Origin: an uncultured Desulfatitalea sp. | GTDB taxonomy: Bacteria > Desulfobacterota > Desulfobacteria > Desulfobacterales > Desulfosarcinaceae | NCBI GenBank assembly: GCA_937868765.1 | Contig: CALMNL010000004.1 | Location: 62,001-126,000 of the forward strand | Length of the DNA: 64,000 nucleotides | Reading direction: 5' to 3' | In this document: piece after piece, positions 1 to 64,000 of the stretch | Layout of the letters: each line of letters begins with the position of its first letter | How positions within the stretch are numbered: position 1 is the first letter of the stretch | Notes under the pieces: generated by a model | Seen by the model: the letters and a program-made list of their open reading frames with translations, nothing else | What the model was told of the DNA's origin: nothing | The model's database searches: none | Position numbers and translations under genes: made by a program

Positions 1-125
1 AGATCGCTTATCGCATGGGGCTCATCGACGTCGAACAGGTGCTGCGCCTGGCCGGGCCGCTGGCCAAGAACGGCTATGGCCAGTACCTCATCGATATGGT
101 CTCCCAGAAGGATGGGCGCCCATGA
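1..125 (+). CDS. rfbA: glucose-1-phosphate thymidylyltransferase, C-terminal fragment
   Basis: Only the last 40 codons are in the window; the first complete codon begins at base 3 and the stop is TGA at 123-125. The visible tail contains IAYRMGLID and KNGYGQYL, which match the C-terminal region of RfbA/RmlA (typically E-IAYR-GFID ... KNGYGQYL). RmlA makes dTDP-glucose from dTTP and glucose-1-phosphate, the first step of dTDP-L-rhamnose synthesis. The stop overlaps the rfbC start (ATGA), so the genes are translationally coupled, and rfbC and rfbD follow directly. The 5' part lies outside the window. Confidence 0.9.
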   Translation, partial: IAYRMGLIDVEQVLRLAGPLAKNGYGQYLIDMVSQKDGRP

Positions 126-679
126 AGGTCATCCCGACCCGCATCAAAGAGGTCCTGCTCGTCGAACCTCAGGTATTCGGCGACCGGCGCGGCTATTTCC
201 TGGAAACCTACCAGCAGGAACGCTATGCCGCCGCCGGCATCGATGCAGCGTTTGTCCAGGACAACATCTCCTTTTCACAGCAGGACATCCTGCGCGGCCT
301 GCATTTCCAGCACCCCCGGGGCCAGGCCAAGCTGGTGCAGGTGCTGCAGGGCGAAATCTTCGACGTGGCCATGGACGTGCGGCGCGGGTCGCCCACCTTC
401 GGCCGGTGGGTGGGTGTGACGTTGTCCTCGGCCGAGCCCCGCCAGCTTTACATCCCCAAGGGATTCGCCCATGGTTTTTGCGTATTGAGCCCCACGGCCC
501 TTTTCAGTTACAAGTGCGGGGATTATTATGCGCCGTCGTGCGAAAACGGCATCTGCTGGAACGACCCAGACCTGGGTATCGACTGGCCGGTGCGACATCC
601 CGTGCTCTCCGAGAAAGACCGGGCCTTTGTCCAATTGAAGGATATTCCGCCGGAACGCCTGCCGGCGTATGAGGGCTGA
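122..679 (+). CDS. rfbC: dTDP-4-dehydrorhamnose 3,5-epimerase
   Basis: This 185-residue cupin-fold protein has the usual RmlC length. It shows the RGYFLET segment (residues 23-29), LRGLHFQ with the catalytic His at 61, Lys69 in the substrate pocket, and IPKGFAHGF (111-119). Tyr130 in the FSYKC segment fits the family's acid/base tyrosine. The enzyme epimerises dTDP-4-keto-6-deoxyglucose at C3 and C5 in dTDP-L-rhamnose synthesis, used for O-antigen or other surface glycans. The start overlaps the rfbA stop by 4 nt and its stop abuts the rfbD ATG with no gap, so this is a tight operon. rfbB is not in view and may lie upstream. Confidence 0.96.
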   Translation: MKVIPTRIKEVLLVEPQVFGDRRGYFLETYQQERYAAAGIDAAFVQDNISFSQQDILRGLHFQHPRGQAKLVQVLQGEIFDVAMDVRRGSPTFGRWVGVTLSSAEPRQLYIPKGFAHGFCVLSPTALFSYKCGDYYAPSCENGICWNDPDLGIDWPVRHPVLSEKDRAFVQLKDIPPERLPAYEG

Positions 680-1561
680 ATGCGGTTATTGATCTTCGGC
701 AGCAATGGACAACTGGGCCGCGATCTCATGGCCCAGGCCCGGGCACGCGGTTGGCAGCCGGTCGGCGCCGACCTGCCGGCCTGCGACATCACCCAGGCCC
801 GGAGCCTGAACCAGGCCTTCGACGCTGCCGGGCGCATCGGCGTCGTCATCAATGCCGCTGCCTACACCGCCGTGGATGCCGCGGAAAGCGACATCGAGAC
901 GGCGTTCGCCGTCAACCGGGATGCCGTGGCGCTGATGGCCCAGGCCTGCGCCCGGCACGGTACACCGCTGATCCATGTCTCCACCGACTATGTCTTCGAC
1001 GGCCTCAAGACCAGCCCCTACCTGCCGGAGGACCCGGTCAACCCCCAGGGGGTCTACGGTCGTTCCAAGGCCGAGGGCGAAGCGGCCCTGCGCCGCCACT
1101 GGGAGCGCCACGTGATCGTGCGCACCTCGTGGCTCTTCGGGCTGTACGGCGCCAACTTCGTCAAGACCATGCTGCGTCTGGGCAAGGAACGCGACACGCT
1201 GCGGGTGGTGGACGACCAGGTGGGCTGCCCCACCTATGCCGCCGACCTGGCCGCGGCTCTGCTGGAGATCGCCGCCCAGGACGCCGACCGCCACGATGCC
1301 TGGGGCACCTATCACTTCTGCAACGAGGTGCCGGTGACCTGGTACGCCTTTACCCGGCGCATCCTGGCTCTGGCCAGGCCCTACGAACGTCTTCGTACCA
1401 CCGAAATTCTTCCGATCCTCACGACCCATTATCCGCTGCCGGCCCCCCGGCCGCCCTTCTCGGTGCTGGATTGCACCGGACTGGAGCACACCTTCGGCAT
1501 CACCCGACGGCCGTGGGAAGAAGCGCTCAAGGAGATGCTGGGCGCGCTGTATGCGAAGTAA
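680..1561 (+). CDS. rfbD: dTDP-4-dehydrorhamnose reductase
   Basis: This 293-residue short-chain dehydrogenase of the extended RmlD type has a nucleotide-binding glycine motif at residues 7-13 (GSNGQLG), VSTDYVFDG (100-108) and the catalytic Tyr126-x3-Lys130 pair in YGRSK. It reduces dTDP-4-keto-L-rhamnose to dTDP-L-rhamnose with NAD(P)H. The ATG follows the rfbC TGA directly. The operon ends here, converging 9 nt from the end of the minus-strand radical SAM gene; I see no clear T-tailed hairpin in the gap. Confidence 0.96.
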   Translation: MRLLIFGSNGQLGRDLMAQARARGWQPVGADLPACDITQARSLNQAFDAAGRIGVVINAAAYTAVDAAESDIETAFAVNRDAVALMAQACARHGTPLIHVSTDYVFDGLKTSPYLPEDPVNPQGVYGRSKAEGEAALRRHWERHVIVRTSWLFGLYGANFVKTMLRLGKERDTLRVVDDQVGCPTYAADLAAALLEIAAQDADRHDAWGTYHFCNEVPVTWYAFTRRILALARPYERLRTTEILPILTTHYPLPAPRPPFSVLDCTGLEHTFGITRRPWEEALKEMLGALYAK

Positions 1562-1570
1562 AGCTGTTTC

Positions 1571-3571
1571 CTATCCGAAAAATTCTCTGAAATAATCCAG
1601 ATCCAGGCAGGCCTGACCATCCGGGCCGGGAGCCAGGGCCCGGTCCCAGAAGGCGCTCATCCATCGCGCCCGGTCGGCGCGCAGGCGTTCCAATGCAAGC
1701 CGGGGCCGGGTGGTCAACCCGGGCGGCAGTTGGGCCCTGCGCCGCGTCGCCTTGTGCGGCATGCCGGGCGGCCGCGCGGCAAGACTTTTAAAGATCTCCG
1801 GGCCGAAGCGCAACAGGTAGAGAAAGGTGTGATGGGTGGAGATGGCGCCGGCCCAGGGGTAGTGATCCAGGAAGTACTTCTGCGACAGACGCGTCACAGC
1901 CGCTTCGAGGCGCGGGTCGCCCCGACCCGACACGGCAACCGGATTTTCGTACAGCGGAAAGAGCCGGAAATCGTCCGACCGGCAGTAGTACACCCGCCCC
2001 AGGCCGTATGCCTGCGGATCGGCGGCGATACGGGCGCCGCTGGTCAGGCCGAAGCGCCCCAGGATGAAAAGATCCACGCACTGGCGCTCCCGATGGATGA
2101 GACGCGCCGTCTCCAGGGCATGGGCATCGGTTTCGCCGGGATGGCCGCTGAAGGTCATCCAGGCCGTGGCGATGCCGGCCTGATGGAAACGGGTGTTGAC
2201 CGCACGGATCCGGGCCACGGAGATGCCCTTGTCCATGGCCTTGAGCACACGATCCGAACCGCTCTCCACCCCGAAGGCCACGGCCCGCAAGCCCGACTGG
2301 TAAAGCAATCGGCAGCGCTCGGGCGAATAGTACGTCTCGATGCGAAAATCGGCGGACCAGCGGATGGGCGCCCCGCGCGCCACCAGGGCGCGGGCCAGGG
2401 CCTCGGCAAACCTTGGAGCCATCGCGTCCACCGAAAGGTAGAAGTTGCGGGTGCGATGCCGCGCGGCCAGGTCCGCGAGCTGGTCGGCGGCCCTTTCGGC
2501 CTCCATCTCGCGGTAGCCGTGGCACCCTGAGCGGCTGGCGCCGTAATCGCAGAAAGCGCAGCGGTCCCAGTAGCACCCCCGGGTAGGCGCGAAGAGCAGG
2601 GTGCGCGCCGGGGCCAGATAGCCGTCCAGGTCCAGATCCGAATAATCCGGCGCCGGCATTGACTTCAAATCGCTCACGGCGATGGGACCGGTGTGCAGGC
2701 GCCCATCGGGCGCGGCCATCAACAGATTGGGAATGGCGGCCAGGCGCGTGAAGCGCCGGGCCGGATCTTCGGCCGCGTCGCCCTCGGCCAGCGCCGTCAA
2801 CAGGGCCGGCAGGGTCTCTTCCCCTTCCAGGCAGCAGGCCGCATCGGCCAGGGTGACCACCCAGCGCCGGGCCGCCTCGCTGCCGTGGGCCAGTATCTGC
2901 TGCAGGCAGCTGCCCCCTATGACAATGAAGGCCGCCGGCACCCGCTCCCGCAGCAGCCGCGCCAAGTAGAAAGCTTCGGAGATCTGGCTGATGAAGGTCA
3001 GATTGATCCCCACCACGTCCCGCGGCCCGATGGCCAGGCGCGCCAGGGTATCCCGGTAGAATGCGTCCAAAGGGCTCCGGCGTTCCCGGCAATACGTCTC
3101 CAGCAGGACCGGATGCCATGGCAGGGCCAGGTGGGCCGCCTGGTTGAAATGAACGTGGTAGGGGTAACAGGTCGCACTGACACAGGCCAGGGCCGCCTCG
3201 GCCAGGTCCCGGGCCTGGCGGTAGGCGGTAAAATCGTAGAACCGCCCGGGGTCCTGAAATATTTGCACGGGCGGGGTTTCGGCATCCAGCAGTTGGCGCG
3301 CCAGCGGCCGGGCTTCGGCCAGGGCCAGGTATTCCATCCGCTCCAGGCGCGTGAGCCGCTTGCGGCCGTCGAGCCGGCCGAAACGTTCACCCAGCCGCTC
3401 GACCGTGTCGCGCACCGCCGCCGACCCCAGCAAGTGGTGGGCCGCCGCCGCGTTCAGGTCCACCACCGTCGCGTCTGCACCCCGCGATCGCAAGGCCCCT
3501 TTCAGGTAAGGCAAGGCGAGGTACGGCTGGGTGGGATCGGCGAAGGGGGGATAGAGGAGCCAGGCTTTCAT
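1571..3571 (-). CDS. B12-binding-domain radical SAM protein, cluster motif CX4CX2C
   Basis: A 666-residue protein. The N-terminal third looks like a cobalamin-binding (Rossmann) region, with YPPFADP near the start and VVGINLTFISQ then VIGGSCLQQ further in. The radical SAM core follows, with the cluster motif GCYWDRCAFC. The spacing is CX4CX2C rather than the common CX3CX2C. Downstream, FGVESGSDRVL is typical of the SAM-binding strand. I start at the second Met because GGAGAA lies 7 nt upstream there; the frame is open to 3601. A paralogue sits at 30618-32132. Related B12-radical SAM enzymes methylate or rearrange unactivated carbons, some on peptides. No precursor peptide or other pathway gene is adjacent, so the substrate is unknown. 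Confidence 0.82.
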   Translation of the reverse strand: MKAWLLYPPFADPTQPYLALPYLKGALRSRGADATVVDLNAAAAHHLLGSAAVRDTVERLGERFGRLDGRKRLTRLERMEYLALAEARPLARQLLDAETPPVQIFQDPGRFYDFTAYRQARDLAEAALACVSATCYPYHVHFNQAAHLALPWHPVLLETYCRERRSPLDAFYRDTLARLAIGPRDVVGINLTFISQISEAFYLARLLRERVPAAFIVIGGSCLQQILAHGSEAARRWVVTLADAACCLEGEETLPALLTALAEGDAAEDPARRFTRLAAIPNLLMAAPDGRLHTGPIAVSDLKSMPAPDYSDLDLDGYLAPARTLLFAPTRGCYWDRCAFCDYGASRSGCHGYREMEAERAADQLADLAARHRTRNFYLSVDAMAPRFAEALARALVARGAPIRWSADFRIETYYSPERCRLLYQSGLRAVAFGVESGSDRVLKAMDKGISVARIRAVNTRFHQAGIATAWMTFSGHPGETDAHALETARLIHRERQCVDLFILGRFGLTSGARIAADPQAYGLGRVYYCRSDDFRLFPLYENPVAVSGRGDPRLEAAVTRLSQKYFLDHYPWAGAISTHHTFLYLLRFGPEIFKSLAARPPGMPHKATRRRAQLPPGLTTRPRLALERLRADRARWMSAFWDRALAPGPDGQACLDLDYFREFFG

Positions 3572-3688
3572 GGTGCGTTCTCCAGGGGCATGATTGGGCA
3601 ATCGCTCTTTCTTAGCACATTTATCCGCTATGCGCCCGAAAGAAGGCGACGGGAAGATGCCGACGGCAGCGGCCGTTATTCACCGGGA

Positions 3689-3717
3689 TTGTCCTAGGCA
3701 AAGGGATGTCTTATGTT
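3689..3717 (+). promoter_or_regulatory. candidate sigma70 promoter for the VTT gene
   Basis: TTGTCC (3689-3694) and TATGTT (3712-3717) are 17 nt apart in the divergent gap, 66 nt upstream of the VTT-family start. Both boxes match the consensus at 4 of 6 positions. This is sequence pattern only. Confidence 0.3.
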
Positions 3718-3783
3718 GCTTGCGTCTCAACCCGCGGCTAAACGCCGCACCCACGCCGCAGCTTTTTCGGGAAGGAAATTGCG

Positions 3784-4500
3784 ATGGGCACGATTTCCGG
3801 TAACAGGGTCACTAAATTCGCCGTGCTGGGGCTCGTCGCGCTCGGGGTCATCGCCTTCTTCTACTTCGATCTGGGGCGCTATCTCTCCCTGGCCTTCATC
3901 AAGGCCTCCCAGGATCGATTTCAGGCAATCTACAAGGCGCATCCGCTTTGGGTCATCGCGGTGTACGTGGGCGTTTATATTGCCGTCACGGCATGGTCCC
4001 TGCCGGGCGCCGCCGTCCTGACCCTGGCCGGCGGCGGCTTTTTCGGCCTGGCGGTCGGCACTCTGGCGGTCTCGTTCGCCAGCACCATCGGGGCCACGCT
4101 GGCCTGTGCGGTTTCCCGTTTTCTCCTGCGGGCGTGGGTCCAGAAAAGATTCGGCGGCCGGCTGGCCGCCATCGACGACGGCATCGCCAGGGAGGGGGCT
4201 TTTTATCTCTTTTCCCTGCGCCTGGTACCGGTCTTTCCTTTTTTCATCATCAACCTGCTCATGGGCCTGACGCGCATGCGGCTGTTCACTTTCTTCTGGG
4301 TCTCGCAGCTCGGCATGCTGCCCGGCACGCTCATCTACGTGAACGCCGGCCGGGAGCTGGCGAAAATCGAGAGGCTCTCCGGCATCCTGTCGCCGGGTGT
4401 CCTGATCTCCCTGGGACTGCTCGGCCTTTTTCCCCTTGCCTTGAAAAAGCTGCTGGCGCTTTATCGCCAAAAATCGGGTTTGCAGGCCCCCGACGGATAA
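3784..4500 (+). CDS. TVP38/TMEM64 (VTT/DedA-type) membrane protein
   Basis: This 238-residue integral membrane protein has the VTT/SNARE-associated Golgi fold: an N-terminal transmembrane helix (about residues 10-30), WSLPGAAVLTLAGGGFFG, then RLVPVFPFFIINLLMGLTRM and a C-terminal hydrophobic hairpin. The RLVPVFPF-N motif is the family signature and lies in a re-entrant loop. Family members are thought to move or scramble phospholipids or lipid carriers; the substrate cannot be read from sequence. AAGGAA precedes the ATG. It is followed by a convergent small membrane ORF. Confidence 0.88.
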   Translation: MGTISGNRVTKFAVLGLVALGVIAFFYFDLGRYLSLAFIKASQDRFQAIYKAHPLWVIAVYVGVYIAVTAWSLPGAAVLTLAGGGFFGLAVGTLAVSFASTIGATLACAVSRFLLRAWVQKRFGGRLAAIDDGIAREGAFYLFSLRLVPVFPFFIINLLMGLTRMRLFTFFWVSQLGMLPGTLIYVNAGRELAKIERLSGILSPGVLISLGLLGLFPLALKKLLALYRQKSGLQAPDG

Positions 4501-4511
4501 CGCGAAAGCGG

Positions 4512-4691
4512 TTACAGCTTGTCCGAAGGCTGGTGCACATCGATGCAGCCGATGACGAAAAACACCACGATAAGTATCAGGATGGTGCCGATGGCGACGT
4601 AGTTGCCGATGGGGGTCAGCAGGAGGGCCAGCCAACCCAGGAGGAGGGCGGTGACGATCAGGATGCGTTTGCGGACAGGACTCAGCTTCAT
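4512..4691 (-). CDS. 59-residue two-helix membrane protein
   Basis: A short ORF on the minus strand, ATG at 4691-4689 and TAA at 4514-4512. It encodes 59 residues: a basic start (MKLSPVRKR), two hydrophobic helices (about 10-26 and 29-48) separated by TPIGNY, and a polar tail. The positive-inside pattern fits an N-in hairpin. The upstream Shine-Dalgarno is weak (AGCGGAAA). It converges with the VTT gene (11 nt apart) and diverges from lemA. I do not recognise the family; it could still be a chance ORF, but the composition is that of a real membrane hairpin. Confidence 0.55.
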
Positions 4692-4863
4692 CGGTTTCCG
4701 CTTTCAGCGCGCACGAAATCCGTTGGACACTTGCATGTCCTTTGCCTGCCTCGTCCAGACCAATATCGGCCTTGCTTATGGAAACTTTAGAGATTATTGT
4801 CCGAGACATGATGAAAAACCGACCGGAAAACATACAAGCCATGGATATCAATGGAGGAACGAG

Positions 4864-5451
4864 ATGCGCAAGCGTATGGCCCGCGTGGGAATGCTGGTGC
4901 TGGTGGCCGTGCTGGTCACGGGATGCGGATACAACACCCTGATCGCCAAGGAGGAGGCGGTCAAAAAGGCCTGGGGCGACATCGATGCCAGTCTGCAGCG
5001 CCGGGCCGACCTGATTCCCAATTTGGTGGAAACGGTCAAGGGCTATGCCTCCCATGAAAAGGATACCTTGCAGGCAGTGATCGAGGCACGGGCCAAGGCC
5101 ACCCAGACCCAGATATCGGTGAACGATCTGGAAAATGTGGAGGCCATGCAGCAGTACCAGCAGGCGCAGGCGGGTCTCACCTCGGCCCTGTCGCGCCTGA
5201 TGGTGGTGGTGGAGCGCTACCCGGACCTGAAGGCCAACCAGAACTTCCTGGATCTGCAGAACCAGCTGGAGGGAACCGAAAACCGCATCAACGTGGCCCG
5301 GCAGCGTTACAACGAGGCGGTCCAGGAGTTCAACAGCATGGTACGCAAGCTGCCTTACAGCATCACCAACAGTCTGCTGCTGCATTTGAAGCAAAAAGAG
5401 TACTTCAAGGCCGAAAGCGGGGCGGAAAAAGCCCCCCAGGTTAAATTCTGA
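4864..5451 (+). CDS. lemA: LemA-family lipoprotein
   Basis: A 195-residue protein. Residues 1-20 form a lipoprotein signal ending in VTGC, so Cys20 is probably lipidated. The mature part has the LemA four-helix features: [29 protein letters not shown], and [18 protein letters not shown], with an [13 protein letters not shown] segment typical of the family. LemA proteins are extracytoplasmic helical bundles of uncertain function, usually encoded next to TPM-domain proteins, as here. The start at 4864 is chosen for its signal peptide and GAGGAACGAG upstream; the open frame extends further 5'. Its TGA overlaps the next ATG. Confidence 0.92.
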
Positions 5452-6359
5452 TGGTCGCAGCCGCAACATCCGTTGATCGCGGCATGCGGCCAAAGCGCCC
5501 GCTGGTCTTTCTGGCGGGGCTCTGGTTGTTGCTGGCCGGTTGGCTGCCGGGGGCCTGGGCCGCCCCCGTGCCGCAGCTGAAGGGGCGGGTCAACGACTAC
5601 GCCGGCCTGCTCGGCGATATCGCGAGGCGCCAGCTGGACGCCATGCTGGCCGACCTGGAGCGCACGGACGGCACCCAGATCGTGGTTCTCACCATCCCTT
5701 CCCTGGAAGGCCAGACCATCGAGGCATATGCCATCCAGGTGGCCGAAAAGTGGGGCCTGGGCCAAAAGGATAACGATAACGGCGCCCTGCTGGTGATCGC
5801 CAGAAACGACCGCAAGATCCGCATCGAGGTGGGCTATGGCCTGGAGGGCCGGCTCACCGATCTGACGGCCGGCCGCATCATTCGCAATGTCATCGCCCCG
5901 CAGTTCAAGGCCGGCCGTTTCGACCAGGGCATCCTCGACGGGGTGAACGCCATGATCGCCACGGTCAAGGGCGAGTACACGGCTCCCGAGCGGCCGCCCG
6001 CCGGCCGCCACAACGGGGGCTCGCCCGGCATATTCGGTTTCATCGTGTTCCTGTTTCTGGTCAACGTGGTCGGACGCGTCAACCGTCTGGTGGGCGGCTT
6101 GGCCGGAGCGGTGCTGGCACCCATCGGCGGCCTGCTCTTCGGCTTGGGCGCCCTGGCCTTGCTGGCCCTGATTCCGGTGGGCTTCATCGCCGGTCTGCTC
6201 ATCAGCGTGCTCGGCCCCGGCGTCACCTTCGGCCGCCCCTCCCACCGCTCGGGGACCTCCTACTGGGGCGGCGGCGGTTTTTCGTCGGGCGGCGGGTTCG
6301 GCGGCTTTTCCGGAGGCGGCGGCGGCTTCGGCGGCGGCGGCTCCTCGGGCAGTTGGTAA
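5451..6359 (+). CDS. TPM-domain (YgcG-type) secreted/membrane protein with Gly-rich tail
   Basis: A 302-residue protein. A signal peptide (about residues 13-38, ending AWA-AP) precedes a TPM domain (about 42-185) with RVNDYAGLL and GYGLEGRLTDL, the two signature motifs. One or two hydrophobic segments follow, then a Gly/Ser-rich C-terminus ending SSGSW. This is the standard YgcG layout. TPM domains have acid phosphatase activity in the photosystem II repair protein TLP18.3; the bacterial role is unsettled. It overlaps lemA by 1 nt and a second TPM gene follows, so all three probably act together at the envelope. Confidence 0.92.
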   Translation: MVAAATSVDRGMRPKRPLVFLAGLWLLLAGWLPGAWAAPVPQLKGRVNDYAGLLGDIARRQLDAMLADLERTDGTQIVVLTIPSLEGQTIEAYAIQVAEKWGLGQKDNDNGALLVIARNDRKIRIEVGYGLEGRLTDLTAGRIIRNVIAPQFKAGRFDQGILDGVNAMIATVKGEYTAPERPPAGRHNGGSPGIFGFIVFLFLVNVVGRVNRLVGGLAGAVLAPIGGLLFGLGALALLALIPVGFIAGLLISVLGPGVTFGRPSHRSGTSYWGGGGFSSGGGFGGFSGGGGGFGGGGSSGSW

Positions 6360-6387
6360 TCATTGCGAACGCCACAGGGAGCGGAAC

Positions 6388-7047
6388 ATGACACAGCACG
6401 CACACAGTTTGATATCCAACCAGGCACGCGAACGGATCGAAGCGGCGGTCAAGACGGCCGAAAAGCGCACCGCAGGCGAAATCGTCTGCATGATCGTCTC
6501 CTCCAGCTACCGCTACCCCATGGCCAATGTGCTGGGCGCCACGGTGATCGGTCTGCCCCTGGCCCTGCTGCTCACCCCGCTGATCGGCGGCTGGCTCTGG
6601 ATCGGTCATCAGAACATGTGGCTTTTCATCGGCCTTTTCGGCCTCCTCTTCACGGCGTTATACCTTCTGGTGGACCACACCCCCACCCTCAAACGGCGTT
6701 TCATCTCGGCCCGCGAGATGACCGAGGAGGTCCGCGAGGCGGCCACCACGGCTTTTTTCACCCACGGGCTCTATCGCACCCGGGATGCCAACGGCATTCT
6801 GATTTTTCTTTCCATGCTGGAGCGCAAGGTGTGGATCCTGGCCGACCAGGGCATCAACGCCAGGGTGCCGGCCGGCCATTGGGATGCGCTGGTGACGGCG
6901 ATCACCACCGGTATCCGCCAGAAAAGGGCCACCGAGGCCGTTTGTGAGGCAGTGGCCGCCATCGGCGCCATTCTCGAGACCCATTTCCCTGTCCAGGCCG
7001 ATGACCGGGACGAACTGGACAACGTCATCATCGGTGAGGATTCCTGA
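6388..7047 (+). CDS. second TPM-domain membrane protein
   Basis: A 219-residue protein without a signal peptide. It starts with a predicted helix (ARERIEAAVKTAEKRTAGEI) that matches the TPM N-terminal segment. Two closely spaced transmembrane helices interrupt it (about 50-90), and the C-terminal half continues the TPM fold (LERKVWILADQGINARV). This split-TPM form with an inserted membrane hairpin is commonly encoded behind a YgcG-like gene. It lies 28 nt after the first TPM gene, with GGGAGCGGAAC before the ATG. Probably the last gene of the lemA operon. Confidence 0.85.
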   Translation: MTQHAHSLISNQARERIEAAVKTAEKRTAGEIVCMIVSSSYRYPMANVLGATVIGLPLALLLTPLIGGWLWIGHQNMWLFIGLFGLLFTALYLLVDHTPTLKRRFISAREMTEEVREAATTAFFTHGLYRTRDANGILIFLSMLERKVWILADQGINARVPAGHWDALVTAITTGIRQKRATEAVCEAVAAIGAILETHFPVQADDRDELDNVIIGEDS

Positions 7048-7101
7048 AGTCATGGGGTGACCCACCCATGAGTGCAGGCACCAGCGGCGCCACCAAGCGC
7101 C

Positions 7102-7130
7102 TTGTCACTCCCCCCTGCTTCTGCTAAGGT
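7102..7130 (+). promoter_or_regulatory. candidate sigma70 promoter for the PPDK-like operon
   Basis: TTGTCA (7102-7107) and TAAGGT (7125-7130) are exactly 17 nt apart, about 70 nt upstream of the ATG at 7201. The -35 matches at 5 of 6 positions, the -10 at 3 of 6. An imperfect dyad (CATGGGGTG/CACCCATG) lies just upstream, at about 7052-7070. Pattern only. Confidence 0.3.
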
Positions 7131-7200
7131 TCTCGTATTACTACATCGATTCGCCAATCCGCGGCGAGCCTTTCCCCTCTCAATCCCTGCGGAGGCATGG

Positions 7201-10200
7201 ATGATCAAGTCCAAAGCGCTGGAAATCAACCTGGCCCGCACCCAGGTGGATGTGGCCATCGACCCTCGCTACGAATGCCTGCAAGCGGTGATGGACAGCT
7301 ATTACGGCCTGCTCGAAGGGCTCAATGGCTTTCTCAAGGAGGTCTCGCACCCTTACAAGAACTGGGCGTTCATCATCGCCGGCGCCCGGGGCTACGCCCT
7401 GGATTACTTTCATCTGATGCGGGCCCACCCCCGGGGTCTGGACGCCGCCGGGGAGCTCATCCAGATCTTTTTCCAGCCCCTGCTCGAGGATACGGCACCG
7501 ATGGTGCAGGTGGATGCAGCCGACAACCTGATCCTATTCCTGCAAAAAATCCTGCGCACGGCCGACGCCCACCTGGCCCGTTTCGTTCCGCTCGTCGAAG
7601 CCACCCTGGCCCGCATCCACGACTTGGCCGAGGGGCCGTTCGCCTTGTTCGTACGCAGTTTCTATCCCCTCAAACGGCTGGCCGAAGCCTGGATGGGCGC
7701 CCGCCCCGAGCAGACCACCGGGTTCGGCGCGCTGAACCATCTGCTGATCCGCGCCCTGGCGCACAATACGGCCTATTGGCTCACGGAGCGAGACCCCCGG
7801 CAGTGGTTCCTCGAAGAGGCCGAAGCCGCACCGTCCCGTGAGCTGGATACCATTTTCACGCCGGTGACCCACGCCACGCTCCAGGCCCAGCAGGAGCGTC
7901 TGAACCGATTGGGCGCGGCCAACGATCCGGCCGCCCGGGAGGTGCTCGATGCGCTGTTGCGCCTCTCGGACCACAACGACCTGGTGCAGATCTACCGCCA
8001 AATACCCCAGCTGCTTCTGGAAGCCGGCGGCGAAGAGGGCGGCCATCCCTGGAAGGTGCTGTTTCTCTTTCACAGCATGAACATCGGCGGCCTTGCGTTG
8101 ATCCACGAAGACACCCTGCGGGACATCAACCGCTCCCTGAACTGGCTCATCACCCACCAGAGCAGCCGCTATGTCAACAGCCTGATCCAGAAGATGTTCT
8201 CCATCCTGGCGGTCAGTGTGCAGAATTATCCGGCCACGGCCCTCTCGTGCGTGCTCAACATGGGCAAAGGGATTTTCCAGACCGATGACGGCGCCTTGAT
8301 GCAGACCTTCATCGACGCGGTCATCAACCTGGGCTTCCAGGCGCCCAACATCAAGGGCGTCGGCAACGACTGGCAGATCCAGGTCAACAGCGCTCATATC
8401 CAGAACATCCGCACCTGGCTGGAACTGGTGGAGCTGCGGCCCAAGCGCACCCACCGCCTGCTTTCCAACCTGATCATCCACATGGCCGTCAGCGGGGTCT
8501 TCATCCGCGACAACGACCTGTTCGGCCGGGACGTCACCCGGCTGCTCAACAGCAAAATCGCCCCGGTCTACAACCTGGTCAAACAGATGGCACGCCTCCT
8601 GCCGGTCTACTTCAACGACATCGGCGCCGAGGGCGAACTGCGCGACATCTCCACGCGCATCGACGAGATCTGCCATCGCCGCGACCCGCTGATCCATTTC
8701 CTGCGCAAGCAGAGCCACGTGGAAGGCAGCAACCGCATCCTCAACCTGATGATGGCGTCCCTGAAGTTCTGGACCACGGCGGACAAGTCCCACCTGGTGC
8801 CGTTTCTGCCCCCGGACATCTACGAACAGATCGCCGCGACCGGGCCTTACATCAACGGCGTCCACCAGGTCTCTCGCCGCCTGGCCGATTCGTCCGAGGC
8901 GCTGTCGGCCTTGATGCTGAGCCTGGAGGCCGATGCCCTGGGCGAGATGACCCGGAAGGTGCAGGATGTCACCGACACCGACCGCGAGCGGGTGGTGCTC
9001 TTCGCCGAGTTCTACAAGCAGCTCAATCTCAAGTACAACCTGGATTTTCAGAACCTGCGCCAGTACGTGCGCCAGCTGCCCGAAGATGCCTACCCCCACC
9101 TCGACCGCCTGCGTGCGGCCCTTTCGCAGAGCGATCTGAAGACCCAAATCAGCCAGCTGCTCGACTACCTGGAGCTGCTCAAGGTCGTGATCCTGTCGCC
9201 GGAATGTTACGAAAGCCAGGAGAATATCTACAAGAAGCGGCATTTCACGGTGGACATTCCCTCCATGTACGGCAGCTACCGTGAAGCCAAATTCGACGCC
9301 ATGGGGCTGACCCTGCGCATCGAGGCCCTGGTCAACACGCTTTTCGAAGAGTTGATCGACGGCCTGGATCTTTCGTTCATCACCAAGGCCACCTGCCACC
9401 AGATCCATGACCGGCTGCGGTTGCTGGACCGGGCCCTGAAAATCGACGGCCTGGCCTCGGCCGAGCTGGAGCGGGAGCTGGACCTGTTGAACCGTTCTCT
9501 GGAGATCCGCGGCTTCAGTTTCACCCAGTACCTGGATATCTTCAAAGGCTTCGCCCAGGCGGTCAAGAACGTGATCAACGACTATTTCAACAACGTGCAC
9601 GGCGAAGCCCTGACCCGCGTGCTCAACCGCCTGCCGGCGGAAAGCATCCTGGAAAAGTACTTTCCCAACGGCTACCGCCTGGACGACGACAAGGAGAAGA
9701 TCTGCCATCGCACCTCGGAAATTTTCTTTCGCGACCGTTTGGCCACTTCACTGGGCTTGCAACAGTTGGACCTGTTCCTGAGCCGCATCCTCAACACTTT
9801 GTTCCAGCAGTCCAACCAGCTGCCCCGGGAAAAACTGCGCCTGCTGCTCAACTACGACCCCGACCGGGTCCTGACCCCCCTGCACCGCGCCAACCCCAGG
9901 GCCGAGGGGATCATCTACCTGGGCAACAAGGGCCTCAACCTGGTCAAACTGCTGCGCATGGGGCTGCCGGTGCCGCCGGGCTTCATCATCACCACCGAGG
10001 TGTTCCGCTGCCGCGAGATCCTGGAAGCCTTTGCGCCGGCCAAGCACCATCTGGACGAGCAGATCCTGCACAACATCCGCGACCAGGAGCAGATCACCGG
10101 CAAGCGCTTCGGCGATCCGGCCAACCCGCTGCTCTTCTCGGTGCGCAGCGGCTCGTCCATCTCCCAGCCGGGCATGATGGACACCTTTCTGAACGTGGGC

Positions 10201-11385
10201 ATGAACGTGGAGATCGCCCAGGGCCTGGCCGTTAAGACCGGCAACAGCTGGTTCGCCTGGGACAGCTACCGGCGTTTCCTGCAGTGCTACGGCATGGGGC
10301 TGGGCCTGCGCCGGGACGATTTCGATGCCCTCATCGACGCCTACAAAAAAGACCTGGGCATCCCTTTGAAAAAAGATTTCAGCGGCGAGCACATGCGCCA
10401 ACTGGCCTTGCGCTACAAGCGACGGATCGAGGACGAGGGATTGACGGTGCCGGACGATCCCATGACCCAGCTGCACGACACGATCAACTGCGTGCTCGAC
10501 TCCTGGCAATCGGACAAGGCCAAGACCTACCGGGAGATCATGGGCATCTCCGATGACTGGGGCACGGCCATCACCGTACAGGCCATGGTCTTCGGCAATT
10601 TATCCGAGCACTCGGGCGCCGGCGTGATCTTCACCCACAACCCGCGCTGGTCGGGCGAGCGGCTCAGCCTGTGGGGCGACTTCACTCTGGAGAACCAAGG
10701 CGAAGACGTGGTGGCCGGCCTGGTCAAGACCCTGCCGATCTCGGTCAAGCAGCAGGAGATCGAGATGCGCGAAACCGACATCACCCTGGAGACCCATTTT
10801 CCCGAGATCTACCAGACCATGCTGACCTGGGCCCATGAGCTGGTTTTCAACCAGGGCTTCAGCCCCCAGGAAATGGAATTCACCTTCGAAAGCCCTGCGG
10901 CCAAAGATTTATTCATGCTGCAGACCCGGGACATGGCCATCCGCGAACGCAAGCGGGTGATGGCTTTCGACGCCGAACAGAAGAAGTCCCAGGCCTACCT
11001 CGGCCACGGCATCGGCGTAAGCGCCGGTGCCTTGAGCGGCCGGCTGGTCTTCAGCCTGGAGGAGGTCGAAAAATGGCGCCGTCAGGAGCCGGGCACCGCC
11101 CTGATCCTGGCGCGGTCGGACACCGTGCCCGACGACATCAAGGAGATCTTCGCCACCGACGGGCTGCTCACCGCCCGGGGCGGCGTCACCTCCCATGCCG
11201 CGGTGGTGGCCCACCGCCTGGGCAAGACCTGCGTGGTGGGCTGCGGCAGCATGGTCTGTGACGAACGCCGGCGCACCGTCAATTTTGGGCCGTACCATCT
11301 GGGCTCGGGTGATTATATCAGCATCGACGGCCGTGAAGGCGCGGTTTATCGCGGCTGTCTCAAAATCAAGGAGGAGGTCGCATGA
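7201..11385 (+). CDS. PPDK-like PEP/pyruvate-binding protein with large N-terminal helical region and no PEP-binding barrel
   Basis: A 1394-residue protein starting at the ATG with GGAGG 5 nt upstream. Residues 1 to about 890 are leucine-rich, apparently all-helical, and unlike any domain I recognise. From about 900 it follows the ATP-grasp nucleotide-binding region of pyruvate phosphate dikinase: GNKGLNLVKL, then VRSGSSISQPGMMDT (from residue 981) and GAGVIFTHNP. The swivelling phosphohistidine domain follows, with GGVTSHAAVVAHR and the catalytic His at 1332. The protein ends about 60 residues later, so the C-terminal PEP/pyruvate barrel of PPDK and PEP synthase is missing. It should be able to bind ATP and phosphorylate its own His; the acceptor is unknown. 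The stop overlaps the GAPDH start (ATGA). Confidence 0.85.
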   Translation: MIKSKALEINLARTQVDVAIDPRYECLQAVMDSYYGLLEGLNGFLKEVSHPYKNWAFIIAGARGYALDYFHLMRAHPRGLDAAGELIQIFFQPLLEDTAPMVQVDAADNLILFLQKILRTADAHLARFVPLVEATLARIHDLAEGPFALFVRSFYPLKRLAEAWMGARPEQTTGFGALNHLLIRALAHNTAYWLTERDPRQWFLEEAEAAPSRELDTIFTPVTHATLQAQQERLNRLGAANDPAAREVLDALLRLSDHNDLVQIYRQIPQLLLEAGGEEGGHPWKVLFLFHSMNIGGLALIHEDTLRDINRSLNWLITHQSSRYVNSLIQKMFSILAVSVQNYPATALSCVLNMGKGIFQTDDGALMQTFIDAVINLGFQAPNIKGVGNDWQIQVNSAHIQNIRTWLELVELRPKRTHRLLSNLIIHMAVSGVFIRDNDLFGRDVTRLLNSKIAPVYNLVKQMARLLPVYFNDIGAEGELRDISTRIDEICHRRDPLIHFLRKQSHVEGSNRILNLMMASLKFWTTADKSHLVPFLPPDIYEQIAATGPYINGVHQVSRRLADSSEALSALMLSLEADALGEMTRKVQDVTDTDRERVVLFAEFYKQLNLKYNLDFQNLRQYVRQLPEDAYPHLDRLRAALSQSDLKTQISQLLDYLELLKVVILSPECYESQENIYKKRHFTVDIPSMYGSYREAKFDAMGLTLRIEALVNTLFEELIDGLDLSFITKATCHQIHDRLRLLDRALKIDGLASAELERELDLLNRSLEIRGFSFTQYLDIFKGFAQAVKNVINDYFNNVHGEALTRVLNRLPAESILEKYFPNGYRLDDDKEKICHRTSEIFFRDRLATSLGLQQLDLFLSRILNTLFQQSNQLPREKLRLLLNYDPDRVLTPLHRANPRAEGIIYLGNKGLNLVKLLRMGLPVPPGFIITTEVFRCREILEAFAPAKHHLDEQILHNIRDQEQITGKRFGDPANPLLFSVRSGSSISQPGMMDTFLNVGMNVEIAQGLAVKTGNSWFAWDSYRRFLQCYGMGLGLRRDDFDALIDAYKKDLGIPLKKDFSGEHMRQLALRYKRRIEDEGLTVPDDPMTQLHDTINCVLDSWQSDKAKTYREIMGISDDWGTAITVQAMVFGNLSEHSGAGVIFTHNPRWSGERLSLWGDFTLENQGEDVVAGLVKTLPISVKQQEIEMRETDITLETHFPEIYQTMLTWAHELVFNQGFSPQEMEFTFESPAAKDLFMLQTRDMAIRERKRVMAFDAEQKKSQAYLGHGIGVSAGALSGRLVFSLEEVEKWRRQEPGTALILARSDTVPDDIKEIFATDGLLTARGGVTSHAAVVAHRLGKTCVVGCGSMVCDERRRTVNFGPYHLGSGDYISIDGREGAVYRGCLKIKEEVA

Positions 11386-12641
11386 CGAAAAGCACGATCC
11401 AAGGCAGTAGGATCCTGGGCATCAATGGGTTCGGCCGCATCGGCAAGCTGAGCCTCTGGCACCAAGTGGGCCGGAAGTACTTCGACGAGCTCGTGGTCAA
11501 CATCGGACGCCAGGCCGGCACGTCGCTGGCCGATATCGCCCACTATCTGCAGCGCGATTCCACCTACGGCCACCTGCATGCCTATCTGTATGGCCACAAC
11601 GCCAAGCCGGTCGTTTCTGAAATCAGCGAAAGCGATGGTTCGATGCGGGTGGACGGCATCAAAGTGCGTTTTCTGCGTGCCGAGCGCAATCCCGGGGCCA
11701 TTCCCTGGCAGAGTCACGGGGTGCGGCTGGTGGTGGACACCACCGGCGCCTTCCTCGACCCCACCATCCCGGCCGACCACGCCAAGGGTTCGCTGCGCGG
11801 TCACCTGTCGGCCGGGGCCGAAAAGGTGATCGCCTCGGCCCCTTTCAAGATCAAGGCCAAAGCCACGCCCATGCCCGAGGATGCCGTCACCACGGTAATG
11901 GGCATCAACGCCAACCATTATGATCCGCGCCGCCACCGGCTGATCTCCAATGCCTCGTGCACCACCACCTGCCTGGCGCACATGATCAAGCCGTTGCTGG
12001 AGGCCTTCGGTGCCCAGCGCATCCTGTCGGCCTCCATGGCCACGGTGCATGCCGCCACCGGCTCCCAGGAGGTGCTCGACCGCCTGCCGGCGGCCGGCAA
12101 GAGCGATCTGCGCAAGAGCCGCAGCATCCTCAACAACATCATCCTGACCACCACGGGCGCGGCCGCGGCCCTGGCCCTGGTGATCCCCGAAATGAAGCGC
12201 ATCGGCTTCATCGCCGAATCGGTGCGCATCCCCACCAGCACCGGCTCGCTGATCATCCTGGTGCTCAGCATCCAGGAAGAACTCTCGGGCCGCGCCGTCA
12301 CCCGCGAAGCGATCAACGGCGTCTATGCCCGGGCGGCGGCCGACGATCCCAACGGCTACCTGCACTACACTGACGAGCAGAACGTTTCGGTGGATATCAT
12401 CGGCGTCCCCCGGGCCGCCGCCATCATCGAAGGCCACGAGACCCACACCCGCACGGCCGAACTGAATATCGACCTGACCAAGGTGCCGGGCGTCCCCGAA
12501 ACATTGCTCAAATCCATGGAGAGCACCATCGTCCGTCCCCAGGTGACCCAGGCGGTGGTCTATGGCTGGTACGACAACGAGATGGGCAGCTACGTGAACA
12601 TGCTGGGAGACCGCACGGTATCGGTGGCCGAGCAGATGTGA
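11382..12641 (+). CDS. divergent glyceraldehyde-3-phosphate dehydrogenase, long form
   Basis: At 419 residues this is about 80 longer than classical GAPDH. It has the NAD-binding GINGFGRIG near the N-terminus, the active-site block SNASCTTTCLA with the nucleophilic Cys at 193, the catalytic His region TVHAATGSQE, STGSLI in the second half and WYDNEMGSY near the end. Some positions differ from the norm: the usual CTTNCLAP reads CTTTCLAH, and the RIPTPNVS-type segment is RIPTSTGS. It keeps catalytic residues and may be an active dehydrogenase with altered substrate or a dedicated partner of the PPDK-like protein. It overlaps that gene by 4 nt; an HU-PilZ gene follows. It is probably not the housekeeping gapA. 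Confidence 0.88.
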   Translation: MTKSTIQGSRILGINGFGRIGKLSLWHQVGRKYFDELVVNIGRQAGTSLADIAHYLQRDSTYGHLHAYLYGHNAKPVVSEISESDGSMRVDGIKVRFLRAERNPGAIPWQSHGVRLVVDTTGAFLDPTIPADHAKGSLRGHLSAGAEKVIASAPFKIKAKATPMPEDAVTTVMGINANHYDPRRHRLISNASCTTTCLAHMIKPLLEAFGAQRILSASMATVHAATGSQEVLDRLPAAGKSDLRKSRSILNNIILTTTGAAAALALVIPEMKRIGFIAESVRIPTSTGSLIILVLSIQEELSGRAVTREAINGVYARAAADDPNGYLHYTDEQNVSVDIIGVPRAAAIIEGHETHTRTAELNIDLTKVPGVPETLLKSMESTIVRPQVTQAVVYGWYDNEMGSYVNMLGDRTVSVAEQM

Positions 12642-12671
12642 TGCGAATCTTTGGAATGAGCGGAGACCTGC

Positions 12672-13271
12672 ATGCGCCTGACCCAAGCGGATATGCGCCG
12701 AACGCTGGCCGAATCGCTGAATGTCACCCCTGACCGCGCCGACGCCTGCATCCGGGCCATCTTCACGGCCCTGGCAGAGGCGCTGGCCGCCGGCCAGGAT
12801 GTGCGCCTGGCCGGCTTCGGCAAATTCTTCACGCGCAGCCGTCGCGCTTCGGCGGCCGTGCCGGGACGCAGCGTCGCCTTCAAGGGCTTCGACCGGTTGA
12901 CGCGACGCCTGGGCGATGCCGGGCAGACCATGCTCGACACGATCGCCCCGGCGGTGACGGCCGAACGCAGAAGCGCCGCGCGCGAGGCGATCTTCAAGGA
13001 CGGCACCGCCTTCGTGCGCATCAGCGGCATCCCGGTGTGCGAATTCCATCTCAAATCCATCTCGGCAGGCGGCGGCGCCTTCCTGGTGCCCAACGACCCC
13101 TTTATCCTGCGCAACATCCGCGTCGGTCTGGAAATCGATATCCGCTTGCGCCAGGAAAACGGCCAGGCCATGCAGCGGGCGCGCATCGTGCACATTACGC
13201 CGACCCGCACCGAAGAACTGGGCGAGTGCTTCATCCTGGGGGTACAGATTTTAACCCGGCTGCCGGTGTAG
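12672..13271 (+). CDS. HU/IHF-type DNA-binding domain fused to a PilZ-like domain
   Basis: A 199-residue protein with two domains. Residues 1-82 follow the HU/IHF fold: an N-terminal two-helix part, LAGFGKFFTR (47-55), a short arm with basic residues, and VAFKGFDRLTRRL (68-80). The arm is shorter and lacks the clear RNP tip. Residues 97-199 resemble PilZ, with an RxxxR pair (R100, R104) and SISAGG (129-134) in place of the usual (D/N)xSxxG. The c-di-GMP motif is therefore recognisable but relaxed. The natural reading is a nucleoid-type DNA binder that responds to cyclic di-GMP. It lies 30 nt after the GAPDH-like gene in the same operon. The PilZ call is less certain than the HU call. Confidence 0.7.
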   Translation: MRLTQADMRRTLAESLNVTPDRADACIRAIFTALAEALAAGQDVRLAGFGKFFTRSRRASAAVPGRSVAFKGFDRLTRRLGDAGQTMLDTIAPAVTAERRSAAREAIFKDGTAFVRISGIPVCEFHLKSISAGGGAFLVPNDPFILRNIRVGLEIDIRLRQENGQAMQRARIVHITPTRTEELGECFILGVQILTRLPV

Positions 13272-13289
13272 CAGAGAAGACGGACATCC

Positions 13290-14489
13290 ATGATCGAAAT
13301 CACCAGCTACCTGCACCGTCAAGAGTTCAAGAACCTCATCCGGCGATGGATGTACCATCAGGCCCTGCCTACGGATGCCGACGACATCAATCGGCTGGTG
13401 CATTTCAACAACGCCTTTGTCTCCCGCTATCTGCCGGTCTTCGCCGAGCGGGTCTTCGCCCAACTGCACACCCTGCCCTTTTACGGGCGCCGCTCGCGAC
13501 GCAAGGCAGATCTGAAAGACGCCATCGTCATCAATTGCCCCGGACACAATGCCCGCATCGACCAGATGCTCATCGACTACCGCACCGATCCAGGCCTGTT
13601 CTATCGTGAAACCCCTTTCCACGGCATGCTCTACTTCTGCCAGGGCCCCGATGGCCCGGCCCTCATCGGTTCCAGCCGCATCAAACGCGTCCGCCGGCTG
13701 GCCGAAAAGACCGCCCGGCGGATCATCGACGCGGTCTTCGAAAGCATTCGCGCCCGGGCCGACCGGCTGGCCCAGGAGCGCGCCGCCCAGGCCGGCATGC
13801 CGGTGGCCGCGCTGATCACCCCGCCGGAGCAGATGGTGGCCGAGTTCCAGCGCGCCGAAAGCCGTCTGCTGGAAGACCTCAAGTTGGACCGGCCCATCTT
13901 GCGGGAAAAACAACTGGTGATCCAGGATGTGGCCGGCATCAAAGTGCTGGTGGAAGACCGGCAGCAGAAGGCTTTTCTGGAGAAGATGGCGCATCTCGAT
14001 GGCTGCGAACTGATCGAGGTCGAACCCCACAGCGGCCTCTACAACGCCGTCAACCTCATCGTGCGCCACCGTCCGGACAAGGCCGCGCTCACCGCCGCCC
14101 CGCCCAGCAACCGCCTGGTCGCCCTGATGCAGGCCCACGGCCTGCCGGCCGAGGAGGTTCACCGCCATTTCGAGCGGTTCGTGAACCAGGGTGAAGATCA
14201 TGTGCACATCGAAGTGATCGTGTGCAACTACCAGGAGATGCTCGAAAGCGAGATCGGCCGCTGCATGCACGAAGACCGCATCATCCAGCAGCGCCTGACC
14301 CAGCAGTACAACGGCCAGCTGGCGCGCAACATCGAGTTCCTGATCTCGTATCTCTTTGCCTTCGCCGCCTCGGCCCGCAAAGATCTGGGCGACCTGCCCA
14401 TTCGCCTGTGGGACCGCTACCTGCCCGATTACTTCGACGAAGTCCTGATGGGGTTGTATGATTTGCCGCGCCTGGAGGTGATGGAGTAG
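13290..14489 (+). CDS. uncharacterised protein with weak RelA/SpoT-like synthetase motifs
   Basis: A 399-residue cytoplasmic protein with no domain I recognise outright. The order of three segments resembles the RelA/SpoT nucleotidyltransferase fold: IQDVAGIKVLV (211-221), like the Asp-containing D-x-G-x-R strand; HSGLYNAVNLIV (248-259), like the NGY-S-H strand; and HIEVIVCNYQEMLESE (306-321), like E-x-Q-I-R-T. D213 and E308 would be the metal and catalytic acids. There is no HD hydrolase or TGS/ACT region. The first 200 residues are helical. It lies 18 nt behind the HU-PilZ gene and ends the operon. The RelA/SpoT link is inference from motif order and could be wrong. Confidence 0.45.
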   Translation: MIEITSYLHRQEFKNLIRRWMYHQALPTDADDINRLVHFNNAFVSRYLPVFAERVFAQLHTLPFYGRRSRRKADLKDAIVINCPGHNARIDQMLIDYRTDPGLFYRETPFHGMLYFCQGPDGPALIGSSRIKRVRRLAEKTARRIIDAVFESIRARADRLAQERAAQAGMPVAALITPPEQMVAEFQRAESRLLEDLKLDRPILREKQLVIQDVAGIKVLVEDRQQKAFLEKMAHLDGCELIEVEPHSGLYNAVNLIVRHRPDKAALTAAPPSNRLVALMQAHGLPAEEVHRHFERFVNQGEDHVHIEVIVCNYQEMLESEIGRCMHEDRIIQQRLTQQYNGQLARNIEFLISYLFAFAASARKDLGDLPIRLWDRYLPDYFDEVLMGLYDLPRLEVME

Positions 14490-14582
14490 CGGTGATGATC
14501 AGGATTTGGCTTGATCTGGATCTATCGGTCAAATGCACATCACCTTCAAAATGAAAGCATGAACGAATAGGCGCCCCTATCT

Positions 14583-15407
14583 CTATTTCCAGATAATATT
14601 TGCCGCTTTTCTCTCCGGCAGGCGGTAGTATTTTAACTTGGGATGCCCCAGCACCATGGCATAAAAGTGTGTATGGTTCTCGGGTAGGCCCACCAATGCT
14701 TTGAGCGGTTCAGAAAATTTCAAAGCGCGGGTTATCAACCCAAGCCATAAAGTCCCGAGTCCGTTGGCCGTGGCCATCAGTTCTAAGTAAGACAAGGCAA
14801 TGGACAGATCCACCATGCCATTGTCGTAATAGCCAGGGGCGGAAGCCACCAGCAGACAAGGCGCATTCCGGGTAATGGAATTGATGCCGGCTTCATAAGC
14901 CGCCACAATTCTCGGAAAATAAGGCGGCAGCTTCTTGGCGGCCTCCGATGCCAGCATCATTTTCATCCACGCCACCGTCAGGTCCGATATCTCTTTCAAA
15001 TTGGCCTTATCCGTATGAACCGTCCAGGCGAGCAGCTGCGAATTGCCTCCGGTGGGGGCAAAACGCGCCGTGTCGATCAGGGCCTGTATCGTCTCGCGGG
15101 CCACAGGCTTATCCCTGAAATGCCGGATGGATCGCCGGGTCCTGAGGAACTGGGATGCCCGGGCAGTATCCAATGATAGCTCTTTTTCAATTTCTGGGCT
15201 GCTCTCCCGTGGCACATTGTCATGATCCAGGGCGCCATGGGGACACACCGCCACGCAATGCCCGCACCGCAGGCAGATTTTATCCCCTTGGGGAATCATC
15301 ACTGGCACACTATCCTTATTCGTCTGTTTGATAATGCCGGCCGGACAATCCATGACGCATAACCCATCTTTCTTGCACTTGCTTTCATCAATTTTAATCA
15401 ATGTCAT
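14583..15407 (-). CDS. ferredoxin-nitroreductase fusion protein
   Basis: A 274-residue protein. Residues 1-60 are a two-cluster ferredoxin domain. The second cluster motif is complete (C45-x2-C48-x2-C51-x3-C55-P). In the first, the second position is Asp14 instead of Cys (C11-x2-D14-x2-C17-x3-C21-P), the arrangement known from Asp-ligated clusters that switch between 3Fe and 4Fe forms. Residues about 85-274 are an FMN nitroreductase domain (RTRRSIRHFRDKPV, FAPTGGNSQ, GLGTLWLGL). It likely passes electrons from ferredoxin to FMN for reduction of a nitro or enone substrate. AAGAGG lies 9 nt upstream of the start. This begins a block with visibly lower GC than its neighbours. Confidence 0.88.
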   Translation of the reverse strand: MTLIKIDESKCKKDGLCVMDCPAGIIKQTNKDSVPVMIPQGDKICLRCGHCVAVCPHGALDHDNVPRESSPEIEKELSLDTARASQFLRTRRSIRHFRDKPVARETIQALIDTARFAPTGGNSQLLAWTVHTDKANLKEISDLTVAWMKMMLASEAAKKLPPYFPRIVAAYEAGINSITRNAPCLLVASAPGYYDNGMVDLSIALSYLELMATANGLGTLWLGLITRALKFSEPLKALVGLPENHTHFYAMVLGHPKLKYYRLPERKAANIIWK

Positions 15408-15478
15408 TTCTTTTACCTCTTAAAGAGAAACAGGTTGAATTGCCTGCCAATGTTGGCTCTGATTTCGAATCTATTCTC

Positions 15479-15634
15479 TTATCGCAGGGTTGCCGTAGCT
15501 GTTATATCTCTTTGAAACTCAGATAACATCGCGATGGCCAGCTTCGACTTAAAGCCTTTCAGCATCACCTCATGGGCGTCCATCAATGAGGCCTGGATGC
15601 GGCTTTTCGGAACCACACTTACAATCCGGTCCAG
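15479..15634 (-). other. in-frame open extension after the amber stop of the QueG-like gene
   Basis: Immediately after the TAG at 15637-15635 the same frame stays open for 51 sense codons to a TAA at 15481-15479. The conceptual translation (LDRIVSVVPKS ... ATATLR) has a plausible protein composition and one internal Met at codon 18. I do not recognise it. It could be the remnant of a longer C-terminus broken by an amber mutation, an extension reached by amber read-through (pyrrolysine insertion occurs in some Desulfobacterota), or a chance open stretch. Confidence 0.25.
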
Positions 15635-16612
15635 CTATGACTGTAAGCCGCTGTCGATCTTCGGAGAAATTCTACCCAGGCCGGTCACAATTCTTACCTC
15701 CTTGTTAGGATTACTCTTGGCCTTGGCTTCCGCCTTTGAGCCGGCGGTAACGCACACAGGCTCCTTCCGGTCCTTGAGTGGCTTCAGTATCCTTTCAACA
15801 TGCAGCTTTTTATTCTGGTGATAACTGGCCGTCAGATCCTCTCCCGCAGGGCACACGGCCATGCAGTAGCTGCACCGGTAGGTCATTCTGAACATCAGGG
15901 ATTGCCACATCAAGGCCGTTTCCCGGTCATCAAAATGGCTGCGATATTCGGCCATGTCCTGGGAAGTAACCATGGCCTCTACCCAATTATGAAACCCGAT
16001 GAAATTATCCCGGTAGGTGTGGGTCAGGCAGGCCAAAAAATTAAAAGGCTGGTTCTTGGTGATAGCGCCGGTGGGGCAGACCGCAGCGCAGAGATTGCAA
16101 TTGATACAAGGGCTCTTGGCCAGCGGCAGATCGTAAGCATCAAACACCCCGTCCACCAGGATGCTGTCCAACGCGATGAAACCGCCCATCCTGGGGTGCA
16201 GGACCAGCCGGTTAAGGCCCATGTGCCCCAGGCCGGCCTCCACGGCCATGATCTTGTGGCTGACGTCCCATATCTTGGCGGGAATTCTGTTGACCGCCAT
16301 GGGCCACCCCTTGTTGACCACCACGCCCCGGATACCCAAGGTGTTCAAACGGCGCAGGATCTCACGTGCTACGCTGGCAATCCGGTCGCCTGTATGGTGA
16401 TACTCCTCGTTGGCCACGTACCGGGCCGGGCTCTGGAGGCTTTCCCGGTTGTTGGCCACGACGATGGAAATCACGCTGCGTGCCAAAGGGTAGACGTGCA
16501 GGATTCCCTCCCGCTCCTGCTGCAGCGATTTCCGGTCTATATCCACCAGCCCCACGTCATCGGCCCCCGCCTCCAGGCAGATTCTTTTTATTGCTTCAGC
16601 GGCATGGATCAT
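15635..16612 (-). CDS. QueG-like / reductive dehalogenase-like 4Fe-4S protein
   Basis: A 325-residue protein. The first half has the fold-specific GADDVGLVDID and YPLARSVISIVV of epoxyqueuosine reductase/reductive dehalogenase relatives, with EAGLGHMGLNRLVLHP as the corrinoid-domain signature. Two 4Fe-4S motifs follow: CINCNLCAAVCP and a shorter CSYCMAVCP. There is no twin-arginine signal, so it is cytoplasmic, and it lacks the QueG HEAT-repeat tail; it is probably a substrate reductase of unknown specificity. The start at 16612 is chosen because AGGGGAAGGG precedes that ATG; an upstream ATG at 16639 lacks one. The stop is TAG and the frame stays open beyond it (see 15479-15634). The ferredoxin-nitroreductase gene lies downstream on the same strand. 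Confidence 0.8.
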   Translation of the reverse strand: MIHAAEAIKRICLEAGADDVGLVDIDRKSLQQEREGILHVYPLARSVISIVVANNRESLQSPARYVANEEYHHTGDRIASVAREILRRLNTLGIRGVVVNKGWPMAVNRIPAKIWDVSHKIMAVEAGLGHMGLNRLVLHPRMGGFIALDSILVDGVFDAYDLPLAKSPCINCNLCAAVCPTGAITKNQPFNFLACLTHTYRDNFIGFHNWVEAMVTSQDMAEYRSHFDDRETALMWQSLMFRMTYRCSYCMAVCPAGEDLTASYHQNKKLHVERILKPLKDRKEPVCVTAGSKAEAKAKSNPNKEVRIVTGLGRISPKIDSGLQS

Positions 16613-17068
16613 GGTCCCTTCCCCTTCATTTCCATTCAATACATTCTTGACGCTTTAAACCGATTGCCCCATGGCTTCACTCATTGTTCGATGATTTTTA
16701 AGTTAGCACCAGAAGAGAAAAGGGAAAGTGGCATAAGTGACATATAGCGTGCAGATTCGGCCATGCGGTTTTTAGAGGGATAATGATGGTGAGAAGAATT
16801 AGCGCATCCACACCGCGAGGCTTAGCGGACAATCTAAATGAAGAATGTGGGTATCCTTTCCTTTGGTTGTATTCTCATATTACAGGTTTGGCCGGGCCTG
16901 TGTTATGAGGTTGATATCATCATCTTCCAATTTGTAGGCCTTCGATAGGCCTATATTGCCCATTTTGAGGTCAAAAACATCTTTTTAAGGTGCATAACGG
17001 CGCCGATTTTGATGCGATTGTATTTAAATCAATTGGTTGACTTGGTCCGACCCCGAAGAGGATGCCGA
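16613..17068 (-). other. 456-nt intergenic region, AT-richer, no gene seen
   Basis: No credible ORF or RNA gene was found. The stretch is AT-rich relative to the chromosome. It holds a small hairpin with arms TAGGCC/GGCCTA at 16935-16940 and 16948-16953 (7-nt loop, no T-tract). Near its right end, on the minus strand, 17054-17041 reads GGGGTCGGACCAAG. A related motif reading outward in the other direction occurs at 18376 beyond the next gene. These look like remnants of a mobile or REP-type element flanking the hydrolase gene. Confidence 0.4.
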
Positions 17069-18118
17069 TCATCGGGACGGCTCTAAATTCAACACCTCGG
17101 CTGCCGTACGCAGCCGCGAACGCGACCCGTCCACCAGCACGGGTGAGTCGGCGTCAGCACCGATCGGACCGGGCGCCATATCGGACCTGCCATTCTCCGC
17201 GTGGAGGAAGGCCGCCGCGACCCGGCCCGGCTGGTCCACCTGCAAGTAGTGGTTCGCACCCGGAACGAGGTAGAAGAGGTTCCGGCCGGGCTTGAGCATC
17301 AAGAAGTCGTTCCATACCTTGGTCGCCACCCGAGGCGGGGAGACGGTGTCGAGCATTCCCCAGATCAAGGTGGTGGGAACATCTGAAGCGGAAAGCCGTT
17401 CGAGCCAGTCGTGCTCATGCTCGGCGCGTTCAACGAGGTACTGGATCGTCTCGTGAAGGACCTTGACGCCGTCATTGTGCGCGAAGGTCATGGCAAGCGC
17501 GGCCACGTCAGGGTGCTCGGCTGGTCTGGGAGGCGAGAAGGTCGTCTCCCCCATGCCGGCAGCGAGCATTTCGGGTGTGAGAACCTCCAGCAGCGCGGGA
17601 GCGGTGGTGGCGCCGAGCACCTGATGCTGGAAGTCGGTGAGGTTCGACAACGGGAGAAGGATGTTGCCGTTGGTCAGCACCAGGTGGTCGATCACCGGAA
17701 GAGAAGTACGGTCGGGGCCATGATGGGCGCCCAGTACGTAGTTGAGGGCTACGCTCGCCCCCCGGTCGTGGGCGAGGACCACCAGTGACTCGGCACCGAT
17801 GATCTCGCGAACGTAGTAGTCGAGAAGCTCAGCGTCGCGAACCAGGCTGTAGCCCCAGCCTACAGGCTTGTCAGAGAATCCGTAGCCGGGGAAGTCCAAT
17901 GCGCAGACCCGGTAGTGGTCTTTGAGGAGATCGACGAGGTCGAACCAGTCGACGCTGCACGTCGGAAACCCGTGGACCAGCAGGAGCACGGGGCGGTCGG
18001 AGTCGCCCGCCTCCACATGGAAGATTGCCACTTCATCGGCATCGCCATAACGCGGCGCCCATCGGAAGTAGTCGCCTCGAGCCTGCCAGGCGGTAGCACG
18101 CTCAGAAACCCCTGTCAT
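17069..18118 (-). CDS. alpha/beta hydrolase, haloalkane dehalogenase / epoxide hydrolase type
   Basis: A 349-residue protein. The oxyanion-hole motif is VHGFPTCSVDW, the nucleophile elbow is AHDRGA with Asp as nucleophile (as in epoxide hydrolases and haloalkane dehalogenases, not Ser), the acid is in WGMLDTVSPP, and the catalytic His is in GANHYLQ. It therefore probably hydrolyses an epoxide or C-halogen bond; the exact substrate is not predictable. The start at 18118 has GGAGGG 5 nt upstream; the frame is open 4 codons further. The C-terminal 35 residues after the core are unusual. The gene stands alone between two non-coding stretches with outward GGGGTC motifs, and its style resembles actinobacterial homologues, suggesting transfer. 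Confidence 0.85.
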   Translation of the reverse strand: MTGVSERATAWQARGDYFRWAPRYGDADEVAIFHVEAGDSDRPVLLLVHGFPTCSVDWFDLVDLLKDHYRVCALDFPGYGFSDKPVGWGYSLVRDAELLDYYVREIIGAESLVVLAHDRGASVALNYVLGAHHGPDRTSLPVIDHLVLTNGNILLPLSNLTDFQHQVLGATTAPALLEVLTPEMLAAGMGETTFSPPRPAEHPDVAALAMTFAHNDGVKVLHETIQYLVERAEHEHDWLERLSASDVPTTLIWGMLDTVSPPRVATKVWNDFLMLKPGRNLFYLVPGANHYLQVDQPGRVAAAFLHAENGRSDMAPGPIGADADSPVLVDGSRSRLRTAAEVLNLEPSR

Positions 18119-18568
18119 GGTTCCCTCCAATCTGCTTCGTGGCGGCAGCTGGGAGGCTGTAGCCGGAACAACTTATGGCGCCAAGCGTCGGCCTGGCTCC
18201 TCCCCCCACTCCGGGGAAAGGAAAAAATTTTGAAAGCGATTATGTCAAAGATGCAATTGCGGGTCAATGCCCGGCCCCATACAGCATACTGTATGGGGCC
18301 GGGCATTGACTGGTGACGGTACCCGAAGCTGACGGTAAATACCTGCCGAGCTTCACCGAAGCCGGCGGGCCTGAAGGGGTCAGGTCTGCCCTTGACGCAT
18401 TTGGGAGAAAAATAGGGATAGCCATGATTTTTTATCTTTCCCCATACTGCCTCAGGTGGGCCATTGATATTCCCCGATTTCCTGCAGGAGTTTCCGCCTT
18501 TGGAAACCCCAGATATGTCTTTAATATCCAATAAAATTTCTACATCCAGAATTTGCCATTACATACCG
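18119..18568 (-). other. 450-nt intergenic region with hairpin and GGGGTC motif
   Basis: No supported gene. The stretch contains a long perfect hairpin (18263-18310, listed separately) and, 66 nt to its right, a plus-strand motif GGGGTCAGGTCTGCCCTTG (from 18376). Motifs of this kind accompany REP-type elements and their transposases, but no transposase gene is present. Confidence 0.4.
18263..18310. repeat. perfect 22-bp inverted repeat with 4-nt loop
   Basis: The arms at 18263-18284 and 18289-18310 are exact reverse complements, separated by CATA. The arm begins GTCAATGCCCGG and ends CATACAG. There is no T-tract on either side, so it is not a classical intrinsic terminator for either neighbour. 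The length and perfection suggest a REP-like element, a mobile-element end, or a recently formed palindrome. Confidence 0.85.
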
Positions 18569-19828
18569 CTATCGTAAAGCTCGGTCGCCGTCCGACGTTT
18601 CTATCAGCTTTCGCGGGACTGTGGTCAGTAGTTCGCAGCCGGTATCGGTGACCAGTATCATGTCTTCCAGTTTAACCGCACCGAAAGCAGGATCGAGGAT
18701 ATGCAGTTCAATGGCCAGAACGAATCCCTGGTCAATTACGGTTTTATCCGACAGAGCAAGCAGGGGCGGCTCGTTGCATTCCAGGCCTACGCCATGGCCG
18801 ACCAGATGACTTTTCCGGCCATTTCCGAGATACAAAAAATGTTCCGCAACACCGAGCTGTTCCGCTTTATGCACAGCGGCGGCGTATACCTCCGATGCCT
18901 CGATTCCCGGACGGATCAGGTCGATCAGGTGATCCGAAATCGTCAGGATCGCCTGGAACATGCGGTGGGCTTCTTTGGACGCCTTTCCGAGGGCGTAGGT
19001 TCTGGTTTGGTCGGCATGATATCCTTTTACCAAAGCCGGAATATCCACAATCAGCAGATCACCCTGTTTAATGCGCCGCAGCGAAGGGCCAGCCGGCACC
19101 GCCGCACTGAGACCGATGCCGGTCAAGCTGAGCAACGCCCCGCTTGGATTGGTAAGGTTGCCGCCCGAAGCCATTGGACCGGTGCTCATGTAAAAATCAG
19201 GATGTCGGAAGAAAAAGGTTCCTTCGTGACCGGCCAGCCGGTGGGCATATTCCACGGCAGCCGCGAGTTCCAGTTCGCTGGTTCCAGGTTTTAAATTGGA
19301 CAGCACGGCTTCATAGCCGGCATGAACCGCCCGACACGCCTCTCGAATGCAGGAAATTTCGGTGGGCTCTTTTCGCTTGCGCTGTTCTAAAACAATAGGC
19401 GAGATATTGATCAGCTTGAAGTCTGAAAATACTTCCCGCAATCCTTCGACTTGAGCAACCGGTAATATGTCCAATTGGGTGCCGAGACACTTGCAGGAGA
19501 TTTGCGGCAGTATTCGGCTTTTTATTTTGTCTATCTTCCGTTCTTCTATGATTTTGTGCTGTTGGATGAAGGACTCTTGAAGCGCGAAATGGATCCCGTG
19601 GCGCACGAAAAGATAATAATCATCCTGCAGGACCACCAAAAAGCTGGGCTGAGCGGTCCCTGAATAGTACAGCACATCACGAGAGAAGACGATCCATGCC
19701 ACGCCTATAGCCTGTTGCCGCATCACGGTTTGCAGTGCGGCAATGCGTCCAAGCAGTTCTTTGGGATCTGGCGCCTGGGCAGGGCTTCGATGCCAAAGCG
19801 GGTTTTGCAGGAATGCATCCTTTTTCAT
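18569..19828 (-). CDS. M24-family metallopeptidase (Xaa-Pro dipeptidase / creatinase-like)
   Basis: A 419-residue protein with the two-domain creatinase layout: an N-terminal domain (about 1-165) and a pita-bread C-terminal domain. Metal-ligand segments are visible: VDIPALVKGYHADQTRTY (two Asp), VGHGVGLECNE (His), AIELHI (Glu) and KLEDMILV (Glu). All five ligands appear to be kept, so it should be an active metalloenzyme, cleaving Xaa-Pro bonds or a related substrate; creatinase-type non-peptidases cannot be excluded. AAGGA lies 5-6 nt upstream of the ATG. It follows rsmA on the same strand with a 54-nt gap and has lower GC than rsmA, so it may belong to the accessory block. Confidence 0.85.
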   Translation of the reverse strand: MKKDAFLQNPLWHRSPAQAPDPKELLGRIAALQTVMRQQAIGVAWIVFSRDVLYYSGTAQPSFLVVLQDDYYLFVRHGIHFALQESFIQQHKIIEERKIDKIKSRILPQISCKCLGTQLDILPVAQVEGLREVFSDFKLINISPIVLEQRKRKEPTEISCIREACRAVHAGYEAVLSNLKPGTSELELAAAVEYAHRLAGHEGTFFFRHPDFYMSTGPMASGGNLTNPSGALLSLTGIGLSAAVPAGPSLRRIKQGDLLIVDIPALVKGYHADQTRTYALGKASKEAHRMFQAILTISDHLIDLIRPGIEASEVYAAAVHKAEQLGVAEHFLYLGNGRKSHLVGHGVGLECNEPPLLALSDKTVIDQGFVLAIELHILDPAFGAVKLEDMILVTDTGCELLTTVPRKLIETSDGDRALR

Positions 19829-19882
19829 AGTGGTCCTTAGCGCCCCCCTGGAACCTTTGGGCCACCGATAGCGCCCGGCGAG

Positions 19883-20734
19883 TTATCCGCGCAAATACTT
19901 TTCTACGGTATCGGTCAGCCTCACAAATTCGCTGACGCTCAAGGTCTCGGCCCGCCGCATGGGATCGATGCCGGCCTGGGTCAGGACGGCGAGCGCTCCC
20001 TGGCTGCCCAGCTGGGGCATGCCGCCGGCCAGGGCGTTGCGCAGCGTCTTGCGCCGCTGGCCGAAGGCGGCCTGGACCACACGCACCATCAGGGCCTCGT
20101 CGCCCACGCGCGGTTCGATGTGGGTCTTGAAGACGATCCCGAGCACCACTGATCCCACCTTGGGCTTGGGGAAGAACATCTCGGCCCGGACCTCACGCAG
20201 CAGCTTGAGTTCGGCACAGTAGCCCAGCAGGACCGAGAGCCGGCCGTAGGCTTTGGTTCCCGGACCGGCGATCAGCCGCTCGGCCAGCTCCTTTTGGAAC
20301 ATCAGCGCGGCGCGCTTTACGGCGGCGCGTTCGGTGACCAGTTTGACCATTACCTGGGAGGATATATTGTAAGGCAAATTGCCGATGACGGTCAGCGGCT
20401 GCCCCATTTCGGCGGCCAGTTGACCCAGGTCCAGGGCAAGGATGTTCTGGTTGCGCACCTCGACGTGCTCCAGCGCCTGGGCCAGCAGCTCGGCGCGCAG
20501 CAGGGGCACCAGATGGGGGTCCTTTTCGACCGCCACCAGGCGCCGGGTGCGGCGGCCGGCGGCCAAGGTCATGGCGCCCAGGCCGGCGCCGATCTCCAGC
20601 ACGGCGTCGTCGGGGCTGATGCCGGCCAGGTCGACGATCTTCTCGGCCAGGCTGGGCTCGGTCAGAAAATTCTGACCCAGTTCCTTACGGGCGCGCAGGT
20701 TCCAGGCTTTTAGAAGGGCATGGGGAGCGGTCAT
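19883..20734 (-). CDS. rsmA: 16S rRNA dimethyladenosine transferase
   Basis: A 283-residue protein of the KsgA/Dim1 family. It has the family N-terminus KELGQNFLTE, the SAM-binding motif VLEIGAGLGAMT, the target-adenine motif IGNLPYNISSQ, and the conserved FFPKPKVGSVV followed by FGQRRKTLRNAL. It dimethylates A1518 and A1519 of 16S rRNA late in small-subunit assembly. AAGGAAACC lies upstream of the ATG. The gene is transcribed divergently from the small HTH gene at 20932. Confidence 0.96.
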   Translation of the reverse strand: MTAPHALLKAWNLRARKELGQNFLTEPSLAEKIVDLAGISPDDAVLEIGAGLGAMTLAAGRRTRRLVAVEKDPHLVPLLRAELLAQALEHVEVRNQNILALDLGQLAAEMGQPLTVIGNLPYNISSQVMVKLVTERAAVKRAALMFQKELAERLIAGPGTKAYGRLSVLLGYCAELKLLREVRAEMFFPKPKVGSVVLGIVFKTHIEPRVGDEALMVRVVQAAFGQRRKTLRNALAGGMPQLGSQGALAVLTQAGIDPMRRAETLSVSEFVRLTDTVEKYLRG

Positions 20735-20877
20735 GGCGGTGGTTTCCTTGCCGAATAATCCGGGTCATTCGGCGCGGAAGCTAACACAGGCCGCTTGTCG
20801 ATTCAATCGTTATGCCGTCTTATGCCCTTTCCCTTGACTTTTGGGCCGTGATTCATTAGTCATGCAGGGACTTAGCC

Positions 20878-20904
20878 AATAGTTACTAAAATATCTAATA
20901 GTTA
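20878..20904. repeat. short direct repeat in AT-rich promoter region
   Basis: AATAGTTA occurs at 20878-20885 and again at 20897-20904, 19 bp start to start, around a possible -10 box TAAAAT (20887-20892). The pair lies in the rsmA/HTH divergent gap, about 30-55 nt upstream of the HTH gene. Two half-sites on roughly one DNA face would fit an operator, possibly autoregulatory, but this is inference. Confidence 0.35.
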
Positions 20905-20931
20905 GAGCGACACTTTCCCGGAGAGGTGCAC

Positions 20932-21306
20932 ATGGCCAAAAAGAAGGGCAAATCGGTCAGCTTCGATGCCATGGTCAAATTCTTCATGCAAAGCTACCAC
21001 ATTCCCACCAAGCGGGACATCGAGGGGATCAATGCCCGACTGGAGCGCATCGAACGTATGCTCCAGGCCCACGGTCCGGCCCGCACGCGCCGCGCCGCCG
21101 GGGTTCAGAACGGTGACAAGCAAACCGCCGAAACCGCCTCCAACGCGGTGCTCGAGATCATCCGCCGCCATCCGGACGGGGTGGGATTTTCCGAGATCCA
21201 GACGCAAACCGGATTCGGCGAGAAAAAGCTGCGAAACATTTTGTTTCGGCTGCATAAATTGGATAGGATCAAACGCAAGCGCCGCGGGGTTTACCAGCAA
21301 GCTTGA
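20932..21306 (+). CDS. small protein with coiled coil and winged-helix-like C-terminus
   Basis: A 124-residue protein. The start MAKKKGK is a basic head, preceded by GGAGAGG at 5 nt. Residues about 10-50 (FDAMVKFFMQSYHIPTKRD, then an INARLERIERML helix) look like a short amphipathic coiled coil. A basic linker follows, and residues 68-124 look like a winged helix (ASNAVLEIIRRHPDGVGFSE ... KKLRNILFRLHKLDRIKRKR). It is probably a small DNA-binding regulator or nucleoid protein. I do not recognise a named family. It sits upstream of the M16C protease, separated by 41 nt. Confidence 0.7.
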   Translation: MAKKKGKSVSFDAMVKFFMQSYHIPTKRDIEGINARLERIERMLQAHGPARTRRAAGVQNGDKQTAETASNAVLEIIRRHPDGVGFSEIQTQTGFGEKKLRNILFRLHKLDRIKRKRRGVYQQA

Positions 21307-21347
21307 GCCGCGGTCGTGACCCACTACCCCCAATTGAAAGAAGAGCC

Positions 21348-24338
21348 ATGACGCTGCCCAGCGATCCCAACAATCCAGGCCTCAAGGCCGGTGACACCCT
21401 CAGCGGATATCGCATCGAACGCATCACCCGTCTGCCCGAGCTGGACGCCCTGGTCTACCGGCTGGCACATCCGGCCACCGGCGCCCGCCACCTGCATATC
21501 AGCACCAAGGATCAGGAGAACACTTTCGGGGTGACGTTCAAGACCGTGCCCACCGACTCCACGGGCGTGGCCCACATCCTGGAGCATACGGTCCTGTGCG
21601 GCTCACGCCTCTTTCCGGTGCGCGATCCGTTTTTCTCCATGCTCAAGCGGAGCCTGAGCACCTTCATGAACGCCTTCACGGCCTCCGACTGGACCATGTA
21701 CCCCTTCGCCACCCAGAATCGCAAAGACTTCTACAACCTGATGGATGTCTATCTGGATGCGGCCTTTTTCCCTAATCTGGACGAACTGAGCTTCAAGCAG
21801 GAGGGACACCGCCTGGAGATCGAGCCGGATGCCGCGGCCCCGGATCGAGGCCAGCTGGTGCACAAGGGCGTGGTCTACAATGAAATGAAAGGGGCCATGT
21901 CTTCGCCGGACCAGGTCATGGGCCGGTCGATGCTCAACGCCCTTTATCCGGATACCACCTACAGCAACAACTCGGGCGGCGACCCGGCGGTGATCCCCCA
22001 GCTGACCTACGCCCAGCTCAAGGCGTTTCACCAGCGCCACTACCACCCCAGCAACGCGTATTTCTACACCTATGGGAATCTGCCGCTCAAAGATCATCTG
22101 GCTTTTATCGCCGATAAGATCATGCGCCATTTCCAGCGCATCGACCCGGACACCGATGTGCCGGCCCAGCCCCGCTGGGACGCGCCGCGCACGGCACGCT
22201 ACACCTACCCGCTGGCCGCCGGCGAGGATCCCGGCCGCAAGTGCCAGGTCTCTTTGGGCTGGCTGACCTGCGACATCCGGGATACGTTCGAAGTGCTCTG
22301 CCTCACGGTGATCGAGCAGATCCTGCTGGGCAATGCGGCTTCGCCGCTGCGCAAGGCGCTGATGGATTCGGGCCTGGGCAGCACCCTGAGCGACGGCAGC
22401 GGCTACGACGCCGACAACCGCGACACGGCTTTCTCCTGCGGCCTGAAGGACACCACCGAGGATTCGGCCGCGGCCGTGGAGCAGATCGTTTTCGACACGC
22501 TCAACCGCCTGGTGGGCGAGGGATTGGACCCGGAGCTCATCGCTTCGGCCATTCATCAGATCGAATTTCACCGCAAGGAGGTCTCCAACACCCCCTATCC
22601 TTACGGCATCAAATTGCTGCTGATGACCATCGGCAGCTGGCTGCACGGCGGCGATCCCGAACGCATCCTACAGTTGGATGCCGATTTCCAGCGCCTGCAC
22701 CGGGAGATCGCCAGCGGGCCGTTTCTCGAAGGCCGCATCCGGCGCTATCTCATCGACAACCCCCACCGCGTGCGACTGCTGCTGTCGCCGGACCAGACCA
22801 AGGCCCAGGTCGAAGAGAAGCAGCTCCGGCAAACCCTGGACAGCCTGCTGCAGACCCTGAGCGGTGACGAGCGTCGCCGGATCGATACCGATGCCCAAGC
22901 GCTCAAGGCACGCCAGGAGCACACCGAAGATGTCTCCTGCCTGCCCACCCTGGCCCTGGCCGATATCCCGCCCCAGGTGCAGATCTGCCTGCCCAGCGAC
23001 GTGGTCCCCCACCCGCCCCTGTGGCGCTACGCGCTGCCGACCTCGGGCATCTACTACCTCAACGGCGCCGCCGGCGCGGCGGCCGTGCCCGCGGAACTGA
23101 TGCCCTGGGTGCCCTTCTTCTGCTACGCTTTCACCAAGATGGGAACCCGGCAAAGCGACTATGTGCGGTTGGCCCGGCGCATCGACGCCGTCACCGGCGG
23201 CCTGGGGCTCAGCGCCCAGGCGCGGGTGCTGTGCGATCAGAGCCAGCGCTGCCTGCCGCTGATCCAGCTTTCGGCCAAGTGCCTGAGCCGCAACATCGGC
23301 CCCATGTACGGCATCGTCGAGGAGCTGATCGCCGAGTTCGACAACAAAGACCTGGTCCGGCTGAAGCAATTGCTGGGCGAATACCGCTCCGGCCTGGAGA
23401 CCATGATCGTGCAGAACGGCCACCGGCTGGCGATCTCCCTCTCGTCGCGCGCCTTCGGGCCCACCAACTGGCTGGCCGAGACGTGGAGCGGCATCCACCA
23501 GGTGCGCACCGTGCGCGCCCTGGACGCCCAGAAGGACGATGCCCGCCTGGCCGAACTGGCCGGCCACCTTGCGACCATCGCCCGGGCCGTCTTCACCCCG
23601 GACAACTTCATCATGGCCGCCATCGGCGAAGCCGATGCGGTGGACGCGGCCCGCGACCGCACCGGCCAGAGCCGGGTGCTGACCGCATTCCGGCGCGAAC
23701 GGCCGCACACCACCTTCCCGCTGCTGGAGATGCAGATGCAGGCGGCACCGCCCTACGAGGGGTGGAGCACCTCCACGGCCGTCGCCTTCGTGGCCCAGAC
23801 CACCCCCAGCGTGGCCCTGGGCCACCCCGACGCCCCCTCGCTGGCAGTGCTCGGCAAGATGCTGCGCTCGCTCTACCTGCACCGCGAAATCCGCGAAAAA
23901 GGAGGCGCTTACGGCGGCTTCGCGCTCTACAATCCGGAAAACGGGCTCTTCAGCCTGGCTTCGTACCGCGACCCGCACATCGTTCAGACCCTGAAAGTCT
24001 ATGCCGGCGCAGCCGACTTCATCCGCTCGGCGTCGATCAGCGACGAAGACATCAAAGAGGCGGTGCTGCAGGTCTGCTCGGAGATCGACAAGCCCGACCC
24101 ACCCGGACCGGCCGCCCGCAAGGCCTTCTTCCGCATGATCGTGGGCCTGGACGATGAAGCCCGCCAGGCCTTCAAGGCCCAGCTGCTGCAGGTCACCCGG
24201 GCGCGGGTGCTGGTGGTCTGCGATAAATATCTGGGCGGAGCGGATCACTGGGGGGTTTCGGTGATCGCGGGCCAGGAACATCTGGCCGCGGCCAACGAGC
24301 AGCTGCACGCTCGGCCCCTGGCCCTGCAATCCATTTGA
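21348..24338 (+). CDS. M16C-family metalloprotease (presequence protease / PreP type)
   Basis: A 996-residue protein of the M16C length class. The inverted zinc motif HxxEH is intact (H76, E79, H80 in HILEHTVLCGS), and FSMLKRSLSTFMNAFTASDW follows as in PreP/Cym1. The second half carries the inactive partner domain and EKGGAYGG near residue 850, the substrate-binding segment. These proteases form a closed chamber and degrade short unfolded peptides, such as cleaved signal or targeting peptides. No signal peptide is seen, so it is cytoplasmic. The start at 21348 has AGAAGAG upstream. A tatC-like gene follows after 7 nt. Confidence 0.92.
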   Translation: MTLPSDPNNPGLKAGDTLSGYRIERITRLPELDALVYRLAHPATGARHLHISTKDQENTFGVTFKTVPTDSTGVAHILEHTVLCGSRLFPVRDPFFSMLKRSLSTFMNAFTASDWTMYPFATQNRKDFYNLMDVYLDAAFFPNLDELSFKQEGHRLEIEPDAAAPDRGQLVHKGVVYNEMKGAMSSPDQVMGRSMLNALYPDTTYSNNSGGDPAVIPQLTYAQLKAFHQRHYHPSNAYFYTYGNLPLKDHLAFIADKIMRHFQRIDPDTDVPAQPRWDAPRTARYTYPLAAGEDPGRKCQVSLGWLTCDIRDTFEVLCLTVIEQILLGNAASPLRKALMDSGLGSTLSDGSGYDADNRDTAFSCGLKDTTEDSAAAVEQIVFDTLNRLVGEGLDPELIASAIHQIEFHRKEVSNTPYPYGIKLLLMTIGSWLHGGDPERILQLDADFQRLHREIASGPFLEGRIRRYLIDNPHRVRLLLSPDQTKAQVEEKQLRQTLDSLLQTLSGDERRRIDTDAQALKARQEHTEDVSCLPTLALADIPPQVQICLPSDVVPHPPLWRYALPTSGIYYLNGAAGAAAVPAELMPWVPFFCYAFTKMGTRQSDYVRLARRIDAVTGGLGLSAQARVLCDQSQRCLPLIQLSAKCLSRNIGPMYGIVEELIAEFDNKDLVRLKQLLGEYRSGLETMIVQNGHRLAISLSSRAFGPTNWLAETWSGIHQVRTVRALDAQKDDARLAELAGHLATIARAVFTPDNFIMAAIGEADAVDAARDRTGQSRVLTAFRRERPHTTFPLLEMQMQAAPPYEGWSTSTAVAFVAQTTPSVALGHPDAPSLAVLGKMLRSLYLHREIREKGGAYGGFALYNPENGLFSLASYRDPHIVQTLKVYAGAADFIRSASISDEDIKEAVLQVCSEIDKPDPPGPAARKAFFRMIVGLDDEARQAFKAQLLQVTRARVLVVCDKYLGGADHWGVSVIAGQEHLAAANEQLHARPLALQSI

Positions 24339-24345
24339 AGGGTTC

Positions 24346-25080
24346 ATGCCGATGCCCAGCGCTGCCGCTCTCCCGGACGCCGCGATGCCGCCCTCGGAAG
24401 GAATCAACTCTCTGCTGGAGCAGATCCGTCGTGCGATGATCCGCATTGCCGTGGTCACCGCGCTCCTGGCCGTGGCCGGATACTACCTGGCCGAAAAGGT
24501 GCTGGTCTACCTGCAGCGCCTTTCGGGCGCCAAGCTGGTGGCTTATGGCCTTCCGGATACTTTTTTCTCGTTTCTCATGATCGCCCTGGCCCTGGGGTTC
24601 GCAGCGGCCATACCCTATACGCTTTACGCCCTGCTCTGCGCGGTGCAAAAGGTCCGCCCAAGCTTCACCCGCCGGAGCTTATGGAGTTTCTGGGCCGCCG
24701 CGGTGATCCTGTTCGCCCTGGGCATGTTCTTCTGCCTGGAGGTGACCCTGCCCTATGGCATCCGTTTTCTGCTCAGCTACGAAACCAGCGACATCGTGGC
24801 CCTGATATCGGTCAAAACGTTCGTGTCGTTCTGCTTCTGGGTGGTCTTCGGCTTCGGCCTGGTTTTCGAACTGCCCCTGGTCATGATGCTCCTGGCGCGG
24901 GTGGGCCTGGTGACACCCAAGCGAGTGGCCGGTTTCCGGCGCTACGCCCTTGTGATCATCATGATCGTGGCCGCCGTGGTGACCCCCACCCCCGATATCC
25001 TCAACATGATGCTGATGGCGGTGCCGCTCTATCTGCTCTTCGAAATCGGATTGATCGGAATGCGTTTTTGGAATAAATAA
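24346..25080 (+). CDS. divergent TatC-family protein
   Basis: A 244-residue protein with six hydrophobic segments. The C-terminal signature VVTPTPDILNMMLMAVPLYL and LYLLFEIGL match TatC (TP-PD-x-Q---A-P---LYE), and FELPLVMMLLARVGLVTPK matches the conserved third periplasmic-side region. The N-terminal HL-ELR-R signature is only partly kept (NSLLEQIRRAMIR), so the signal-peptide contact may differ. TatC is the twin-arginine receptor of the Tat translocase. No tatA or tatB is adjacent, which suggests an accessory paralogue. It follows the M16C gene by 7 nt with AAGGG before the ATG. Confidence 0.78.
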   Translation: MPMPSAAALPDAAMPPSEGINSLLEQIRRAMIRIAVVTALLAVAGYYLAEKVLVYLQRLSGAKLVAYGLPDTFFSFLMIALALGFAAAIPYTLYALLCAVQKVRPSFTRRSLWSFWAAAVILFALGMFFCLEVTLPYGIRFLLSYETSDIVALISVKTFVSFCFWVVFGFGLVFELPLVMMLLARVGLVTPKRVAGFRRYALVIIMIVAAVVTPTPDILNMMLMAVPLYLLFEIGLIGMRFWNK

Positions 25081-25110
25081 CGGCGAACTTTAACCCCAAA
25101 GGAGCCCTCG

Positions 25111-26367
25111 ATGCCCCCCGGTCTTGCAAAGATCATCGTCCTATCCGTATTCGTCGCCTGCTACGGCCTGGCCCTGAGCCGAAAAGTCAAGATCGCCTAT
25201 GCCTCTCTGGGCGCCGCCGCCGTCCTGATCATCACCGGCATTTTGTCCGTCTCCGATGCGGTGCTTAAAGCTGTCAAGTGGGATGTGCTCGGGATCTACT
25301 GGGGCTTCATGATGGTCTCGTTCGTCTTCATGCAGAGCCGCATGCCCGACCTGATCGCCAACCGCATCCTGGCGCGGGTCAAGACCGAGAAGTATGTCAT
25401 CTTTTATCTTTGCTTGCTCACCGCCTTCCTGTCGGCCTTCATGGAGAATGTGGGCGTGGTGTTGATGATGGCGCCGGTGGCGATCTCCGTCAGCCGCAAG
25501 ATGAACAGCGATCTTTTCGACTACCTCGTCCCCATCGCCATCAGTTCCAATGTGGTCACCACCTTCACCATGGTGGCCGATCCGCCCTCTATCATCCTGG
25601 CCATGGAGACCGGCATGAAGCCGCTGGACTTTTATCTCTTCCACGGCAGGATCGGGCTGGGCACCATCACCCTTATGGGCGTGATGGTCGCCATGGCCAC
25701 CCTGCTCGTTCAGTTCCGGGGCAGGCGAAATCCCGTGAACGTGGCTCCCGAAGCCATCGCCACCACCAAAGGCGCGACCTGGCTCTTCGTGCTGGGGGTC
25801 GCAGCCCTGGCCATCGGTCCGGAGTTCGGCGTGCGGCCGGGTATTGTCGGTTTCGGGGTGGGAGTCATCGCCCTGATCATGGGCCGCAGCTATCTCAAGG
25901 AGATGCTGGTGGAGTTCGACTGGAACTCCTTTTTCTTCATCATGGGCGTCTTCATGGTGATCTACAGTCTGAATGCGGCGGGCCTGCTCAAAGACTTCGC
26001 CGATATGGTGGTGCATGCCGGCATCGACAATCCCACCGCCATGCTCGCCTTTCTGGTGTGGATCTCGGTGGCACTCTCGTCCTTCATGGACAATGTGCCC
26101 TACACCATTCTGATGATCCCGGTGTGCCAGAATCTGGCGGCCGCCTTCGGCATCGAGGCCTGGTCCCTGCTCTACGGCATGCTCGTGGGCACCGGCATGG
26201 GCGGCAACATCACCCCCGTGGGGGCCACGGCCAACGTCTTCGCCTGCGGCATCCTGGAAAAGAATGGCGGCAAAGTCGAACTGGGCCGCTACCTGAAGGT
26301 GAGCATTCCCTTTTCGGTGGCCGCCGTGCTCACGTGCCACATCCTGATTCAACTGATCTGGCTGTAA
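25111..26367 (+). CDS. ArsB/NhaD-type ion transporter (IT superfamily)
   Basis: A 418-residue polytopic protein with about 11-12 transmembrane helices. Two repeat-related segments are visible, FLSAFMENVGVVLMMAPVAI and a matching ALSSFMDNVPYTILMIPV, each with the helix-breaking (E/D)N motif of ArsB/NhaD/CitM transporters. GTGMGGNITPVGATANV near the C-terminus is the second re-entrant loop. It could export or import an organic acid or exchange sodium for protons; arsenite is possible but no ars genes are near. AAAGGAG precedes the start. It is probably in the operon with the TatC-like gene, 30 nt upstream. Confidence 0.85.
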   Translation: MPPGLAKIIVLSVFVACYGLALSRKVKIAYASLGAAAVLIITGILSVSDAVLKAVKWDVLGIYWGFMMVSFVFMQSRMPDLIANRILARVKTEKYVIFYLCLLTAFLSAFMENVGVVLMMAPVAISVSRKMNSDLFDYLVPIAISSNVVTTFTMVADPPSIILAMETGMKPLDFYLFHGRIGLGTITLMGVMVAMATLLVQFRGRRNPVNVAPEAIATTKGATWLFVLGVAALAIGPEFGVRPGIVGFGVGVIALIMGRSYLKEMLVEFDWNSFFFIMGVFMVIYSLNAAGLLKDFADMVVHAGIDNPTAMLAFLVWISVALSSFMDNVPYTILMIPVCQNLAAAFGIEAWSLLYGMLVGTGMGGNITPVGATANVFACGILEKNGGKVELGRYLKVSIPFSVAAVLTCHILIQLIWL

Positions 26368-26448
26368 CCGATCGCACCCGATTCGAAGTACTGCCGCGAC
26401 CTGCCGAGCCACCGGCCGAGATGATCATGCGCACCGAAGCGGTGCCGA

Positions 26449-26580
26449 CTACTTTTTTTCTTTGCGCGTCACCTGACATGCATCCCGCATTCAGGTGGAT
26501 ACGCCCAGCCTGGGCAGGATCCAGGCCTGCAGCAAATACCACACGGCCAACACCGCGATGAAGATGAGAAGTTCTGTCAT
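26449..26580 (-). CDS. 43-residue membrane selenoprotein candidate (UGA decoded as Sec at position 30)
   Basis: ATG at 26580-26578, in-frame TGA at 26493-26491, final TAG at 26451-26449. Reading TGA as stop gives a 29-residue peptide with one transmembrane helix (about residues 3-20) ending LPRLGVST. Reading through adds Sec-MRDACQVTRKEKK, placing Sec30 four residues before Cys35 next to a basic tail. Three things support read-through: a SECIS-like hairpin at the distance found in fdhF (see 26464-26481), a good start (GAGG 5 nt upstream, coupled to the preceding gene 7 nt away), and another selenoprotein gene at 47892. One helix plus a cytosolic U-x4-C pair suggests a membrane-anchored redox or metal-binding peptide. 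I cannot name its family. Confidence 0.72.
26464..26481 (-). promoter_or_regulatory. SECIS-like hairpin after in-frame UGA
   Basis: In the transcript, GCAUGUC-AGGU-GACGCGC folds into a 7-position stem (one A-C mismatch, one G-U) closed by loop AGGU. Sixteen nucleotides separate the UGA (26493-26491) from the loop. In E. coli fdhF the loop AGGUCU follows the UGA by about 17 nt, and conserved loop G residues contact SelB. A competing fold pairing CACCUGA with UCAGGUG (26497-26491 and 26476-26470) would place the loop only 4 nt after the UGA and could modulate decoding. Confidence 0.65.
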
Positions 26581-26587
26581 GACGGCC

Positions 26588-27964
26588 TCAATTCTTTCCG
26601 CGCAGGGCGGCTGAATCTATTTCGTATTTCTTGATCTTGTAATGAATGGCCCGGCGGCTGATACCCAGCAGCTTGGCGGCCTCCTTCTGAACACCGCTGG
26701 TCTGCTTGAGGGCCCGGATAATGGCGCCGCGCTCGGTGTCTTCCAAAGAGAAGGAGTCGGATGCGTTTTCTTCGGTCAAGGCCATGGCGGGCAGACCGGA
26801 AAGATGCATGTCTTCGGGCCGCAGGAGATTGCCATGGCACAGGACGATGCCGGCCTCGATGGCATTCTTCAATTCGCGGACATTGCCCGGCCAGGGATAG
26901 GCACGCAGGTATTCGATGGTCTCCTGGGGCAATTTGACCGGCCGGGTCCCATTCTGACGCGCGTAGGACTGTACGAAGAGCTGGGCCAGGACGGGGATGT
27001 CCTCCTTGCGGTCGCGCAGCCGCGGGACGCTGAGGGTCACCACGCGCAATCGGTAGTAGAGATCTTCACGGAAACGGCCGTTTTTGATCTCCTCCACCAG
27101 ATCGGAATTGGTGGCCGCCAGCACCCGGCAATCCACGGAATTTTCCTTGAGATCGCCGATGCGGCGGATCTTGCGGTCCTCCAGGAAGCGCAGCAGTCGC
27201 ACCTGCATCTCCATGGAGATATTGCCGATTTCATCCAGAAACAAGGTGCCTTTGTCGGCCGTGTCGATCAGCCCGCGCTTGTCGTTGACGGCATGGGTGA
27301 AGGCGCCGCGCACATGGCCGAACAACTCGCTCTCGAGCAAACCGGCCGGCGTGCTGCCGCAGTCGACCACCACGAAGGGCTGTTTGACCCTTGGGCTCAA
27401 ACGATGGAGCAAGCGGGCGATGCGCTCCTTGCCTACCCCGCTCTCGCCCAGGATGAGCACGTTGACGTCGCTCTGGGCCACCTTGCGCACCAGCCCGTAT
27501 AGCTCTTTCATCTTCGGGCTGGCGGCGTTTTCCATGTCGGCCAGCATGGCATCGTCATCGTTGACCACCGGCGCGAAGCGCGGGTTCTCCTCCAGCACCT
27601 TGCGCAACTTGAAAACCAATTCCCGCCCGTCGAATGGTTTGGCCAGGTAATCCACTGCCCCGGCCTTCACGGCCTTGACGGCATCGGGGATGGAGCCGTA
27701 GGCGGTGAGGAAGATGATCGGCAACCCGGGGTGCAGCGCCCGGGCTTTGGTCATCACCTCCATGCCGCTCATGCCCGGCATCTTCATGTCCGATATCATC
27801 AGGTCGATCTTGCTGTCCTTGAGGATGCGCAAGGCTTCCTGCCCGTTTTCGGCCTTGTATATGTTGAAACCGGAGCTCTGCAGGCGTGCCTCGAGCACTT
27901 GCAGCACATTGGGATCATCGTCCACGATCAGGATCGAACTATTTTCTGCCACTGGGTTTGTCAT
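26588..27964 (-). CDS. sigma54-dependent response regulator, GlrR/QseF-like
   Basis: A 458-residue NtrC-family regulator. The receiver domain (10-125) has the phospho-acceptor Asp59 in MISDMKMPG and the switch KPFD. The AAA+ domain (about 150-380) has Walker A GESGVGKE (173-180) and Walker B GTLFLDEIG. The C-terminal helix-turn-helix is Fis-like (KEAAKLLGISRRAIHYKIKK). The sigma54-contacting loop, normally GAFTGA, reads GAFTHA (220-225), with His224 replacing Gly. Gene order kinase-lipoprotein-regulator matches glrK-qseG-glrR of enterobacteria, which responds to envelope stress. The gene ends 7 nt before the selenoprotein candidate. Confidence 0.92.
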   Translation of the reverse strand: MTNPVAENSSILIVDDDPNVLQVLEARLQSSGFNIYKAENGQEALRILKDSKIDLMISDMKMPGMSGMEVMTKARALHPGLPIIFLTAYGSIPDAVKAVKAGAVDYLAKPFDGRELVFKLRKVLEENPRFAPVVNDDDAMLADMENAASPKMKELYGLVRKVAQSDVNVLILGESGVGKERIARLLHRLSPRVKQPFVVVDCGSTPAGLLESELFGHVRGAFTHAVNDKRGLIDTADKGTLFLDEIGNISMEMQVRLLRFLEDRKIRRIGDLKENSVDCRVLAATNSDLVEEIKNGRFREDLYYRLRVVTLSVPRLRDRKEDIPVLAQLFVQSYARQNGTRPVKLPQETIEYLRAYPWPGNVRELKNAIEAGIVLCHGNLLRPEDMHLSGLPAMALTEENASDSFSLEDTERGAIIRALKQTSGVQKEAAKLLGISRRAIHYKIKKYEIDSAALRGKN

Positions 27965-28070
27965 GTCAATTCACCCTTGCAGCCATTACAAGGCGCTCCT
28001 TTCGCGCACACCGGCACTTCCGGCCACAGTCGCGGTGGGCCGCAACCGCCCATGAATGGGGCAAGTCCCG

Positions 28071-28766
28071 TCACTCGGATGGAATCGCGTTTTTCTTCTT
28101 CTGGATCTTCTGATCGATGGTTTCGAAGGCCTTGATTTGCGCATTAAGCCTTTCAATCTCTTTTTCGAGCGATTTTATTTTCTTATCCCGAGCATCCAAG
28201 GTTTCTTCGGCTGCGGCGAGCTGGCTTTTAAGCCGCTGCAGTTCCTGGTTGGCCCGCACCACGAGCCATTGCGGAACGGAGGGCGCTGCTTTGCTGGCTT
28301 CAAGGTTTTCCTTATCCAAAGGAATATTGGAAAAAAGCATCTTTTCAGACAAAAGCGGCGCCAAGAGCGCAGGATCTTCATACTCCGGTTTTTTCTTGGG
28401 AGCGCTCTCCACCCAGGTATTCCACAGGGCGATGGCGTCCTGATACGCCTGGGGCGTATTGGCTTGCATCAACCGGGTGCAGGCCAGCCCGTACAGGGCC
28501 ATGCGCGCCATGACCGGATTGGCCGTCTGCTCCCGGAGAGCGATGAACTTCTGTGCCGATTGATCGTAGGCTTTGGCTTTATAATCAGTTACGGCCTCGC
28601 CATAGCGATTGGCCTCCCCAGGCGCCAAGCCCGGCTCCATGGAGGTGGGGCCACCCAAGGCACGCAGGTTGCATCCGGCGGCGGTCATCACCCCCACGCA
28701 CAGCAGCACCCATGCAAGGCAGCGCCGGGTCGATTTCAATTGCACGATTCTCCTGGTCCTTTTCAT
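28071..28766 (-). CDS. QseG-like outer-membrane lipoprotein with C-terminal coiled coil
   Basis: A 231-residue protein. A basic N-terminus and hydrophobic stretch end in a lipobox (MTAAGC), so it is probably lipidated and secreted. The middle (about 50-150) is a helical, TPR-like region (YDQSAQKFIALREQ ... MALYGLACTRLMQ). The last third is a strong coiled coil (AEETLDARDKKIKSLEKEIE). Its place between a sensor kinase and a sigma54 regulator equals that of QseG, which activates the GlrK kinase from the outer membrane; sequence similarity to QseG is only general. The start is the ATG at 28766; a TTG three codons upstream is less likely. Confidence 0.72.
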   Translation of the reverse strand: MKRTRRIVQLKSTRRCLAWVLLCVGVMTAAGCNLRALGGPTSMEPGLAPGEANRYGEAVTDYKAKAYDQSAQKFIALREQTANPVMARMALYGLACTRLMQANTPQAYQDAIALWNTWVESAPKKKPEYEDPALLAPLLSEKMLFSNIPLDKENLEASKAAPSVPQWLVVRANQELQRLKSQLAAAEETLDARDKKIKSLEKEIERLNAQIKAFETIDQKIQKKKNAIPSE

Positions 28767-28883
28767 TGTCGGCAACGGCTTTTCAGGTTATCCAGATTGC
28801 GAGCGCCATCCCAGGTAAAATTTTGCGAATTAAAATTCAATAGGATACGCATATGCCCAAACGATTCCGGACGCGCCCCCCTT

Positions 28884-28921
28884 TACAAAAGCGGGCCGCC
28901 GTTCTCAACCCGGCTTTTGTA
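28884..28921 (-). terminator. hairpin between kinase and lipoprotein genes, possible attenuator
   Basis: Arms TACAAAAGC (28884-28892) and GCTTTTGTA (28913-28921) are exact complements, extended by three more G-C pairs after a bulge. It lies in the 226-nt gap between the kinase stop and the lipoprotein start. A clear T-tract is missing, so it may only stall transcription or stabilise the upstream mRNA, giving unequal kinase and regulator levels. Confidence 0.45.
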
Positions 28922-28992
28922 TACCATCTAAGGAGCGCTTCGCAATAGCTAACCCTTCTGTTGGATCTCATCGTTCGCGCTGTTGCGATCCA

Positions 28993-30477
28993 TCAACGGA
29001 ATTTTCTTTTGCCGGAACGGCCGTTGGGCAGGACAGTGGGCAAGGTAAAACTGAAAGTGGTGCCTTTGCCCACCTGGCTTTCAACCCAGATCGTACCGCC
29101 GTGGGCCTCGACGATGTTTTTGGTGATGCTCAATCCCAAACCAACCCCATCCAGATGTTCTCGCACCTGGGCCCCCCGGTAAAATTTGTTGAACAGCTTG
29201 TCCAGGTCCTCTTCGAGGATTCCGGGGCCGGTATCCACCACGCTGAATGTCAGCCGGTTCCGTTTGTCCAAGGTTCCCACCCGGACCCAGATTCTGGCCT
29301 GAGGATCTGAGAACTTGACGGCGTTTCCGATCAGATTGAGGAAAACCTGTCGCAGATACTGGGCATCGCCCAACACATCCGGTGTTTCCGGCTGGATCTC
29401 GGAGGCGATGGCCACCTGCTTGGCCTCGGCTGTGGGACGCAAGCTGGCGATGCAGGCGGCTACCAGGGAATAGGTATCCACCGGTTGATGCTGTAATTTC
29501 AAGGCGCCCGGCTCCAGACGGGAAGCCTGCATGAGATGATTGAGCAGGTCGCAGATCCGGCCGATTTCGGTACCGGCGATTTCCAGAAATTTGTGCTGCC
29601 GCTGGTTGATCGGCCCCATGACTTCCTCTTCGATCATGTTCACCGATTCGCGGATGGAGGTCAGCGGCGTACGTATCTCATGGCTGAGCATGGAGATGAA
29701 ATCCGAGCGCATCTGCTCCTCGTGCTTGAGTCGGGCCGCCATCTCGTTGAACGCCGTGGCCAGTTCTCCCAGTTCGTCTTTGGCATGAATCTTGAGAGGT
29801 TCGCTCTGCCGGTCTTTGGATATGGAGCGAATGCCGCGCATCAGCTCCTTGAGCGGCCGGATGATGGAGTAGGCCAGAAAGACGACCCCCATCAACCCCA
29901 CCAGGCTGGAGACGCCCAATCCGATCAACGCGTTGTGCACCGACTGGATGCCCAGGCGGTTGATTTCGCGGGTGGCCTTCTCCACCTCGGATTGGTTCTG
30001 AGAACGGGCCTGGGTGATCTTGGCGATCCAATCGTTGATCACCATTTCGGGGATCCAGATCATCTGGGGAGGATCGGGCTGGCCATTGCCGCCCTCGCCC
30101 GCTGTCGGGGCCGCGTATTTCTGGTACTCGTCGTATACCTCCTGCCAATTGGGCGAGAGCGACTCGCCCTGCTCGCCCAGGGCCAACACCTTTAGCAGGC
30201 CGGCCTCGAACTCGGCGCGGGCCTCGGCAAAAAAATTGAGGTAATCCTCTTTTTCGAGCAGATGGTACTTTTTTTCGTTCTCCTCCATGCTGATCAGGTT
30301 TTCCAAAATTCGCTTGGAAGTGTCCGAAATGGCATAGTTGCGACTGACGGTACGCTCGGAAATGTGCACCACCTGCTGAAAATTCATATACAGCATCAGG
30401 ATGGTGCCATAGAAAATGGCCACCACCATGAAGAACCAAATCAATAATTTTCCGGTGATTCCGTATCTTGGATCCAT
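28993..30477 (-). CDS. membrane sensor histidine kinase, GlrK-like
   Basis: A 494-residue kinase. The first transmembrane helix spans about 10-31, a helical periplasmic domain spans 32-183, and a second helix spans 184-204. A HAMP domain follows (205-255), then the HisKA domain with phospho-acceptor His266 (MLSHEIRTPLTS). The ATPase domain shows LIGNAVKFSD (N box), VVDTGPGI (G1), FNKFYRG (F box) and GVGLGLSI (G2). The helical sensor domain suits contact with a lipoprotein, as GlrK with QseG. It is the first gene of a kinase-lipoprotein-regulator-selenoprotein run on the minus strand. Confidence 0.92.
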   Translation of the reverse strand: MDPRYGITGKLLIWFFMVVAIFYGTILMLYMNFQQVVHISERTVSRNYAISDTSKRILENLISMEENEKKYHLLEKEDYLNFFAEARAEFEAGLLKVLALGEQGESLSPNWQEVYDEYQKYAAPTAGEGGNGQPDPPQMIWIPEMVINDWIAKITQARSQNQSEVEKATREINRLGIQSVHNALIGLGVSSLVGLMGVVFLAYSIIRPLKELMRGIRSISKDRQSEPLKIHAKDELGELATAFNEMAARLKHEEQMRSDFISMLSHEIRTPLTSIRESVNMIEEEVMGPINQRQHKFLEIAGTEIGRICDLLNHLMQASRLEPGALKLQHQPVDTYSLVAACIASLRPTAEAKQVAIASEIQPETPDVLGDAQYLRQVFLNLIGNAVKFSDPQARIWVRVGTLDKRNRLTFSVVDTGPGILEEDLDKLFNKFYRGAQVREHLDGVGLGLSITKNIVEAHGGTIWVESQVGKGTTFSFTLPTVLPNGRSGKRKFR

Positions 30478-30617
30478 TACCGCGCTTTTCTGCCAGGTTA
30501 CATGCCCATCACCCGGGATAGACCCGGAGGATCGACCGATTCAGGTTGATAGGGACGAAGGATGCCGGCGTGCCGTGCAGATCTCGCCACGCAGGCTACT
30601 ATAATCGCTCGGACAAA

Positions 30618-32132
30618 TCAATTTGCGGCGATAAAAAAGGCGGCGTGGTTGGAGGTGAAAACCGGGGGATCGCGCCGCACGATGGGTTGTATCAAGGGAT
30701 GCTTCCTGAAGACGCGTTCCACGAAACGCCTTACCTGCGGCCGATTCCAGCCCAATGGATGTTCAAAATCGCGGTACAGGGCCAGGTCGCCGTCGTAAAA
30801 ATCTCTCAAGAATAGGCCCCTTGCATCGGGGCTGCCCAGGGGCAGGTTGAAAATGGCCAGGTTCAAAAAATCGATGGCCCCGGCATGCTCGGCCGCGAAG
30901 GCCAGGGTGTCCCGGGCGGCGGCTTCGTCTTCGGCCGGGGTGCCGAACAACAGGTAGACATAGATGCCGATGCCGGCCTGCCGCAGGTTGGCCAGCACCC
31001 GGGCGGCCGTTTCCAGGCGCACCCCTTTGTCCAGACGATCCAGCACGACCTGATTGCCCGACTCGAGGCCGATCTTGAGCATGGTGCAGCCGGCGGCCGC
31101 CAGTCGTTTGCAAAAATCGGGATCGTCCAGGGGCGGCGCGATGCGCACGAACCCGTACCATGGCGCCCCCGGCGGCTGGCGGCACAGGGCCTCTAGCAGG
31201 GCCGGCGACAGGGCGTTGTCGAGCAGGTGGATCAGCGCGGGCCGGTATTTCTCAGAGAGTCGGCGCAGTTGGGCGGCGGCCAGAGCGTGCGGCAGGGGCT
31301 GAAACGGCCGCTTTTCGGCCCGTTCGGGGCAGAAAGCGCAACGCCGCCACCAGCATCCGGTCGAGGCGCTGAAGGGCAGGATCAAGCCGGGGCTCAGGTA
31401 GGCCAGATCGCTTATGTCACTGTAATCCGGCATGAAATCCTTGCTGGCGAAGGGACTCCCCATTTCCCCGAGCAAGGCGGCTTCACCCGGCCCGGCGACC
31501 ATGCGATCGACCCACCCGGACAAGGCCGCCACCCGGCCGGGCCATTGCATCCAGGAGGTGATCAGCCCGCCGCCCAGGATGATTTTGAGGCCCGGCAGCG
31601 CCCGCTTGAGCACACCGATCAGGGCAAACGCGCACAGCGCCTGGGATAGATAATTGATGGAAACACCCACCGCCGAGGGTTTCATGGTCCGCAGGCGTGG
31701 CACCAGCTGTTCCGTAAAATATGAATAGTACGGATTCTGCTCGGGCTGGTGGGCAGCGGCCCGCAAGTCCTCACTGCGCACGGGCGTCCGCCGCCCGTCC
31801 CGATAATCGGCCAGCCCCGGGCGCACGCCCGCCGGCCCGCACTGGCCGAGCAGCCGCTCCACGTCGGCCACGGCCCGGCGGTAAGCGTCGGGACGACGGT
31901 ACCCTTGGGGGGTGCGCAAATCCTCCAGATGACGGTCGAGGTGCCGATGGGCGCGCAGGGACCAGGTATCCGGCGCGGGCTTGACCCGGGCCAACAGATA
32001 GTAGAATCCTTCCAGGTTGGCGTCGATGAGCGCACATGGCACGCCGTGGGCGCGCAAGGCACCCGCCAGGCGGGCGATACCAGCCGGCGGCTCGCTGGGT
32101 TTGGCCACCGGCGGATGGATCAGCACCATCAT
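30618..32132 (-). CDS. B12-binding-domain radical SAM protein, second paralogue
   Basis: A 504-residue protein with the same layout as the one at 1571-3571: an N-terminal cobalamin-type domain (MMVLIHPPVA ... SAVGVSINYLSQAL ... KIILGGGLITS) and a radical SAM core with GCWWRRCAFCPE, again CX4CX2C with aromatic residues after the first Cys. The SAM-binding segment is LKIGLESGNQVVL. It overlaps the MFS transporter stop by 4 nt, so transport and the radical reaction may serve one pathway. The start is the first of two adjacent ATGs, with AGGA upstream. The pair resembles enzymes known from peptide modification, but no precursor peptide is evident. Confidence 0.82.
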   Translation of the reverse strand: MMVLIHPPVAKPSEPPAGIARLAGALRAHGVPCALIDANLEGFYYLLARVKPAPDTWSLRAHRHLDRHLEDLRTPQGYRRPDAYRRAVADVERLLGQCGPAGVRPGLADYRDGRRTPVRSEDLRAAAHQPEQNPYYSYFTEQLVPRLRTMKPSAVGVSINYLSQALCAFALIGVLKRALPGLKIILGGGLITSWMQWPGRVAALSGWVDRMVAGPGEAALLGEMGSPFASKDFMPDYSDISDLAYLSPGLILPFSASTGCWWRRCAFCPERAEKRPFQPLPHALAAAQLRRLSEKYRPALIHLLDNALSPALLEALCRQPPGAPWYGFVRIAPPLDDPDFCKRLAAAGCTMLKIGLESGNQVVLDRLDKGVRLETAARVLANLRQAGIGIYVYLLFGTPAEDEAAARDTLAFAAEHAGAIDFLNLAIFNLPLGSPDARGLFLRDFYDGDLALYRDFEHPLGWNRPQVRRFVERVFRKHPLIQPIVRRDPPVFTSNHAAFFIAAN

Positions 32133-33439
32133 CTTTGATCCTGTTCCATCAACTGCCGGCAATAGGTCTCGCGCACGAACAACAGCAGCACCACGGCGAG
32201 GGTCAGCCAGGCCAGCATCAAACCGAATCCGGCCTGATAGGCCGCCATGTCGTAAAGGCGGACGCCATCGGCCATCTGCCCCTGCCACTTCCGGTCCAGC
32301 ATCCAGCCCACGGCCGGCTGCAACAGCATGGGACCGGACATCACCCCCATGTTGGCCACGCCGGAAATGGTGCCGGAGAGCCGTTGGGGCACCGACTCCT
32401 TGGCAATGGAAAAGGTGACGATCATGGAACTGGAGGCAAAAGCGGTGAGCAGCAGCACGGCCACCATCACCGCCAGAGGGATGCGCGGGATGAAAAAGGC
32501 CGTGAACCAGCCCGCCAGCGTCAAGGCGCAGCCGATGATGAACAATGGCTTGCGCCGGCCCATGCGATCGGAAAGCCAGCCGACGAGCGGGCTGCCCAGC
32601 GCCAGGGAGACCATCATGGCCGAGGTCACCAGGGCGGCCCGGGCCGCCGTCAAGCCATGGTGGGTGGAAAGGTAGGGCACGCCCCACAACCCGGCGAAGG
32701 TGAGCATGCTGCCGGTCATGGCGCCGGGAATCGCCATCAGCAGCACCGTATTGCGATACCGATACACCTCCCGGATGCCGCCGGCGATGCTCTTGAGGGA
32801 AACGCGCGTTCGGTTCGGCAGGTGCGGCACCCGGTCGCTGAAGCCCTTTTCATGGGGGAAGTCCCGGACCCAGACCCAGATGGCCGCACCGACCGCCAGG
32901 GTCGCCGCCGCAACGATCAGCAGCACGCTGCGCCAGCCGAAGCGATCCATGAGCAGTCGCAGCGGCGTGCCGGCAAAGACCGCGCCGCCAATGCCGCACA
33001 GCACGGCCATGCCTGAAACCATGGAGTAAAAACGGGGCGGGAACCAGTGGGTCGCCAGCTTGAGCAGCGATACGAAGGCCACGGCCACCGAGCCGCCGAT
33101 GAGCAACCGGCCGACTGCCGCCCAGAGAAAGGTGGGCGCCAGCGCAAACAGCAGTGTCCCCATCACCGCCACCGCTGCGCCGACCCCCAGCAGTCGCCGC
33201 GGCCCGAGGGTATCGGTCAGCACGCCGGTGGGCACCTGCATGGCCACATAGGCGTAAAAGTAAAAGGCGGCCAGGCCGCCCAGAGCCCCGCCCCCCAGGT
33301 GGAACTCCCGCATCAGAGCCTCGGTCATGACCGCCGGCGCCACCCGGTGGAACATGGCCATGAGATAAAAGAGCGCGCCCAGTCCCCAGACGAACCAGGC
33401 AGCGGAAAGCGGCGGCGCAGAAGCGGGGTCAGATGACAT
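32129..33439 (-). CDS. MFS transporter
   Basis: A 436-residue protein with 12 predicted helices. The loop 2-3 signature reads GVLTDTLGPRRLLG and its repeat in the second half reads GWLSDRMGRRKPLF. A short N-terminal tail precedes the first helix, which starts at about residue 12. Family similarity is to sugar-phosphate or organic anion MFS proteins; the substrate is unknown. The start is the Met at 33439 with GAAGG upstream; the open frame continues 41 codons further without good start signals. The end overlaps the radical SAM start. Confidence 0.85.
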   Translation of the reverse strand: MSSDPASAPPLSAAWFVWGLGALFYLMAMFHRVAPAVMTEALMREFHLGGGALGGLAAFYFYAYVAMQVPTGVLTDTLGPRRLLGVGAAVAVMGTLLFALAPTFLWAAVGRLLIGGSVAVAFVSLLKLATHWFPPRFYSMVSGMAVLCGIGGAVFAGTPLRLLMDRFGWRSVLLIVAAATLAVGAAIWVWVRDFPHEKGFSDRVPHLPNRTRVSLKSIAGGIREVYRYRNTVLLMAIPGAMTGSMLTFAGLWGVPYLSTHHGLTAARAALVTSAMMVSLALGSPLVGWLSDRMGRRKPLFIIGCALTLAGWFTAFFIPRIPLAVMVAVLLLTAFASSSMIVTFSIAKESVPQRLSGTISGVANMGVMSGPMLLQPAVGWMLDRKWQGQMADGVRLYDMAAYQAGFGLMLAWLTLAVVLLLFVRETYCRQLMEQDQR

Positions 33440-33518
33440 AGGGACCTTCAGCAAATGGAATTCTCGGCAAACGAGGCCCGCACTATAGTGGTGGCGGGAG
33501 ATGGTGTCAATCGACGGC

Positions 33519-35063
33519 TCACAGCCGGCAGCTGCCGGCCCGGCAGCGCATGGCGATCTCATTGGAGACGCTCTGGTGGTCCCGCCCCAGGTGAAAATTG
33601 AGCCAGGAAGAGGTCTGGTTCAACTCCCACATGCGCGGCGGCACGCAGCCGCGCACCATCTCCTGGATCCGGCCCACGCCGCTCAACCGCTTGTAGGCGC
33701 GAAACCAGATGCAGTACCGCTCGGGGTGCACCTCGCAGCGGCCGTTGAGGCTGCCGCCGCAGGCGCCGTTGCGGATGTGCTTGGGGCACTGGGATTCGGG
33801 ACAGATGAAGGCCACGTGCTGGATGGCGCAATCCCCGCATTTGCGACAATCCAAAATGAATTGTTTGGCCGGGTCCTCCACCAGGTCGGTGAGCAGCTTG
33901 CGGCCGAGGTGGCCGTCCAGATGCGCGGCCAGGCGGCGGAACCAGGGGGCCAGCGGGTGGTCGTGGCTGAAAAAAAGATCGTGGGCACGACTGAGGGCCC
34001 CATAGAGCAACCGTTCTTGCTGATGGACCCGGGGGGGACCGACGCAGAACCCCGGGCCGGCAGATGAATCGTCAACCTCTTCGGAAAAGGCATAGAACCC
34101 TTCCGGCTGGGGGAAGTCGAAGTCGTCCAGAAAACTCTCCCACTGATCCTCGATCCGGGCCAGGCGATCCAGAATCCGGCCCACGGTATCGTAGCGTCCG
34201 TGGATGCCGCCGATGTGTATCCCCTTGTACCCCAGCCCCTTGAGTACCGCCGCCAGCCGGGCGGCGCGCTCGATGGCCAGGCGTCGGCCGTCTTTCTTGT
34301 CGCGCCACTCTTTCTGGATGCGGGCCAGCAGTGCATCGGTCACCACGGCACCGGGCACTTTGCCGCTGTGCATGATGGCGGCCACCCTGGGGTTGAGCAG
34401 GTAGACCGAGCCCAGCACCGGCACCGGGATGCACAGGTGCCGCATGATCCGGATCAATTCATGGAATTTGCGGGCATCATAGCCCAGTTGGGTGATGATG
34501 AACTGGGCGCCGGCCGCAACCTTGCGGCACAGTTTGGCGTACTGGGCGAAGCATTCGGCCTCGGTGCGCTTGAATGGTGACACGGCGCAGCCCGCAAAGA
34601 AGCTGTCCGGATCGCCGGCGGCCTGCAGCCGCTCGCTGAGCAGGCCCAGCATGATCTGCAGCTGGACCGAATCCAGATCGAAGACCGGAGCCCCCTGGCC
34701 GCCGAACCCCTGGCCCGAGTAATCGCCATTGAGGGCCAGGATGTTTTTCATGCCCATGCGGGCCAGTTGCAAGGCCCGGCTCTCCATGCCCACGCGGTTC
34801 ATGTCCCGGCAGGTGAAGTGCACGATCACATCCATGCCCAGGTCGAAAATGTCGTGGCCGATCACATCGGGGCTCAGCGAAGGATTGCCGCCCGGGTTGT
34901 CGGTGATCGAGACGGCCGACACCCGTCCGTCGGCAAATGCATCGCGGGAAATGCCCATGACCGCGTCCACGGCCCGCCCCAGGTGTTCCCGCCCGGGCAC
35001 CAGTTCCAGGGTCACCACGAAATGCTTCTCTTCGAATAGATCGTTTTGAAAAACCCTCAGCAT
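33519..35063 (-). CDS. methylenetetrahydrofolate reductase fused to a C-terminal Cys-rich (MetV-type) domain
   Basis: A 514-residue protein. The first 300 residues are a MetF barrel: VTLELVPGRE with the catalytic Glu, HFTCRDMNR, NILALNGDY and FIITQLGYDARKF. The C-terminal part (about 395-500) has CRKCGDCAIQHVAFICPES and CPKHIRNGACGGSLNG, the signature of the zinc-binding partner MetV of acetogens, here joined to MetF. It likely catalyses methylene-THF to methyl-THF in the Wood-Ljungdahl or methionine route, with electron input through a partner rather than NAD(P)H directly. AAAGGA precedes the start. Confidence 0.9.
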   Translation of the reverse strand: MLRVFQNDLFEEKHFVVTLELVPGREHLGRAVDAVMGISRDAFADGRVSAVSITDNPGGNPSLSPDVIGHDIFDLGMDVIVHFTCRDMNRVGMESRALQLARMGMKNILALNGDYSGQGFGGQGAPVFDLDSVQLQIMLGLLSERLQAAGDPDSFFAGCAVSPFKRTEAECFAQYAKLCRKVAAGAQFIITQLGYDARKFHELIRIMRHLCIPVPVLGSVYLLNPRVAAIMHSGKVPGAVVTDALLARIQKEWRDKKDGRRLAIERAARLAAVLKGLGYKGIHIGGIHGRYDTVGRILDRLARIEDQWESFLDDFDFPQPEGFYAFSEEVDDSSAGPGFCVGPPRVHQQERLLYGALSRAHDLFFSHDHPLAPWFRRLAAHLDGHLGRKLLTDLVEDPAKQFILDCRKCGDCAIQHVAFICPESQCPKHIRNGACGGSLNGRCEVHPERYCIWFRAYKRLSGVGRIQEMVRGCVPPRMWELNQTSSWLNFHLGRDHQSVSNEIAMRCRAGSCRL

Positions 35064-35278
35064 GAAAGGTTCCTTTCCGGCCCGGCCCCCTGGTCGACGG
35101 CGGAACCGCTGCCGGGGAGCGATGGCCTGCCCCCTTATCCATAGACGCGTTCGCGCCCGAGGTCAAAAAGTTTGACGCCATGCCAGCAACCGGTCCTCGA
35201 CAAGCGCCGGGCGATGGGCTATTGCACCTTGCTATCACCCCGGGCCGATGTGTGCTCGATAAACATTGGAGGCTTCCC

Positions 35279-36505
35279 ATGATAAATAGGATATGGCTCG
35301 CCGCAGTCAGCTGCGTCCTGGTTTTGGCCGCAAGCGCGATGATCGCAGCGGCTCACGCGGAACCGGTCAACCTGCTCTCGCTGCAGGAAGGTGCGCTGCC
35401 GGTGACGGTGCCGCCGACCTACGGCGGCTGGAATGCCGAAAACCTTCTGGACGACAGCCCTCAAACCGGCTGGGCCTGTGAAACCAACCAGATCAAAAAC
35501 AACGTTTTTGTCTTCGAACTCGCCGAGCCGGCCGCCCTGGAGCGCTTCGAATTCGACAATGCCGCAGTGGATGACGAAGGCGCCGGCGCCAAGGGGCTGT
35601 TGGTAGAGGTCTCCACCACTTCGGCCGCGAGCGGTTTTGCGCCGGTGCTCGAGGCCACCCTGGCCGACAAGACCGACGGGCAGAAATTCCCGGCCGCCAA
35701 ACAGCTGCCGGCCCGTTGGGTGCGCCTGACCCTGCGGGACAACCACGGCAGCGAAGGCTGGACCGAACTGTTCGGCTTCCGCGGCTATGGCCAGAAGCCG
35801 TCGCCCACCTCGCCGGGCGACATTTCCGGTACCTACGACAGCAGCTACTCCCAATTTCACATCCGGCAGCAGGGAACGGCGCTGGTCGGCTGCTACGAGT
35901 ACGACGACGGCCTGCTTAACGGCACCATCGAAGGCCGGGTCATGAAACTCACCTGGCAGGAGTCGGGCGGCCCCGACGACCGCGGACCGGCCGTGATGGT
36001 CTTCGCCCGGGACGGCAAATCCTTCCGCGGCTTTTATTGGGGCCTGGGCCAGGAAAAAGGCGCACCCGGCGGCAGCTGGGACGGCAAGAAGATCGCAAGC
36101 GAGGTCGGCGGCTGCCCCCACTGGAGCGGTTCGGTAGGCGGCGAATTGAAGAAGAAACTCACCACCGACAGACGGGCGCGGCTGTACGGCATTCTCTTCG
36201 ATTTCAACTCCGCTGTCCTGAAACCGGAATCCAAGCCGGTGTTGGAAGAGGTGCGCGGCCTGCTGGCCGGCGAGCCGTCCTGGCGCCTGACCATCGAGGG
36301 CCATACCGATGCCGTCGGCAGCGACGATCAGAATCAGAGCCTTTCCCAGAAGCGGGCCGAAGCCGTCAAAGCCTACCTGGTGGCCGCCGGCATTTCGGCG
36401 GATAGGCTCAAGACCGTCGGATTCGGCGAATCCAGGCCGGTGGCCGACAATGCCGCCGAATTGGGACGGGCCCAGAACCGGCGGGTGGAACTGGTGAGGG
36501 AGTGA
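35279..36505 (+). CDS. OmpA-family outer-membrane protein with discoidin-like N-domain
   Basis: A 408-residue protein. A signal peptide (1-27, cut after AHA) precedes a beta-rich region (about 28-165) that looks like an F5/8-type discoidin domain (YGGWNAENLLDDSPQTGWAC). A middle beta domain follows (about 180-280). The last 110 residues are an OmpA/MotB peptidoglycan-binding domain (FDFNSAVLKPES ... IEGHTDAVGSD ... SQKRAEAVKAYL ... GFGESRPV). It should bind peptidoglycan, with the N-terminal part possibly binding glycans. The start has GGAGG 6 nt upstream; the frame is open further 5'. Confidence 0.87.
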   Translation: MINRIWLAAVSCVLVLAASAMIAAAHAEPVNLLSLQEGALPVTVPPTYGGWNAENLLDDSPQTGWACETNQIKNNVFVFELAEPAALERFEFDNAAVDDEGAGAKGLLVEVSTTSAASGFAPVLEATLADKTDGQKFPAAKQLPARWVRLTLRDNHGSEGWTELFGFRGYGQKPSPTSPGDISGTYDSSYSQFHIRQQGTALVGCYEYDDGLLNGTIEGRVMKLTWQESGGPDDRGPAVMVFARDGKSFRGFYWGLGQEKGAPGGSWDGKKIASEVGGCPHWSGSVGGELKKKLTTDRRARLYGILFDFNSAVLKPESKPVLEEVRGLLAGEPSWRLTIEGHTDAVGSDDQNQSLSQKRAEAVKAYLVAAGISADRLKTVGFGESRPVADNAAELGRAQNRRVELVRE

Positions 36506-36560
36506 GCCGAACCGAAGAATGAGGAAGAAAGTCGAAGGGGAAAAGAAGAAAGGAAGAACT

Positions 36561-37298
36561 ATGTTGCGTTCAAAGCGGATGGTGGGTTTTTCTTTATCGA
36601 TTTTACTTCTCGGCACTTTTTGGGCCTGTCAGGGCGGGCTGGGCGGCGTCATGGATCAGGTGGCGCAGCAGATGCAGAGCGACCAACCCCTGACCCAGAA
36701 CGAAATCATCGCGGGATTGAAACAGGCCTTGGAGGTCGGCACCGGCAATGCCGTGGCCTTGACTTCCAAAACCGACGGCTACTTCAAGAATCCCCAGATC
36801 AAAATACCTCTGCCGGAACAGGTGCGCAAAGCCGAAGATCTGCTGCGCACCGTGGGGCTGGGCGATCAGGTGACGGCCTTCGAGAAGAGCATGAACCGCG
36901 CCGCGGAGCGGGCCGCACCCGAGGCCAAGGCCCTTTTCGTAACGGCCATCAAGCAGATGACCTTCGCCGATGCCAAGAAAATCCTCCAGGGCCGGGAAAA
37001 CGAGGCCACCCTTTACTTCGAGGAAAAGACATCCGCGCCTCTGGCCCAGCGCTTCAAGCCCATCGTGCACAGCGCCATGTCCGAGGTGGGGGTCACGCGC
37101 TATTACCAGTCCATCGAATCCAAGCTGCGGGTCCTGCCCCTGGGTGGCAGCCTGAACCTCGATCTCGATCAGTATGTCACCGGCAAGGCCCTGGACGGCC
37201 TGTTCTTCATGGTGGCCCAGGAAGAGGCCAAGATCCGCAAAGACCCGGCTGCGCGGGTCACCGAACTGCTCAAACGGGTGTTCGGCGCCCAGCCCTGA
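36561..37298 (+). CDS. DUF4197-family probable lipoprotein
   Basis: A 245-residue protein. A hydrophobic N-terminus ends in a loose lipobox (TFWAC), so lipidation is likely but not certain. The mature part is helical: [19 protein letters not shown], then [31 protein letters not shown] and [11 protein letters not shown], which match DUF4197 proteins. Their function is unknown; envelope location is expected. AAGGAAGAACT stands before the ATG at 36561. It lies 55 nt after the OmpA-type gene and probably shares its transcript. Confidence 0.82.
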
Positions 37299-37312
37299 AC
37301 GCAGGAAGATGT

Positions 37313-37338
37313 AAAAAGGGCTCCGCTCAACAGCGGGT
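37313..37338 (-). terminator. weak intrinsic terminator downstream of the YVTN gene
   Basis: On the minus strand, CCGCT-GTTG-AGCGG is followed by AGCCC and five T. It sits just after the stop of the beta-propeller gene and before the convergent DUF4197 gene. The stem is short, so strength is doubtful. Confidence 0.35.
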
Positions 37339-37344
37339 CGGGCA

Positions 37345-38736
37345 TCACTGCAGCAGCGTACCGATAAAACACCACGAAAAGCTCTCCGATTCGGGTGCGG
37401 CGGTTTCACTGCCGTTGGTGTAGTTCGAATCGGCGGCCTCGTTGTAAGCCCGGATGCGGTACTCGTAGCGGGTACCGCCGACCACCGTGCTGTCGGTATA
37501 TGCGGTGGCGTTCGCGCCGGCCTCGCCGATCTGCGTGAAAACCGATGTCTGGCGATCCGATTCATCCGTGGCATTGGCGTCTTCGGAGGTATCGGAATCT
37601 TCCGCCATGCGCCGTTCGATCTTGAACCCCAGTTCGTCGTCGCTGTTATCGGTCCAGGAGAGCTGCACATCGTCGCCGTCCGTGGTGACGGTGAGGCTGG
37701 TGGGCCGAGCCGGCGGGGTGCCGCCGATGAAGCTGCCCAGGGCAAAGGCGCCCTCGATGGGATGGGTGGCGTCCTGGGCGATGGGCGTGACCGCAAGGGA
37801 GGTGTCGACGTCGCTGATGGGAACTGTCCCCCCCTGGTTGATGACATAAGCGAAATCGCCGTTTTTGGGCGCGGCCACGCCATGGGGCATGACCCCCACC
37901 GTCCGGGTCAGTGCGTTGAAGTCCTCGGTGCGGATCATCGTGACCGAATTGGAAACATTGCCGCTGTTGGTCACGAAGGCGTATTGCCCCCTGGCGCCGA
38001 TGGTCACGCCCCAGGGCCCGTGACCGGCCGGGATGGATTCGACGATGGTATCGTCCTCGGTCTGAATCACGGTGACACTGCCGGTCAGGCCGCCGGTGTA
38101 ATTGGCCACATAGATGTATCGGCCGTCCGGGGTGGCGGCCACGCCCACGGGGTTGGTCCCCACGGCGCTGATGGTGGAGACCAGCAATTCGGAGCCGTCG
38201 TGGACGATCACCGACATGGTGCCGGCATTGTAGTTGCTCACGTAGACTTTGATGCGCGATTCATGCGCCTGGTAAATGGCGGCCACGCCGAAGGGGCCGT
38301 CGCCCACATCCACCGTATCGGTGACGGTGATCGTATCGACGTTGATGATGGAAACCGTATCGTCGCCGAAATTGGCCACATAGGCGTAATCCCCTTCGGG
38401 GTCGATGGCCACGCCCCGGGGTTCGTTGCCCACCGGTGCCGTCTCGGGCACCGTGCCCTCGTCGAAATTCTCGTTGGTAATCGCGGTGATGGCATCCTCA
38501 TCCGGGCAGGTGATGACCACGAAGCTGCCGTCGGGCGCCACCGCCGCGCCGTATGGCGAACAGGGATCTGCATCGAAGGTGACCGAGTCGAAGGTCTGGG
38601 CGCTGGTGTCCACGCGCACCACCGAACCGTTTTCGTAACTGGGGATATAGGCATAGGTCACGGCCCCGGCAGTGCCGAAACCGCATAGCACCATCGCAAG
38701 CGCGCAAGCCATGATCACCGCTTTGGACCGCTTCAT
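37345..38736 (-). CDS. secreted YVTN-type beta-propeller protein with fibronectin III domain
   Basis: A 463-residue protein. A signal peptide (1-25, ending GTAGA) precedes about seven propeller repeats with recurring GVA, D-G-YAYVAN and VTVI motifs (residues 30-345). A fibronectin type III domain follows (about 350-455: ARPTSLTVTTDGDDVQLSWT and GTRYEYRIRAYNEA). It ends WCFIGTLLQ, which looks like a cut-off form of the C-terminal sorting-like motif CFIATAAYG common on delta-proteobacterial exported proteins. It is probably a cell-surface or periplasmic binding protein. The start is at 38736 with AAGGGAGA upstream; the frame is open 39 codons beyond. Confidence 0.85.
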   Translation of the reverse strand: MKRSKAVIMACALAMVLCGFGTAGAVTYAYIPSYENGSVVRVDTSAQTFDSVTFDADPCSPYGAAVAPDGSFVVITCPDEDAITAITNENFDEGTVPETAPVGNEPRGVAIDPEGDYAYVANFGDDTVSIINVDTITVTDTVDVGDGPFGVAAIYQAHESRIKVYVSNYNAGTMSVIVHDGSELLVSTISAVGTNPVGVAATPDGRYIYVANYTGGLTGSVTVIQTEDDTIVESIPAGHGPWGVTIGARGQYAFVTNSGNVSNSVTMIRTEDFNALTRTVGVMPHGVAAPKNGDFAYVINQGGTVPISDVDTSLAVTPIAQDATHPIEGAFALGSFIGGTPPARPTSLTVTTDGDDVQLSWTDNSDDELGFKIERRMAEDSDTSEDANATDESDRQTSVFTQIGEAGANATAYTDSTVVGGTRYEYRIRAYNEAADSNYTNGSETAAPESESFSWCFIGTLLQ

Positions 38737-38849
38737 GAAATCTCCCTTGGATTTTTTGCTGTTCGAAAGCTTCGGCGGTCGCCGAAGGGCAATGGCCGTC
38801 CCCACTCGCTTACGGCCAAGGTGTGATTTAGCCCATCTGGTGTCCATGA

Positions 38850-39962
38850 TCAAGCGCCTCGGAATCGATCGAGCATGCCGATGAGCGCCGGAAGGGCTTT
38901 GTGCACGGCCTTGTGCAGGGGAAAACGTGCCAATTCATCCGGCCGCACCCAAACGCAGGCGGAAGGGCCGGCGCGCCGAATCCGGCCGCCCTGGTGGCGG
39001 CACAGGAACAGGGTCAGGCGCAGTTTGAAGTGGGTGTAGGCATGGTGCACCGTGGCCACCGCCATGGGCGATGCCACCGTCAACCCCACCAGCTGCCGTA
39101 TCTTTTCCATGCAGGCCGCCGGCAGGTCGTCCGGCCGATCTGCCACCGGCCCGCCGGGGAATTCCCATAAGCCGGCCAGCAGTCCCTGGTCGGGCCGGCG
39201 GGTGAGCAGCAGGCGATCCGCCTTGAGCACGGCGCCGGCCACCCACTGCTGGGTTTCCACCCGGCGCCGCCCGGCCCGTCGGGGATATCGATCGGTGAGG
39301 CCACGTCCGAAACAGAGACAGAACCGGACCAGCGGACATTGATCGCAACGGGGTGCCTGGGGGCTGCACACCAGGGCCCCCAGCTCCATCATGGCCTGAT
39401 TGTGACGCCCCGGGTCGCGGGAATCCAGAAGCGCATCGGCTTCGGCCTGATAAACCTTGTGGCCGGCGGGGGTGTCCACCGGCGTCTCCAGGCAGAGCAG
39501 ACGCGCAAGGACCCGTTTGACGTTGCCGTCCACCACGGCGCAGGGCCGGCCGAAGGCGATGCTCAGGACGGCGGCGGCGATGTAATCCCCAACCCCCGGC
39601 AGCTGCCGCATCCGGATCCAATCCGAGGGCAGGCGTCCGTCCATTTCCGCCACCACCTTCTGGGCCGCCCGGCGCAGATGGCGCGCCCGGGAGTAGTATC
39701 CCAAGCCCTCCCACAGTTTGAGCACGGCCTGCTCGTCGGCCCGGGCCAGGGAGGCCACATCGGGGAAACGTTGCAGGAACCGGTGGAAATAAGGTTCGAC
39801 GGTCTTGACCTGGGTCTGTTGCAGCATCACTTCGGAGACCCAGATGGCATAGGGGTCGCTCGTGCGGCGCCAGGGCAGATCGCGCTGCCGGGTATCGTAC
39901 CAGGCGCCCAGCTGCTGGCGGATCGCATTGCAATCGGTTGCGGGCATAGGGGAGAGTGGCAT
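38850..39962 (-). CDS. mutY: A/G-specific adenine glycosylase
   Basis: A 370-residue DNA repair enzyme. It has the HhH-GPD core with SEVMLQQTQV (catalytic Glu), LPGVGDYIAAAVLS and DGNVKRVLARL with the catalytic Asp region, and the 4Fe-4S loop C-x6-C-x2-C-x5-C (CSPQAPRCDQCPLVRFC). The C-terminal NUDIX-like domain recognises 8-oxoG (LLAGLWEFPGG). MutY removes adenine paired with 8-oxoguanine. Both the protein length and all motifs are normal. GAGGGGG precedes the ATG. It is transcribed alone. Confidence 0.96.
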   Translation of the reverse strand: MPLSPMPATDCNAIRQQLGAWYDTRQRDLPWRRTSDPYAIWVSEVMLQQTQVKTVEPYFHRFLQRFPDVASLARADEQAVLKLWEGLGYYSRARHLRRAAQKVVAEMDGRLPSDWIRMRQLPGVGDYIAAAVLSIAFGRPCAVVDGNVKRVLARLLCLETPVDTPAGHKVYQAEADALLDSRDPGRHNQAMMELGALVCSPQAPRCDQCPLVRFCLCFGRGLTDRYPRRAGRRRVETQQWVAGAVLKADRLLLTRRPDQGLLAGLWEFPGGPVADRPDDLPAACMEKIRQLVGLTVASPMAVATVHHAYTHFKLRLTLFLCRHQGGRIRRAGPSACVWVRPDELARFPLHKAVHKALPALIGMLDRFRGA

Positions 39963-40102
39963 GGCCCCCTCTTACCACGGCACCGGGTGCTTGGCCATAT
40001 CTCCTGCATCAGAGCTTATTCTTCTCAAGGACCCGGCACCCGGGGCCGATAGAAATGGGGCAAGCAGCCTGCAGGTAATCCAGCGCACCAGGAGCACTCC
40101 CC

Positions 40103-41734
40103 ATGAGCGACATCAATCCCCAGCATTTCATCGAAGAACTGCGCTTCGATATCAAGACCAACGACCAGATCAAGGCCCGGCTGGTAATGGCCCATTTTTC
40201 AGAGATGGACCCCCAGACCCAACGCACGGCCCTGTTGGATTTGAGCCGGTCGCCGGACAGCTTCGTATTCCCGCTACTGGTAACGGTACTGGCCGCCTCT
40301 CTGGAGTCGGACCGGCAACCGGCGGCGATCAAAGAGTTGCTCTATTCCAAGGCCTTGGACCACCCTGATATGCTTGCCCAGATGTTGATCCGGGAGGTCA
40401 AGCCCAACCACCGCCTGGTGCTGGCCGAGGTGGCCGGCGAGATCAAGCTGGACGAGGCCACCCCGATCCTGCTGAGCATCCTTAGCGAGGAGCAGGACGA
40501 AAAGATGCTGAGGGGGGCCATCAAGGCCCTGGGCATGATCGGCAATCCTTCGGCCACCACGCCCATTTCCGAATTCCTTTACGCCGGCGGGGTGGAGCTG
40601 ATCATCGCCGCCATTCAGTCCCTGGGCCTGCTGGGGACCCCCACCGCCATTCAGCGATTGTCCGAAAAGCTGGGCAGCGACGCCGACCTGGACTATATGA
40701 TCCTGGACCTTTTCGCCGCTTCCCAGGAGCCCGAGGCCCTGGAACGGCTCAACGCCACCCTATCGGCCCAGCATGCCCATCTGCGCAACGCCGGCAAGCA
40801 GCGCCTGACCGACATCGGGCCCAAGGCCGTGCCGGTCCTGATCAAAAATCTGCGCTACGATGATCCGGATCTGCTGATCCACAGCCTCAACGTGCTGGGG
40901 GCCATCGGCGACGAGTCGGCCATCGTCCCCATCCGCAAACTGCTGCATAGCGAACCGCGGGACGCCAATGTGCGTTTCGCCGCCTACGAAGCCCTGGGCC
41001 TGCTGCCCACGGCCAAAGGCGCTTTCGCCCTGGCCCAGGGGCTCAACGACCCGGTGGACAATGTGCGTGCGGCCGCGGCCGGTGCCATCGACCGCAACTA
41101 CAACACGGTTCTGGCGGCAGGCATCAAGAACCTGATCCGCGACGAAAATGCCGCCGAACGCCCCATCAGCCGCACCATCATGGATGCCGAATGCGACACC
41201 ATCTTTCTGGACGTGATTCAGGAGGAGGGATTCCGGGACTTTGCCCTGGAATATCTCTGCCGCCAGGCCCACAGCGACGTGCGGGAGCACTTTGCCGGCC
41301 TGCTCAAGCACAATGGCCGGGGCGAACTGGCGGCGGCCATCGAAAGCAGCACCTGCGTGGAACGCGGCAATGTCCTCAAGGTCTTCGCCGTGGACGATTC
41401 CAAAATGATCCTGAATATCTACCGCAGCGTGCTGCACAACCTGGGGTGCGAGCCGGTACTCTTCGAGTTTCCGGCCGAGGCCATCAAACGGGTCGCCACC
41501 GAGAAGCCGGACCTGATCTTCACCGACCTGAACATGCCCGATATCAGTGGCGTGGCGCTGACCCGCGCCGTGCGGCAGCGCTACCCCAAGGAGCGCCTGC
41601 CCATCATCATGGTCACCACCCAGAACGAGAGCCAGGACAATGAGGCGGCCATCAAGGCCGGGGTCAACGCCATCCTCCACAAACCCTTCAACGAACAGAC
41701 GCTGCGAACGGCCATGAAAGCTCATCTGAAATAA
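40103..41734 (+). CDS. HEAT-repeat protein with C-terminal response receiver domain
   Basis: A 543-residue cytoplasmic protein. Residues about 1-415 form HEAT-type helical repeats (for example IKALGMIGNPSATTPISEFL and LNVLGAIGDESAIVPIRKLL). The last 125 residues are a CheY-like receiver: FAVDDSKMILNIYRS at its start, phospho-acceptor Asp in LIFTDLNMPD, then VTTQNES and the Lys in HKPF. Phosphorylation could alter how the HEAT scaffold binds a partner. No kinase is adjacent. AGGAG stands 9 nt before the ATG. Similar HEAT-receiver proteins occur in this bacterial group but their role is not known to me. Confidence 0.87.
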   Translation: MSDINPQHFIEELRFDIKTNDQIKARLVMAHFSEMDPQTQRTALLDLSRSPDSFVFPLLVTVLAASLESDRQPAAIKELLYSKALDHPDMLAQMLIREVKPNHRLVLAEVAGEIKLDEATPILLSILSEEQDEKMLRGAIKALGMIGNPSATTPISEFLYAGGVELIIAAIQSLGLLGTPTAIQRLSEKLGSDADLDYMILDLFAASQEPEALERLNATLSAQHAHLRNAGKQRLTDIGPKAVPVLIKNLRYDDPDLLIHSLNVLGAIGDESAIVPIRKLLHSEPRDANVRFAAYEALGLLPTAKGAFALAQGLNDPVDNVRAAAAGAIDRNYNTVLAAGIKNLIRDENAAERPISRTIMDAECDTIFLDVIQEEGFRDFALEYLCRQAHSDVREHFAGLLKHNGRGELAAAIESSTCVERGNVLKVFAVDDSKMILNIYRSVLHNLGCEPVLFEFPAEAIKRVATEKPDLIFTDLNMPDISGVALTRAVRQRYPKERLPIIMVTTQNESQDNEAAIKAGVNAILHKPFNEQTLRTAMKAHLK

Positions 41735-41737
41735 TGA

Positions 41738-42550
41738 TCAGCCGTTGCACCCCTCCAGCGTCTTGATCAGTCCCTGCATGTGCGCTTTCTCCGCCTGGGC
41801 CAGGTGGATGAACGCCGCGCGGTCGGCTTCGGCACCGCTCTGTTCGGCCAACGAGCGGTACAGGTCGTAGGCGGCATACTCGATCTGCAACGCCAGTTCC
41901 ATGAAACGCAGGCACTGCTGATCCTCGACGGCGGCCGCCTTTTTTAAAGCCTCTTCCAGCGGCATACCGCCTTCGAGAAGCTCCCCGCTCAACTGGTCGT
42001 ACAGCGCCTCAAAAGCCGGCGCCTCCGATTGGAGCTTGCGCCAGAAGCCGTGAACCACCCGGGCGTGGGCCACTTCGGCCCGGGCCAGGACCGCGAAGGT
42101 CTGGGCCCAGCTGTGGGCCGCGCCCTGCCGGCTGACGCTCTCATAAAAACGCTGGGCGCCTTTCTCCAGGTTCATGGCGGTGTGCAGCATTTCCGGCATC
42201 GATTGGCCGGCGAAGAGATGCACCCGGGGCATGTCGCCGATGCGGGCGCCGTCCCAGGCCAGCATGCCGCCGGTGAGGTTGTAAATCGTCGGGTGCTCCC
42301 CCTCTTCGGCCACCATGGCCGCCGCGGCCATGGAGCGGCCGCCGCTGTGGCAATAGAAGATCAATTCCTTATCTGCCGGCAACCGCTTCATGGAGCGCAC
42401 CAGCTCCGGCAGTGGGATCAGCAGTGCACCGGGGATGTGCCCGCGCCGGTACTCTTCGGGCTGGCGCACATCCACCAGCAGGTAGGCGTTTTCATGATGG
42501 CTTTGAGAAAACTGGCGCAGCTGCTCCGGGCTCATGGGTTTCAGCGGCAT
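41738..42550 (-). CDS. rhodanese-ferritin-like (rubrerythrin-type) fusion protein
   Basis: A 270-residue protein. Residues 1-110 are a single rhodanese domain with the active-site loop CHSGGRS; the catalytic Cys is present. Residues 120-270 are a four-helix ferritin-like domain with metal-ligand type motifs (AMNLEKGAQRFYE, then ARAEVAHARVVH, IEYAAYDLY and LAQAEKAHMQGL), spaced as in rubrerythrins but without the rubredoxin part. It probably links sulfur transfer to a di-iron site, a common theme in anaerobes under oxidative stress. It converges with the HEAT-receiver gene 4 nt away. Confidence 0.88.
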   Translation of the reverse strand: MPLKPMSPEQLRQFSQSHHENAYLLVDVRQPEEYRRGHIPGALLIPLPELVRSMKRLPADKELIFYCHSGGRSMAAAAMVAEEGEHPTIYNLTGGMLAWDGARIGDMPRVHLFAGQSMPEMLHTAMNLEKGAQRFYESVSRQGAAHSWAQTFAVLARAEVAHARVVHGFWRKLQSEAPAFEALYDQLSGELLEGGMPLEEALKKAAAVEDQQCLRFMELALQIEYAAYDLYRSLAEQSGAEADRAAFIHLAQAEKAHMQGLIKTLEGCNG

Positions 42551-42595
42551 GCCTTCTTGTTCTCCTTCCTTGCAAGGGTTTTACGCAACCAAAAT

Positions 42596-44428
42596 TCAAG
42601 CGTTGCCGTCCAGCGACAACAGATAGCCATTGAGGGTGTGGATATAAGCCGAGGGTTGGCGCCGCACCGAACCACCGAAGGCCTGGACCAGCCGCAGGGC
42701 CTGGTCGCGCCAGCGCGGCTCGCCGCTGAGCCGCTGGAGATGGACCAGGTTGTTCAGGGCCACGGCGTTGGCCGAGGGGATGGCCCCGTCATAGATCTCC
42801 TTGGGCCGCATGGGCAACGGCTCGTGGTCGGCGGCCGTAAGGAAATAACCGCCCCGGGCCGAATCCCAGAACAACCGTTCCATCTCCGCCTGCAGCCGGG
42901 CCGCCCGTTCCAGCCAGCGCCGGTCGCCATCGGCGCGGTGGAGCGCGATCAGGCCCATCACCAGGAAGGCGTAATCGTTGGCTGTGGCGCTGATGGCCGT
43001 CTCGCCGTCCCGGAAGCGGTGGCGCAGCCGACCCTTTTCGTCGGGCATGCTTTCGAGGATAAAATACGCGGCCTTGCGCGCGGCCGCCAGATATTCGCGC
43101 TCTTCCAGCACCATGGCCCCTTCGGCCAGGGCCGCAATCATCAAGCCGTTCCAGTCGGTGAGGATCTTATCGTCCTTGAGCGGCGGCACGCGGCTGCCCC
43201 GGCTGTTGAAGAGCCGCTCCCGAAGCTGTTCCCATTCGCGGGACAAGGCATCCGGCGCGATTCCCAGATCGCGGGCCCATTCGGACCAGGGACGGGTCAG
43301 GTGCAGAATGTTGGTGCCGGTCCGGCGGTGGGTGGCCTCTTCCAGGAAGTTGCCCTCGGCTGCCAGGTTGAAGATACGCGGCCAGGGCAACCCCTTGCCG
43401 TCTGCCTTCAGGAGAGCCTCGAACTGGGCCAGGGACCAGAGATAGTACTTGCCCTCTTCGCCTTCGCTGTCGGCATCCTCGGCCGTGAAGAAGCCGCCCT
43501 TGAGATCGGTCATGTCGCGCAGCACATAGGTGAAAATCTCCCGGGCGGTCTGGGCGAACAAGGGCGTGCGGGTCAGGACGAAGGCCTCGAGATAGGCCAG
43601 CGCCAGCAGGGCCTGGTCGTAGAGCATCTTTTCGAAATGGGGCAGCAGCCATTGCCGGTCGGTGGCATATCGGTGAAAGCCGAAGCCCACATGGTCCCAC
43701 AAGCCGCTCAGACGCATGGCCTCCAGGGTGCGGGCGGCCATCTGGGAAGCTTTCGAATCGTTGGTCCGGGCACCGAAGCTCAGCAGGAGATTGAGGCGGT
43801 GGGCCATGGGAAATTTAGGCGCGCCGTCGAAGCCGGCATACTGCTCGTCGTAGCGCCGGGAGATGTCCGCCACGGCCTTTTCCACGACGGACAGGGCGGG
43901 ACGGGCCGATTTATCCGCTTCGAACTGGAAGGCGTCGGCCAGGCTTTCGGCCAGGGCATCGGCCGAGTCGCGCACCCGTTGGCCTTCCATGGACCACAAG
44001 GCCTTGATCTTCTCGCACAGCTCCATGACCCCCAGACGCCCCAGGCGGCTGCGCTTGGGAAGATAGGTGCCGGCAAAAAAAGGTTTCTTGTCCGCGGTCA
44101 TCAGCACCGTCAGGGGCCATCCGCCGCCACCGGTGACCATCTGGCACACCGCCATGTAGACGGCGTCGATGTCCGGACGCTCTTCGCGATCCACTTTGAT
44201 GCATACGAAGGACTCGTTGAGCGCCGCCGCCGCCTCGGCATCTTCGAAAGATTCGCGCTCCATCACATGGCACCAGTGACAGGTGGCGTAGCCCACCGAA
44301 AGAAAAATGGGTTTGTCCGAACGCCGTGCTTCTGAGAACGCCGCTTCCCCCCAGGCATACCAATTCACGGGGTTGTGGGCATGTTGTAACAGGTAGGGAC
44401 TCTTTTCGTGTATCAATCCATTGGCCAC
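42596..44428 (-). CDS. YyaL/DUF255-family protein (thioredoxin-like plus glycosidase-like barrel)
   Basis: A 610-residue protein. It opens with [20 protein letters not shown] and a thioredoxin-like domain with the redox motif CHWCHVM, followed by [14 protein letters not shown] and GGWPLTVLM; these are hallmarks of the DUF255/spermatogenesis-associated SSP411 family. The rest resembles an alpha/alpha toroid of glycosidase type ([20 protein letters not shown]). The enzymatic role is unknown. The start is GTG at 44428-44426 with GGGGAGG 7 nt upstream; the frame is open further without a better start. The next minus-strand gene follows after 45 nt. Confidence 0.92.
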
Positions 44429-44547
44429 GGGACACCTCCCCGCTGCCGCATCTCTCCTGCGGCCTTGCGCCTGAAGTCTTCGTTGGTGAACTGGTTCAAT
44501 AATATGGCCCGAAAGCCGAGTTGGCAAAAAAGGGACGACAAATAGTT

Positions 44548-46164
44548 CTATCGTTCCAGATGGTGATAGGCCGGCAAAGTTTGCAGGCGACGGTCCTCCA
44601 GAGGGTATCCGATGGTGAAGTGGTAGAGGCTTTGCAGGTGTTCGGGATCGACGCCCAGCAGCCGGTTGACGGGCTCGTCGAAGAAACAGCCGATGCCCGT
44701 GCCTCGCAGGCCGTGGGCTTCGGCTTCGAGGTAAAGTACCTGCCCCACCTGCCCGCACTCCCAGTGCAGATGCCGATAGAGGTAGGGCCGTTCGCGCACC
44801 AGGGACGACAGCGGCGCCAGCATGGCCAGGGCGAAGGCGCCGTCGGCGGCGATCTCCTGATGGCAGCTCAGGGTCATGGCCTCGCGGGCGCAGTCACCGG
44901 GCCGGAGCAGCCAAAGCGGAAAGTCCGGGCGCACCGCCTCCCAAAGGAATTCCGGCCGGCATGACGGCCGCAGCCGTTCGGGCGCCTGCCCCGAACGCAG
45001 GAAGAAGTAAAGGCCGGCGGGTATCTCCCGCACGCGGTGGACGAAAACCAGCAGATCCACGCTGGGCGTCAGGATGCGGGCATCGAAGGGCGGCACGCCC
45101 GCCCGGGGCCGGGTGCGGTCGAGAATGGCGAGAAAGGCGTCCTGGGGCATGCGCTGGTCCGGATCATAGGCCTGGGCGCTGCGGCGTTGGCGGATCACGG
45201 CTGCGGCCCGGGGTGCCGGCGGCGGTGGATAGAGCACCGGATCGCCGGGCAGATGGCAAGCCAGGGCCGGGGAGGCCGGTTTGCAAGCGGCCACATGGGC
45301 CTCCCGGATGATCGTCCAATCCACGGCCTCGCGGCTCAGGCGGTTGGGCCGGCCGTGGAAAGAAAGGCCGGCGAAGGGTTGTACCCGCTCATCACGCAGA
45401 ATCGGATCAAAGGCCGGGCCCTCGCCCGCCGGAGCGACCCATCCGACCAGATCGGGGAGTTCCTCTTCCAGGGGATGCCAATCGGTGCGGTCGAATCCCA
45501 GCAAGGTGGCGATCTGGTCGTCCCCGGCGCCGCTGATGCAGCACCACTGCCAGCCATGCAGACGGGCGGCCAGGGAAAGGGCTGCCGCCACATGCCCCGC
45601 GTCCAGATTGCAGTAGCGGTAGGCCCGCTCGCCGTATTTCCACGATTCGCGCCAGAAGATGGTGCTCACAGCCACCAGGAAGCCGTGGCCGCCCAGATGG
45701 GCCGCAAGCGGGAGATAGGTTCCCACGGGAGCACGGGCGCGCCGGAACAGCGCATGGTAATAGGGAGAATAGTGATGAATGCCGCCGGGCAGCCCATCGG
45801 CGGCCGGCAGGATCAGGTGGCATTCGCTGGGGTGCAGATTGCCGGACGAGGGGTGGATGCGCAGGGGCCAGCGTTCGCCGCCGGCCTGCTTCCAGGCCGA
45901 CAATCCCATTGAGAGGGCCAGAAAACTGCCCAGGGCAGTGCTATCGAACGGCCGGGGCGGCGGCCCCTGGGTGTCATAGAGCGCGGCATAGGCCAGACCC
46001 GGGTCGGCGGCCGGCAGCGGCAGCGGGATGCACTCGGCACCTTCGTAAATCCGGAAAGGGTTGGGCTGGTTGGCCCAATCCATGCGGCCGGCCGAGCGTG
46101 CATACCGCTGGAAATGGTGCCGGGTGGCCGCGTGGTAGGCCAGAACCGTCTCTGCCGGGGACAT
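44548..46164 (-). CDS. SagB-type tandem nitroreductase-fold dehydrogenase
   Basis: A 538-residue protein made of two nitroreductase-like halves. The first half contains [17 protein letters not shown] and the second [13 protein letters not shown] and [20 protein letters not shown], as in SagB/ThcOx proteins. SagB enzymes are FMN oxidases that turn azolines into azoles on peptides, but many relatives stand alone, as here; no cyclodehydratase (SagD/YcaO) gene is near. The start at 46164 has GGAGG 7 nt upstream. Spacing to neighbours is 83-119 nt, so cotranscription with the nitroreductase upstream is possible. Confidence 0.85.
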
Positions 46165-46247
46165 GGGGCACCCTCCTGTGGATGGTACCGCCGGCAAGGG
46201 GCCGCCGGAGGCGGGAAGCGGCTTCGCAGACGTCCCGCCCCGACCCG

Positions 46248-46793
46248 CTACCAGCGATCGTAATGCACGAACTCGGCGATCTCGCGGCGCTTGGGCGCCG
46301 AGCTGCTCTTGGCCGGATAGCCCAGGGGGATCATGGTGACCAGTTCATAACCGGCCGGCACCTGCATGGCCTCGGCCGCCTTATCGTGATCGAAGAGCCC
46401 CACCACCACCGTGGCCAGCCCCAGGCTGTGGGCCATGAGGCATATATTCTGACCGGCGATGCCCAGATCGTACATCATCCATTCGCCGAACTTGGTGGCC
46501 GGCACGTCTTTGTAATATCCGGCCGACTTGGTCTTGGCGCACAGCACCAGCACCACCGGCGCCTGGACCATGGCACTGTGGGCCGGATTGCCTTTGGGCG
46601 GAAGGCTGGCCTGGAGTTTCTCCTTGGCCGCCGGGTCAGTGACCACGATGACTTCCCAGCACTGGGTATTGGCCCACGAGGGGGCCCATCGCACCGCTTC
46701 GAGCACCTTGTGCAGCATCTGCTCGGGAACCGGTCTATCCTGGAATTTACGAATGCTTCGTCGTGTTTGGATCAGAGTCATCAGGTCGGTCAT
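46248..46793 (-). CDS. nitroreductase family protein
   Basis: A 181-residue FMN-binding protein. It has TRRSIRKFQDRPV at the N-terminus, RWAPSWANTQCWEVIVV for the flavin contact, and IAGQNICLMAHSLGLATVVVG in the dimer core. It is a minimal single-domain nitroreductase that reduces nitro, quinone or enone compounds with NAD(P)H. The start at 46793 has AAGGAGG 8 nt upstream. It lies between the SagB-type gene and the SDR epimerase on the same strand. Confidence 0.9.
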   Translation of the reverse strand: MTDLMTLIQTRRSIRKFQDRPVPEQMLHKVLEAVRWAPSWANTQCWEVIVVTDPAAKEKLQASLPPKGNPAHSAMVQAPVVLVLCAKTKSAGYYKDVPATKFGEWMMYDLGIAGQNICLMAHSLGLATVVVGLFDHDKAAEAMQVPAGYELVTMIPLGYPAKSSSAPKRREIAEFVHYDRW

Positions 46794-46895
46794 CGAAAAG
46801 CCTCCTTGGGGGTTGATGGAATGCTTTCTCCTACCAATCATCCGAAAAAGTTACAAGCCGATAGAGGGCCGGGAAGTAATTTCGATGTGGGCAGA

Positions 46896-47795
46896 TCATT
46901 TCAGCAGGTCGGCCAGGGCCTGGTCCAGGCGTGGGAACTGGAACTGGAAGCCCGCGGCGGTGAGCCGTTCGGGCACGGCCCGCTGACCGGCCAGAAGCAC
47001 GCCGGCCATTTCGCCCATGAGGAGTTTGAGTGCCAGGCCGGGGGTGGGCATGATTGCGGGGCGACCCAGGGAATGCCCCAGCGCCTGGGCCAGTTCCCGG
47101 TTGGTCACCGGCTGTGGGCTGCACAGGTTGAAGGCACCGGAAAGATCGCCCCGGCCGGCCAGGAATTCAATGGCCGCCACCAGATCGGCCATATGGATCC
47201 AGGGAAACCACTGGCGGCCCGACCCGATGGGACCGCCGGCAAACAGCCGAAAGGGGGGCAGCATCTTGGCCAGGGCGCCGCCATCGGCCGCCAGCACGAT
47301 GCCGAAACGTGCCAGCACGACCCGCGCCCCTTTGGCCAGGGCGCCCAAGGCCGCCTGCTCCCAATCCACGGACAAGCGGGCCAGAAAGTCATTGCCGGCA
47401 GGGGCCGTTTCGGGAAGCAGGGCGTCCCGCCCGTCGCCGTAATACCCCACGGCCGAAGTGCTGACCAGCACGACCGACCGGCCGGGCGGCAACGCCGCCA
47501 CGATGTTCCGGGTGGTGAGGATCCGGCTGTCGTAGATCTGTTGCTTGTAGCGCGGGGTCCAGCGCTTGAAAATGGTGCGGCCGGTCAGGTTGATGATCAG
47601 GTCGGCCTCGGCCGCCGACTGCTGCCAGTTGCCCGGTCGGGAGGTATCGGCCTGCAGGGTGCGGCAGGCGCCGGCACAGGCCCCATGTTCCCCATAACTG
47701 CTGCCCACAAGGGTCACCGCATGCCCCTGGTCCAGAAAACCACGAGCCAGGTGCCGGCCCACGAACCCGGTACCGCCGGTGATCAACACCTGCAT
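46896..47795 (-). CDS. TIGR01777/YfcH-type epimerase (extended SDR, DUF1731)
   Basis: A 299-residue protein. The N-terminal Rossmann motif is ITGGTGFVGRHL, the active-site strand VLVSTSAVGYYG, then WEQAA and VLARFGIVLAADGGAL, as in YfcH/SDR39U1 proteins. The C-terminal DUF1731 tail is visible (GLALKLLMGEMAGVLLAGQRAVP). The substrate of this family is unknown. GGAGG stands upstream of the ATG at 47795. The terminator of the HesB-like gene lies just upstream, so it has its own promoter. Confidence 0.9.
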   Translation of the reverse strand: MQVLITGGTGFVGRHLARGFLDQGHAVTLVGSSYGEHGACAGACRTLQADTSRPGNWQQSAAEADLIINLTGRTIFKRWTPRYKQQIYDSRILTTRNIVAALPPGRSVVLVSTSAVGYYGDGRDALLPETAPAGNDFLARLSVDWEQAALGALAKGARVVLARFGIVLAADGGALAKMLPPFRLFAGGPIGSGRQWFPWIHMADLVAAIEFLAGRGDLSGAFNLCSPQPVTNRELAQALGHSLGRPAIMPTPGLALKLLMGEMAGVLLAGQRAVPERLTAAGFQFQFPRLDQALADLLK

Positions 47796-47823
47796 GACCT
47801 GCCTCCTCCCTCCGGAAGATGTG

Positions 47824-47866
47824 AAAAAAAGGGGCGGAGAACGCGCCCAGCGCGCCGCTCCACCCC
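47824..47866 (-). terminator. intrinsic terminator of the HesB-like selenoprotein gene
   Basis: On the minus strand a GC-rich hairpin (47866-47831; outer arms GGGG and CCCC, then GGAG/CTCC and a GCGCGC core) is followed by seven T (47830-47824). It lies 25 nt beyond the stop of the gene at 47892. A clear rho-independent terminator. Confidence 0.8.
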
Positions 47867-47891
47867 TAACATGTCGTTCGGCCAAGATCTA

Positions 47892-48215
47892 TCAGCAACC
47901 GCAGGAGCTCGATTTGGAGGTGCCGCAACCCGAGCAGCCGCCCGCGCTGAATTCGATGGCGCAATCGAGTTTGAACCCATAGGTCTGAAAATCGACCTTG
48001 ATGGGTTGCGCACGATTGAAGAAGTCTTTGTTGACGATGTATTTGAACCCATCCACGTCAAACTGCTGATCCAATTCATTCGGCTCATCCAGAGCCATGG
48101 CCAGGCCCGGACCGCCTCACCCGCCCTCGTTCAAAAAGATCCGGATGGGCTTGACTTCCTTGCCTTTAAAATAGGCTGCGATTTGTTCTGTCGCCGCAGG
48201 TGTAACTACTAACAT
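47892..48215 (-). CDS. HesB/IscA-like selenoprotein (UGA decoded as Sec at position 33)
   Basis: ATG at 48215-48213, in-frame TGA at 48119-48117, stop at 47894-47892; 107 residues with Sec. The part before the TGA (ATEQIAAYFKGKEV, IRIFLNEGG) and after it (GGPGLAMALDEPNELDQQF, FKYIVNKDFF) is one continuous HesB/IscA fold. The Sec takes the place of the conserved Cys in NEGG-C-GGPGLAMAL. The tail keeps a Cys cluster (GGCSGCGTSKSSSCGC). HesB-like selenoproteins are known in selenium-using anaerobes. It probably binds iron-sulfur or a metal in scaffold or repair roles. A strong AAGGAGG lies 5 nt before the ATG. A caller that treats TGA as stop would start at 48098 and lose the N-terminal third. 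Confidence 0.9.
48088..48111 (-). promoter_or_regulatory. SECIS-like hairpin in the HesB-like gene
   Basis: After the UGA (48119-48117), the RNA segment UCCGGGCC-UGGCCAU-GGCUCUGGA folds with an 8-bp stem (one U bulge, one G-U pair). The loop carries GG about 14 nt from the UGA, close to the spacing of bacterial SECIS elements. Confidence 0.55.
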
Positions 48216-48289
48216 GGTTTCCTCCTTAATGGGTGTCCAGCGCCCGGGGCGCATGGATGCTGCACGCAGGGTGTGGAAGCGTTTCGCGC

Positions 48290-48318
48290 AACCTAACCAT
48301 AGCCGCCTTGAAAGTCAA
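48290..48318 (-). promoter_or_regulatory. candidate sigma70 promoter of the HesB-like gene
   Basis: On the minus strand TTGACT (48318-48313) and TAGGTT (48295-48290) are 17 nt apart, about 75 nt upstream of the ATG. The -35 is good, the -10 weak. Confidence 0.3.
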
Positions 48319-48439
48319 TCAAAACGGTTAAGGTTCCCCTTGGTGCCGCCGATCATCGGCGCGAACCATAACGGCCCGTCCCGGCATCGGTCCGGCTATG
48401 GATATCGGCATCCGTGTGCCGAAAGTTGAACCCTTTTTC

Positions 48440-48967
<528 letters not shown>

Positions 48968-49046
48968 AGCTTCCTCCTTCCCCGGTCGGTTTTATGAGTT
49001 CAAGATAGAAAGTCGGGGACCTTGGCTCTGATCCGCGTCGTAGCGA

Positions 49047-49538
49047 TCAGAGGTCGTACAAAGTCTCATCCCGCCGGGGCGCCGGCCGGTGCCCGCCGCC
49101 GCCCTTCTTGGCCGCCATCTGGAACGGATCTTCGTTTTCCAGCAGATCGCCCATCTCGGCCTCGATTTGCTCGGGATCTTCGCCCCGCTCCATGCGGCGC
49201 AGGGCCTCCTCCATGCCGGCCCCCAGCTCCATGCCCGTCATTTTGGTCAGCTTGCGCATCAGGTCCGCGGCCTGCCGGGGATCATCCTCGTTGATCCGTT
49301 CGGCCTCGCCGGCCAGCATCTGCATGGCCTGCTCCATCTTGGATTCGTCGAAGGGCAGATCGCCCTCCTCGTCGCCCCCCTCCTTGGCCCGGCCGGTGAT
49401 GGCAAAGGCCGACATCTGCCGGGAGAGCGTCCTGGTCTTGCATGCGGGACAACTGGGGTTGGCGGTGGTGTTGATGGCGCGTGAGAAGAAGTTGAAAATG
49501 GTATTGCAGGCATCGCAGTAAAACTCATAGATGGGCAT
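49047..49538 (-). CDS. FmdB-type zinc ribbon protein
   Basis: A 163-residue protein. The N-terminus is the FmdB/putative regulatory zinc ribbon (MPIYEFYCDAC ... CPACKTRTLS) with two CxxC knuckles. The rest is acidic and helical (KMEQAMQMLAGEAERI and MEEALRRMERGEDPEQIEA), ending in a basic tail. The family is often called a regulator without proof; a role in RNA or protein assembly is possible. GAGG precedes the start. It is transcribed divergently from ndk. Confidence 0.87.
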   Translation of the reverse strand: MPIYEFYCDACNTIFNFFSRAINTTANPSCPACKTRTLSRQMSAFAITGRAKEGGDEEGDLPFDESKMEQAMQMLAGEAERINEDDPRQAADLMRKLTKMTGMELGAGMEEALRRMERGEDPEQIEAEMGDLLENEDPFQMAAKKGGGGHRPAPRRDETLYDL

Positions 49539-49596
49539 GACTTACCTCGTGATTTCCTGTTGACTCTGTTTCCCGGGGTTCTCGTCTCAGGCAACT

Positions 49597-49625
49597 TTTT
49601 TAAGATGTCGCAGCGGGGTTGTCAA
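49597..49625 (-). promoter_or_regulatory. sigma70 promoter for the FmdB-type gene
   Basis: TTGACA (49625-49620) and TAAAAA (49602-49597) are separated by 17 nt on the minus strand, about 60 nt upstream of the start. The -35 is perfect and the -10 matches 4 of 6. Confidence 0.5.
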
Positions 49626-49646
49626 CGTCGTCCCAATGCCGTGTCG

Positions 49647-49675
49647 TTGACTTGAAAAAGGCCTTCTGTTATGCA
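49647..49675 (+). promoter_or_regulatory. sigma70 promoter for ndk
   Basis: TTGACT (49647-49652) and TATGCA (49670-49675) are separated by 17 nt, 30 nt upstream of the ndk ATG. It lies back to back with the promoter of the FmdB-type gene. Confidence 0.4.
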
Positions 49676-49705
49676 GCCGCACAACTCAACCGAAAGGAAC
49701 CCAAG

Positions 49706-50122
49706 ATGATCCAGCAAACGTTTGCCATTGTGAAACCCGACGGCGTGGCCCGCGGCCTGATCGGCGAGGTGCTCACCCGCATCGAGCGCAATCAGCTCAA
49801 GATCAAGGCCATGAAGCTGATCCACATGACCCAGAGCCAGGTGCAGGGGTTCTATGCCGTGCACAAGGAACGCCCCTTCTTCAACAGCCTGTGCGCCTTC
49901 ATGAGCTCGGGGCCTTGTGTGGTCATGATTCTGGAGGGGGAAAACGCCATCGCCCGCTGGCGCGAGATGATGGGCGCCACCAATTACAAGGATGCCGCCG
50001 AGGGCACCATCCGCCGCGATTTTGCCACCGACATCGAAAAGAACGTGGTGCACGGTTCGGATGCAGCCGAGACCGCTGCCTTCGAAACCGGTTATTTCTT
50101 CAATGCCCTGGAACGTGTCTGA
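49706..50122 (+). CDS. ndk: nucleoside diphosphate kinase
   Basis: A 138-residue enzyme of normal length. It has TFAIVKPDGVARGLIG at the N-terminus, the Kpn-loop region (HKERPFFNSLCAFMSSGP), and the active-site block NVVHGSDAAETAAFE with the phosphorylated His. It equilibrates nucleoside di- and triphosphates with ATP. The start at 49706 has AAAGGA 8 nt upstream; the frame is open further but upstream sequence is promoter. A methyltransferase gene follows after 45 nt. Confidence 0.97.
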   Translation: MIQQTFAIVKPDGVARGLIGEVLTRIERNQLKIKAMKLIHMTQSQVQGFYAVHKERPFFNSLCAFMSSGPCVVMILEGENAIARWREMMGATNYKDAAEGTIRRDFATDIEKNVVHGSDAAETAAFETGYFFNALERV

Positions 50123-50167
50123 AAGCGGCGCGGACCTGCGATCCATGAGGCATGCCGGGAATCGCCC

Positions 50168-50989
50168 ATGAACCGTAAGAAACGACCCGCGGAACCATCG
50201 GGCCGCGCCGGCGTGCGCCTGGAGAACGTGGCGGTGGTGCTGAACCGGCCGCGCTACCCGGAGAACATCGGCGCCGCGGCCCGGGCGGTGCGCAACATGG
50301 GCATCGGCCAGCTGGTGGTGGTGGCGCCCGAACGCTGCGACCTGGACCGGGTACTGACCCTCGCCACCCATGCCGCCATGGATGTGGTCGAGCAGATGCT
50401 CTGCTTCGAAGAACTGGCCGAAGCCCTGGCGCCCTACAACTATGTGGTCGGAACCACCGCCCGGCAGGGCGGCCAGCGCATCACCCTCTCTTCGCCGGCC
50501 CAGATGGCCGAGCAATTGGTCCCCATCTCCCAGGAGAACCAGGTGGCTATCGTCTTCGGCCCCGAGGACCGCGGGCTGACCAACGAGGAGATCCGCCTGT
50601 GCCACTCCCTGGTGACCATCCCCACAGCCGAATTTTCCTCGCTCAACCTGGCCCAGGCGGTGATGGTTCTGTGCTACGAGCTGTTCAAGGCCGGGCTGCC
50701 GCCGGCCAAAAGCTACACGCCGCGTCTGGCCACACGCCTGGAACTGGACGGCATGTACGCCCAGATCAAGGACATCCTGGTGCGCATCAATTACATCCAA
50801 CCCGAGAATCCGGACTACTGGATGAACAAACTGCGCCGCTTTTTCAGCCGGTTGGATCTGCAGGCCGGCGAAGTGAGCATCCTGCGGGGCATCTGCCGTC
50901 AGATCAACTGGTATGCCGGCAAATGCTACCAGGACGGCGTCCGGGGGGCGGCTCCGCCCGCAGCGATGGGTGAAGAGCGTCAGGATTGA
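50168..50989 (+). CDS. trmJ: SPOUT-class RNA 2'-O-methyltransferase, TrmJ-like
   Basis: A 273-residue protein. SPOUT motif 1 is NIGAAARAVRNMGI, motif 2 is VFGPEDRGLTNEEIRLC and motif 3 is FSSLNLAQAVMVLCYELF, which together form the knotted SAM site. The N-terminal LENVAVVLNRPRYPENIG and the C-terminal helical extension fit TrmJ, which methylates position 32 of tRNAs. A related TrmH-family role cannot be excluded. It sits just after ndk and probably in the same operon. Confidence 0.85.
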   Translation: MNRKKRPAEPSGRAGVRLENVAVVLNRPRYPENIGAAARAVRNMGIGQLVVVAPERCDLDRVLTLATHAAMDVVEQMLCFEELAEALAPYNYVVGTTARQGGQRITLSSPAQMAEQLVPISQENQVAIVFGPEDRGLTNEEIRLCHSLVTIPTAEFSSLNLAQAVMVLCYELFKAGLPPAKSYTPRLATRLELDGMYAQIKDILVRINYIQPENPDYWMNKLRRFFSRLDLQAGEVSILRGICRQINWYAGKCYQDGVRGAAPPAAMGEERQD

Positions 50990-51013
50990 GCCGCACCCGG
51001 TGCCTGCCGGTCA

Positions 51014-51514
51014 TCATTGCGCCGCTATCGTATTCAATCCCTCTCTCAGTCCGTCCAGCACCGATCTTGCCCGGGCCAGCTGCCGGGTCAGCCGGGCGGT
51101 GTTGATGCGCTGCAAATCCGCCAGCTCAACCAGGTGGCGCCGGCCGGCGGCATTGCGTCCGGCATCGGTCAGTATCCGGGACAGGGTCCCCAACCAGGTG
51201 CGGGCAAGGGCCGAGGGTTGGGCCGCCAGGATGGTGCGGCAACAAAACTCGTAGCATACAGGCGGCCGGCCGGCCGCAAGACTGCACCCGGTGGGGATCA
51301 ACCAGCCCAGCGCATGGTGCCAGCCGGCTTCCGGAGCGAACCGTTTCCGCACTGCGGCCAGAAAGGGGCTTTCCAGGGATTCGCGGCAGTAGTCGGACCG
51401 GCAACAAAGGGCTTGGCACCGACCGCAGAAAGGCCCGCAGGCATAGTGCATGAAATGCCGCACATCTGTTTCCAGTTGACCATACGTCGTTATAATGGCA
51501 TTTAATTCCAGCAT
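51014..51514 (-). CDS. uncharacterised Cys-rich protein
   Basis: A 166-residue protein if started at the Met at 51514; the frame is open to 51586 with another possible start. It has a dense cysteine motif near the N-terminus (CGPFCGRCQALCCRSDYC), a further CYEFCC, and a helical arginine-rich C-terminus. The Cys cluster suggests iron-sulfur or zinc binding, similar in style to YkgJ-type proteins. Shine-Dalgarno signals are weak. I do not recognise the family. It converges with the trmJ-like gene 24 nt away. Confidence 0.6.
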   Translation of the reverse strand: MLELNAIITTYGQLETDVRHFMHYACGPFCGRCQALCCRSDYCRESLESPFLAAVRKRFAPEAGWHHALGWLIPTGCSLAAGRPPVCYEFCCRTILAAQPSALARTWLGTLSRILTDAGRNAAGRRHLVELADLQRINTARLTRQLARARSVLDGLREGLNTIAAQ

Positions 51515-51706
51515 GTTCAGATTTTCTTCGGATCTCGCGCCGAATCTCCCCATCTGGTTTGAGCGAAACACCCACTGCCGCCACACAAAGCTCTATTTAT
51601 ATAAAAAACGTTGGCTTGGCTAATCTTTTGAGAAGTCGTGCCGATATTTACGGGGAGATCCCCGAAACGCGCATCCCCAAGCGCCCCAGGCAGGAGATTT
51701 ATCGAA

Positions 51707-52093
51707 ATGGAGAGGATTTTGATCATCGAGGACGATGAATACGTGCAGAAAATGCTCAAACAGACGCTCGAAAGGGCCGGCTATGAAGTCGGCACGGCCG
51801 CCAATGGCACCAACGGGCTGAAACTGTACGAATCCAAATTGGGCGTCAATGAGCCGTACAATGTGGTTATCACCGACTTGATCATGCCCGAAATGGAAGG
51901 CATCGAGACCATCACCAAGCTGCGCAAGAGCAACCCCCGGGTCAAAATCATTGCCATTTCCGGCGGCGGCCGCAACAAACCCGAAGATTATCTGCATCTG
52001 GCTGGAAAGCTGGGGGCTGCGCGCACGTTTACCAAGCCGGTGGATCGCACCGCCCTGCTGGAAGCGGTTTCGGAGTTGGTCGCCAAGAGATAG
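51707..52093 (+). CDS. stand-alone CheY-like response regulator
   Basis: A 128-residue single receiver domain: acidic pair at LIIEDDEY, phospho-acceptor Asp in VVITDLIMPEMEG, a Ser in AISGGG, and the conserved Lys in FTKPVDR. The AISGGGRN segment is typical of a delta-proteobacterial receiver group. It has no output domain, so it must act by protein contact, for example in a phosphorelay. GGAG lies 10 nt upstream of the ATG at 51707. No kinase gene is next to it. Confidence 0.9.
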   Translation: MERILIIEDDEYVQKMLKQTLERAGYEVGTAANGTNGLKLYESKLGVNEPYNVVITDLIMPEMEGIETITKLRKSNPRVKIIAISGGGRNKPEDYLHLAGKLGAARTFTKPVDRTALLEAVSELVAKR

Positions 52094-52226
52094 CAACATG
52101 CCGGAGCCCGCCCGCATCATCGCTCGCGTGGCAACATCCGCCAATGCCGCTTCGCCTTGCCAATTGCGGCCGACTATAATATGTTAGCCGCCGCTAAAAC
52201 AAGGAGACGTCGAAAGGAAAGATGCC

Positions 52227-52622
52227 ATGCGCGGAATCGCCATTCGCTGGCTCACCCTGACCGCCGCCATTTTGATGGCCTCTTATCTGGTGAACGGCAT
52301 CCAGGTGGACGGATTCTTTTCGGCCCTGGCCGCCGCGGCCATGCTGGGGATCCTCAACGCCTTTTTCAGGCCCATCGCCCTGATCCTCACCCTGCCCATC
52401 AACATCCTCACTTTCGGGCTGTTCACTTTTGTCATCAACGCCATCATGCTGAAGATGGCCTCGGGTGTCATCGGCGGGTTCGTCGTACAGGGTTTCTGGA
52501 CCGCCGTTTTCGGCGCCTTGATCATCAGTGTGGTCAGTTTCGCCCTCAACAGTCTGATCAATGACAAAGGGCGCGTGGATGTCATTGATCTGACCCACAA
52601 GGGGGGCAATCGCTGGGAGTAG
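52227..52622 (+). CDS. phage-holin-4-superfamily (YvlD-type) membrane protein
   Basis: A 131-residue protein with four predicted transmembrane helices. ILNAFFRPIALILTLPINILTFG is the signature of the YvlD family (Pfam phage holin 4_2). Despite the name these are chromosomal proteins, often linked to envelope stress; no phage genes are near. It starts a run of three small genes with 15- and 63-nt gaps. Confidence 0.87.
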   Translation: MRGIAIRWLTLTAAILMASYLVNGIQVDGFFSALAAAAMLGILNAFFRPIALILTLPINILTFGLFTFVINAIMLKMASGVIGGFVVQGFWTAVFGALIISVVSFALNSLINDKGRVDVIDLTHKGGNRWE

Positions 52623-52637
52623 AAAAGGAGGGCCAAG

Positions 52638-53021
52638 ATGCCCCCGAGTAAAAAATCGCCGGACCCGGGCCGGCTCAGCCAGGTCGTGGCCGAAGCACGG
52701 AAACACCGGGAGCAGATGGAAAAAACCTACCGCGAACGGGCGTTGAAGCTGTTTGCCCCCATTTGCGGCCGCTGCGGCCGGGAATTTTCCGGCAAACGGC
52801 TGAGGGAACTGACCGTCCACCACAAGGACCACAATCACGACCACAACCCGCCCGACGGCAGCAACTGGGAGCTGCTCTGCCTTTACTGCCATGACAATGA
52901 GCACTCCCGCCAGGCCGTGGCCGAAGCCTATGATACCGCTGGGCCGGACCGACAGGACGCTGCCGATTTCGACAACAAGCCCTTTGCCGGGCTGGACAAA
53001 TTGCTGCAGAATAAAGAATGA
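52638..53021 (+). CDS. yajD: YajD-type HNH nuclease
   Basis: A 127-residue protein with CGRCGREF, then VHHKDHNHDHNPPDGSNWEL and LCLYCHDNEH, a zinc-bound HNH motif. It matches YajD in length and in the HHKD-N segment. HNH nucleases cut DNA; the physiological target of YajD is unknown. GGAGG lies upstream. It follows the YvlD-type gene by 15 nt. Confidence 0.87.
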   Translation: MPPSKKSPDPGRLSQVVAEARKHREQMEKTYRERALKLFAPICGRCGREFSGKRLRELTVHHKDHNHDHNPPDGSNWELLCLYCHDNEHSRQAVAEAYDTAGPDRQDAADFDNKPFAGLDKLLQNKE

Positions 53022-53084
53022 AGAAGCAAACGATGCCGAAGAGCCCATGAGCGCCCGGCACGGATCACCACAAAGGAGAACGGA

Positions 53085-53438
53085 ATGAATCTCAAAGCCA
53101 AACGTTACGAAGAGAATCACCGACAGAAAGCCCAGGCGGAGCTGGCGGCACGCATGGCACTGCTCAAGGAGCGCGGCATGGAGCCCAAGAGCGTGGAGAA
53201 AGACACCATCGTGCGCAAACTCAAAGCCGAAATGCGCAAAGCCAAGCATCGCCTGACCGGAGTAGACGCCCAGGAGCAGCTGTTGGCGCGCAAGGTGCAG
53301 CATAAGCAGGACAAAGCCGCTGCCGAGCTTGAAAAGAAAGCGGGCCCCAAGGCCGAACCGGCCAAGAAAGAGGCTGCCAAGCCTGCAAAGAAAGAGAAGA
53401 AGGCCAAGGAGAAAAAGCCGGCGGCCGCCGCCGAATAA
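53085..53438 (+). CDS. small Lys/Ala-rich protein
   Basis: A 117-residue highly basic protein. The first 75 residues look like a charged helix (YEENHRQKAQAELAARMALL, LKAEMRKAKHRLTG), the last 40 are a low-complexity Lys-Ala-Glu tail (AKKEAAKPAKKEKKAKEKK). Such tails occur on DNA- or RNA-binding proteins. I do not recognise a family. AAAGGAG precedes the ATG. It is the last gene before a non-coding stretch. Confidence 0.6.
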   Translation: MNLKAKRYEENHRQKAQAELAARMALLKERGMEPKSVEKDTIVRKLKAEMRKAKHRLTGVDAQEQLLARKVQHKQDKAAAELEKKAGPKAEPAKKEAAKPAKKEKKAKEKKPAAAAE

Positions 53439-53458
53439 CCGTGCATGCTGTGCGACGG

Positions 53459-53488
53459 GCGACCTTCCGGTCCGGCCCTGAAGGTCGC
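53459..53488 (+). terminator. hairpin after the Lys-rich gene
   Basis: Arms GCGACCTTC (53459-53467) and GAAGGTCGC (53480-53488) are exact complements with a 12-nt loop, 20 nt after the stop. No T-tract follows, so it may act as an mRNA 3' end stabiliser rather than a strict terminator. Confidence 0.45.
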
Positions 53489-53622
53489 CGTCGCCGCGCA
53501 TGTACCATGTTGATTGGATTGCAGTAATTAGAAGCTCCCCCCGCCTGAGTTACCGCCGTCTATTTTCTGAATGCCAATCAGTTTCAAGAGATTGAAATAC
53601 CAACTATAATCTTAATAATAGC

Positions 53623-53651
53623 TGGCAAGATTTTCATTGGCCTGGTATAGT
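53623..53651 (+). promoter_or_regulatory. candidate extended -10 promoter for the CoA-transferase gene
   Basis: TGG-TATAGT (53643-53651) is a good extended -10. TGGCAA (53623-53628) lies 17 nt upstream as a poor -35. This leaves a leader of about 215 nt, in which I saw no riboswitch. Confidence 0.4.
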
Positions 53652-53872
53652 GCGCCCCCTCCCCGCGGACTCGAAAACAACAAGGCATCTGCCGGAACCA
53701 TCAGGGAGCGCCTTTTTGATCATGGCGCTCACCGCTCTGGCCGGACGCACGACCAGCGGAGGGCCTCAAGGCGTAAATCACCGATCGTTTAATATTGGAA
53801 AGATGCTGCTACAACGGGCTAGCAAATAAAGAGTGCAATTGAATCGAAGCATGAGGAGGAATAAGGTCGGTC

Positions 53873-56047
53873 ATGGAAGCAAAAAGAACCAAGTATCTGT
53901 CTATTGAACAGTGTGTAGACCTCATTGTCCAGGAGTTCGGCAATGATATCAAAATCGGCATGCCCCTGGGCCTGGGCAAGCCGACCCTGATGATCAACGA
54001 ACTCTACCAGCGGGCTAAAAAGAATCCCCAGATCAATTTGACCATCTACACGGCCCTCTCCCTGGAGAAGCCGGTCTGGACCAACGACCTGGAACGCCGT
54101 TTTCTGGAACCCTTCGTGGGGCGCACCTGGAAGGACGTACCGGATCTGGACTACCTGATGGACCTGCGCCGGGGCCAACTGCCGGCCAACGTCACCATCC
54201 ATGAACTCTTCTGCAAGGCCGGCGCCTACCGCAAAGACCCCAAGATGCAGCAGAACTACCAGTGTTCCAACTACACCCACACGGTGCGGGACTGCAACGG
54301 CAATGGCGTCCAGATCCTGGCCCAGTTGCTGGCCAAGCTCGACGGTCCCAATGGCGTGCGCTACAGCACCAGCTGCAACGCCGACACCACCCTGGAAACC
54401 ATCAAGCTATACAGGGACGCCAAGAAGAACGGCTTGAAACGCATGAACATCGGCGTGGTCAACACCAATCTGCCGTTCATGTACGGCGATGCCGAAGTCC
54501 CCGCGGAAGACTACGACATCGTCATCGACGATCCCAAATACTACAACCCGCTTTTCGTCACCCCGCGCCTGCCGGTGTCGGTGGCCGATTTCATGATCGG
54601 CCTGAACATCAGCGCCCTGATCAAGGACGGCGGCACGCTGCAAATCGGCATCGGCGCCCTGGGCGACGCCATCGCCTATGGCTTGAACGTGCGCCATAAC
54701 AAAAACGAAATCTACAACCAGATCATCAAGCAGAGCGGCATCGGCGACACTTACGGCGCACTGATCGACGAACTCGGCGGCACCGGCGCCTTCGACCAGG
54801 GGCTTTACGGATCCACCGAGATGCTGGTCGACGGCTTCCTGCAGCTCTACAAGAACGGCGTCATCAAGCGCAAAGTCTACCACAATGCCGCCATCCAGCA
54901 GCTGGTCAACGAAGGCAAGATCAAAAACGAACGCATCCCCGCCGATATCCTGCAGCAGATGATCGACGCGGAGCTGATCAATCCATACCTGACGCGCAAG
55001 GTCTTCGCATCCTTGCAGCGCTACGGCGTATTCAAGGCGGACGTAACCTACGAAGAGGGTCACCTGGTCAAGAATGGGCGGCGCTTCTCGGCCCTTCTCA
55101 CCGACCAGCACAATCTGGAAGCCATCAATGAAATCTGCCTCGGCGAAAGCTTGAAAAACGGTGTGGTGCTCACCGGCGCCTTCTTCATCGGGCCTACCGA
55201 TTTCTATGAAGACCTGCGCAAGATGCCCGAGGAAGAGCGCCAGAAGTTCGAGATGACCGGCGTGGATGTGGCCAACCAGCTGTACGGCGATGAAGTGCTG
55301 CGCGCTCTGGAGAGAAAAGACGGCCGGTTCTGTAACACCGGCATGAAGGCCACCCTGCTGGGCAACATCGTCTCCGACGGCCTGGAAGACGGCACGGTGA
55401 TCAGCGGCGTGGGCGGTCAGTACAACTTCGTCTCCATGGCCCACGCCCTGCCCGACGGCCGGTTGCTCATGATGATCAAGAGCACGCGCCTGGAGGGTGG
55501 CAAGACCCTCTCCAACATCGTTTACAACTACGGCCACGTGACCATTCCACGCCACCTGCGCGACATCGTGGTCACCGAGTACGGCATCGCCGACATCCGC
55601 GGCAAGTGCGACCAGGATATCATCAAGGCCATGCTCAACATCGCCGATTCCCGCTTCCAAGAAGAGTTGCTGGCCGAGGCCAAGAAGTACAAGAAGATCC
55701 CCGAGGATTACCAGATTCCCGAGCAGTTCCGCCACAACACCCCCGAGCGCCTTGCGGAGACGCTAAAGCCCTACAAGGCCCAAGGCCTCTTTCCGGACTT
55801 CCCCTGCGGATCGGCCTTCACGGACGTGGAACTGCTGCTGGCCTACTCCCTGAGGGCGATGAAAGCCAAGGCCACCGGCCCCGGCGCCGCCGAGATCCCG
55901 GCCATCATGCAGTCGCTGCCCACCGAGGTACCGGCGGGTTTGAAGCCGTTCTTCGAACGCATGGATCTGGTCGATCCCAAGACACCGGAAGCCATGCAGT
56001 CCCATAAGATGCTGATGCTGGCTTTCCGCCTGGCCGGCTTCTGTTAA
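53873..56047 (+). CDS. acetyl-CoA hydrolase/CoA-transferase family protein, long form
   Basis: A 724-residue protein. The C-terminal part (about 510-650) matches AcetylCoA_hyd_C: GVGGQYNFVSMAHALPDGR, then IVYNYGHVTIPRHLRDIVVTEYGIADIRGK. The N-terminal part has KIGMPLGLGKP and the GGTLQIGIGALGDAIAYGL glycine segment of class I CoA-transferases. It is 220-290 residues longer than succinyl- or 4-hydroxybutyrate-CoA transferases, with the extra residues in the middle and at the C-terminus. It may move CoA between acetyl-CoA and an acid such as succinate in the anaerobe's carbon flow. GAGGAGG stands upstream of the ATG. A strong terminator follows. Confidence 0.86.
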   Translation: MEAKRTKYLSIEQCVDLIVQEFGNDIKIGMPLGLGKPTLMINELYQRAKKNPQINLTIYTALSLEKPVWTNDLERRFLEPFVGRTWKDVPDLDYLMDLRRGQLPANVTIHELFCKAGAYRKDPKMQQNYQCSNYTHTVRDCNGNGVQILAQLLAKLDGPNGVRYSTSCNADTTLETIKLYRDAKKNGLKRMNIGVVNTNLPFMYGDAEVPAEDYDIVIDDPKYYNPLFVTPRLPVSVADFMIGLNISALIKDGGTLQIGIGALGDAIAYGLNVRHNKNEIYNQIIKQSGIGDTYGALIDELGGTGAFDQGLYGSTEMLVDGFLQLYKNGVIKRKVYHNAAIQQLVNEGKIKNERIPADILQQMIDAELINPYLTRKVFASLQRYGVFKADVTYEEGHLVKNGRRFSALLTDQHNLEAINEICLGESLKNGVVLTGAFFIGPTDFYEDLRKMPEEERQKFEMTGVDVANQLYGDEVLRALERKDGRFCNTGMKATLLGNIVSDGLEDGTVISGVGGQYNFVSMAHALPDGRLLMMIKSTRLEGGKTLSNIVYNYGHVTIPRHLRDIVVTEYGIADIRGKCDQDIIKAMLNIADSRFQEELLAEAKKYKKIPEDYQIPEQFRHNTPERLAETLKPYKAQGLFPDFPCGSAFTDVELLLAYSLRAMKAKATGPGAAEIPAIMQSLPTEVPAGLKPFFERMDLVDPKTPEAMQSHKMLMLAFRLAGFC

Positions 56048-56084
56048 CCGGCGATCCATCACTGAAACCAAATCCCGCACCATC

Positions 56085-56117
56085 AGCCGGGAAGGCCCCG
56101 AGCCTTCCCGGCTTTTT
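56085..56117 (+). terminator. intrinsic terminator of the CoA-transferase gene
   Basis: Arms AGCCGGGAAGG (56085-56095) and CCTTCCCGGCT (56103-56113) are perfect 11-bp complements with a 7-nt loop and a T5 tract (56113-56117). A textbook rho-independent terminator. Confidence 0.92.
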
Positions 56118-56232
56118 CATGATATCCTTTTCCGTCGCCGCCCGACCTCTTTTTCACATGGACATGCCCCTGGTTCTTGTTTAGTATGGCCGCCAGAATC
56201 AGTGAACAAATGCATGAAATGGGGATCTTGCC

Positions 56233-57006
56233 GTGCCCTCTCACCCCCGCGGTTTCCGTCTTTTTCGGCTGGCCAACCTGCTGGTCGTCACGGGCGCCCT
56301 GATATTTCCCGGAACCAGTGCCCGGGTCGCCGCAAGCCCGCCATCTTCCGGTCAGGAATCCGTCATCCTGCTCCATGGCTTGGCCCGCACGCGCCGCTCC
56401 ATGGCCGCCCTGGCCGAGGCCCTGACGGCGGCCGGCTACCATACGGTCAACCTGGGCTATCCATCCCGCACGGCGACGGTCGAGGCGCTGGCCATGCAGA
56501 CCATCCCCGCGGCCCTGGATCTGTGTTCAGCGGCGGAGGCCACCCGCATTCATTTCGTCACCCACAGCATGGGCGGCCTGCTGGTGCGCTATTACCTGAC
56601 GCGCCGCGCCATTGAAAATCTGGGCCGGGTGGTGATGCTCGCCCCGCCGAACCAGGGCAGCGAACTGTGCGATGCGTTGCGTGAAAATTTCTTCTACCGC
56701 TGGTACAACGGGCCTGCCGCGCTGCAATTGGGCACCGGTCCCAACGACCTGCCCGCCCGGCTCGGGCCGGTGGACTACCCGGTGGGCGTCATCGCCGGCA
56801 ACGTCCACAGCTTCTTCGACGCCTGGCTGTCCAAACGAATCCCAGGCGAGGATGACGGCAAAGTGTCCGTGGAACGCACCAAGGTGGCCGGCATGGCCGA
56901 TTTTGTGGTTCTGCCCTATACCCATCCATTCATCATGGGCGAAGACAAAACCATCGGTCAGACGATCCATTTCCTGCGCCACGGCGTCTTTCGACGCCTG
57001 CCGTGA
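56233..57006 (+). CDS. exported alpha/beta hydrolase (lipase-like)
   Basis: A 257-residue protein. A signal peptide (about 1-35) suggests export. The core has LLHGLARTRRSM (oxyanion hole), the nucleophile elbow THSMGGLLVRYYL with Ser, and a possible catalytic His in YTHPFIM. It resembles triacylglycerol lipase/PGAP1-like esterases. The start is GTG at 56233 with GGGGA upstream. An amidohydrolase gene follows after 27 nt, so the four genes up to 59605 may be one operon. Confidence 0.82.
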   Translation: MPSHPRGFRLFRLANLLVVTGALIFPGTSARVAASPPSSGQESVILLHGLARTRRSMAALAEALTAAGYHTVNLGYPSRTATVEALAMQTIPAALDLCSAAEATRIHFVTHSMGGLLVRYYLTRRAIENLGRVVMLAPPNQGSELCDALRENFFYRWYNGPAALQLGTGPNDLPARLGPVDYPVGVIAGNVHSFFDAWLSKRIPGEDDGKVSVERTKVAGMADFVVLPYTHPFIMGEDKTIGQTIHFLRHGVFRRLP

Positions 57007-57033
57007 TGGGAGCGAAGTAAAAAGGAGCAAACG

Positions 57034-58044
57034 ATGACTACCGATACCGGCCCATGGCTGACGTTGACGCGGGAAGACCCCATCGAACCGCAACTGCCCA
57101 TCGTCGATCCGCACCATCACCTGTGGGACTATCCCACCAGCCGTTATCTTCTCGAGGATTTGCTGGCCGACACCGGCGGCGGCCACAACGTGACGCACAC
57201 GGTCTTCGTGGAGTGCCTCTCCAAGTACCGTCCGGACGGCCCGGCCGAAAAGAGGCCGGTGGGAGAAACCGAATTCGTGGCCGCCATCGCCGCCGCCAGC
57301 GAGAGCGGCGCCCATGGTCCCACCCGGGTGGCGGCCGGCATCGTGGGCTTCGCCGATCTGACCCTGGGCGAAGCGGTGGCGCCGGTGCTCGCAGCCCACC
57401 TTGCGGCCGGTGGCGGCCGTTTCAGGGGCATCCGTCACGCAGCCGCCTGGGATGCCAACCCGGCCGTCAGCAACGCCCACACCCATCCGCCCCAGGGGTT
57501 GATGGCCGACGGGGCCTTCCGGCGCGGATTCGCCCAATTGGCGTACCACGGCCTGAGCTACGATGCCTGGATCTACCACACCCAACTCGGCGAACTGGCC
57601 GATTTGGCCCGGGCCTTTCCCCAGACCCGGATCGTCCTGGACCATGTGGGCACCCCCCTGGGCCTGGGACCCTACGCCGGGCAGCGCAAGGCGGTGTTCG
57701 AGGCGTGGAAAAGAGAGCTGCCGGCTCTTTCGGCCTGTGACAACGTGGTGGTCAAGCTGGGCGGTCTGGCCATGAAGGTGTGCGGCTTCGAATGGCACAA
57801 GGCGCCCAAACCGCCCACCTCCCAGATGCTGGCCGCGACCATGACCCCCTACTTCGAATATTGCCTGGAGCAGTTCGGCGTCCGGCGCTGCATGTTCGAA
57901 AGCAATTTTCCGGTGGACAAAGTCTCCTGCAGCTACACGGTGCTGTGGAATGCCTTCAAGCGCATGACAAGAGCCTTTTCGGACGACGAGCGGGCCGCCT
58001 TGTTCCACGGTACGGCGACGAGCGTTTACCGACTCCAACCCTGA
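57034..58044 (+). CDS. amidohydrolase-2 family metal-dependent hydrolase
   Basis: A 336-residue TIM-barrel protein. The N-terminal metal motif reads VDPHHHLWDYP, mid-barrel ligands are in RIVLDHVGTPLG, and a further acid lies in FESNFPVDK. This is the pattern of amidohydrolase-2 lactonases and decarboxylases. The substrate is not predictable. AAAGGAG stands before the ATG. A small SCP2-like gene follows after 12 nt, and both may handle a lipophilic acid. Confidence 0.87.
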   Translation: MTTDTGPWLTLTREDPIEPQLPIVDPHHHLWDYPTSRYLLEDLLADTGGGHNVTHTVFVECLSKYRPDGPAEKRPVGETEFVAAIAAASESGAHGPTRVAAGIVGFADLTLGEAVAPVLAAHLAAGGGRFRGIRHAAAWDANPAVSNAHTHPPQGLMADGAFRRGFAQLAYHGLSYDAWIYHTQLGELADLARAFPQTRIVLDHVGTPLGLGPYAGQRKAVFEAWKRELPALSACDNVVVKLGGLAMKVCGFEWHKAPKPPTSQMLAATMTPYFEYCLEQFGVRRCMFESNFPVDKVSCSYTVLWNAFKRMTRAFSDDERAALFHGTATSVYRLQP

Positions 58045-58056
58045 CAGGAAAAAATC

Positions 58057-58341
58057 ATGGCGAAACACAGTATGCGGACCTGGATCGGAAGGGCGGTCAT
58101 GGCCGGATTCCGCTTTCCCGATACCGGCGAGGCGTATACGGTGCATGTGCGCCGGGACGCGGCCGAGATCCGCCCGGAGTTTCCGGAAAACCCGGCGATC
58201 ACCATCAGTGTCGACAGCAAGGTGTGGAAGGAGATCGCCGCCGGCGCGCGCAATCCGGCCGCAGCCCTTTTCACGGAGATGGACAAAGAGGGCGGCACAC
58301 TGAACATCGTCCGCTTTCTGAGCCTGTTCAAGGAAGAATGA
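58057..58341 (+). CDS. small SCP2-like sterol/lipid-binding protein
   Basis: A 94-residue protein. The second half (ITISVDSKVWKEIAAGARNP ... GTLNIVRFLSLF) follows the SCP2 pattern of a strand, a helix with W/L-x-x-G-x-x-(N/D)P and a final helix. The N-terminus is shorter than a full SCP2 domain. Binding of an acyl or hydrophobic ligand is the likely role. It lies between the amidohydrolase and the acetyltransferase in a tight gene row. Confidence 0.65.
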   Translation: MAKHSMRTWIGRAVMAGFRFPDTGEAYTVHVRRDAAEIRPEFPENPAITISVDSKVWKEIAAGARNPAAALFTEMDKEGGTLNIVRFLSLFKEE

Positions 58342-58384
58342 AAAATCCTTCGATTTCCGACCCTGTCGGAGAAGAGAGCAGCCT

Positions 58385-59605
58385 ATGACCCTGGAAGTCC
58401 GCCCCGCCGCCCCTGACGAAATGGAAGCGTACCGCCGCACGGCCCTGGCCAGCCTGGTCCTCTCCCCGGAACAGGCGCCGCCCTCGGCCATTCAGGCCAT
58501 CTCGCCGGAGATGACCCTGTGCGCTTTCGTGGACGGCCATCTGGCCACCAGCTACGCCTTCTGGCCCCTGAAAATGCGTCTGAACGGCGGGGTGGTCCCC
58601 ACGGCCGGGGTCACCTTCGTGGGCACGCTGCCCCAGTATCGCCAAGCGGGCTGCCTGCGCCGGGTAATCACCCGTCACTTCGAGCGACTCCACGAGGCCG
58701 GCGGGCAGCCCCTGGCCGCCCTCATCGCTTCCCAGGCCGCCATTTACCAGCGCTATGGCTACGCCGTGGTCTCCACGCGGCATACCTACCACATCGAGCC
58801 TCGTTTCCTGCAATTCGCGCCTTTGCCCGACAGCAGCCGGCCCACCGGCCTTCTGCGGGAGATGGGAGAGAACGAAACCGAAATCCTGAAGCAAATCTAC
58901 CGCGATTTCTGCGCCCAGCGCACCGGCTATCTGCACCGCGGCCAGCCCACCTGGGCCGCCGGCCCCCTGTCGCCGCCGCCGCGCAACGGTTTTCTCTTCA
59001 AGATGGTTTACGAAGAAAAAAGCGTGCCCCTGGGCTACATGATCTACACCGTATCGCCCCATTCCGCCGGCGACGGCGAACCGTGGCAGCGCGTCATGGT
59101 GCGCGATCTCTCCTGGCACACGCCCCAGGCTTACATCGCCCTGTGGCGCCACCTGCAGGCCATGGCCCTGGCCGGCCACGTGGAATGGCTGCGCGTGCCG
59201 GTGGACGACCCCCTGCCCCATCTGCTGCTGGAACCGCGCCGGCTCGACTTGACTGCCAAGGACGGCCTGCTGGCCAGAATTGTCGATGTGCAGCGCATTC
59301 TGCCGCTACGAGGCTACGACGCCGAAGGCGCCGTCACCTTTGAACTGCTCGACACCCTGTGCCCGTGGAACGCCGGCCGCTTTCGCCTGGAGGCCTCGCC
59401 CCAGGGCGCCGAGGTACGACCCACCACCGAAGATGCCCAGGCCGTGCTGCCGGTGGAGACCCTGGCCATGCTGATCTTCGGCCAGATTTCGCCGACCCAG
59501 GCGGCGCGCATGGGAAGAATGGCCCTGACCCAAAAAGCCGATCTCTCCTCGTGGGACCGCCTGTTTGCAACCCGGCACAAACCGTTCTGCCCGGATTTCT
59601 TCTAA
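58385..59605 (+). CDS. Eis-like GNAT acetyltransferase
   Basis: A 406-residue protein in the size class of Eis. The N-terminal GNAT domain has AGVTFVGTLPQYRQAGCLRRVI as its acetyl-CoA loop. A second GNAT-like domain follows (DLSWHTPQAYIALWRHL) and the last 100 residues look like the SCP2-like C-domain of Eis (FELLDTLCPWNAGRFRLEAS). Eis proteins N-acetylate lysines or aminoglycosides; here the substrate is unknown. The last gene of the row; it converges with purH across a hairpin. Confidence 0.87.
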   Translation: MTLEVRPAAPDEMEAYRRTALASLVLSPEQAPPSAIQAISPEMTLCAFVDGHLATSYAFWPLKMRLNGGVVPTAGVTFVGTLPQYRQAGCLRRVITRHFERLHEAGGQPLAALIASQAAIYQRYGYAVVSTRHTYHIEPRFLQFAPLPDSSRPTGLLREMGENETEILKQIYRDFCAQRTGYLHRGQPTWAAGPLSPPPRNGFLFKMVYEEKSVPLGYMIYTVSPHSAGDGEPWQRVMVRDLSWHTPQAYIALWRHLQAMALAGHVEWLRVPVDDPLPHLLLEPRRLDLTAKDGLLARIVDVQRILPLRGYDAEGAVTFELLDTLCPWNAGRFRLEASPQGAEVRPTTEDAQAVLPVETLAMLIFGQISPTQAARMGRMALTQKADLSSWDRLFATRHKPFCPDFF

Positions 59606-59630
59606 CACATGGCCGACTGAATGCAGCGAC

Positions 59631-59655
59631 AGGGGCGATCTCGACGATCGCCCCT
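59631..59655. terminator. hairpin between convergent genes
   Basis: Arms AGGGGCGATC (59631-59640) and GATCGCCCCT (59646-59655) are exact complements around TCGAC. It lies between the Eis-like stop and the purH part stop, with no strong T-tract on either strand; probably a shared weak terminator. Confidence 0.5.
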
Positions 59656-59690
59656 GGAGAAGAGAGCACCGAATAGCGGAAAGATCTCAA

Positions 59691-60941
59691 TTAGTGCTTG
59701 AAGCTGCGCTGCCCCGTGTACACCATGGTGGCGCCGGCTTCGTTGCAGGCTTCGATGGATTGGTAGTCGTTGTTGGAGCCCCCGGGCTGGATCACGGCGC
59801 TCACCCCTTCGCGCAAGCCCACGTCCACGCCGTCGCGGAAGGGGAAGAAGGCGTCGCTGACCATGGCCGCGCCGATCAGCCCGCCCTTTTCGTTGGCCAC
59901 GCGGGTGTCGATCTCGGCGATCTTCGCCGCGTCCCGCATATCATTGTAGGGCACTCCGTGCTCCTGGAAGCAGTAGCGATCCGCCAGCTTGCGGTAGGCC
60001 TTGTCCCGGGCGATCTGGGCCACGCCCACGCGGTCCTGCTCGCCGGTGCCGATGCCCACCGTGCACTCATCCTTCACATAGAGCACCGAGTTGGAGGTGA
60101 CGCCGGCCTCCACCAGCCAGCCGAAGAGCAGGTCGCGGTACTCGGCTTCGGTGGGCGTGCGCTGGATGGTGTAACGCTTGCCTTTGTAGACGCACTCGGC
60201 CGGCTTCAGATCCTCCGTGGCGCGGGTCACGGGTACGAAGGACCACTGGGTGATGACCCCGCCGTCGATGAGGCTCTTGAACTCCACGCAGGGCCGACCC
60301 ACGAACTGCTGCAAGCGGGCCATATTGGCGATGCGGATCACGCGCAGGTCGGGCTTGCGGCCGAAGATCTCCATGACACCCGCCTCGAATTCGGGGGCCA
60401 CCACCACCTCGGCGTATTGCCCGGAAATGGCTTCGGCCGTGGCGCGGTCCACCGCGCGGTTCAGGGCGATGCAGCCGCCGAAGGCCGCCACGCGGTCGGC
60501 CAGGTTGGCCCGGATGTAGGCCTCCTCCAGCGAGTCGGCCCGGGCCACGCCGCAGGGGTTGTTGTGTTTGACGATGATGGCCGTGGGGCGGTCGGCGAAG
60601 TAACGCAGAATGTTCAGGGCGTTGTCGGCATCGGTGAGATTGGTCTTGCCCGGATGTTTGCCCGACTGGAGCAGTTCCACATCCGACACTAGATAGCGCC
60701 CGGGCTGGATGGTTTCGGTCTGACCCAGCACCAGGTTGCCGTTGACCAGCTTGTAGAGCGCCGCCTCCTGGCCGGGATTTTCGCCGTAGCGCAGTCCTTT
60801 GCGCAGGTCCCCGATGGTCCAGAGCACCTTTTCGTAATAAAGCGTCTGGCGTTCGTTTTCCGCCACGAAGCTGATCTCCATGCGGGAGGGAAAGTGCTCG
60901 TCCAGGATGGTGCGGTACATCTTCTTCAAATCGTCGGCCAT
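59691..60941 (-). CDS. purH: AICAR transformylase (PurH C-terminal part, separate gene)
   Basis: A 416-residue protein that carries only the AICAR formyltransferase half of PurH. It has LRYGENPGQEAALYK, TAIIVKHNNPCGVA with the Lys-His pair, SLEEAYIRANLADRVAAFGG, GIGTGEQDRVGVAQIA, and SDAFFPFRDGVD. In most bacteria this is fused behind the IMP cyclohydrolase domain; here that domain is the next gene upstream (60978-61658). The reaction is formylation of AICAR by 10-formyl-THF. The start ATG is at 60941 with AAAGGAGAG upstream. Confidence 0.92.
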   Translation of the reverse strand: MADDLKKMYRTILDEHFPSRMEISFVAENERQTLYYEKVLWTIGDLRKGLRYGENPGQEAALYKLVNGNLVLGQTETIQPGRYLVSDVELLQSGKHPGKTNLTDADNALNILRYFADRPTAIIVKHNNPCGVARADSLEEAYIRANLADRVAAFGGCIALNRAVDRATAEAISGQYAEVVVAPEFEAGVMEIFGRKPDLRVIRIANMARLQQFVGRPCVEFKSLIDGGVITQWSFVPVTRATEDLKPAECVYKGKRYTIQRTPTEAEYRDLLFGWLVEAGVTSNSVLYVKDECTVGIGTGEQDRVGVAQIARDKAYRKLADRYCFQEHGVPYNDMRDAAKIAEIDTRVANEKGGLIGAAMVSDAFFPFRDGVDVGLREGVSAVIQPGGSNNDYQSIEACNEAGATMVYTGQRSFKH

Positions 60942-60977
60942 CGTCGTCTCTCCTTTCTAGTGGGCGCGCGGAAAGAA

Positions 60978-61658
60978 TTACTGCGGCTGGTAGCACGCTT
61001 TGACCGCCTGAATCGATCGGCCGGTCAGGTAGCGGGCGATGGCGCCGTCGTAGTCGGCGGTGTGCGCAAACGCCTTGCAGGCCAGTTCGTAGCGCAGGTT
61101 GAGCGAGGTGCGCCCCTGGCGGACGGCCAGCTCGTTGAGGATGCGCGGGTAGTCCCGGGGATCCACCACGCTGGCCACGCGGATGAAGTTCTTGGCAGCC
61201 GCCCGGATCATGCACGGGCCGCCGATGTCGATCTGGCCCCGGGCCTGTTCCACGGTCACCCCCTCCTTGGCGATGGTCGCCTGGAAAGGATAGAGGTTCA
61301 CCACCACCATATCGATGGGCACACCGGAAGTGCGCGCCAGGTCGGCCTGGTGGGCCGGGTTGTAGGTCTCGGTAAGCAGCCCCAGGTAGATCTTGAAATC
61401 CAGGGTCTTGACCAGACCGCCCTGGGTTTCGGGCTGACCGGTATAGTCCGAGACCTGCGTCAGGCACCCATCTGCCGCACCGCCCAGCAATTCCTTGAGG
61501 CGGCCGAAGGTGCCGCCCGTGGAAAAAAAGCGGACGCCCGGACAGACCTTGCGCATCTCCGGCACCAGCAGCTCAAGGCCGCTTTTGTCCGAGACGCTGA
61601 TGAGAACATGGCGCACCTGGACTTCGTCATCGATTTTCTCAACCACATTGATGCTCAT
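60978..61658 (-). CDS. IMP cyclohydrolase (PurH N-terminal part, separate gene)
   Basis: A 226-residue protein with the methylglyoxal-synthase-like fold of IMP cyclohydrolase: VLISVSDKSGLELLVPEM, FSTGGTFGRLKELL, VSDYTGQPE, VVVNLYPFQATI and IDIGGPCMIRAAAKNF. It closes FAICAR to IMP, the last step of purine synthesis. It ends 36 nt upstream of the AICAR transformylase gene, so the two parts of PurH are made separately but from one transcript. Confidence 0.93.
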   Translation of the reverse strand: MSINVVEKIDDEVQVRHVLISVSDKSGLELLVPEMRKVCPGVRFFSTGGTFGRLKELLGGAADGCLTQVSDYTGQPETQGGLVKTLDFKIYLGLLTETYNPAHQADLARTSGVPIDMVVVNLYPFQATIAKEGVTVEQARGQIDIGGPCMIRAAAKNFIRVASVVDPRDYPRILNELAVRQGRTSLNLRYELACKAFAHTADYDGAIARYLTGRSIQAVKACYQPQ

Positions 61659-61673
61659 GGGACCTCCGTATAT

Positions 61674-62378
61674 TCATTTTTCTCCCGCATATTCCGCCAG
61701 GAACCGTTCGAAGAACTCGGCCATGAACCGATGGCGCTCCTCGGCGATCCGGCGCCCCTCGCCGGTGAGGATGCGCTCCCTGATCCTGGACAGCTTGACC
61801 ACATATTCGCGATAACCGGTGTCGTTTCGGGAGTAGGACCGCGTCTGTTCGGGCGCCAAGTTGGGGTTATGCAGACAGGCGCCCAATTCGCCGGCGAACA
61901 GGTAGGCCCGGGCCACGCCCACGGCACCGATGGCATCCAGCTTGTCGGCGTCGAAGAGCACGCGGGCCTCCACTGTGGCCGGCGCATGGTCGTCCCGGAA
62001 GCGGTGGGCGCGCACGCAGTGCACGATATTCTGCTTAAGTGCCGGCGCCAGGGGCAGGGGTGCCAGCAGGGTCTGGGCCATGGCCGCGCCGCGCACTGCG
62101 TGGCAGAGCGAACCATTGACGGCATCCTGGGCGGCCCGGCCGATGTCGTGCAGATAGGCCGCCGCCTCCAGCACCCGCATGTCCGCCCCCTCCGGGGGGC
62201 CGATGCGCCGGCAGAGGCGGTGGACCCGCAGGGTGTGCTCCCAGTCGTGGCTGCCGCGGGCATTTTCGAAATACCCCTGGGCCGTTCGACGGATATGGGC
62301 CAGCCAGTCGCCGCTGTCGCCTGCGGGGGGCCTTACCGCCAAGGCGGCTATGGTGGATGGGGTGTGACCAAAATGCAT
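61674..62378 (-). CDS. HD-domain phosphohydrolase
   Basis: A 234-residue protein. Metal ligands of the HD superfamily are visible: SHDWEHTLRV (first His), AAAYLHDIGRA (HD pair), VRAHRFRDD, and LFDADKLDAIGAVG for the last Asp. It resembles the YedJ/uncharacterised HD phosphohydrolase group. The substrate may be a nucleotide. The start at 62378 has AGAGG 10 nt upstream; the frame is open further. The purH cyclohydrolase gene follows after 15 nt, so it leads a purine operon, which fits a nucleotide role. Confidence 0.87.
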   Translation of the reverse strand: MHFGHTPSTIAALAVRPPAGDSGDWLAHIRRTAQGYFENARGSHDWEHTLRVHRLCRRIGPPEGADMRVLEAAAYLHDIGRAAQDAVNGSLCHAVRGAAMAQTLLAPLPLAPALKQNIVHCVRAHRFRDDHAPATVEARVLFDADKLDAIGAVGVARAYLFAGELGACLHNPNLAPEQTRSYSRNDTGYREYVVKLSRIRERILTGEGRRIAEERHRFMAEFFERFLAEYAGEK

Positions 62379-62514
62379 TGGCTCAAGCCTCTTGTTCCCT
62401 GGGTGGAAGTGCCCTTTGAGATAGAGCAGCCCGGGGTTGAAAGTCAATTTCTAAATTTCGGTTAACTAAAAAAAATTATTGCAAAAACATGTATAGCACA
62501 CCTGAAATTTGTTC

Positions 62515-62543
62515 TTGACATCCCCCCCGGAATGTAATTAGTA
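62515..62543 (+). promoter_or_regulatory. promoter of the mraZ (division/cell wall) cluster
   Basis: TTGACA (62515-62520) is a perfect -35. TTAGTA at 62538-62543 stands at 17 nt; TAATTA at 62535 is a better box but too close. It is 40 nt upstream of the mraZ start and directly before the operator repeats. Confidence 0.55.
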
Positions 62544-62553
62544 GGGAAGGAAG

Positions 62554-62578
62554 TGGGGAAAAAGGGCAAATTGTGGTG
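62554..62578 (+). promoter_or_regulatory. MraZ-type operator repeats
   Basis: Three units with a 10-bp period: TGGGG (62554-62558), GGGCA (62564-62568) and TGGTG (62574-62578), each followed by a 5-nt spacer. In E. coli MraZ represses its own operon through TGGGN repeats separated by 5 nt in this position. The first unit fits well, the other two are looser. They lie between the promoter and the mraZ start. Confidence 0.55.
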
Positions 62579-62582
62579 ATTC

Positions 62583-63026
62583 GTGTTTAAAGGCTGCCAT
62601 CATTATACCCTCGACGAGAAGGGCCGACTGGTTCTCCCCCCTCCTTTCAGGGAGGTGATTCGGGATGCCGGCGGTGAAAGGGTCGTGCTCACGCGAAAGA
62701 GCAATATCATCAACGGGTACTCGCTCAACGAGTGGAACATCCTCGAGCAGCGCCTTCTCGAAATGTCGAAAAAGAGCGATGCGATGCGCCGTATCCGGCG
62801 ATCCTTTATCGGCAACGCCCATGAATGTCCTTTCGATAAACAAGGTCGGGTCCTCATTCCACCCATGTTGCGGGAAGCGGCGAATCTGGAGAAGGAGATC
62901 GTATTGGTTGGCGACCTGGATCATTTCGAAATCTGGCGCAAAGACACTTGGGAACAGGAACAACAGACAGTGCAAAACATGCAAGATCCGGAGGTGCTTA
63001 ACGAGATCGCCCAACTAGGATTATAA
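62583..63026 (+). CDS. mraZ: transcriptional regulator MraZ
   Basis: A 147-residue protein with two AbrB-like MraZ repeats: HHYTLDEKGRLVLPPPFR (from residue 6) and ECPFDKQGRVLIPPMLRE. It forms a ring that binds the repeats upstream of its own gene and represses the division/cell-wall cluster. The start is GTG at 62583, giving MFKG as in other MraZ proteins. Shine-Dalgarno is weak (GGTG). rsmH follows 4 nt after the stop. Confidence 0.95.
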   Translation: MFKGCHHYTLDEKGRLVLPPPFREVIRDAGGERVVLTRKSNIINGYSLNEWNILEQRLLEMSKKSDAMRRIRRSFIGNAHECPFDKQGRVLIPPMLREAANLEKEIVLVGDLDHFEIWRKDTWEQEQQTVQNMQDPEVLNEIAQLGL

Positions 63027-63030
63027 GCCT

Positions 63031-63975
63031 ATGGCATACCGGCACACGAGCGCCATGCTCCAAGAGGTGATGACCTGTCTGGCCTGCAGCCCCGGGGGCG
63101 TTTACGTGGACTGCACCCTGGGGGGCGCCGGTCACGCGCGTGCCATTTGCGATCGCATTCTGCCGGATGGCCTGTTCATCGGCATCGACCAGGATGCGGA
63201 CGCCATCACCAATGCCTGGGCATCCCTCGAACCGTATGCCGCCAACATACGTCTCTTTCATGATAACTTTATTCACTTACCCGATTTCTTGACCCAACTG
63301 CAAGTGAATGCCGTACAGGGCATCCTGCTCGATCTCGGTCTTTCTCAGCATCAATTAGAGGCCAGCGGCCGTGGATTCACGTTCCAGAAGGACGAACCCC
63401 TGGATATGCGTATGGATACACGCAACCCGAACCGGGCGCAAGATCTGATCGCCGATCTGTCGGAAGAGGCATTGGCCGATCTCTTCCATCGTTATGGGGA
63501 AGAACGTTGGTCCAAACGCATCGCCCGGGCCATCGTGGCCGCCCGTGCCAAGACCCCCATCCGCACCACCGGACAGCTGGTGGCGATCATCCGCACGGCG
63601 GTGCCCCAGGGGGCTGCGGCGCGTTCCAAGATCCATCCGGCCACGCGGGTATTTCAAGCCCTGCGCATCGCGGTCAACCAGGAACTGGACCGCCTGATGC
63701 AATTCCTGGATACGGCCGTGGGTCTGCTCGCACCGGGCGGCCGCATGTGCGTGCTGTCGTTTCACAGCCTGGAAGACCGGCTGGTCAAACAGCGCTTCAA
63801 ACAGCTGGCCCACCCCTGCACCTGCCCGCCCCAGTTTCCCCGGTGCGTCTGCGGCGGCCGGGCCACGCTGCGGTTGGTGACCAAAAAGGCCCTGCGACCG
63901 ACGCCGCAGGAGATTGAGCAAAACCCCATGGCACGCAGCACGCGTCTGCGCTGCGCGGAAAAGCTGGGGGAGTAA
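63031..63975 (+). CDS. rsmH: 16S rRNA m4C1402 N4-methyltransferase
   Basis: A 314-residue protein (formerly MraW). It starts RHTSAMLQEVM, has the SAM motif YVDCTLGGAGHARAIC, the segment GILLDLGLSQHQLEASGRGF, LDMRMD, RIARAIVAARAKTPI and the C-terminal VLSFHSLEDRLVKQRF. It methylates C1402 of 16S rRNA. Length and order in the cluster (mraZ-rsmH) are canonical. Confidence 0.97.
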   Translation: MAYRHTSAMLQEVMTCLACSPGGVYVDCTLGGAGHARAICDRILPDGLFIGIDQDADAITNAWASLEPYAANIRLFHDNFIHLPDFLTQLQVNAVQGILLDLGLSQHQLEASGRGFTFQKDEPLDMRMDTRNPNRAQDLIADLSEEALADLFHRYGEERWSKRIARAIVAARAKTPIRTTGQLVAIIRTAVPQGAAARSKIHPATRVFQALRIAVNQELDRLMQFLDTAVGLLAPGGRMCVLSFHSLEDRLVKQRFKQLAHPCTCPPQFPRCVCGGRATLRLVTKKALRPTPQEIEQNPMARSTRLRCAEKLGE

Positions 63976-63978
63976 GCG

Positions 63979-64000
63979 ATGACCGCAAGCCAGACCGCTG
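63979..64000 (+). CDS. start of next dcw gene, probably ftsL
   Basis: An ATG at 63979, 3 nt after the rsmH stop, opens MTASQTA and runs off the window. In this cluster the gene after rsmH is normally ftsL, a small division membrane protein. Identity rests on position only. Confidence 0.4.

Follow-up and report, generated by a model that had tools for sequence, protein, structure and literature searches.

The minus strand of the window, by which we mean the whole stretch of 64,000 nucleotides analysed here, almost certainly carries the gene of a 43-residue selenoprotein (26449..26580), in which SelB and tRNA-Sec insert selenocysteine (Sec) at UGA codon 30 with the aid of a hairpin lying just after it. 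The protein family appears in no catalogue that we searched. The open reading frame (ORF) runs from an ATG at 26580-26578 through an in-frame UGA at 26493-26491 to a TAG at 26451-26449 and encodes MTELLIFIAVLAVWYLLQAWILPRLGVST-U-MRDACQVTRKEKK. A hydrophobic stretch at residues 4-22 (26515..26571) is presumed from its sequence to be a membrane helix; the UGA (Sec30, 26491..26493) is followed by a U-x4-C motif, whose Cys is Cys35 (26476..26478), and by a basic tail. The first-pass annotation had described this motif and tail without stating a strand; both are present in the ORF, which is real and, like all of these features, lies on the minus strand.

Reading through stops, a translated search recovered the protein from 27 of the 30 genomes of the window's taxonomic family, and all 27 copies have a single TGA, at an identical codon position; of the remaining genomes, G003 gave a chance-level match and G014 and G020 gave none. 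Because the TGA-containing ORF is conserved in this way, the observation stands above chance, and a chance ORF is ruled out.

Gene arrangement in the window

Three minus-strand genes precede the selenoprotein gene: a sensor histidine kinase (28993..30477, from the ORF list and a family scan), a putative lipoprotein in the same gene run (28071..28775, so named from its sequence appearance, with no NCBIfam match) and an NtrC/GlrR-type sigma54 response regulator (26588..27964), a context limited to the window's taxonomic family. The TGA stop of the regulator occupies 26590-26588, and the selenoprotein ATG lies 7 nt beyond it. The sequence GAGG, a likely ribosome-binding site on the minus strand (26586..26589), overlaps that stop and ends 5 nt before the ATG, and both this spacing and the position of the start are as first reported. 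From the other side, two plus-strand ORFs that we take to be TatC-like (24346-25080) and transporter-like (25111-26367) converge on the selenoprotein gene. A 423-residue minus-strand ORF (25141-26412), antisense to the transporter-like one, appears to be spurious.

Decoding of the UGA codon

Two hundred homologous loci, in successive sets of 27, 89, 14, 1, 21, 30 and 18, were read by codon. Homology extends through the UGA in these loci, and the Sec position holds UGA in 195, TGT in three and TGC in two, and never TAA or TAG. Four of the five Cys forms come from Planctomycetota (L212, L232, L234 and L237) and one from the acidobacterial set (L277). A stop codon would drift among the stop codons and would not become Cys with its flanks kept. 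The contrary reading, in which the UGA ends a 29-residue membrane peptide and the conservation downstream belongs to a second ORF or an RNA element, is scarcely credible. TGA does serve as a stop in the window's genome, where it ends the regulator, and ATG directly follows the UGA in 121 of 194 UGA loci. However, the other 73 have a different codon there (GGG, GCT, AGA and CAA, for example), which rules out stop and restart at ATG as a general reading, and both the five Cys codons and the tracking of the UGA form by SelB (see below) speak against termination.

Substitution patterns in the 27 loci of the window's taxonomic family also bear on decoding. Codons before the UGA gave dS 1.71 and dN 0.26, and codons 1-8 after it gave dS 0.50, dN 0.10 and pN/pS 0.25. 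Over codons 1-13 after the UGA, pN/pS was 0.52, indicating that the tail end is less constrained; the value of 0.50 after the UGA in ten loci of one related genus reflects very low synonymous change. Past the UGA, purifying selection on the protein persists while synonymous change is held down, as an RNA element within coding sequence would do. Both marks of a selenoprotein, conserved coding on either side of an in-frame UGA (27 of 30 genomes, 195 of 200 loci, and selection after the UGA) and Cys homologues at the Sec position, were thus found.

The U-x4-C spacing suggested at first sight is common but not universal. Four residues separate Sec or Cys from the next Cys in 165 of the 200 loci, five in 11, three in one and eight or more in 14; in the other nine no later Cys precedes the protein end, so the U-C pair is not a constant feature.

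A hairpin after the UGA codon

A bSECIS element, as described in the accessible part of PMC13188914, is a hairpin located 16-37 nt downstream of the UGA, with a G as one of its first two loop bases. The window has a predicted hairpin of this type on the minus strand at 26463..26482, with the loop AGGU at 26471-26474, assigned from its fold and from the class A hairpins of 49 homologues. Its sequence, TGC-A-TGTC-(AGGT)-GACG-C-GCA, gives 7 bp with one A.C mismatch and 16 nt between UGA and loop, and the stretch folds at -7.2 kcal/mol. Taken alone, this copy is not above chance (z -0.97; z 0.19 against synonymous shuffles) and fails a perfect 6-bp stem test. Thus the AGGU-loop hairpin of the first-pass annotation is present at the distance claimed but is not significant on the window by itself; a bSECIS-like hairpin emerges at the level of the protein family. 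In the window (26463-26498, minus strand), the stretch around the UGA can also base-pair with that around the AGGU (UCCACCUGA with UCAGGUGA), which gives a competing minimum-energy fold. As a feature of the protein family this fold was rejected, since it forms in only 25 of the 79 loci that have AGGU-like loops.

Folding placed a loop G within the required range in 138 of 147 UGA loci, where synonymous shuffles gave an expectation of 80.4; the mean energy z was -1.30. A fold-free test, which required a perfect 6-bp stem, a loop of 3-6 nt and a G among the first two loop bases, was passed by 135 of 192 distinct loci, compared with 13-28 in synonymous-codon shuffles. A control window in the helix part gave stems in 59 of 192 loci, or in 60 of 193, which is close to the 37-54 of shuffles of that control. 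UGA form L242 was left out of the hairpin counts, and L167 and L210 are identical across their first 120 nt. As chosen by fold, the loop starts at 17 nt in 57 of 191 loci and at 22-24 nt in 77 of 191; AGGT, GGA and GGTC are the commonest loops.

The hairpin also shows compensatory pairs in the homologues, a kind of support that the first-pass annotation had asked for. In the group with a 3-nt loop at 24 nt (39 loci), each of six pairs forms in every locus and has changes on both sides, and pairing falls from 92% to 28-48% when one arm is slid; the group with a 4-nt loop at 17 nt (49 loci) is 86% paired, as against 24-63% slid. The paired percentages are biased upward because the groups were picked by their own fold. 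A third fold group of three loci was not used. With no choice by fold, a full in-register 6-bp stem was found among 158 U-x4-C loci in 41 for the 3-nt loop and 22 for the 4-nt loop, compared with 0-9 and 0-7, respectively, in slid-arm controls. Such a stem is missing from four of the five Cys forms, and in the fifth, L237, it lacks the loop G.

Selenocysteine machinery

The window's genome (G000) contains SelB, a tRNA-Sec with anticodon tca, SelA (521 bits) and SelD (386 bits), so that selA, selB, selC and selD are all present. Its selD gene (G000:C6:34195-35121, L280) has one in-frame TGA; SelD is probably a selenoprotein itself, which makes it very likely that the genome decodes UGA as Sec at other sites as well.

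The SelB-wing was found in 347 of the 395 genomes sampled from the window's phylum: in 162 of 169 with the small protein and in 185 of 226 without it (Fisher p 1.7e-5; the genomes are related). Of the seven positives without SelB, six have a tRNA-Sec of at least 74 bits, and G166, which is 82% complete, does not; ARAGORN was applied to five of seven strong tRNA-Sec loci. In Planctomycetota, no SelB match was found in three of the four Cys genomes (G632, G646 and G703; G456 has SelB), compared with one of the 18 UGA genomes (G473) (p 0.010). On contig 17 of G038, the tRNA-Sec (7234-7327) and the selenoprotein gene (12681-12812) lie ~5.4 kb apart.

The tiny membrane-anchored selenoprotein proposed in the first-pass annotation has therefore survived on each point on which that proposal had been staked: coding sequence is conserved beyond the TGA in relatives, homologues do not end at the TGA without a Cys counterpart, and the insertion genes are in the genome.

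Distribution and relation to known families

The small protein is present in several bacterial phyla, often adjoining sulfur- and thiol-handling genes. A 13-member profile matched 169 of the 395 genomes sampled from the window's phylum (E 0.01), and 90 of these matches were read codon by codon. A 31-member profile matched 57 of 247 Acidobacteriota genomes (48 loci were read in that set, and G453 was read in the mixed-phyla set) and 23 of 246 Planctomycetota genomes, one of them falsely, leaving 22; it matched none of 398 Pseudomonadota genomes, a run without a positive control in that no genome was known to match. A mixed set of 42 genomes, drawn from many phyla, gave 17 matches at E 0.05: 14 with the motif, among them Zixibacteria/Zixiibacteriota, Thermoanaerobaculum, Terriglobia, Rokubacteriota and Thermoguttaceae, two by chance only, and one weak member (L225, E 0.045), which is within the 200 loci and outside the neighbour counts. 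Four loci without the motif (L223, L224, L226 and L248) and three with E 0.09-0.52 (L029-L031) were excluded before counting.

Scans of Pfam and NCBIfam gave no match for the window protein and no credible match for 31 members, the best hits (E 0.004) being scattered over unrelated families, and no solved relative was found (best E 0.58, chance level). None of the 119 selenoprotein families and subfamilies in Table 1 of PMC13188914 fits, some rows being judged by their names and by family scans. No earlier description was found in the literature searched, which barely covered subscription journals and preprints, so that an earlier mention is possible.

CydP-type small respiratory accessory proteins resemble the protein in size and in having a single helix. 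One of the 31 members matches small_CydP at chance level (E 0.015), with no significant match, and we know of no Sec or conserved tail in CydP-type proteins. Likewise, the protein has no rhodanese domain and no match to the YgaP-like TM, even though YgaP-like and sulfide/persulfide operons (beta-lactamase/rhodanese, SQR and TauE) adjoin its gene, chiefly in Acidobacteriota and Planctomycetota. With no domain match, 43 residues and one hydrophobic helix, it does not show the thioredoxin-like fold that, according to the accessible part of PMC13188914, most characterised selenoproteins have. It does share with the bacterial selenoproteins catalogued there the in-frame UGA, Cys homologues, a loop-G hairpin at the described distance and the Sec machinery, but differs in being a one-helix peptide with rare Cys forms (5 of 200). 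The hypothetical selenoprotein families of the 2008 GOS survey are unlike it in this respect, with 125-312 Cys homologues in the accessible part of that report (PMC2398784).

Genomic neighbourhood

Flanks of 1.5 to 3 kb per side, less at contig ends, were searched by BLAST with representative neighbour proteins at 199 loci, with the flanks of the regulator at 79 loci as background. Matches were found to FmdB at 35 loci, YgaP-like TM at 23, thioredoxin at 19, DUF302 at 11, beta-lactamase/rhodanese at 10 (the query is a fusion, and some matches may cover one domain only), ArsR at 10, TauE at six, SufS at five, CcdA-like at five and SQR-like at two. In the background each of these families was at zero except beta-lactamase/rhodanese, at two, and the regulator was in all 79 by design. 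Because the families were chosen for their frequency, the loci share ancestry and regulator flanks serve as the background, the counts are leads and not tests. Representatives of thioredoxin, YgaP-like TM, TauE, DUF302, ArsR and Lactamase_B plus Rhodanese were confirmed in Pfam and that of SufS in NCBIfam; the CcdA-like protein has sub-cut-off matches only. The FmdB proteins are presumed to be such from their sequence.

FmdB-like zinc-ribbon genes are the commonest neighbour over several groups (in L250, for example, from +169 nt), and the 30 of the 35 that could be placed by motif all lie on the strand of the selenoprotein gene. FmdB proteins are neighbours and not relatives, with no sequence similarity seen. 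According to the accessible part of a 2008 paper (PMC2398784), FmdB also exists as a selenoprotein.

The selenoprotein could use its U/C tail to bind or move a metal or metalloid (zinc, copper, arsenic or mercury) and not sulfane sulfur or electrons, a reading we consider unlikely. The FmdB zinc ribbons (35 of 199 loci), the ArsR regulators (10 of 199) and a cluster in seven loci that we take to be RND-type efflux genes would suit it. However, the tail usually offers only one later Cys, and none in nine of 200 loci; persulfide and thioredoxin genes are equally prominent; and some ArsR proteins are persulfide sensors.

Thiol- and sulfur-handling neighbours, with FmdB and ArsR uncounted, were found at 29 of 48 acidobacterial, 7 of 21 planctomycete and 5 of 14 mixed loci; in the window's phylum they were found at 1 of 27 loci of its own taxonomic family and at 10 of the 89 others. 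SufS, YgaP-like TM, thioredoxin and FmdB all adjoin the gene in five acidobacterial loci, which include two near-identical pairs. In L300 and L301, which extend the stretches read for Cys forms L232 and L234, the gene lies 10 nt and -4 nt after a beta-lactamase/rhodanese gene, and downstream in both is an SQR-like flavoprotein, for which the model of the type III SQR selenoprotein gives 259 bits against a cut-off of 525. Upstream of Cys form L277, at ~400 nt, is a flavin disulfide reductase/rhodanese fusion.

In some lineages the upstream ORFs are what we take to be ferredoxin-type subunits (6 loci), NrfD-like (5) and cytochrome-b-like (4) proteins, candidate assignments that would fit a small accessory subunit of quinone-linked respiratory complexes. 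Since such genes occur in few lineages and are absent from most other contexts read, we think this role for the selenoprotein improbable, more so than metal binding.

No constant operon partner was found among the loci. The role in a kinase-lipoprotein-regulator operon suggested by the first-pass annotation is not supported as a general statement: the regulator matched at 23 of 27 loci of the window's taxonomic family, at 12 of the 89 from elsewhere in its phylum and at none of 83 mixed, planctomycete and acidobacterial loci, and a GlrKR-like regulator thus does not stand beside the gene throughout the protein family.

An ECF sigma gene matched at 21 of 27 loci of the window's taxonomic family, where it follows the selenoprotein gene, and at 7 of 172 other loci. 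In three loci (L012, L013 and L023), the earliest start open to the sigma gene, at +127 nt, comes before the selenoprotein ORF has ended (stop at +165), and Sec read-through could consequently affect sigma translation. The gene after the ECF sigma gene in L023 resembles anti-sigma RsrA below the cut-off (28.5 versus 62.5 bits). It is very unlikely that in this taxonomic family the UGA serves mainly as a selenium-dependent switch coupling translation to the overlapping sigma gene, for all the frequency of that gene there and its early start in the three loci: the window locus (L002) has no adjoining ECF ORF, the association is rare outside the taxonomic family, and the protein itself is conserved where no ECF ORF is present.

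Proposed mechanism

Based on the sequence features and the neighbouring genes, we propose a plausible mechanism for the selenoprotein. Lys and Arg residues average 0.43 in the first four residues versus 5.65 on the C side (198 loci), which, by the positive-inside rule, places the Sec/Cys tail in the cytoplasm. The single helix would anchor the protein in the inner membrane, with this tail on the cytoplasmic face. There, Sec30 and Cys35 may form a selenol/thiol pair, a selenenylsulfide when oxidised, which could link thioredoxin to rhodanese- or YgaP-like sulfur carriers near the membrane by passing electrons or sulfane sulfur between them. Computation shows the exchange of UGA and Cys, the conservation beyond the UGA, the hairpins, the Sec machinery and the neighbouring genes; we infer the topology, the redox pair, the partners and the substrate of this membrane-anchored relay between thioredoxin and sulfane-sulfur carriers, and we rate the mechanism as plausible and just short of probable. 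As a whole, the best explanation, in which the selenoprotein identity is joined to the relay, is one towards which we lean slightly. The proposed function is weakest for the window's own lineage, because sulfur genes rarely adjoin the gene there.

Significance

If true, these results would add a common selenoprotein: 169 of the 395 genomes sampled in the window's phylum have a match, as do 57 of 247 from Acidobacteriota. Ordinary gene callers would truncate the protein to 29 residues or omit it. The family also points to a blind spot, in that homology-based searches for selenoproteins depend on Cys homologues, and here Cys forms make up 5 of 200 loci; by its authors' own statement, in the accessible part of their paper, deep-Sep may miss selenoproteins that have no Cys homologues (PMC12013277). 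More tentatively still than the relay itself, we suggest that a widespread family has been missed as a 43-residue membrane microprotein with few Cys homologues, and that its Sec may carry sulfane sulfur or electrons at the face of the membrane and in this way connect thioredoxin, in several phyla, with the handling of sulfide and persulfide. Why selenium is spent on a one-helix protein, adjoining sulfur genes in many lineages, would thereby become a testable question.
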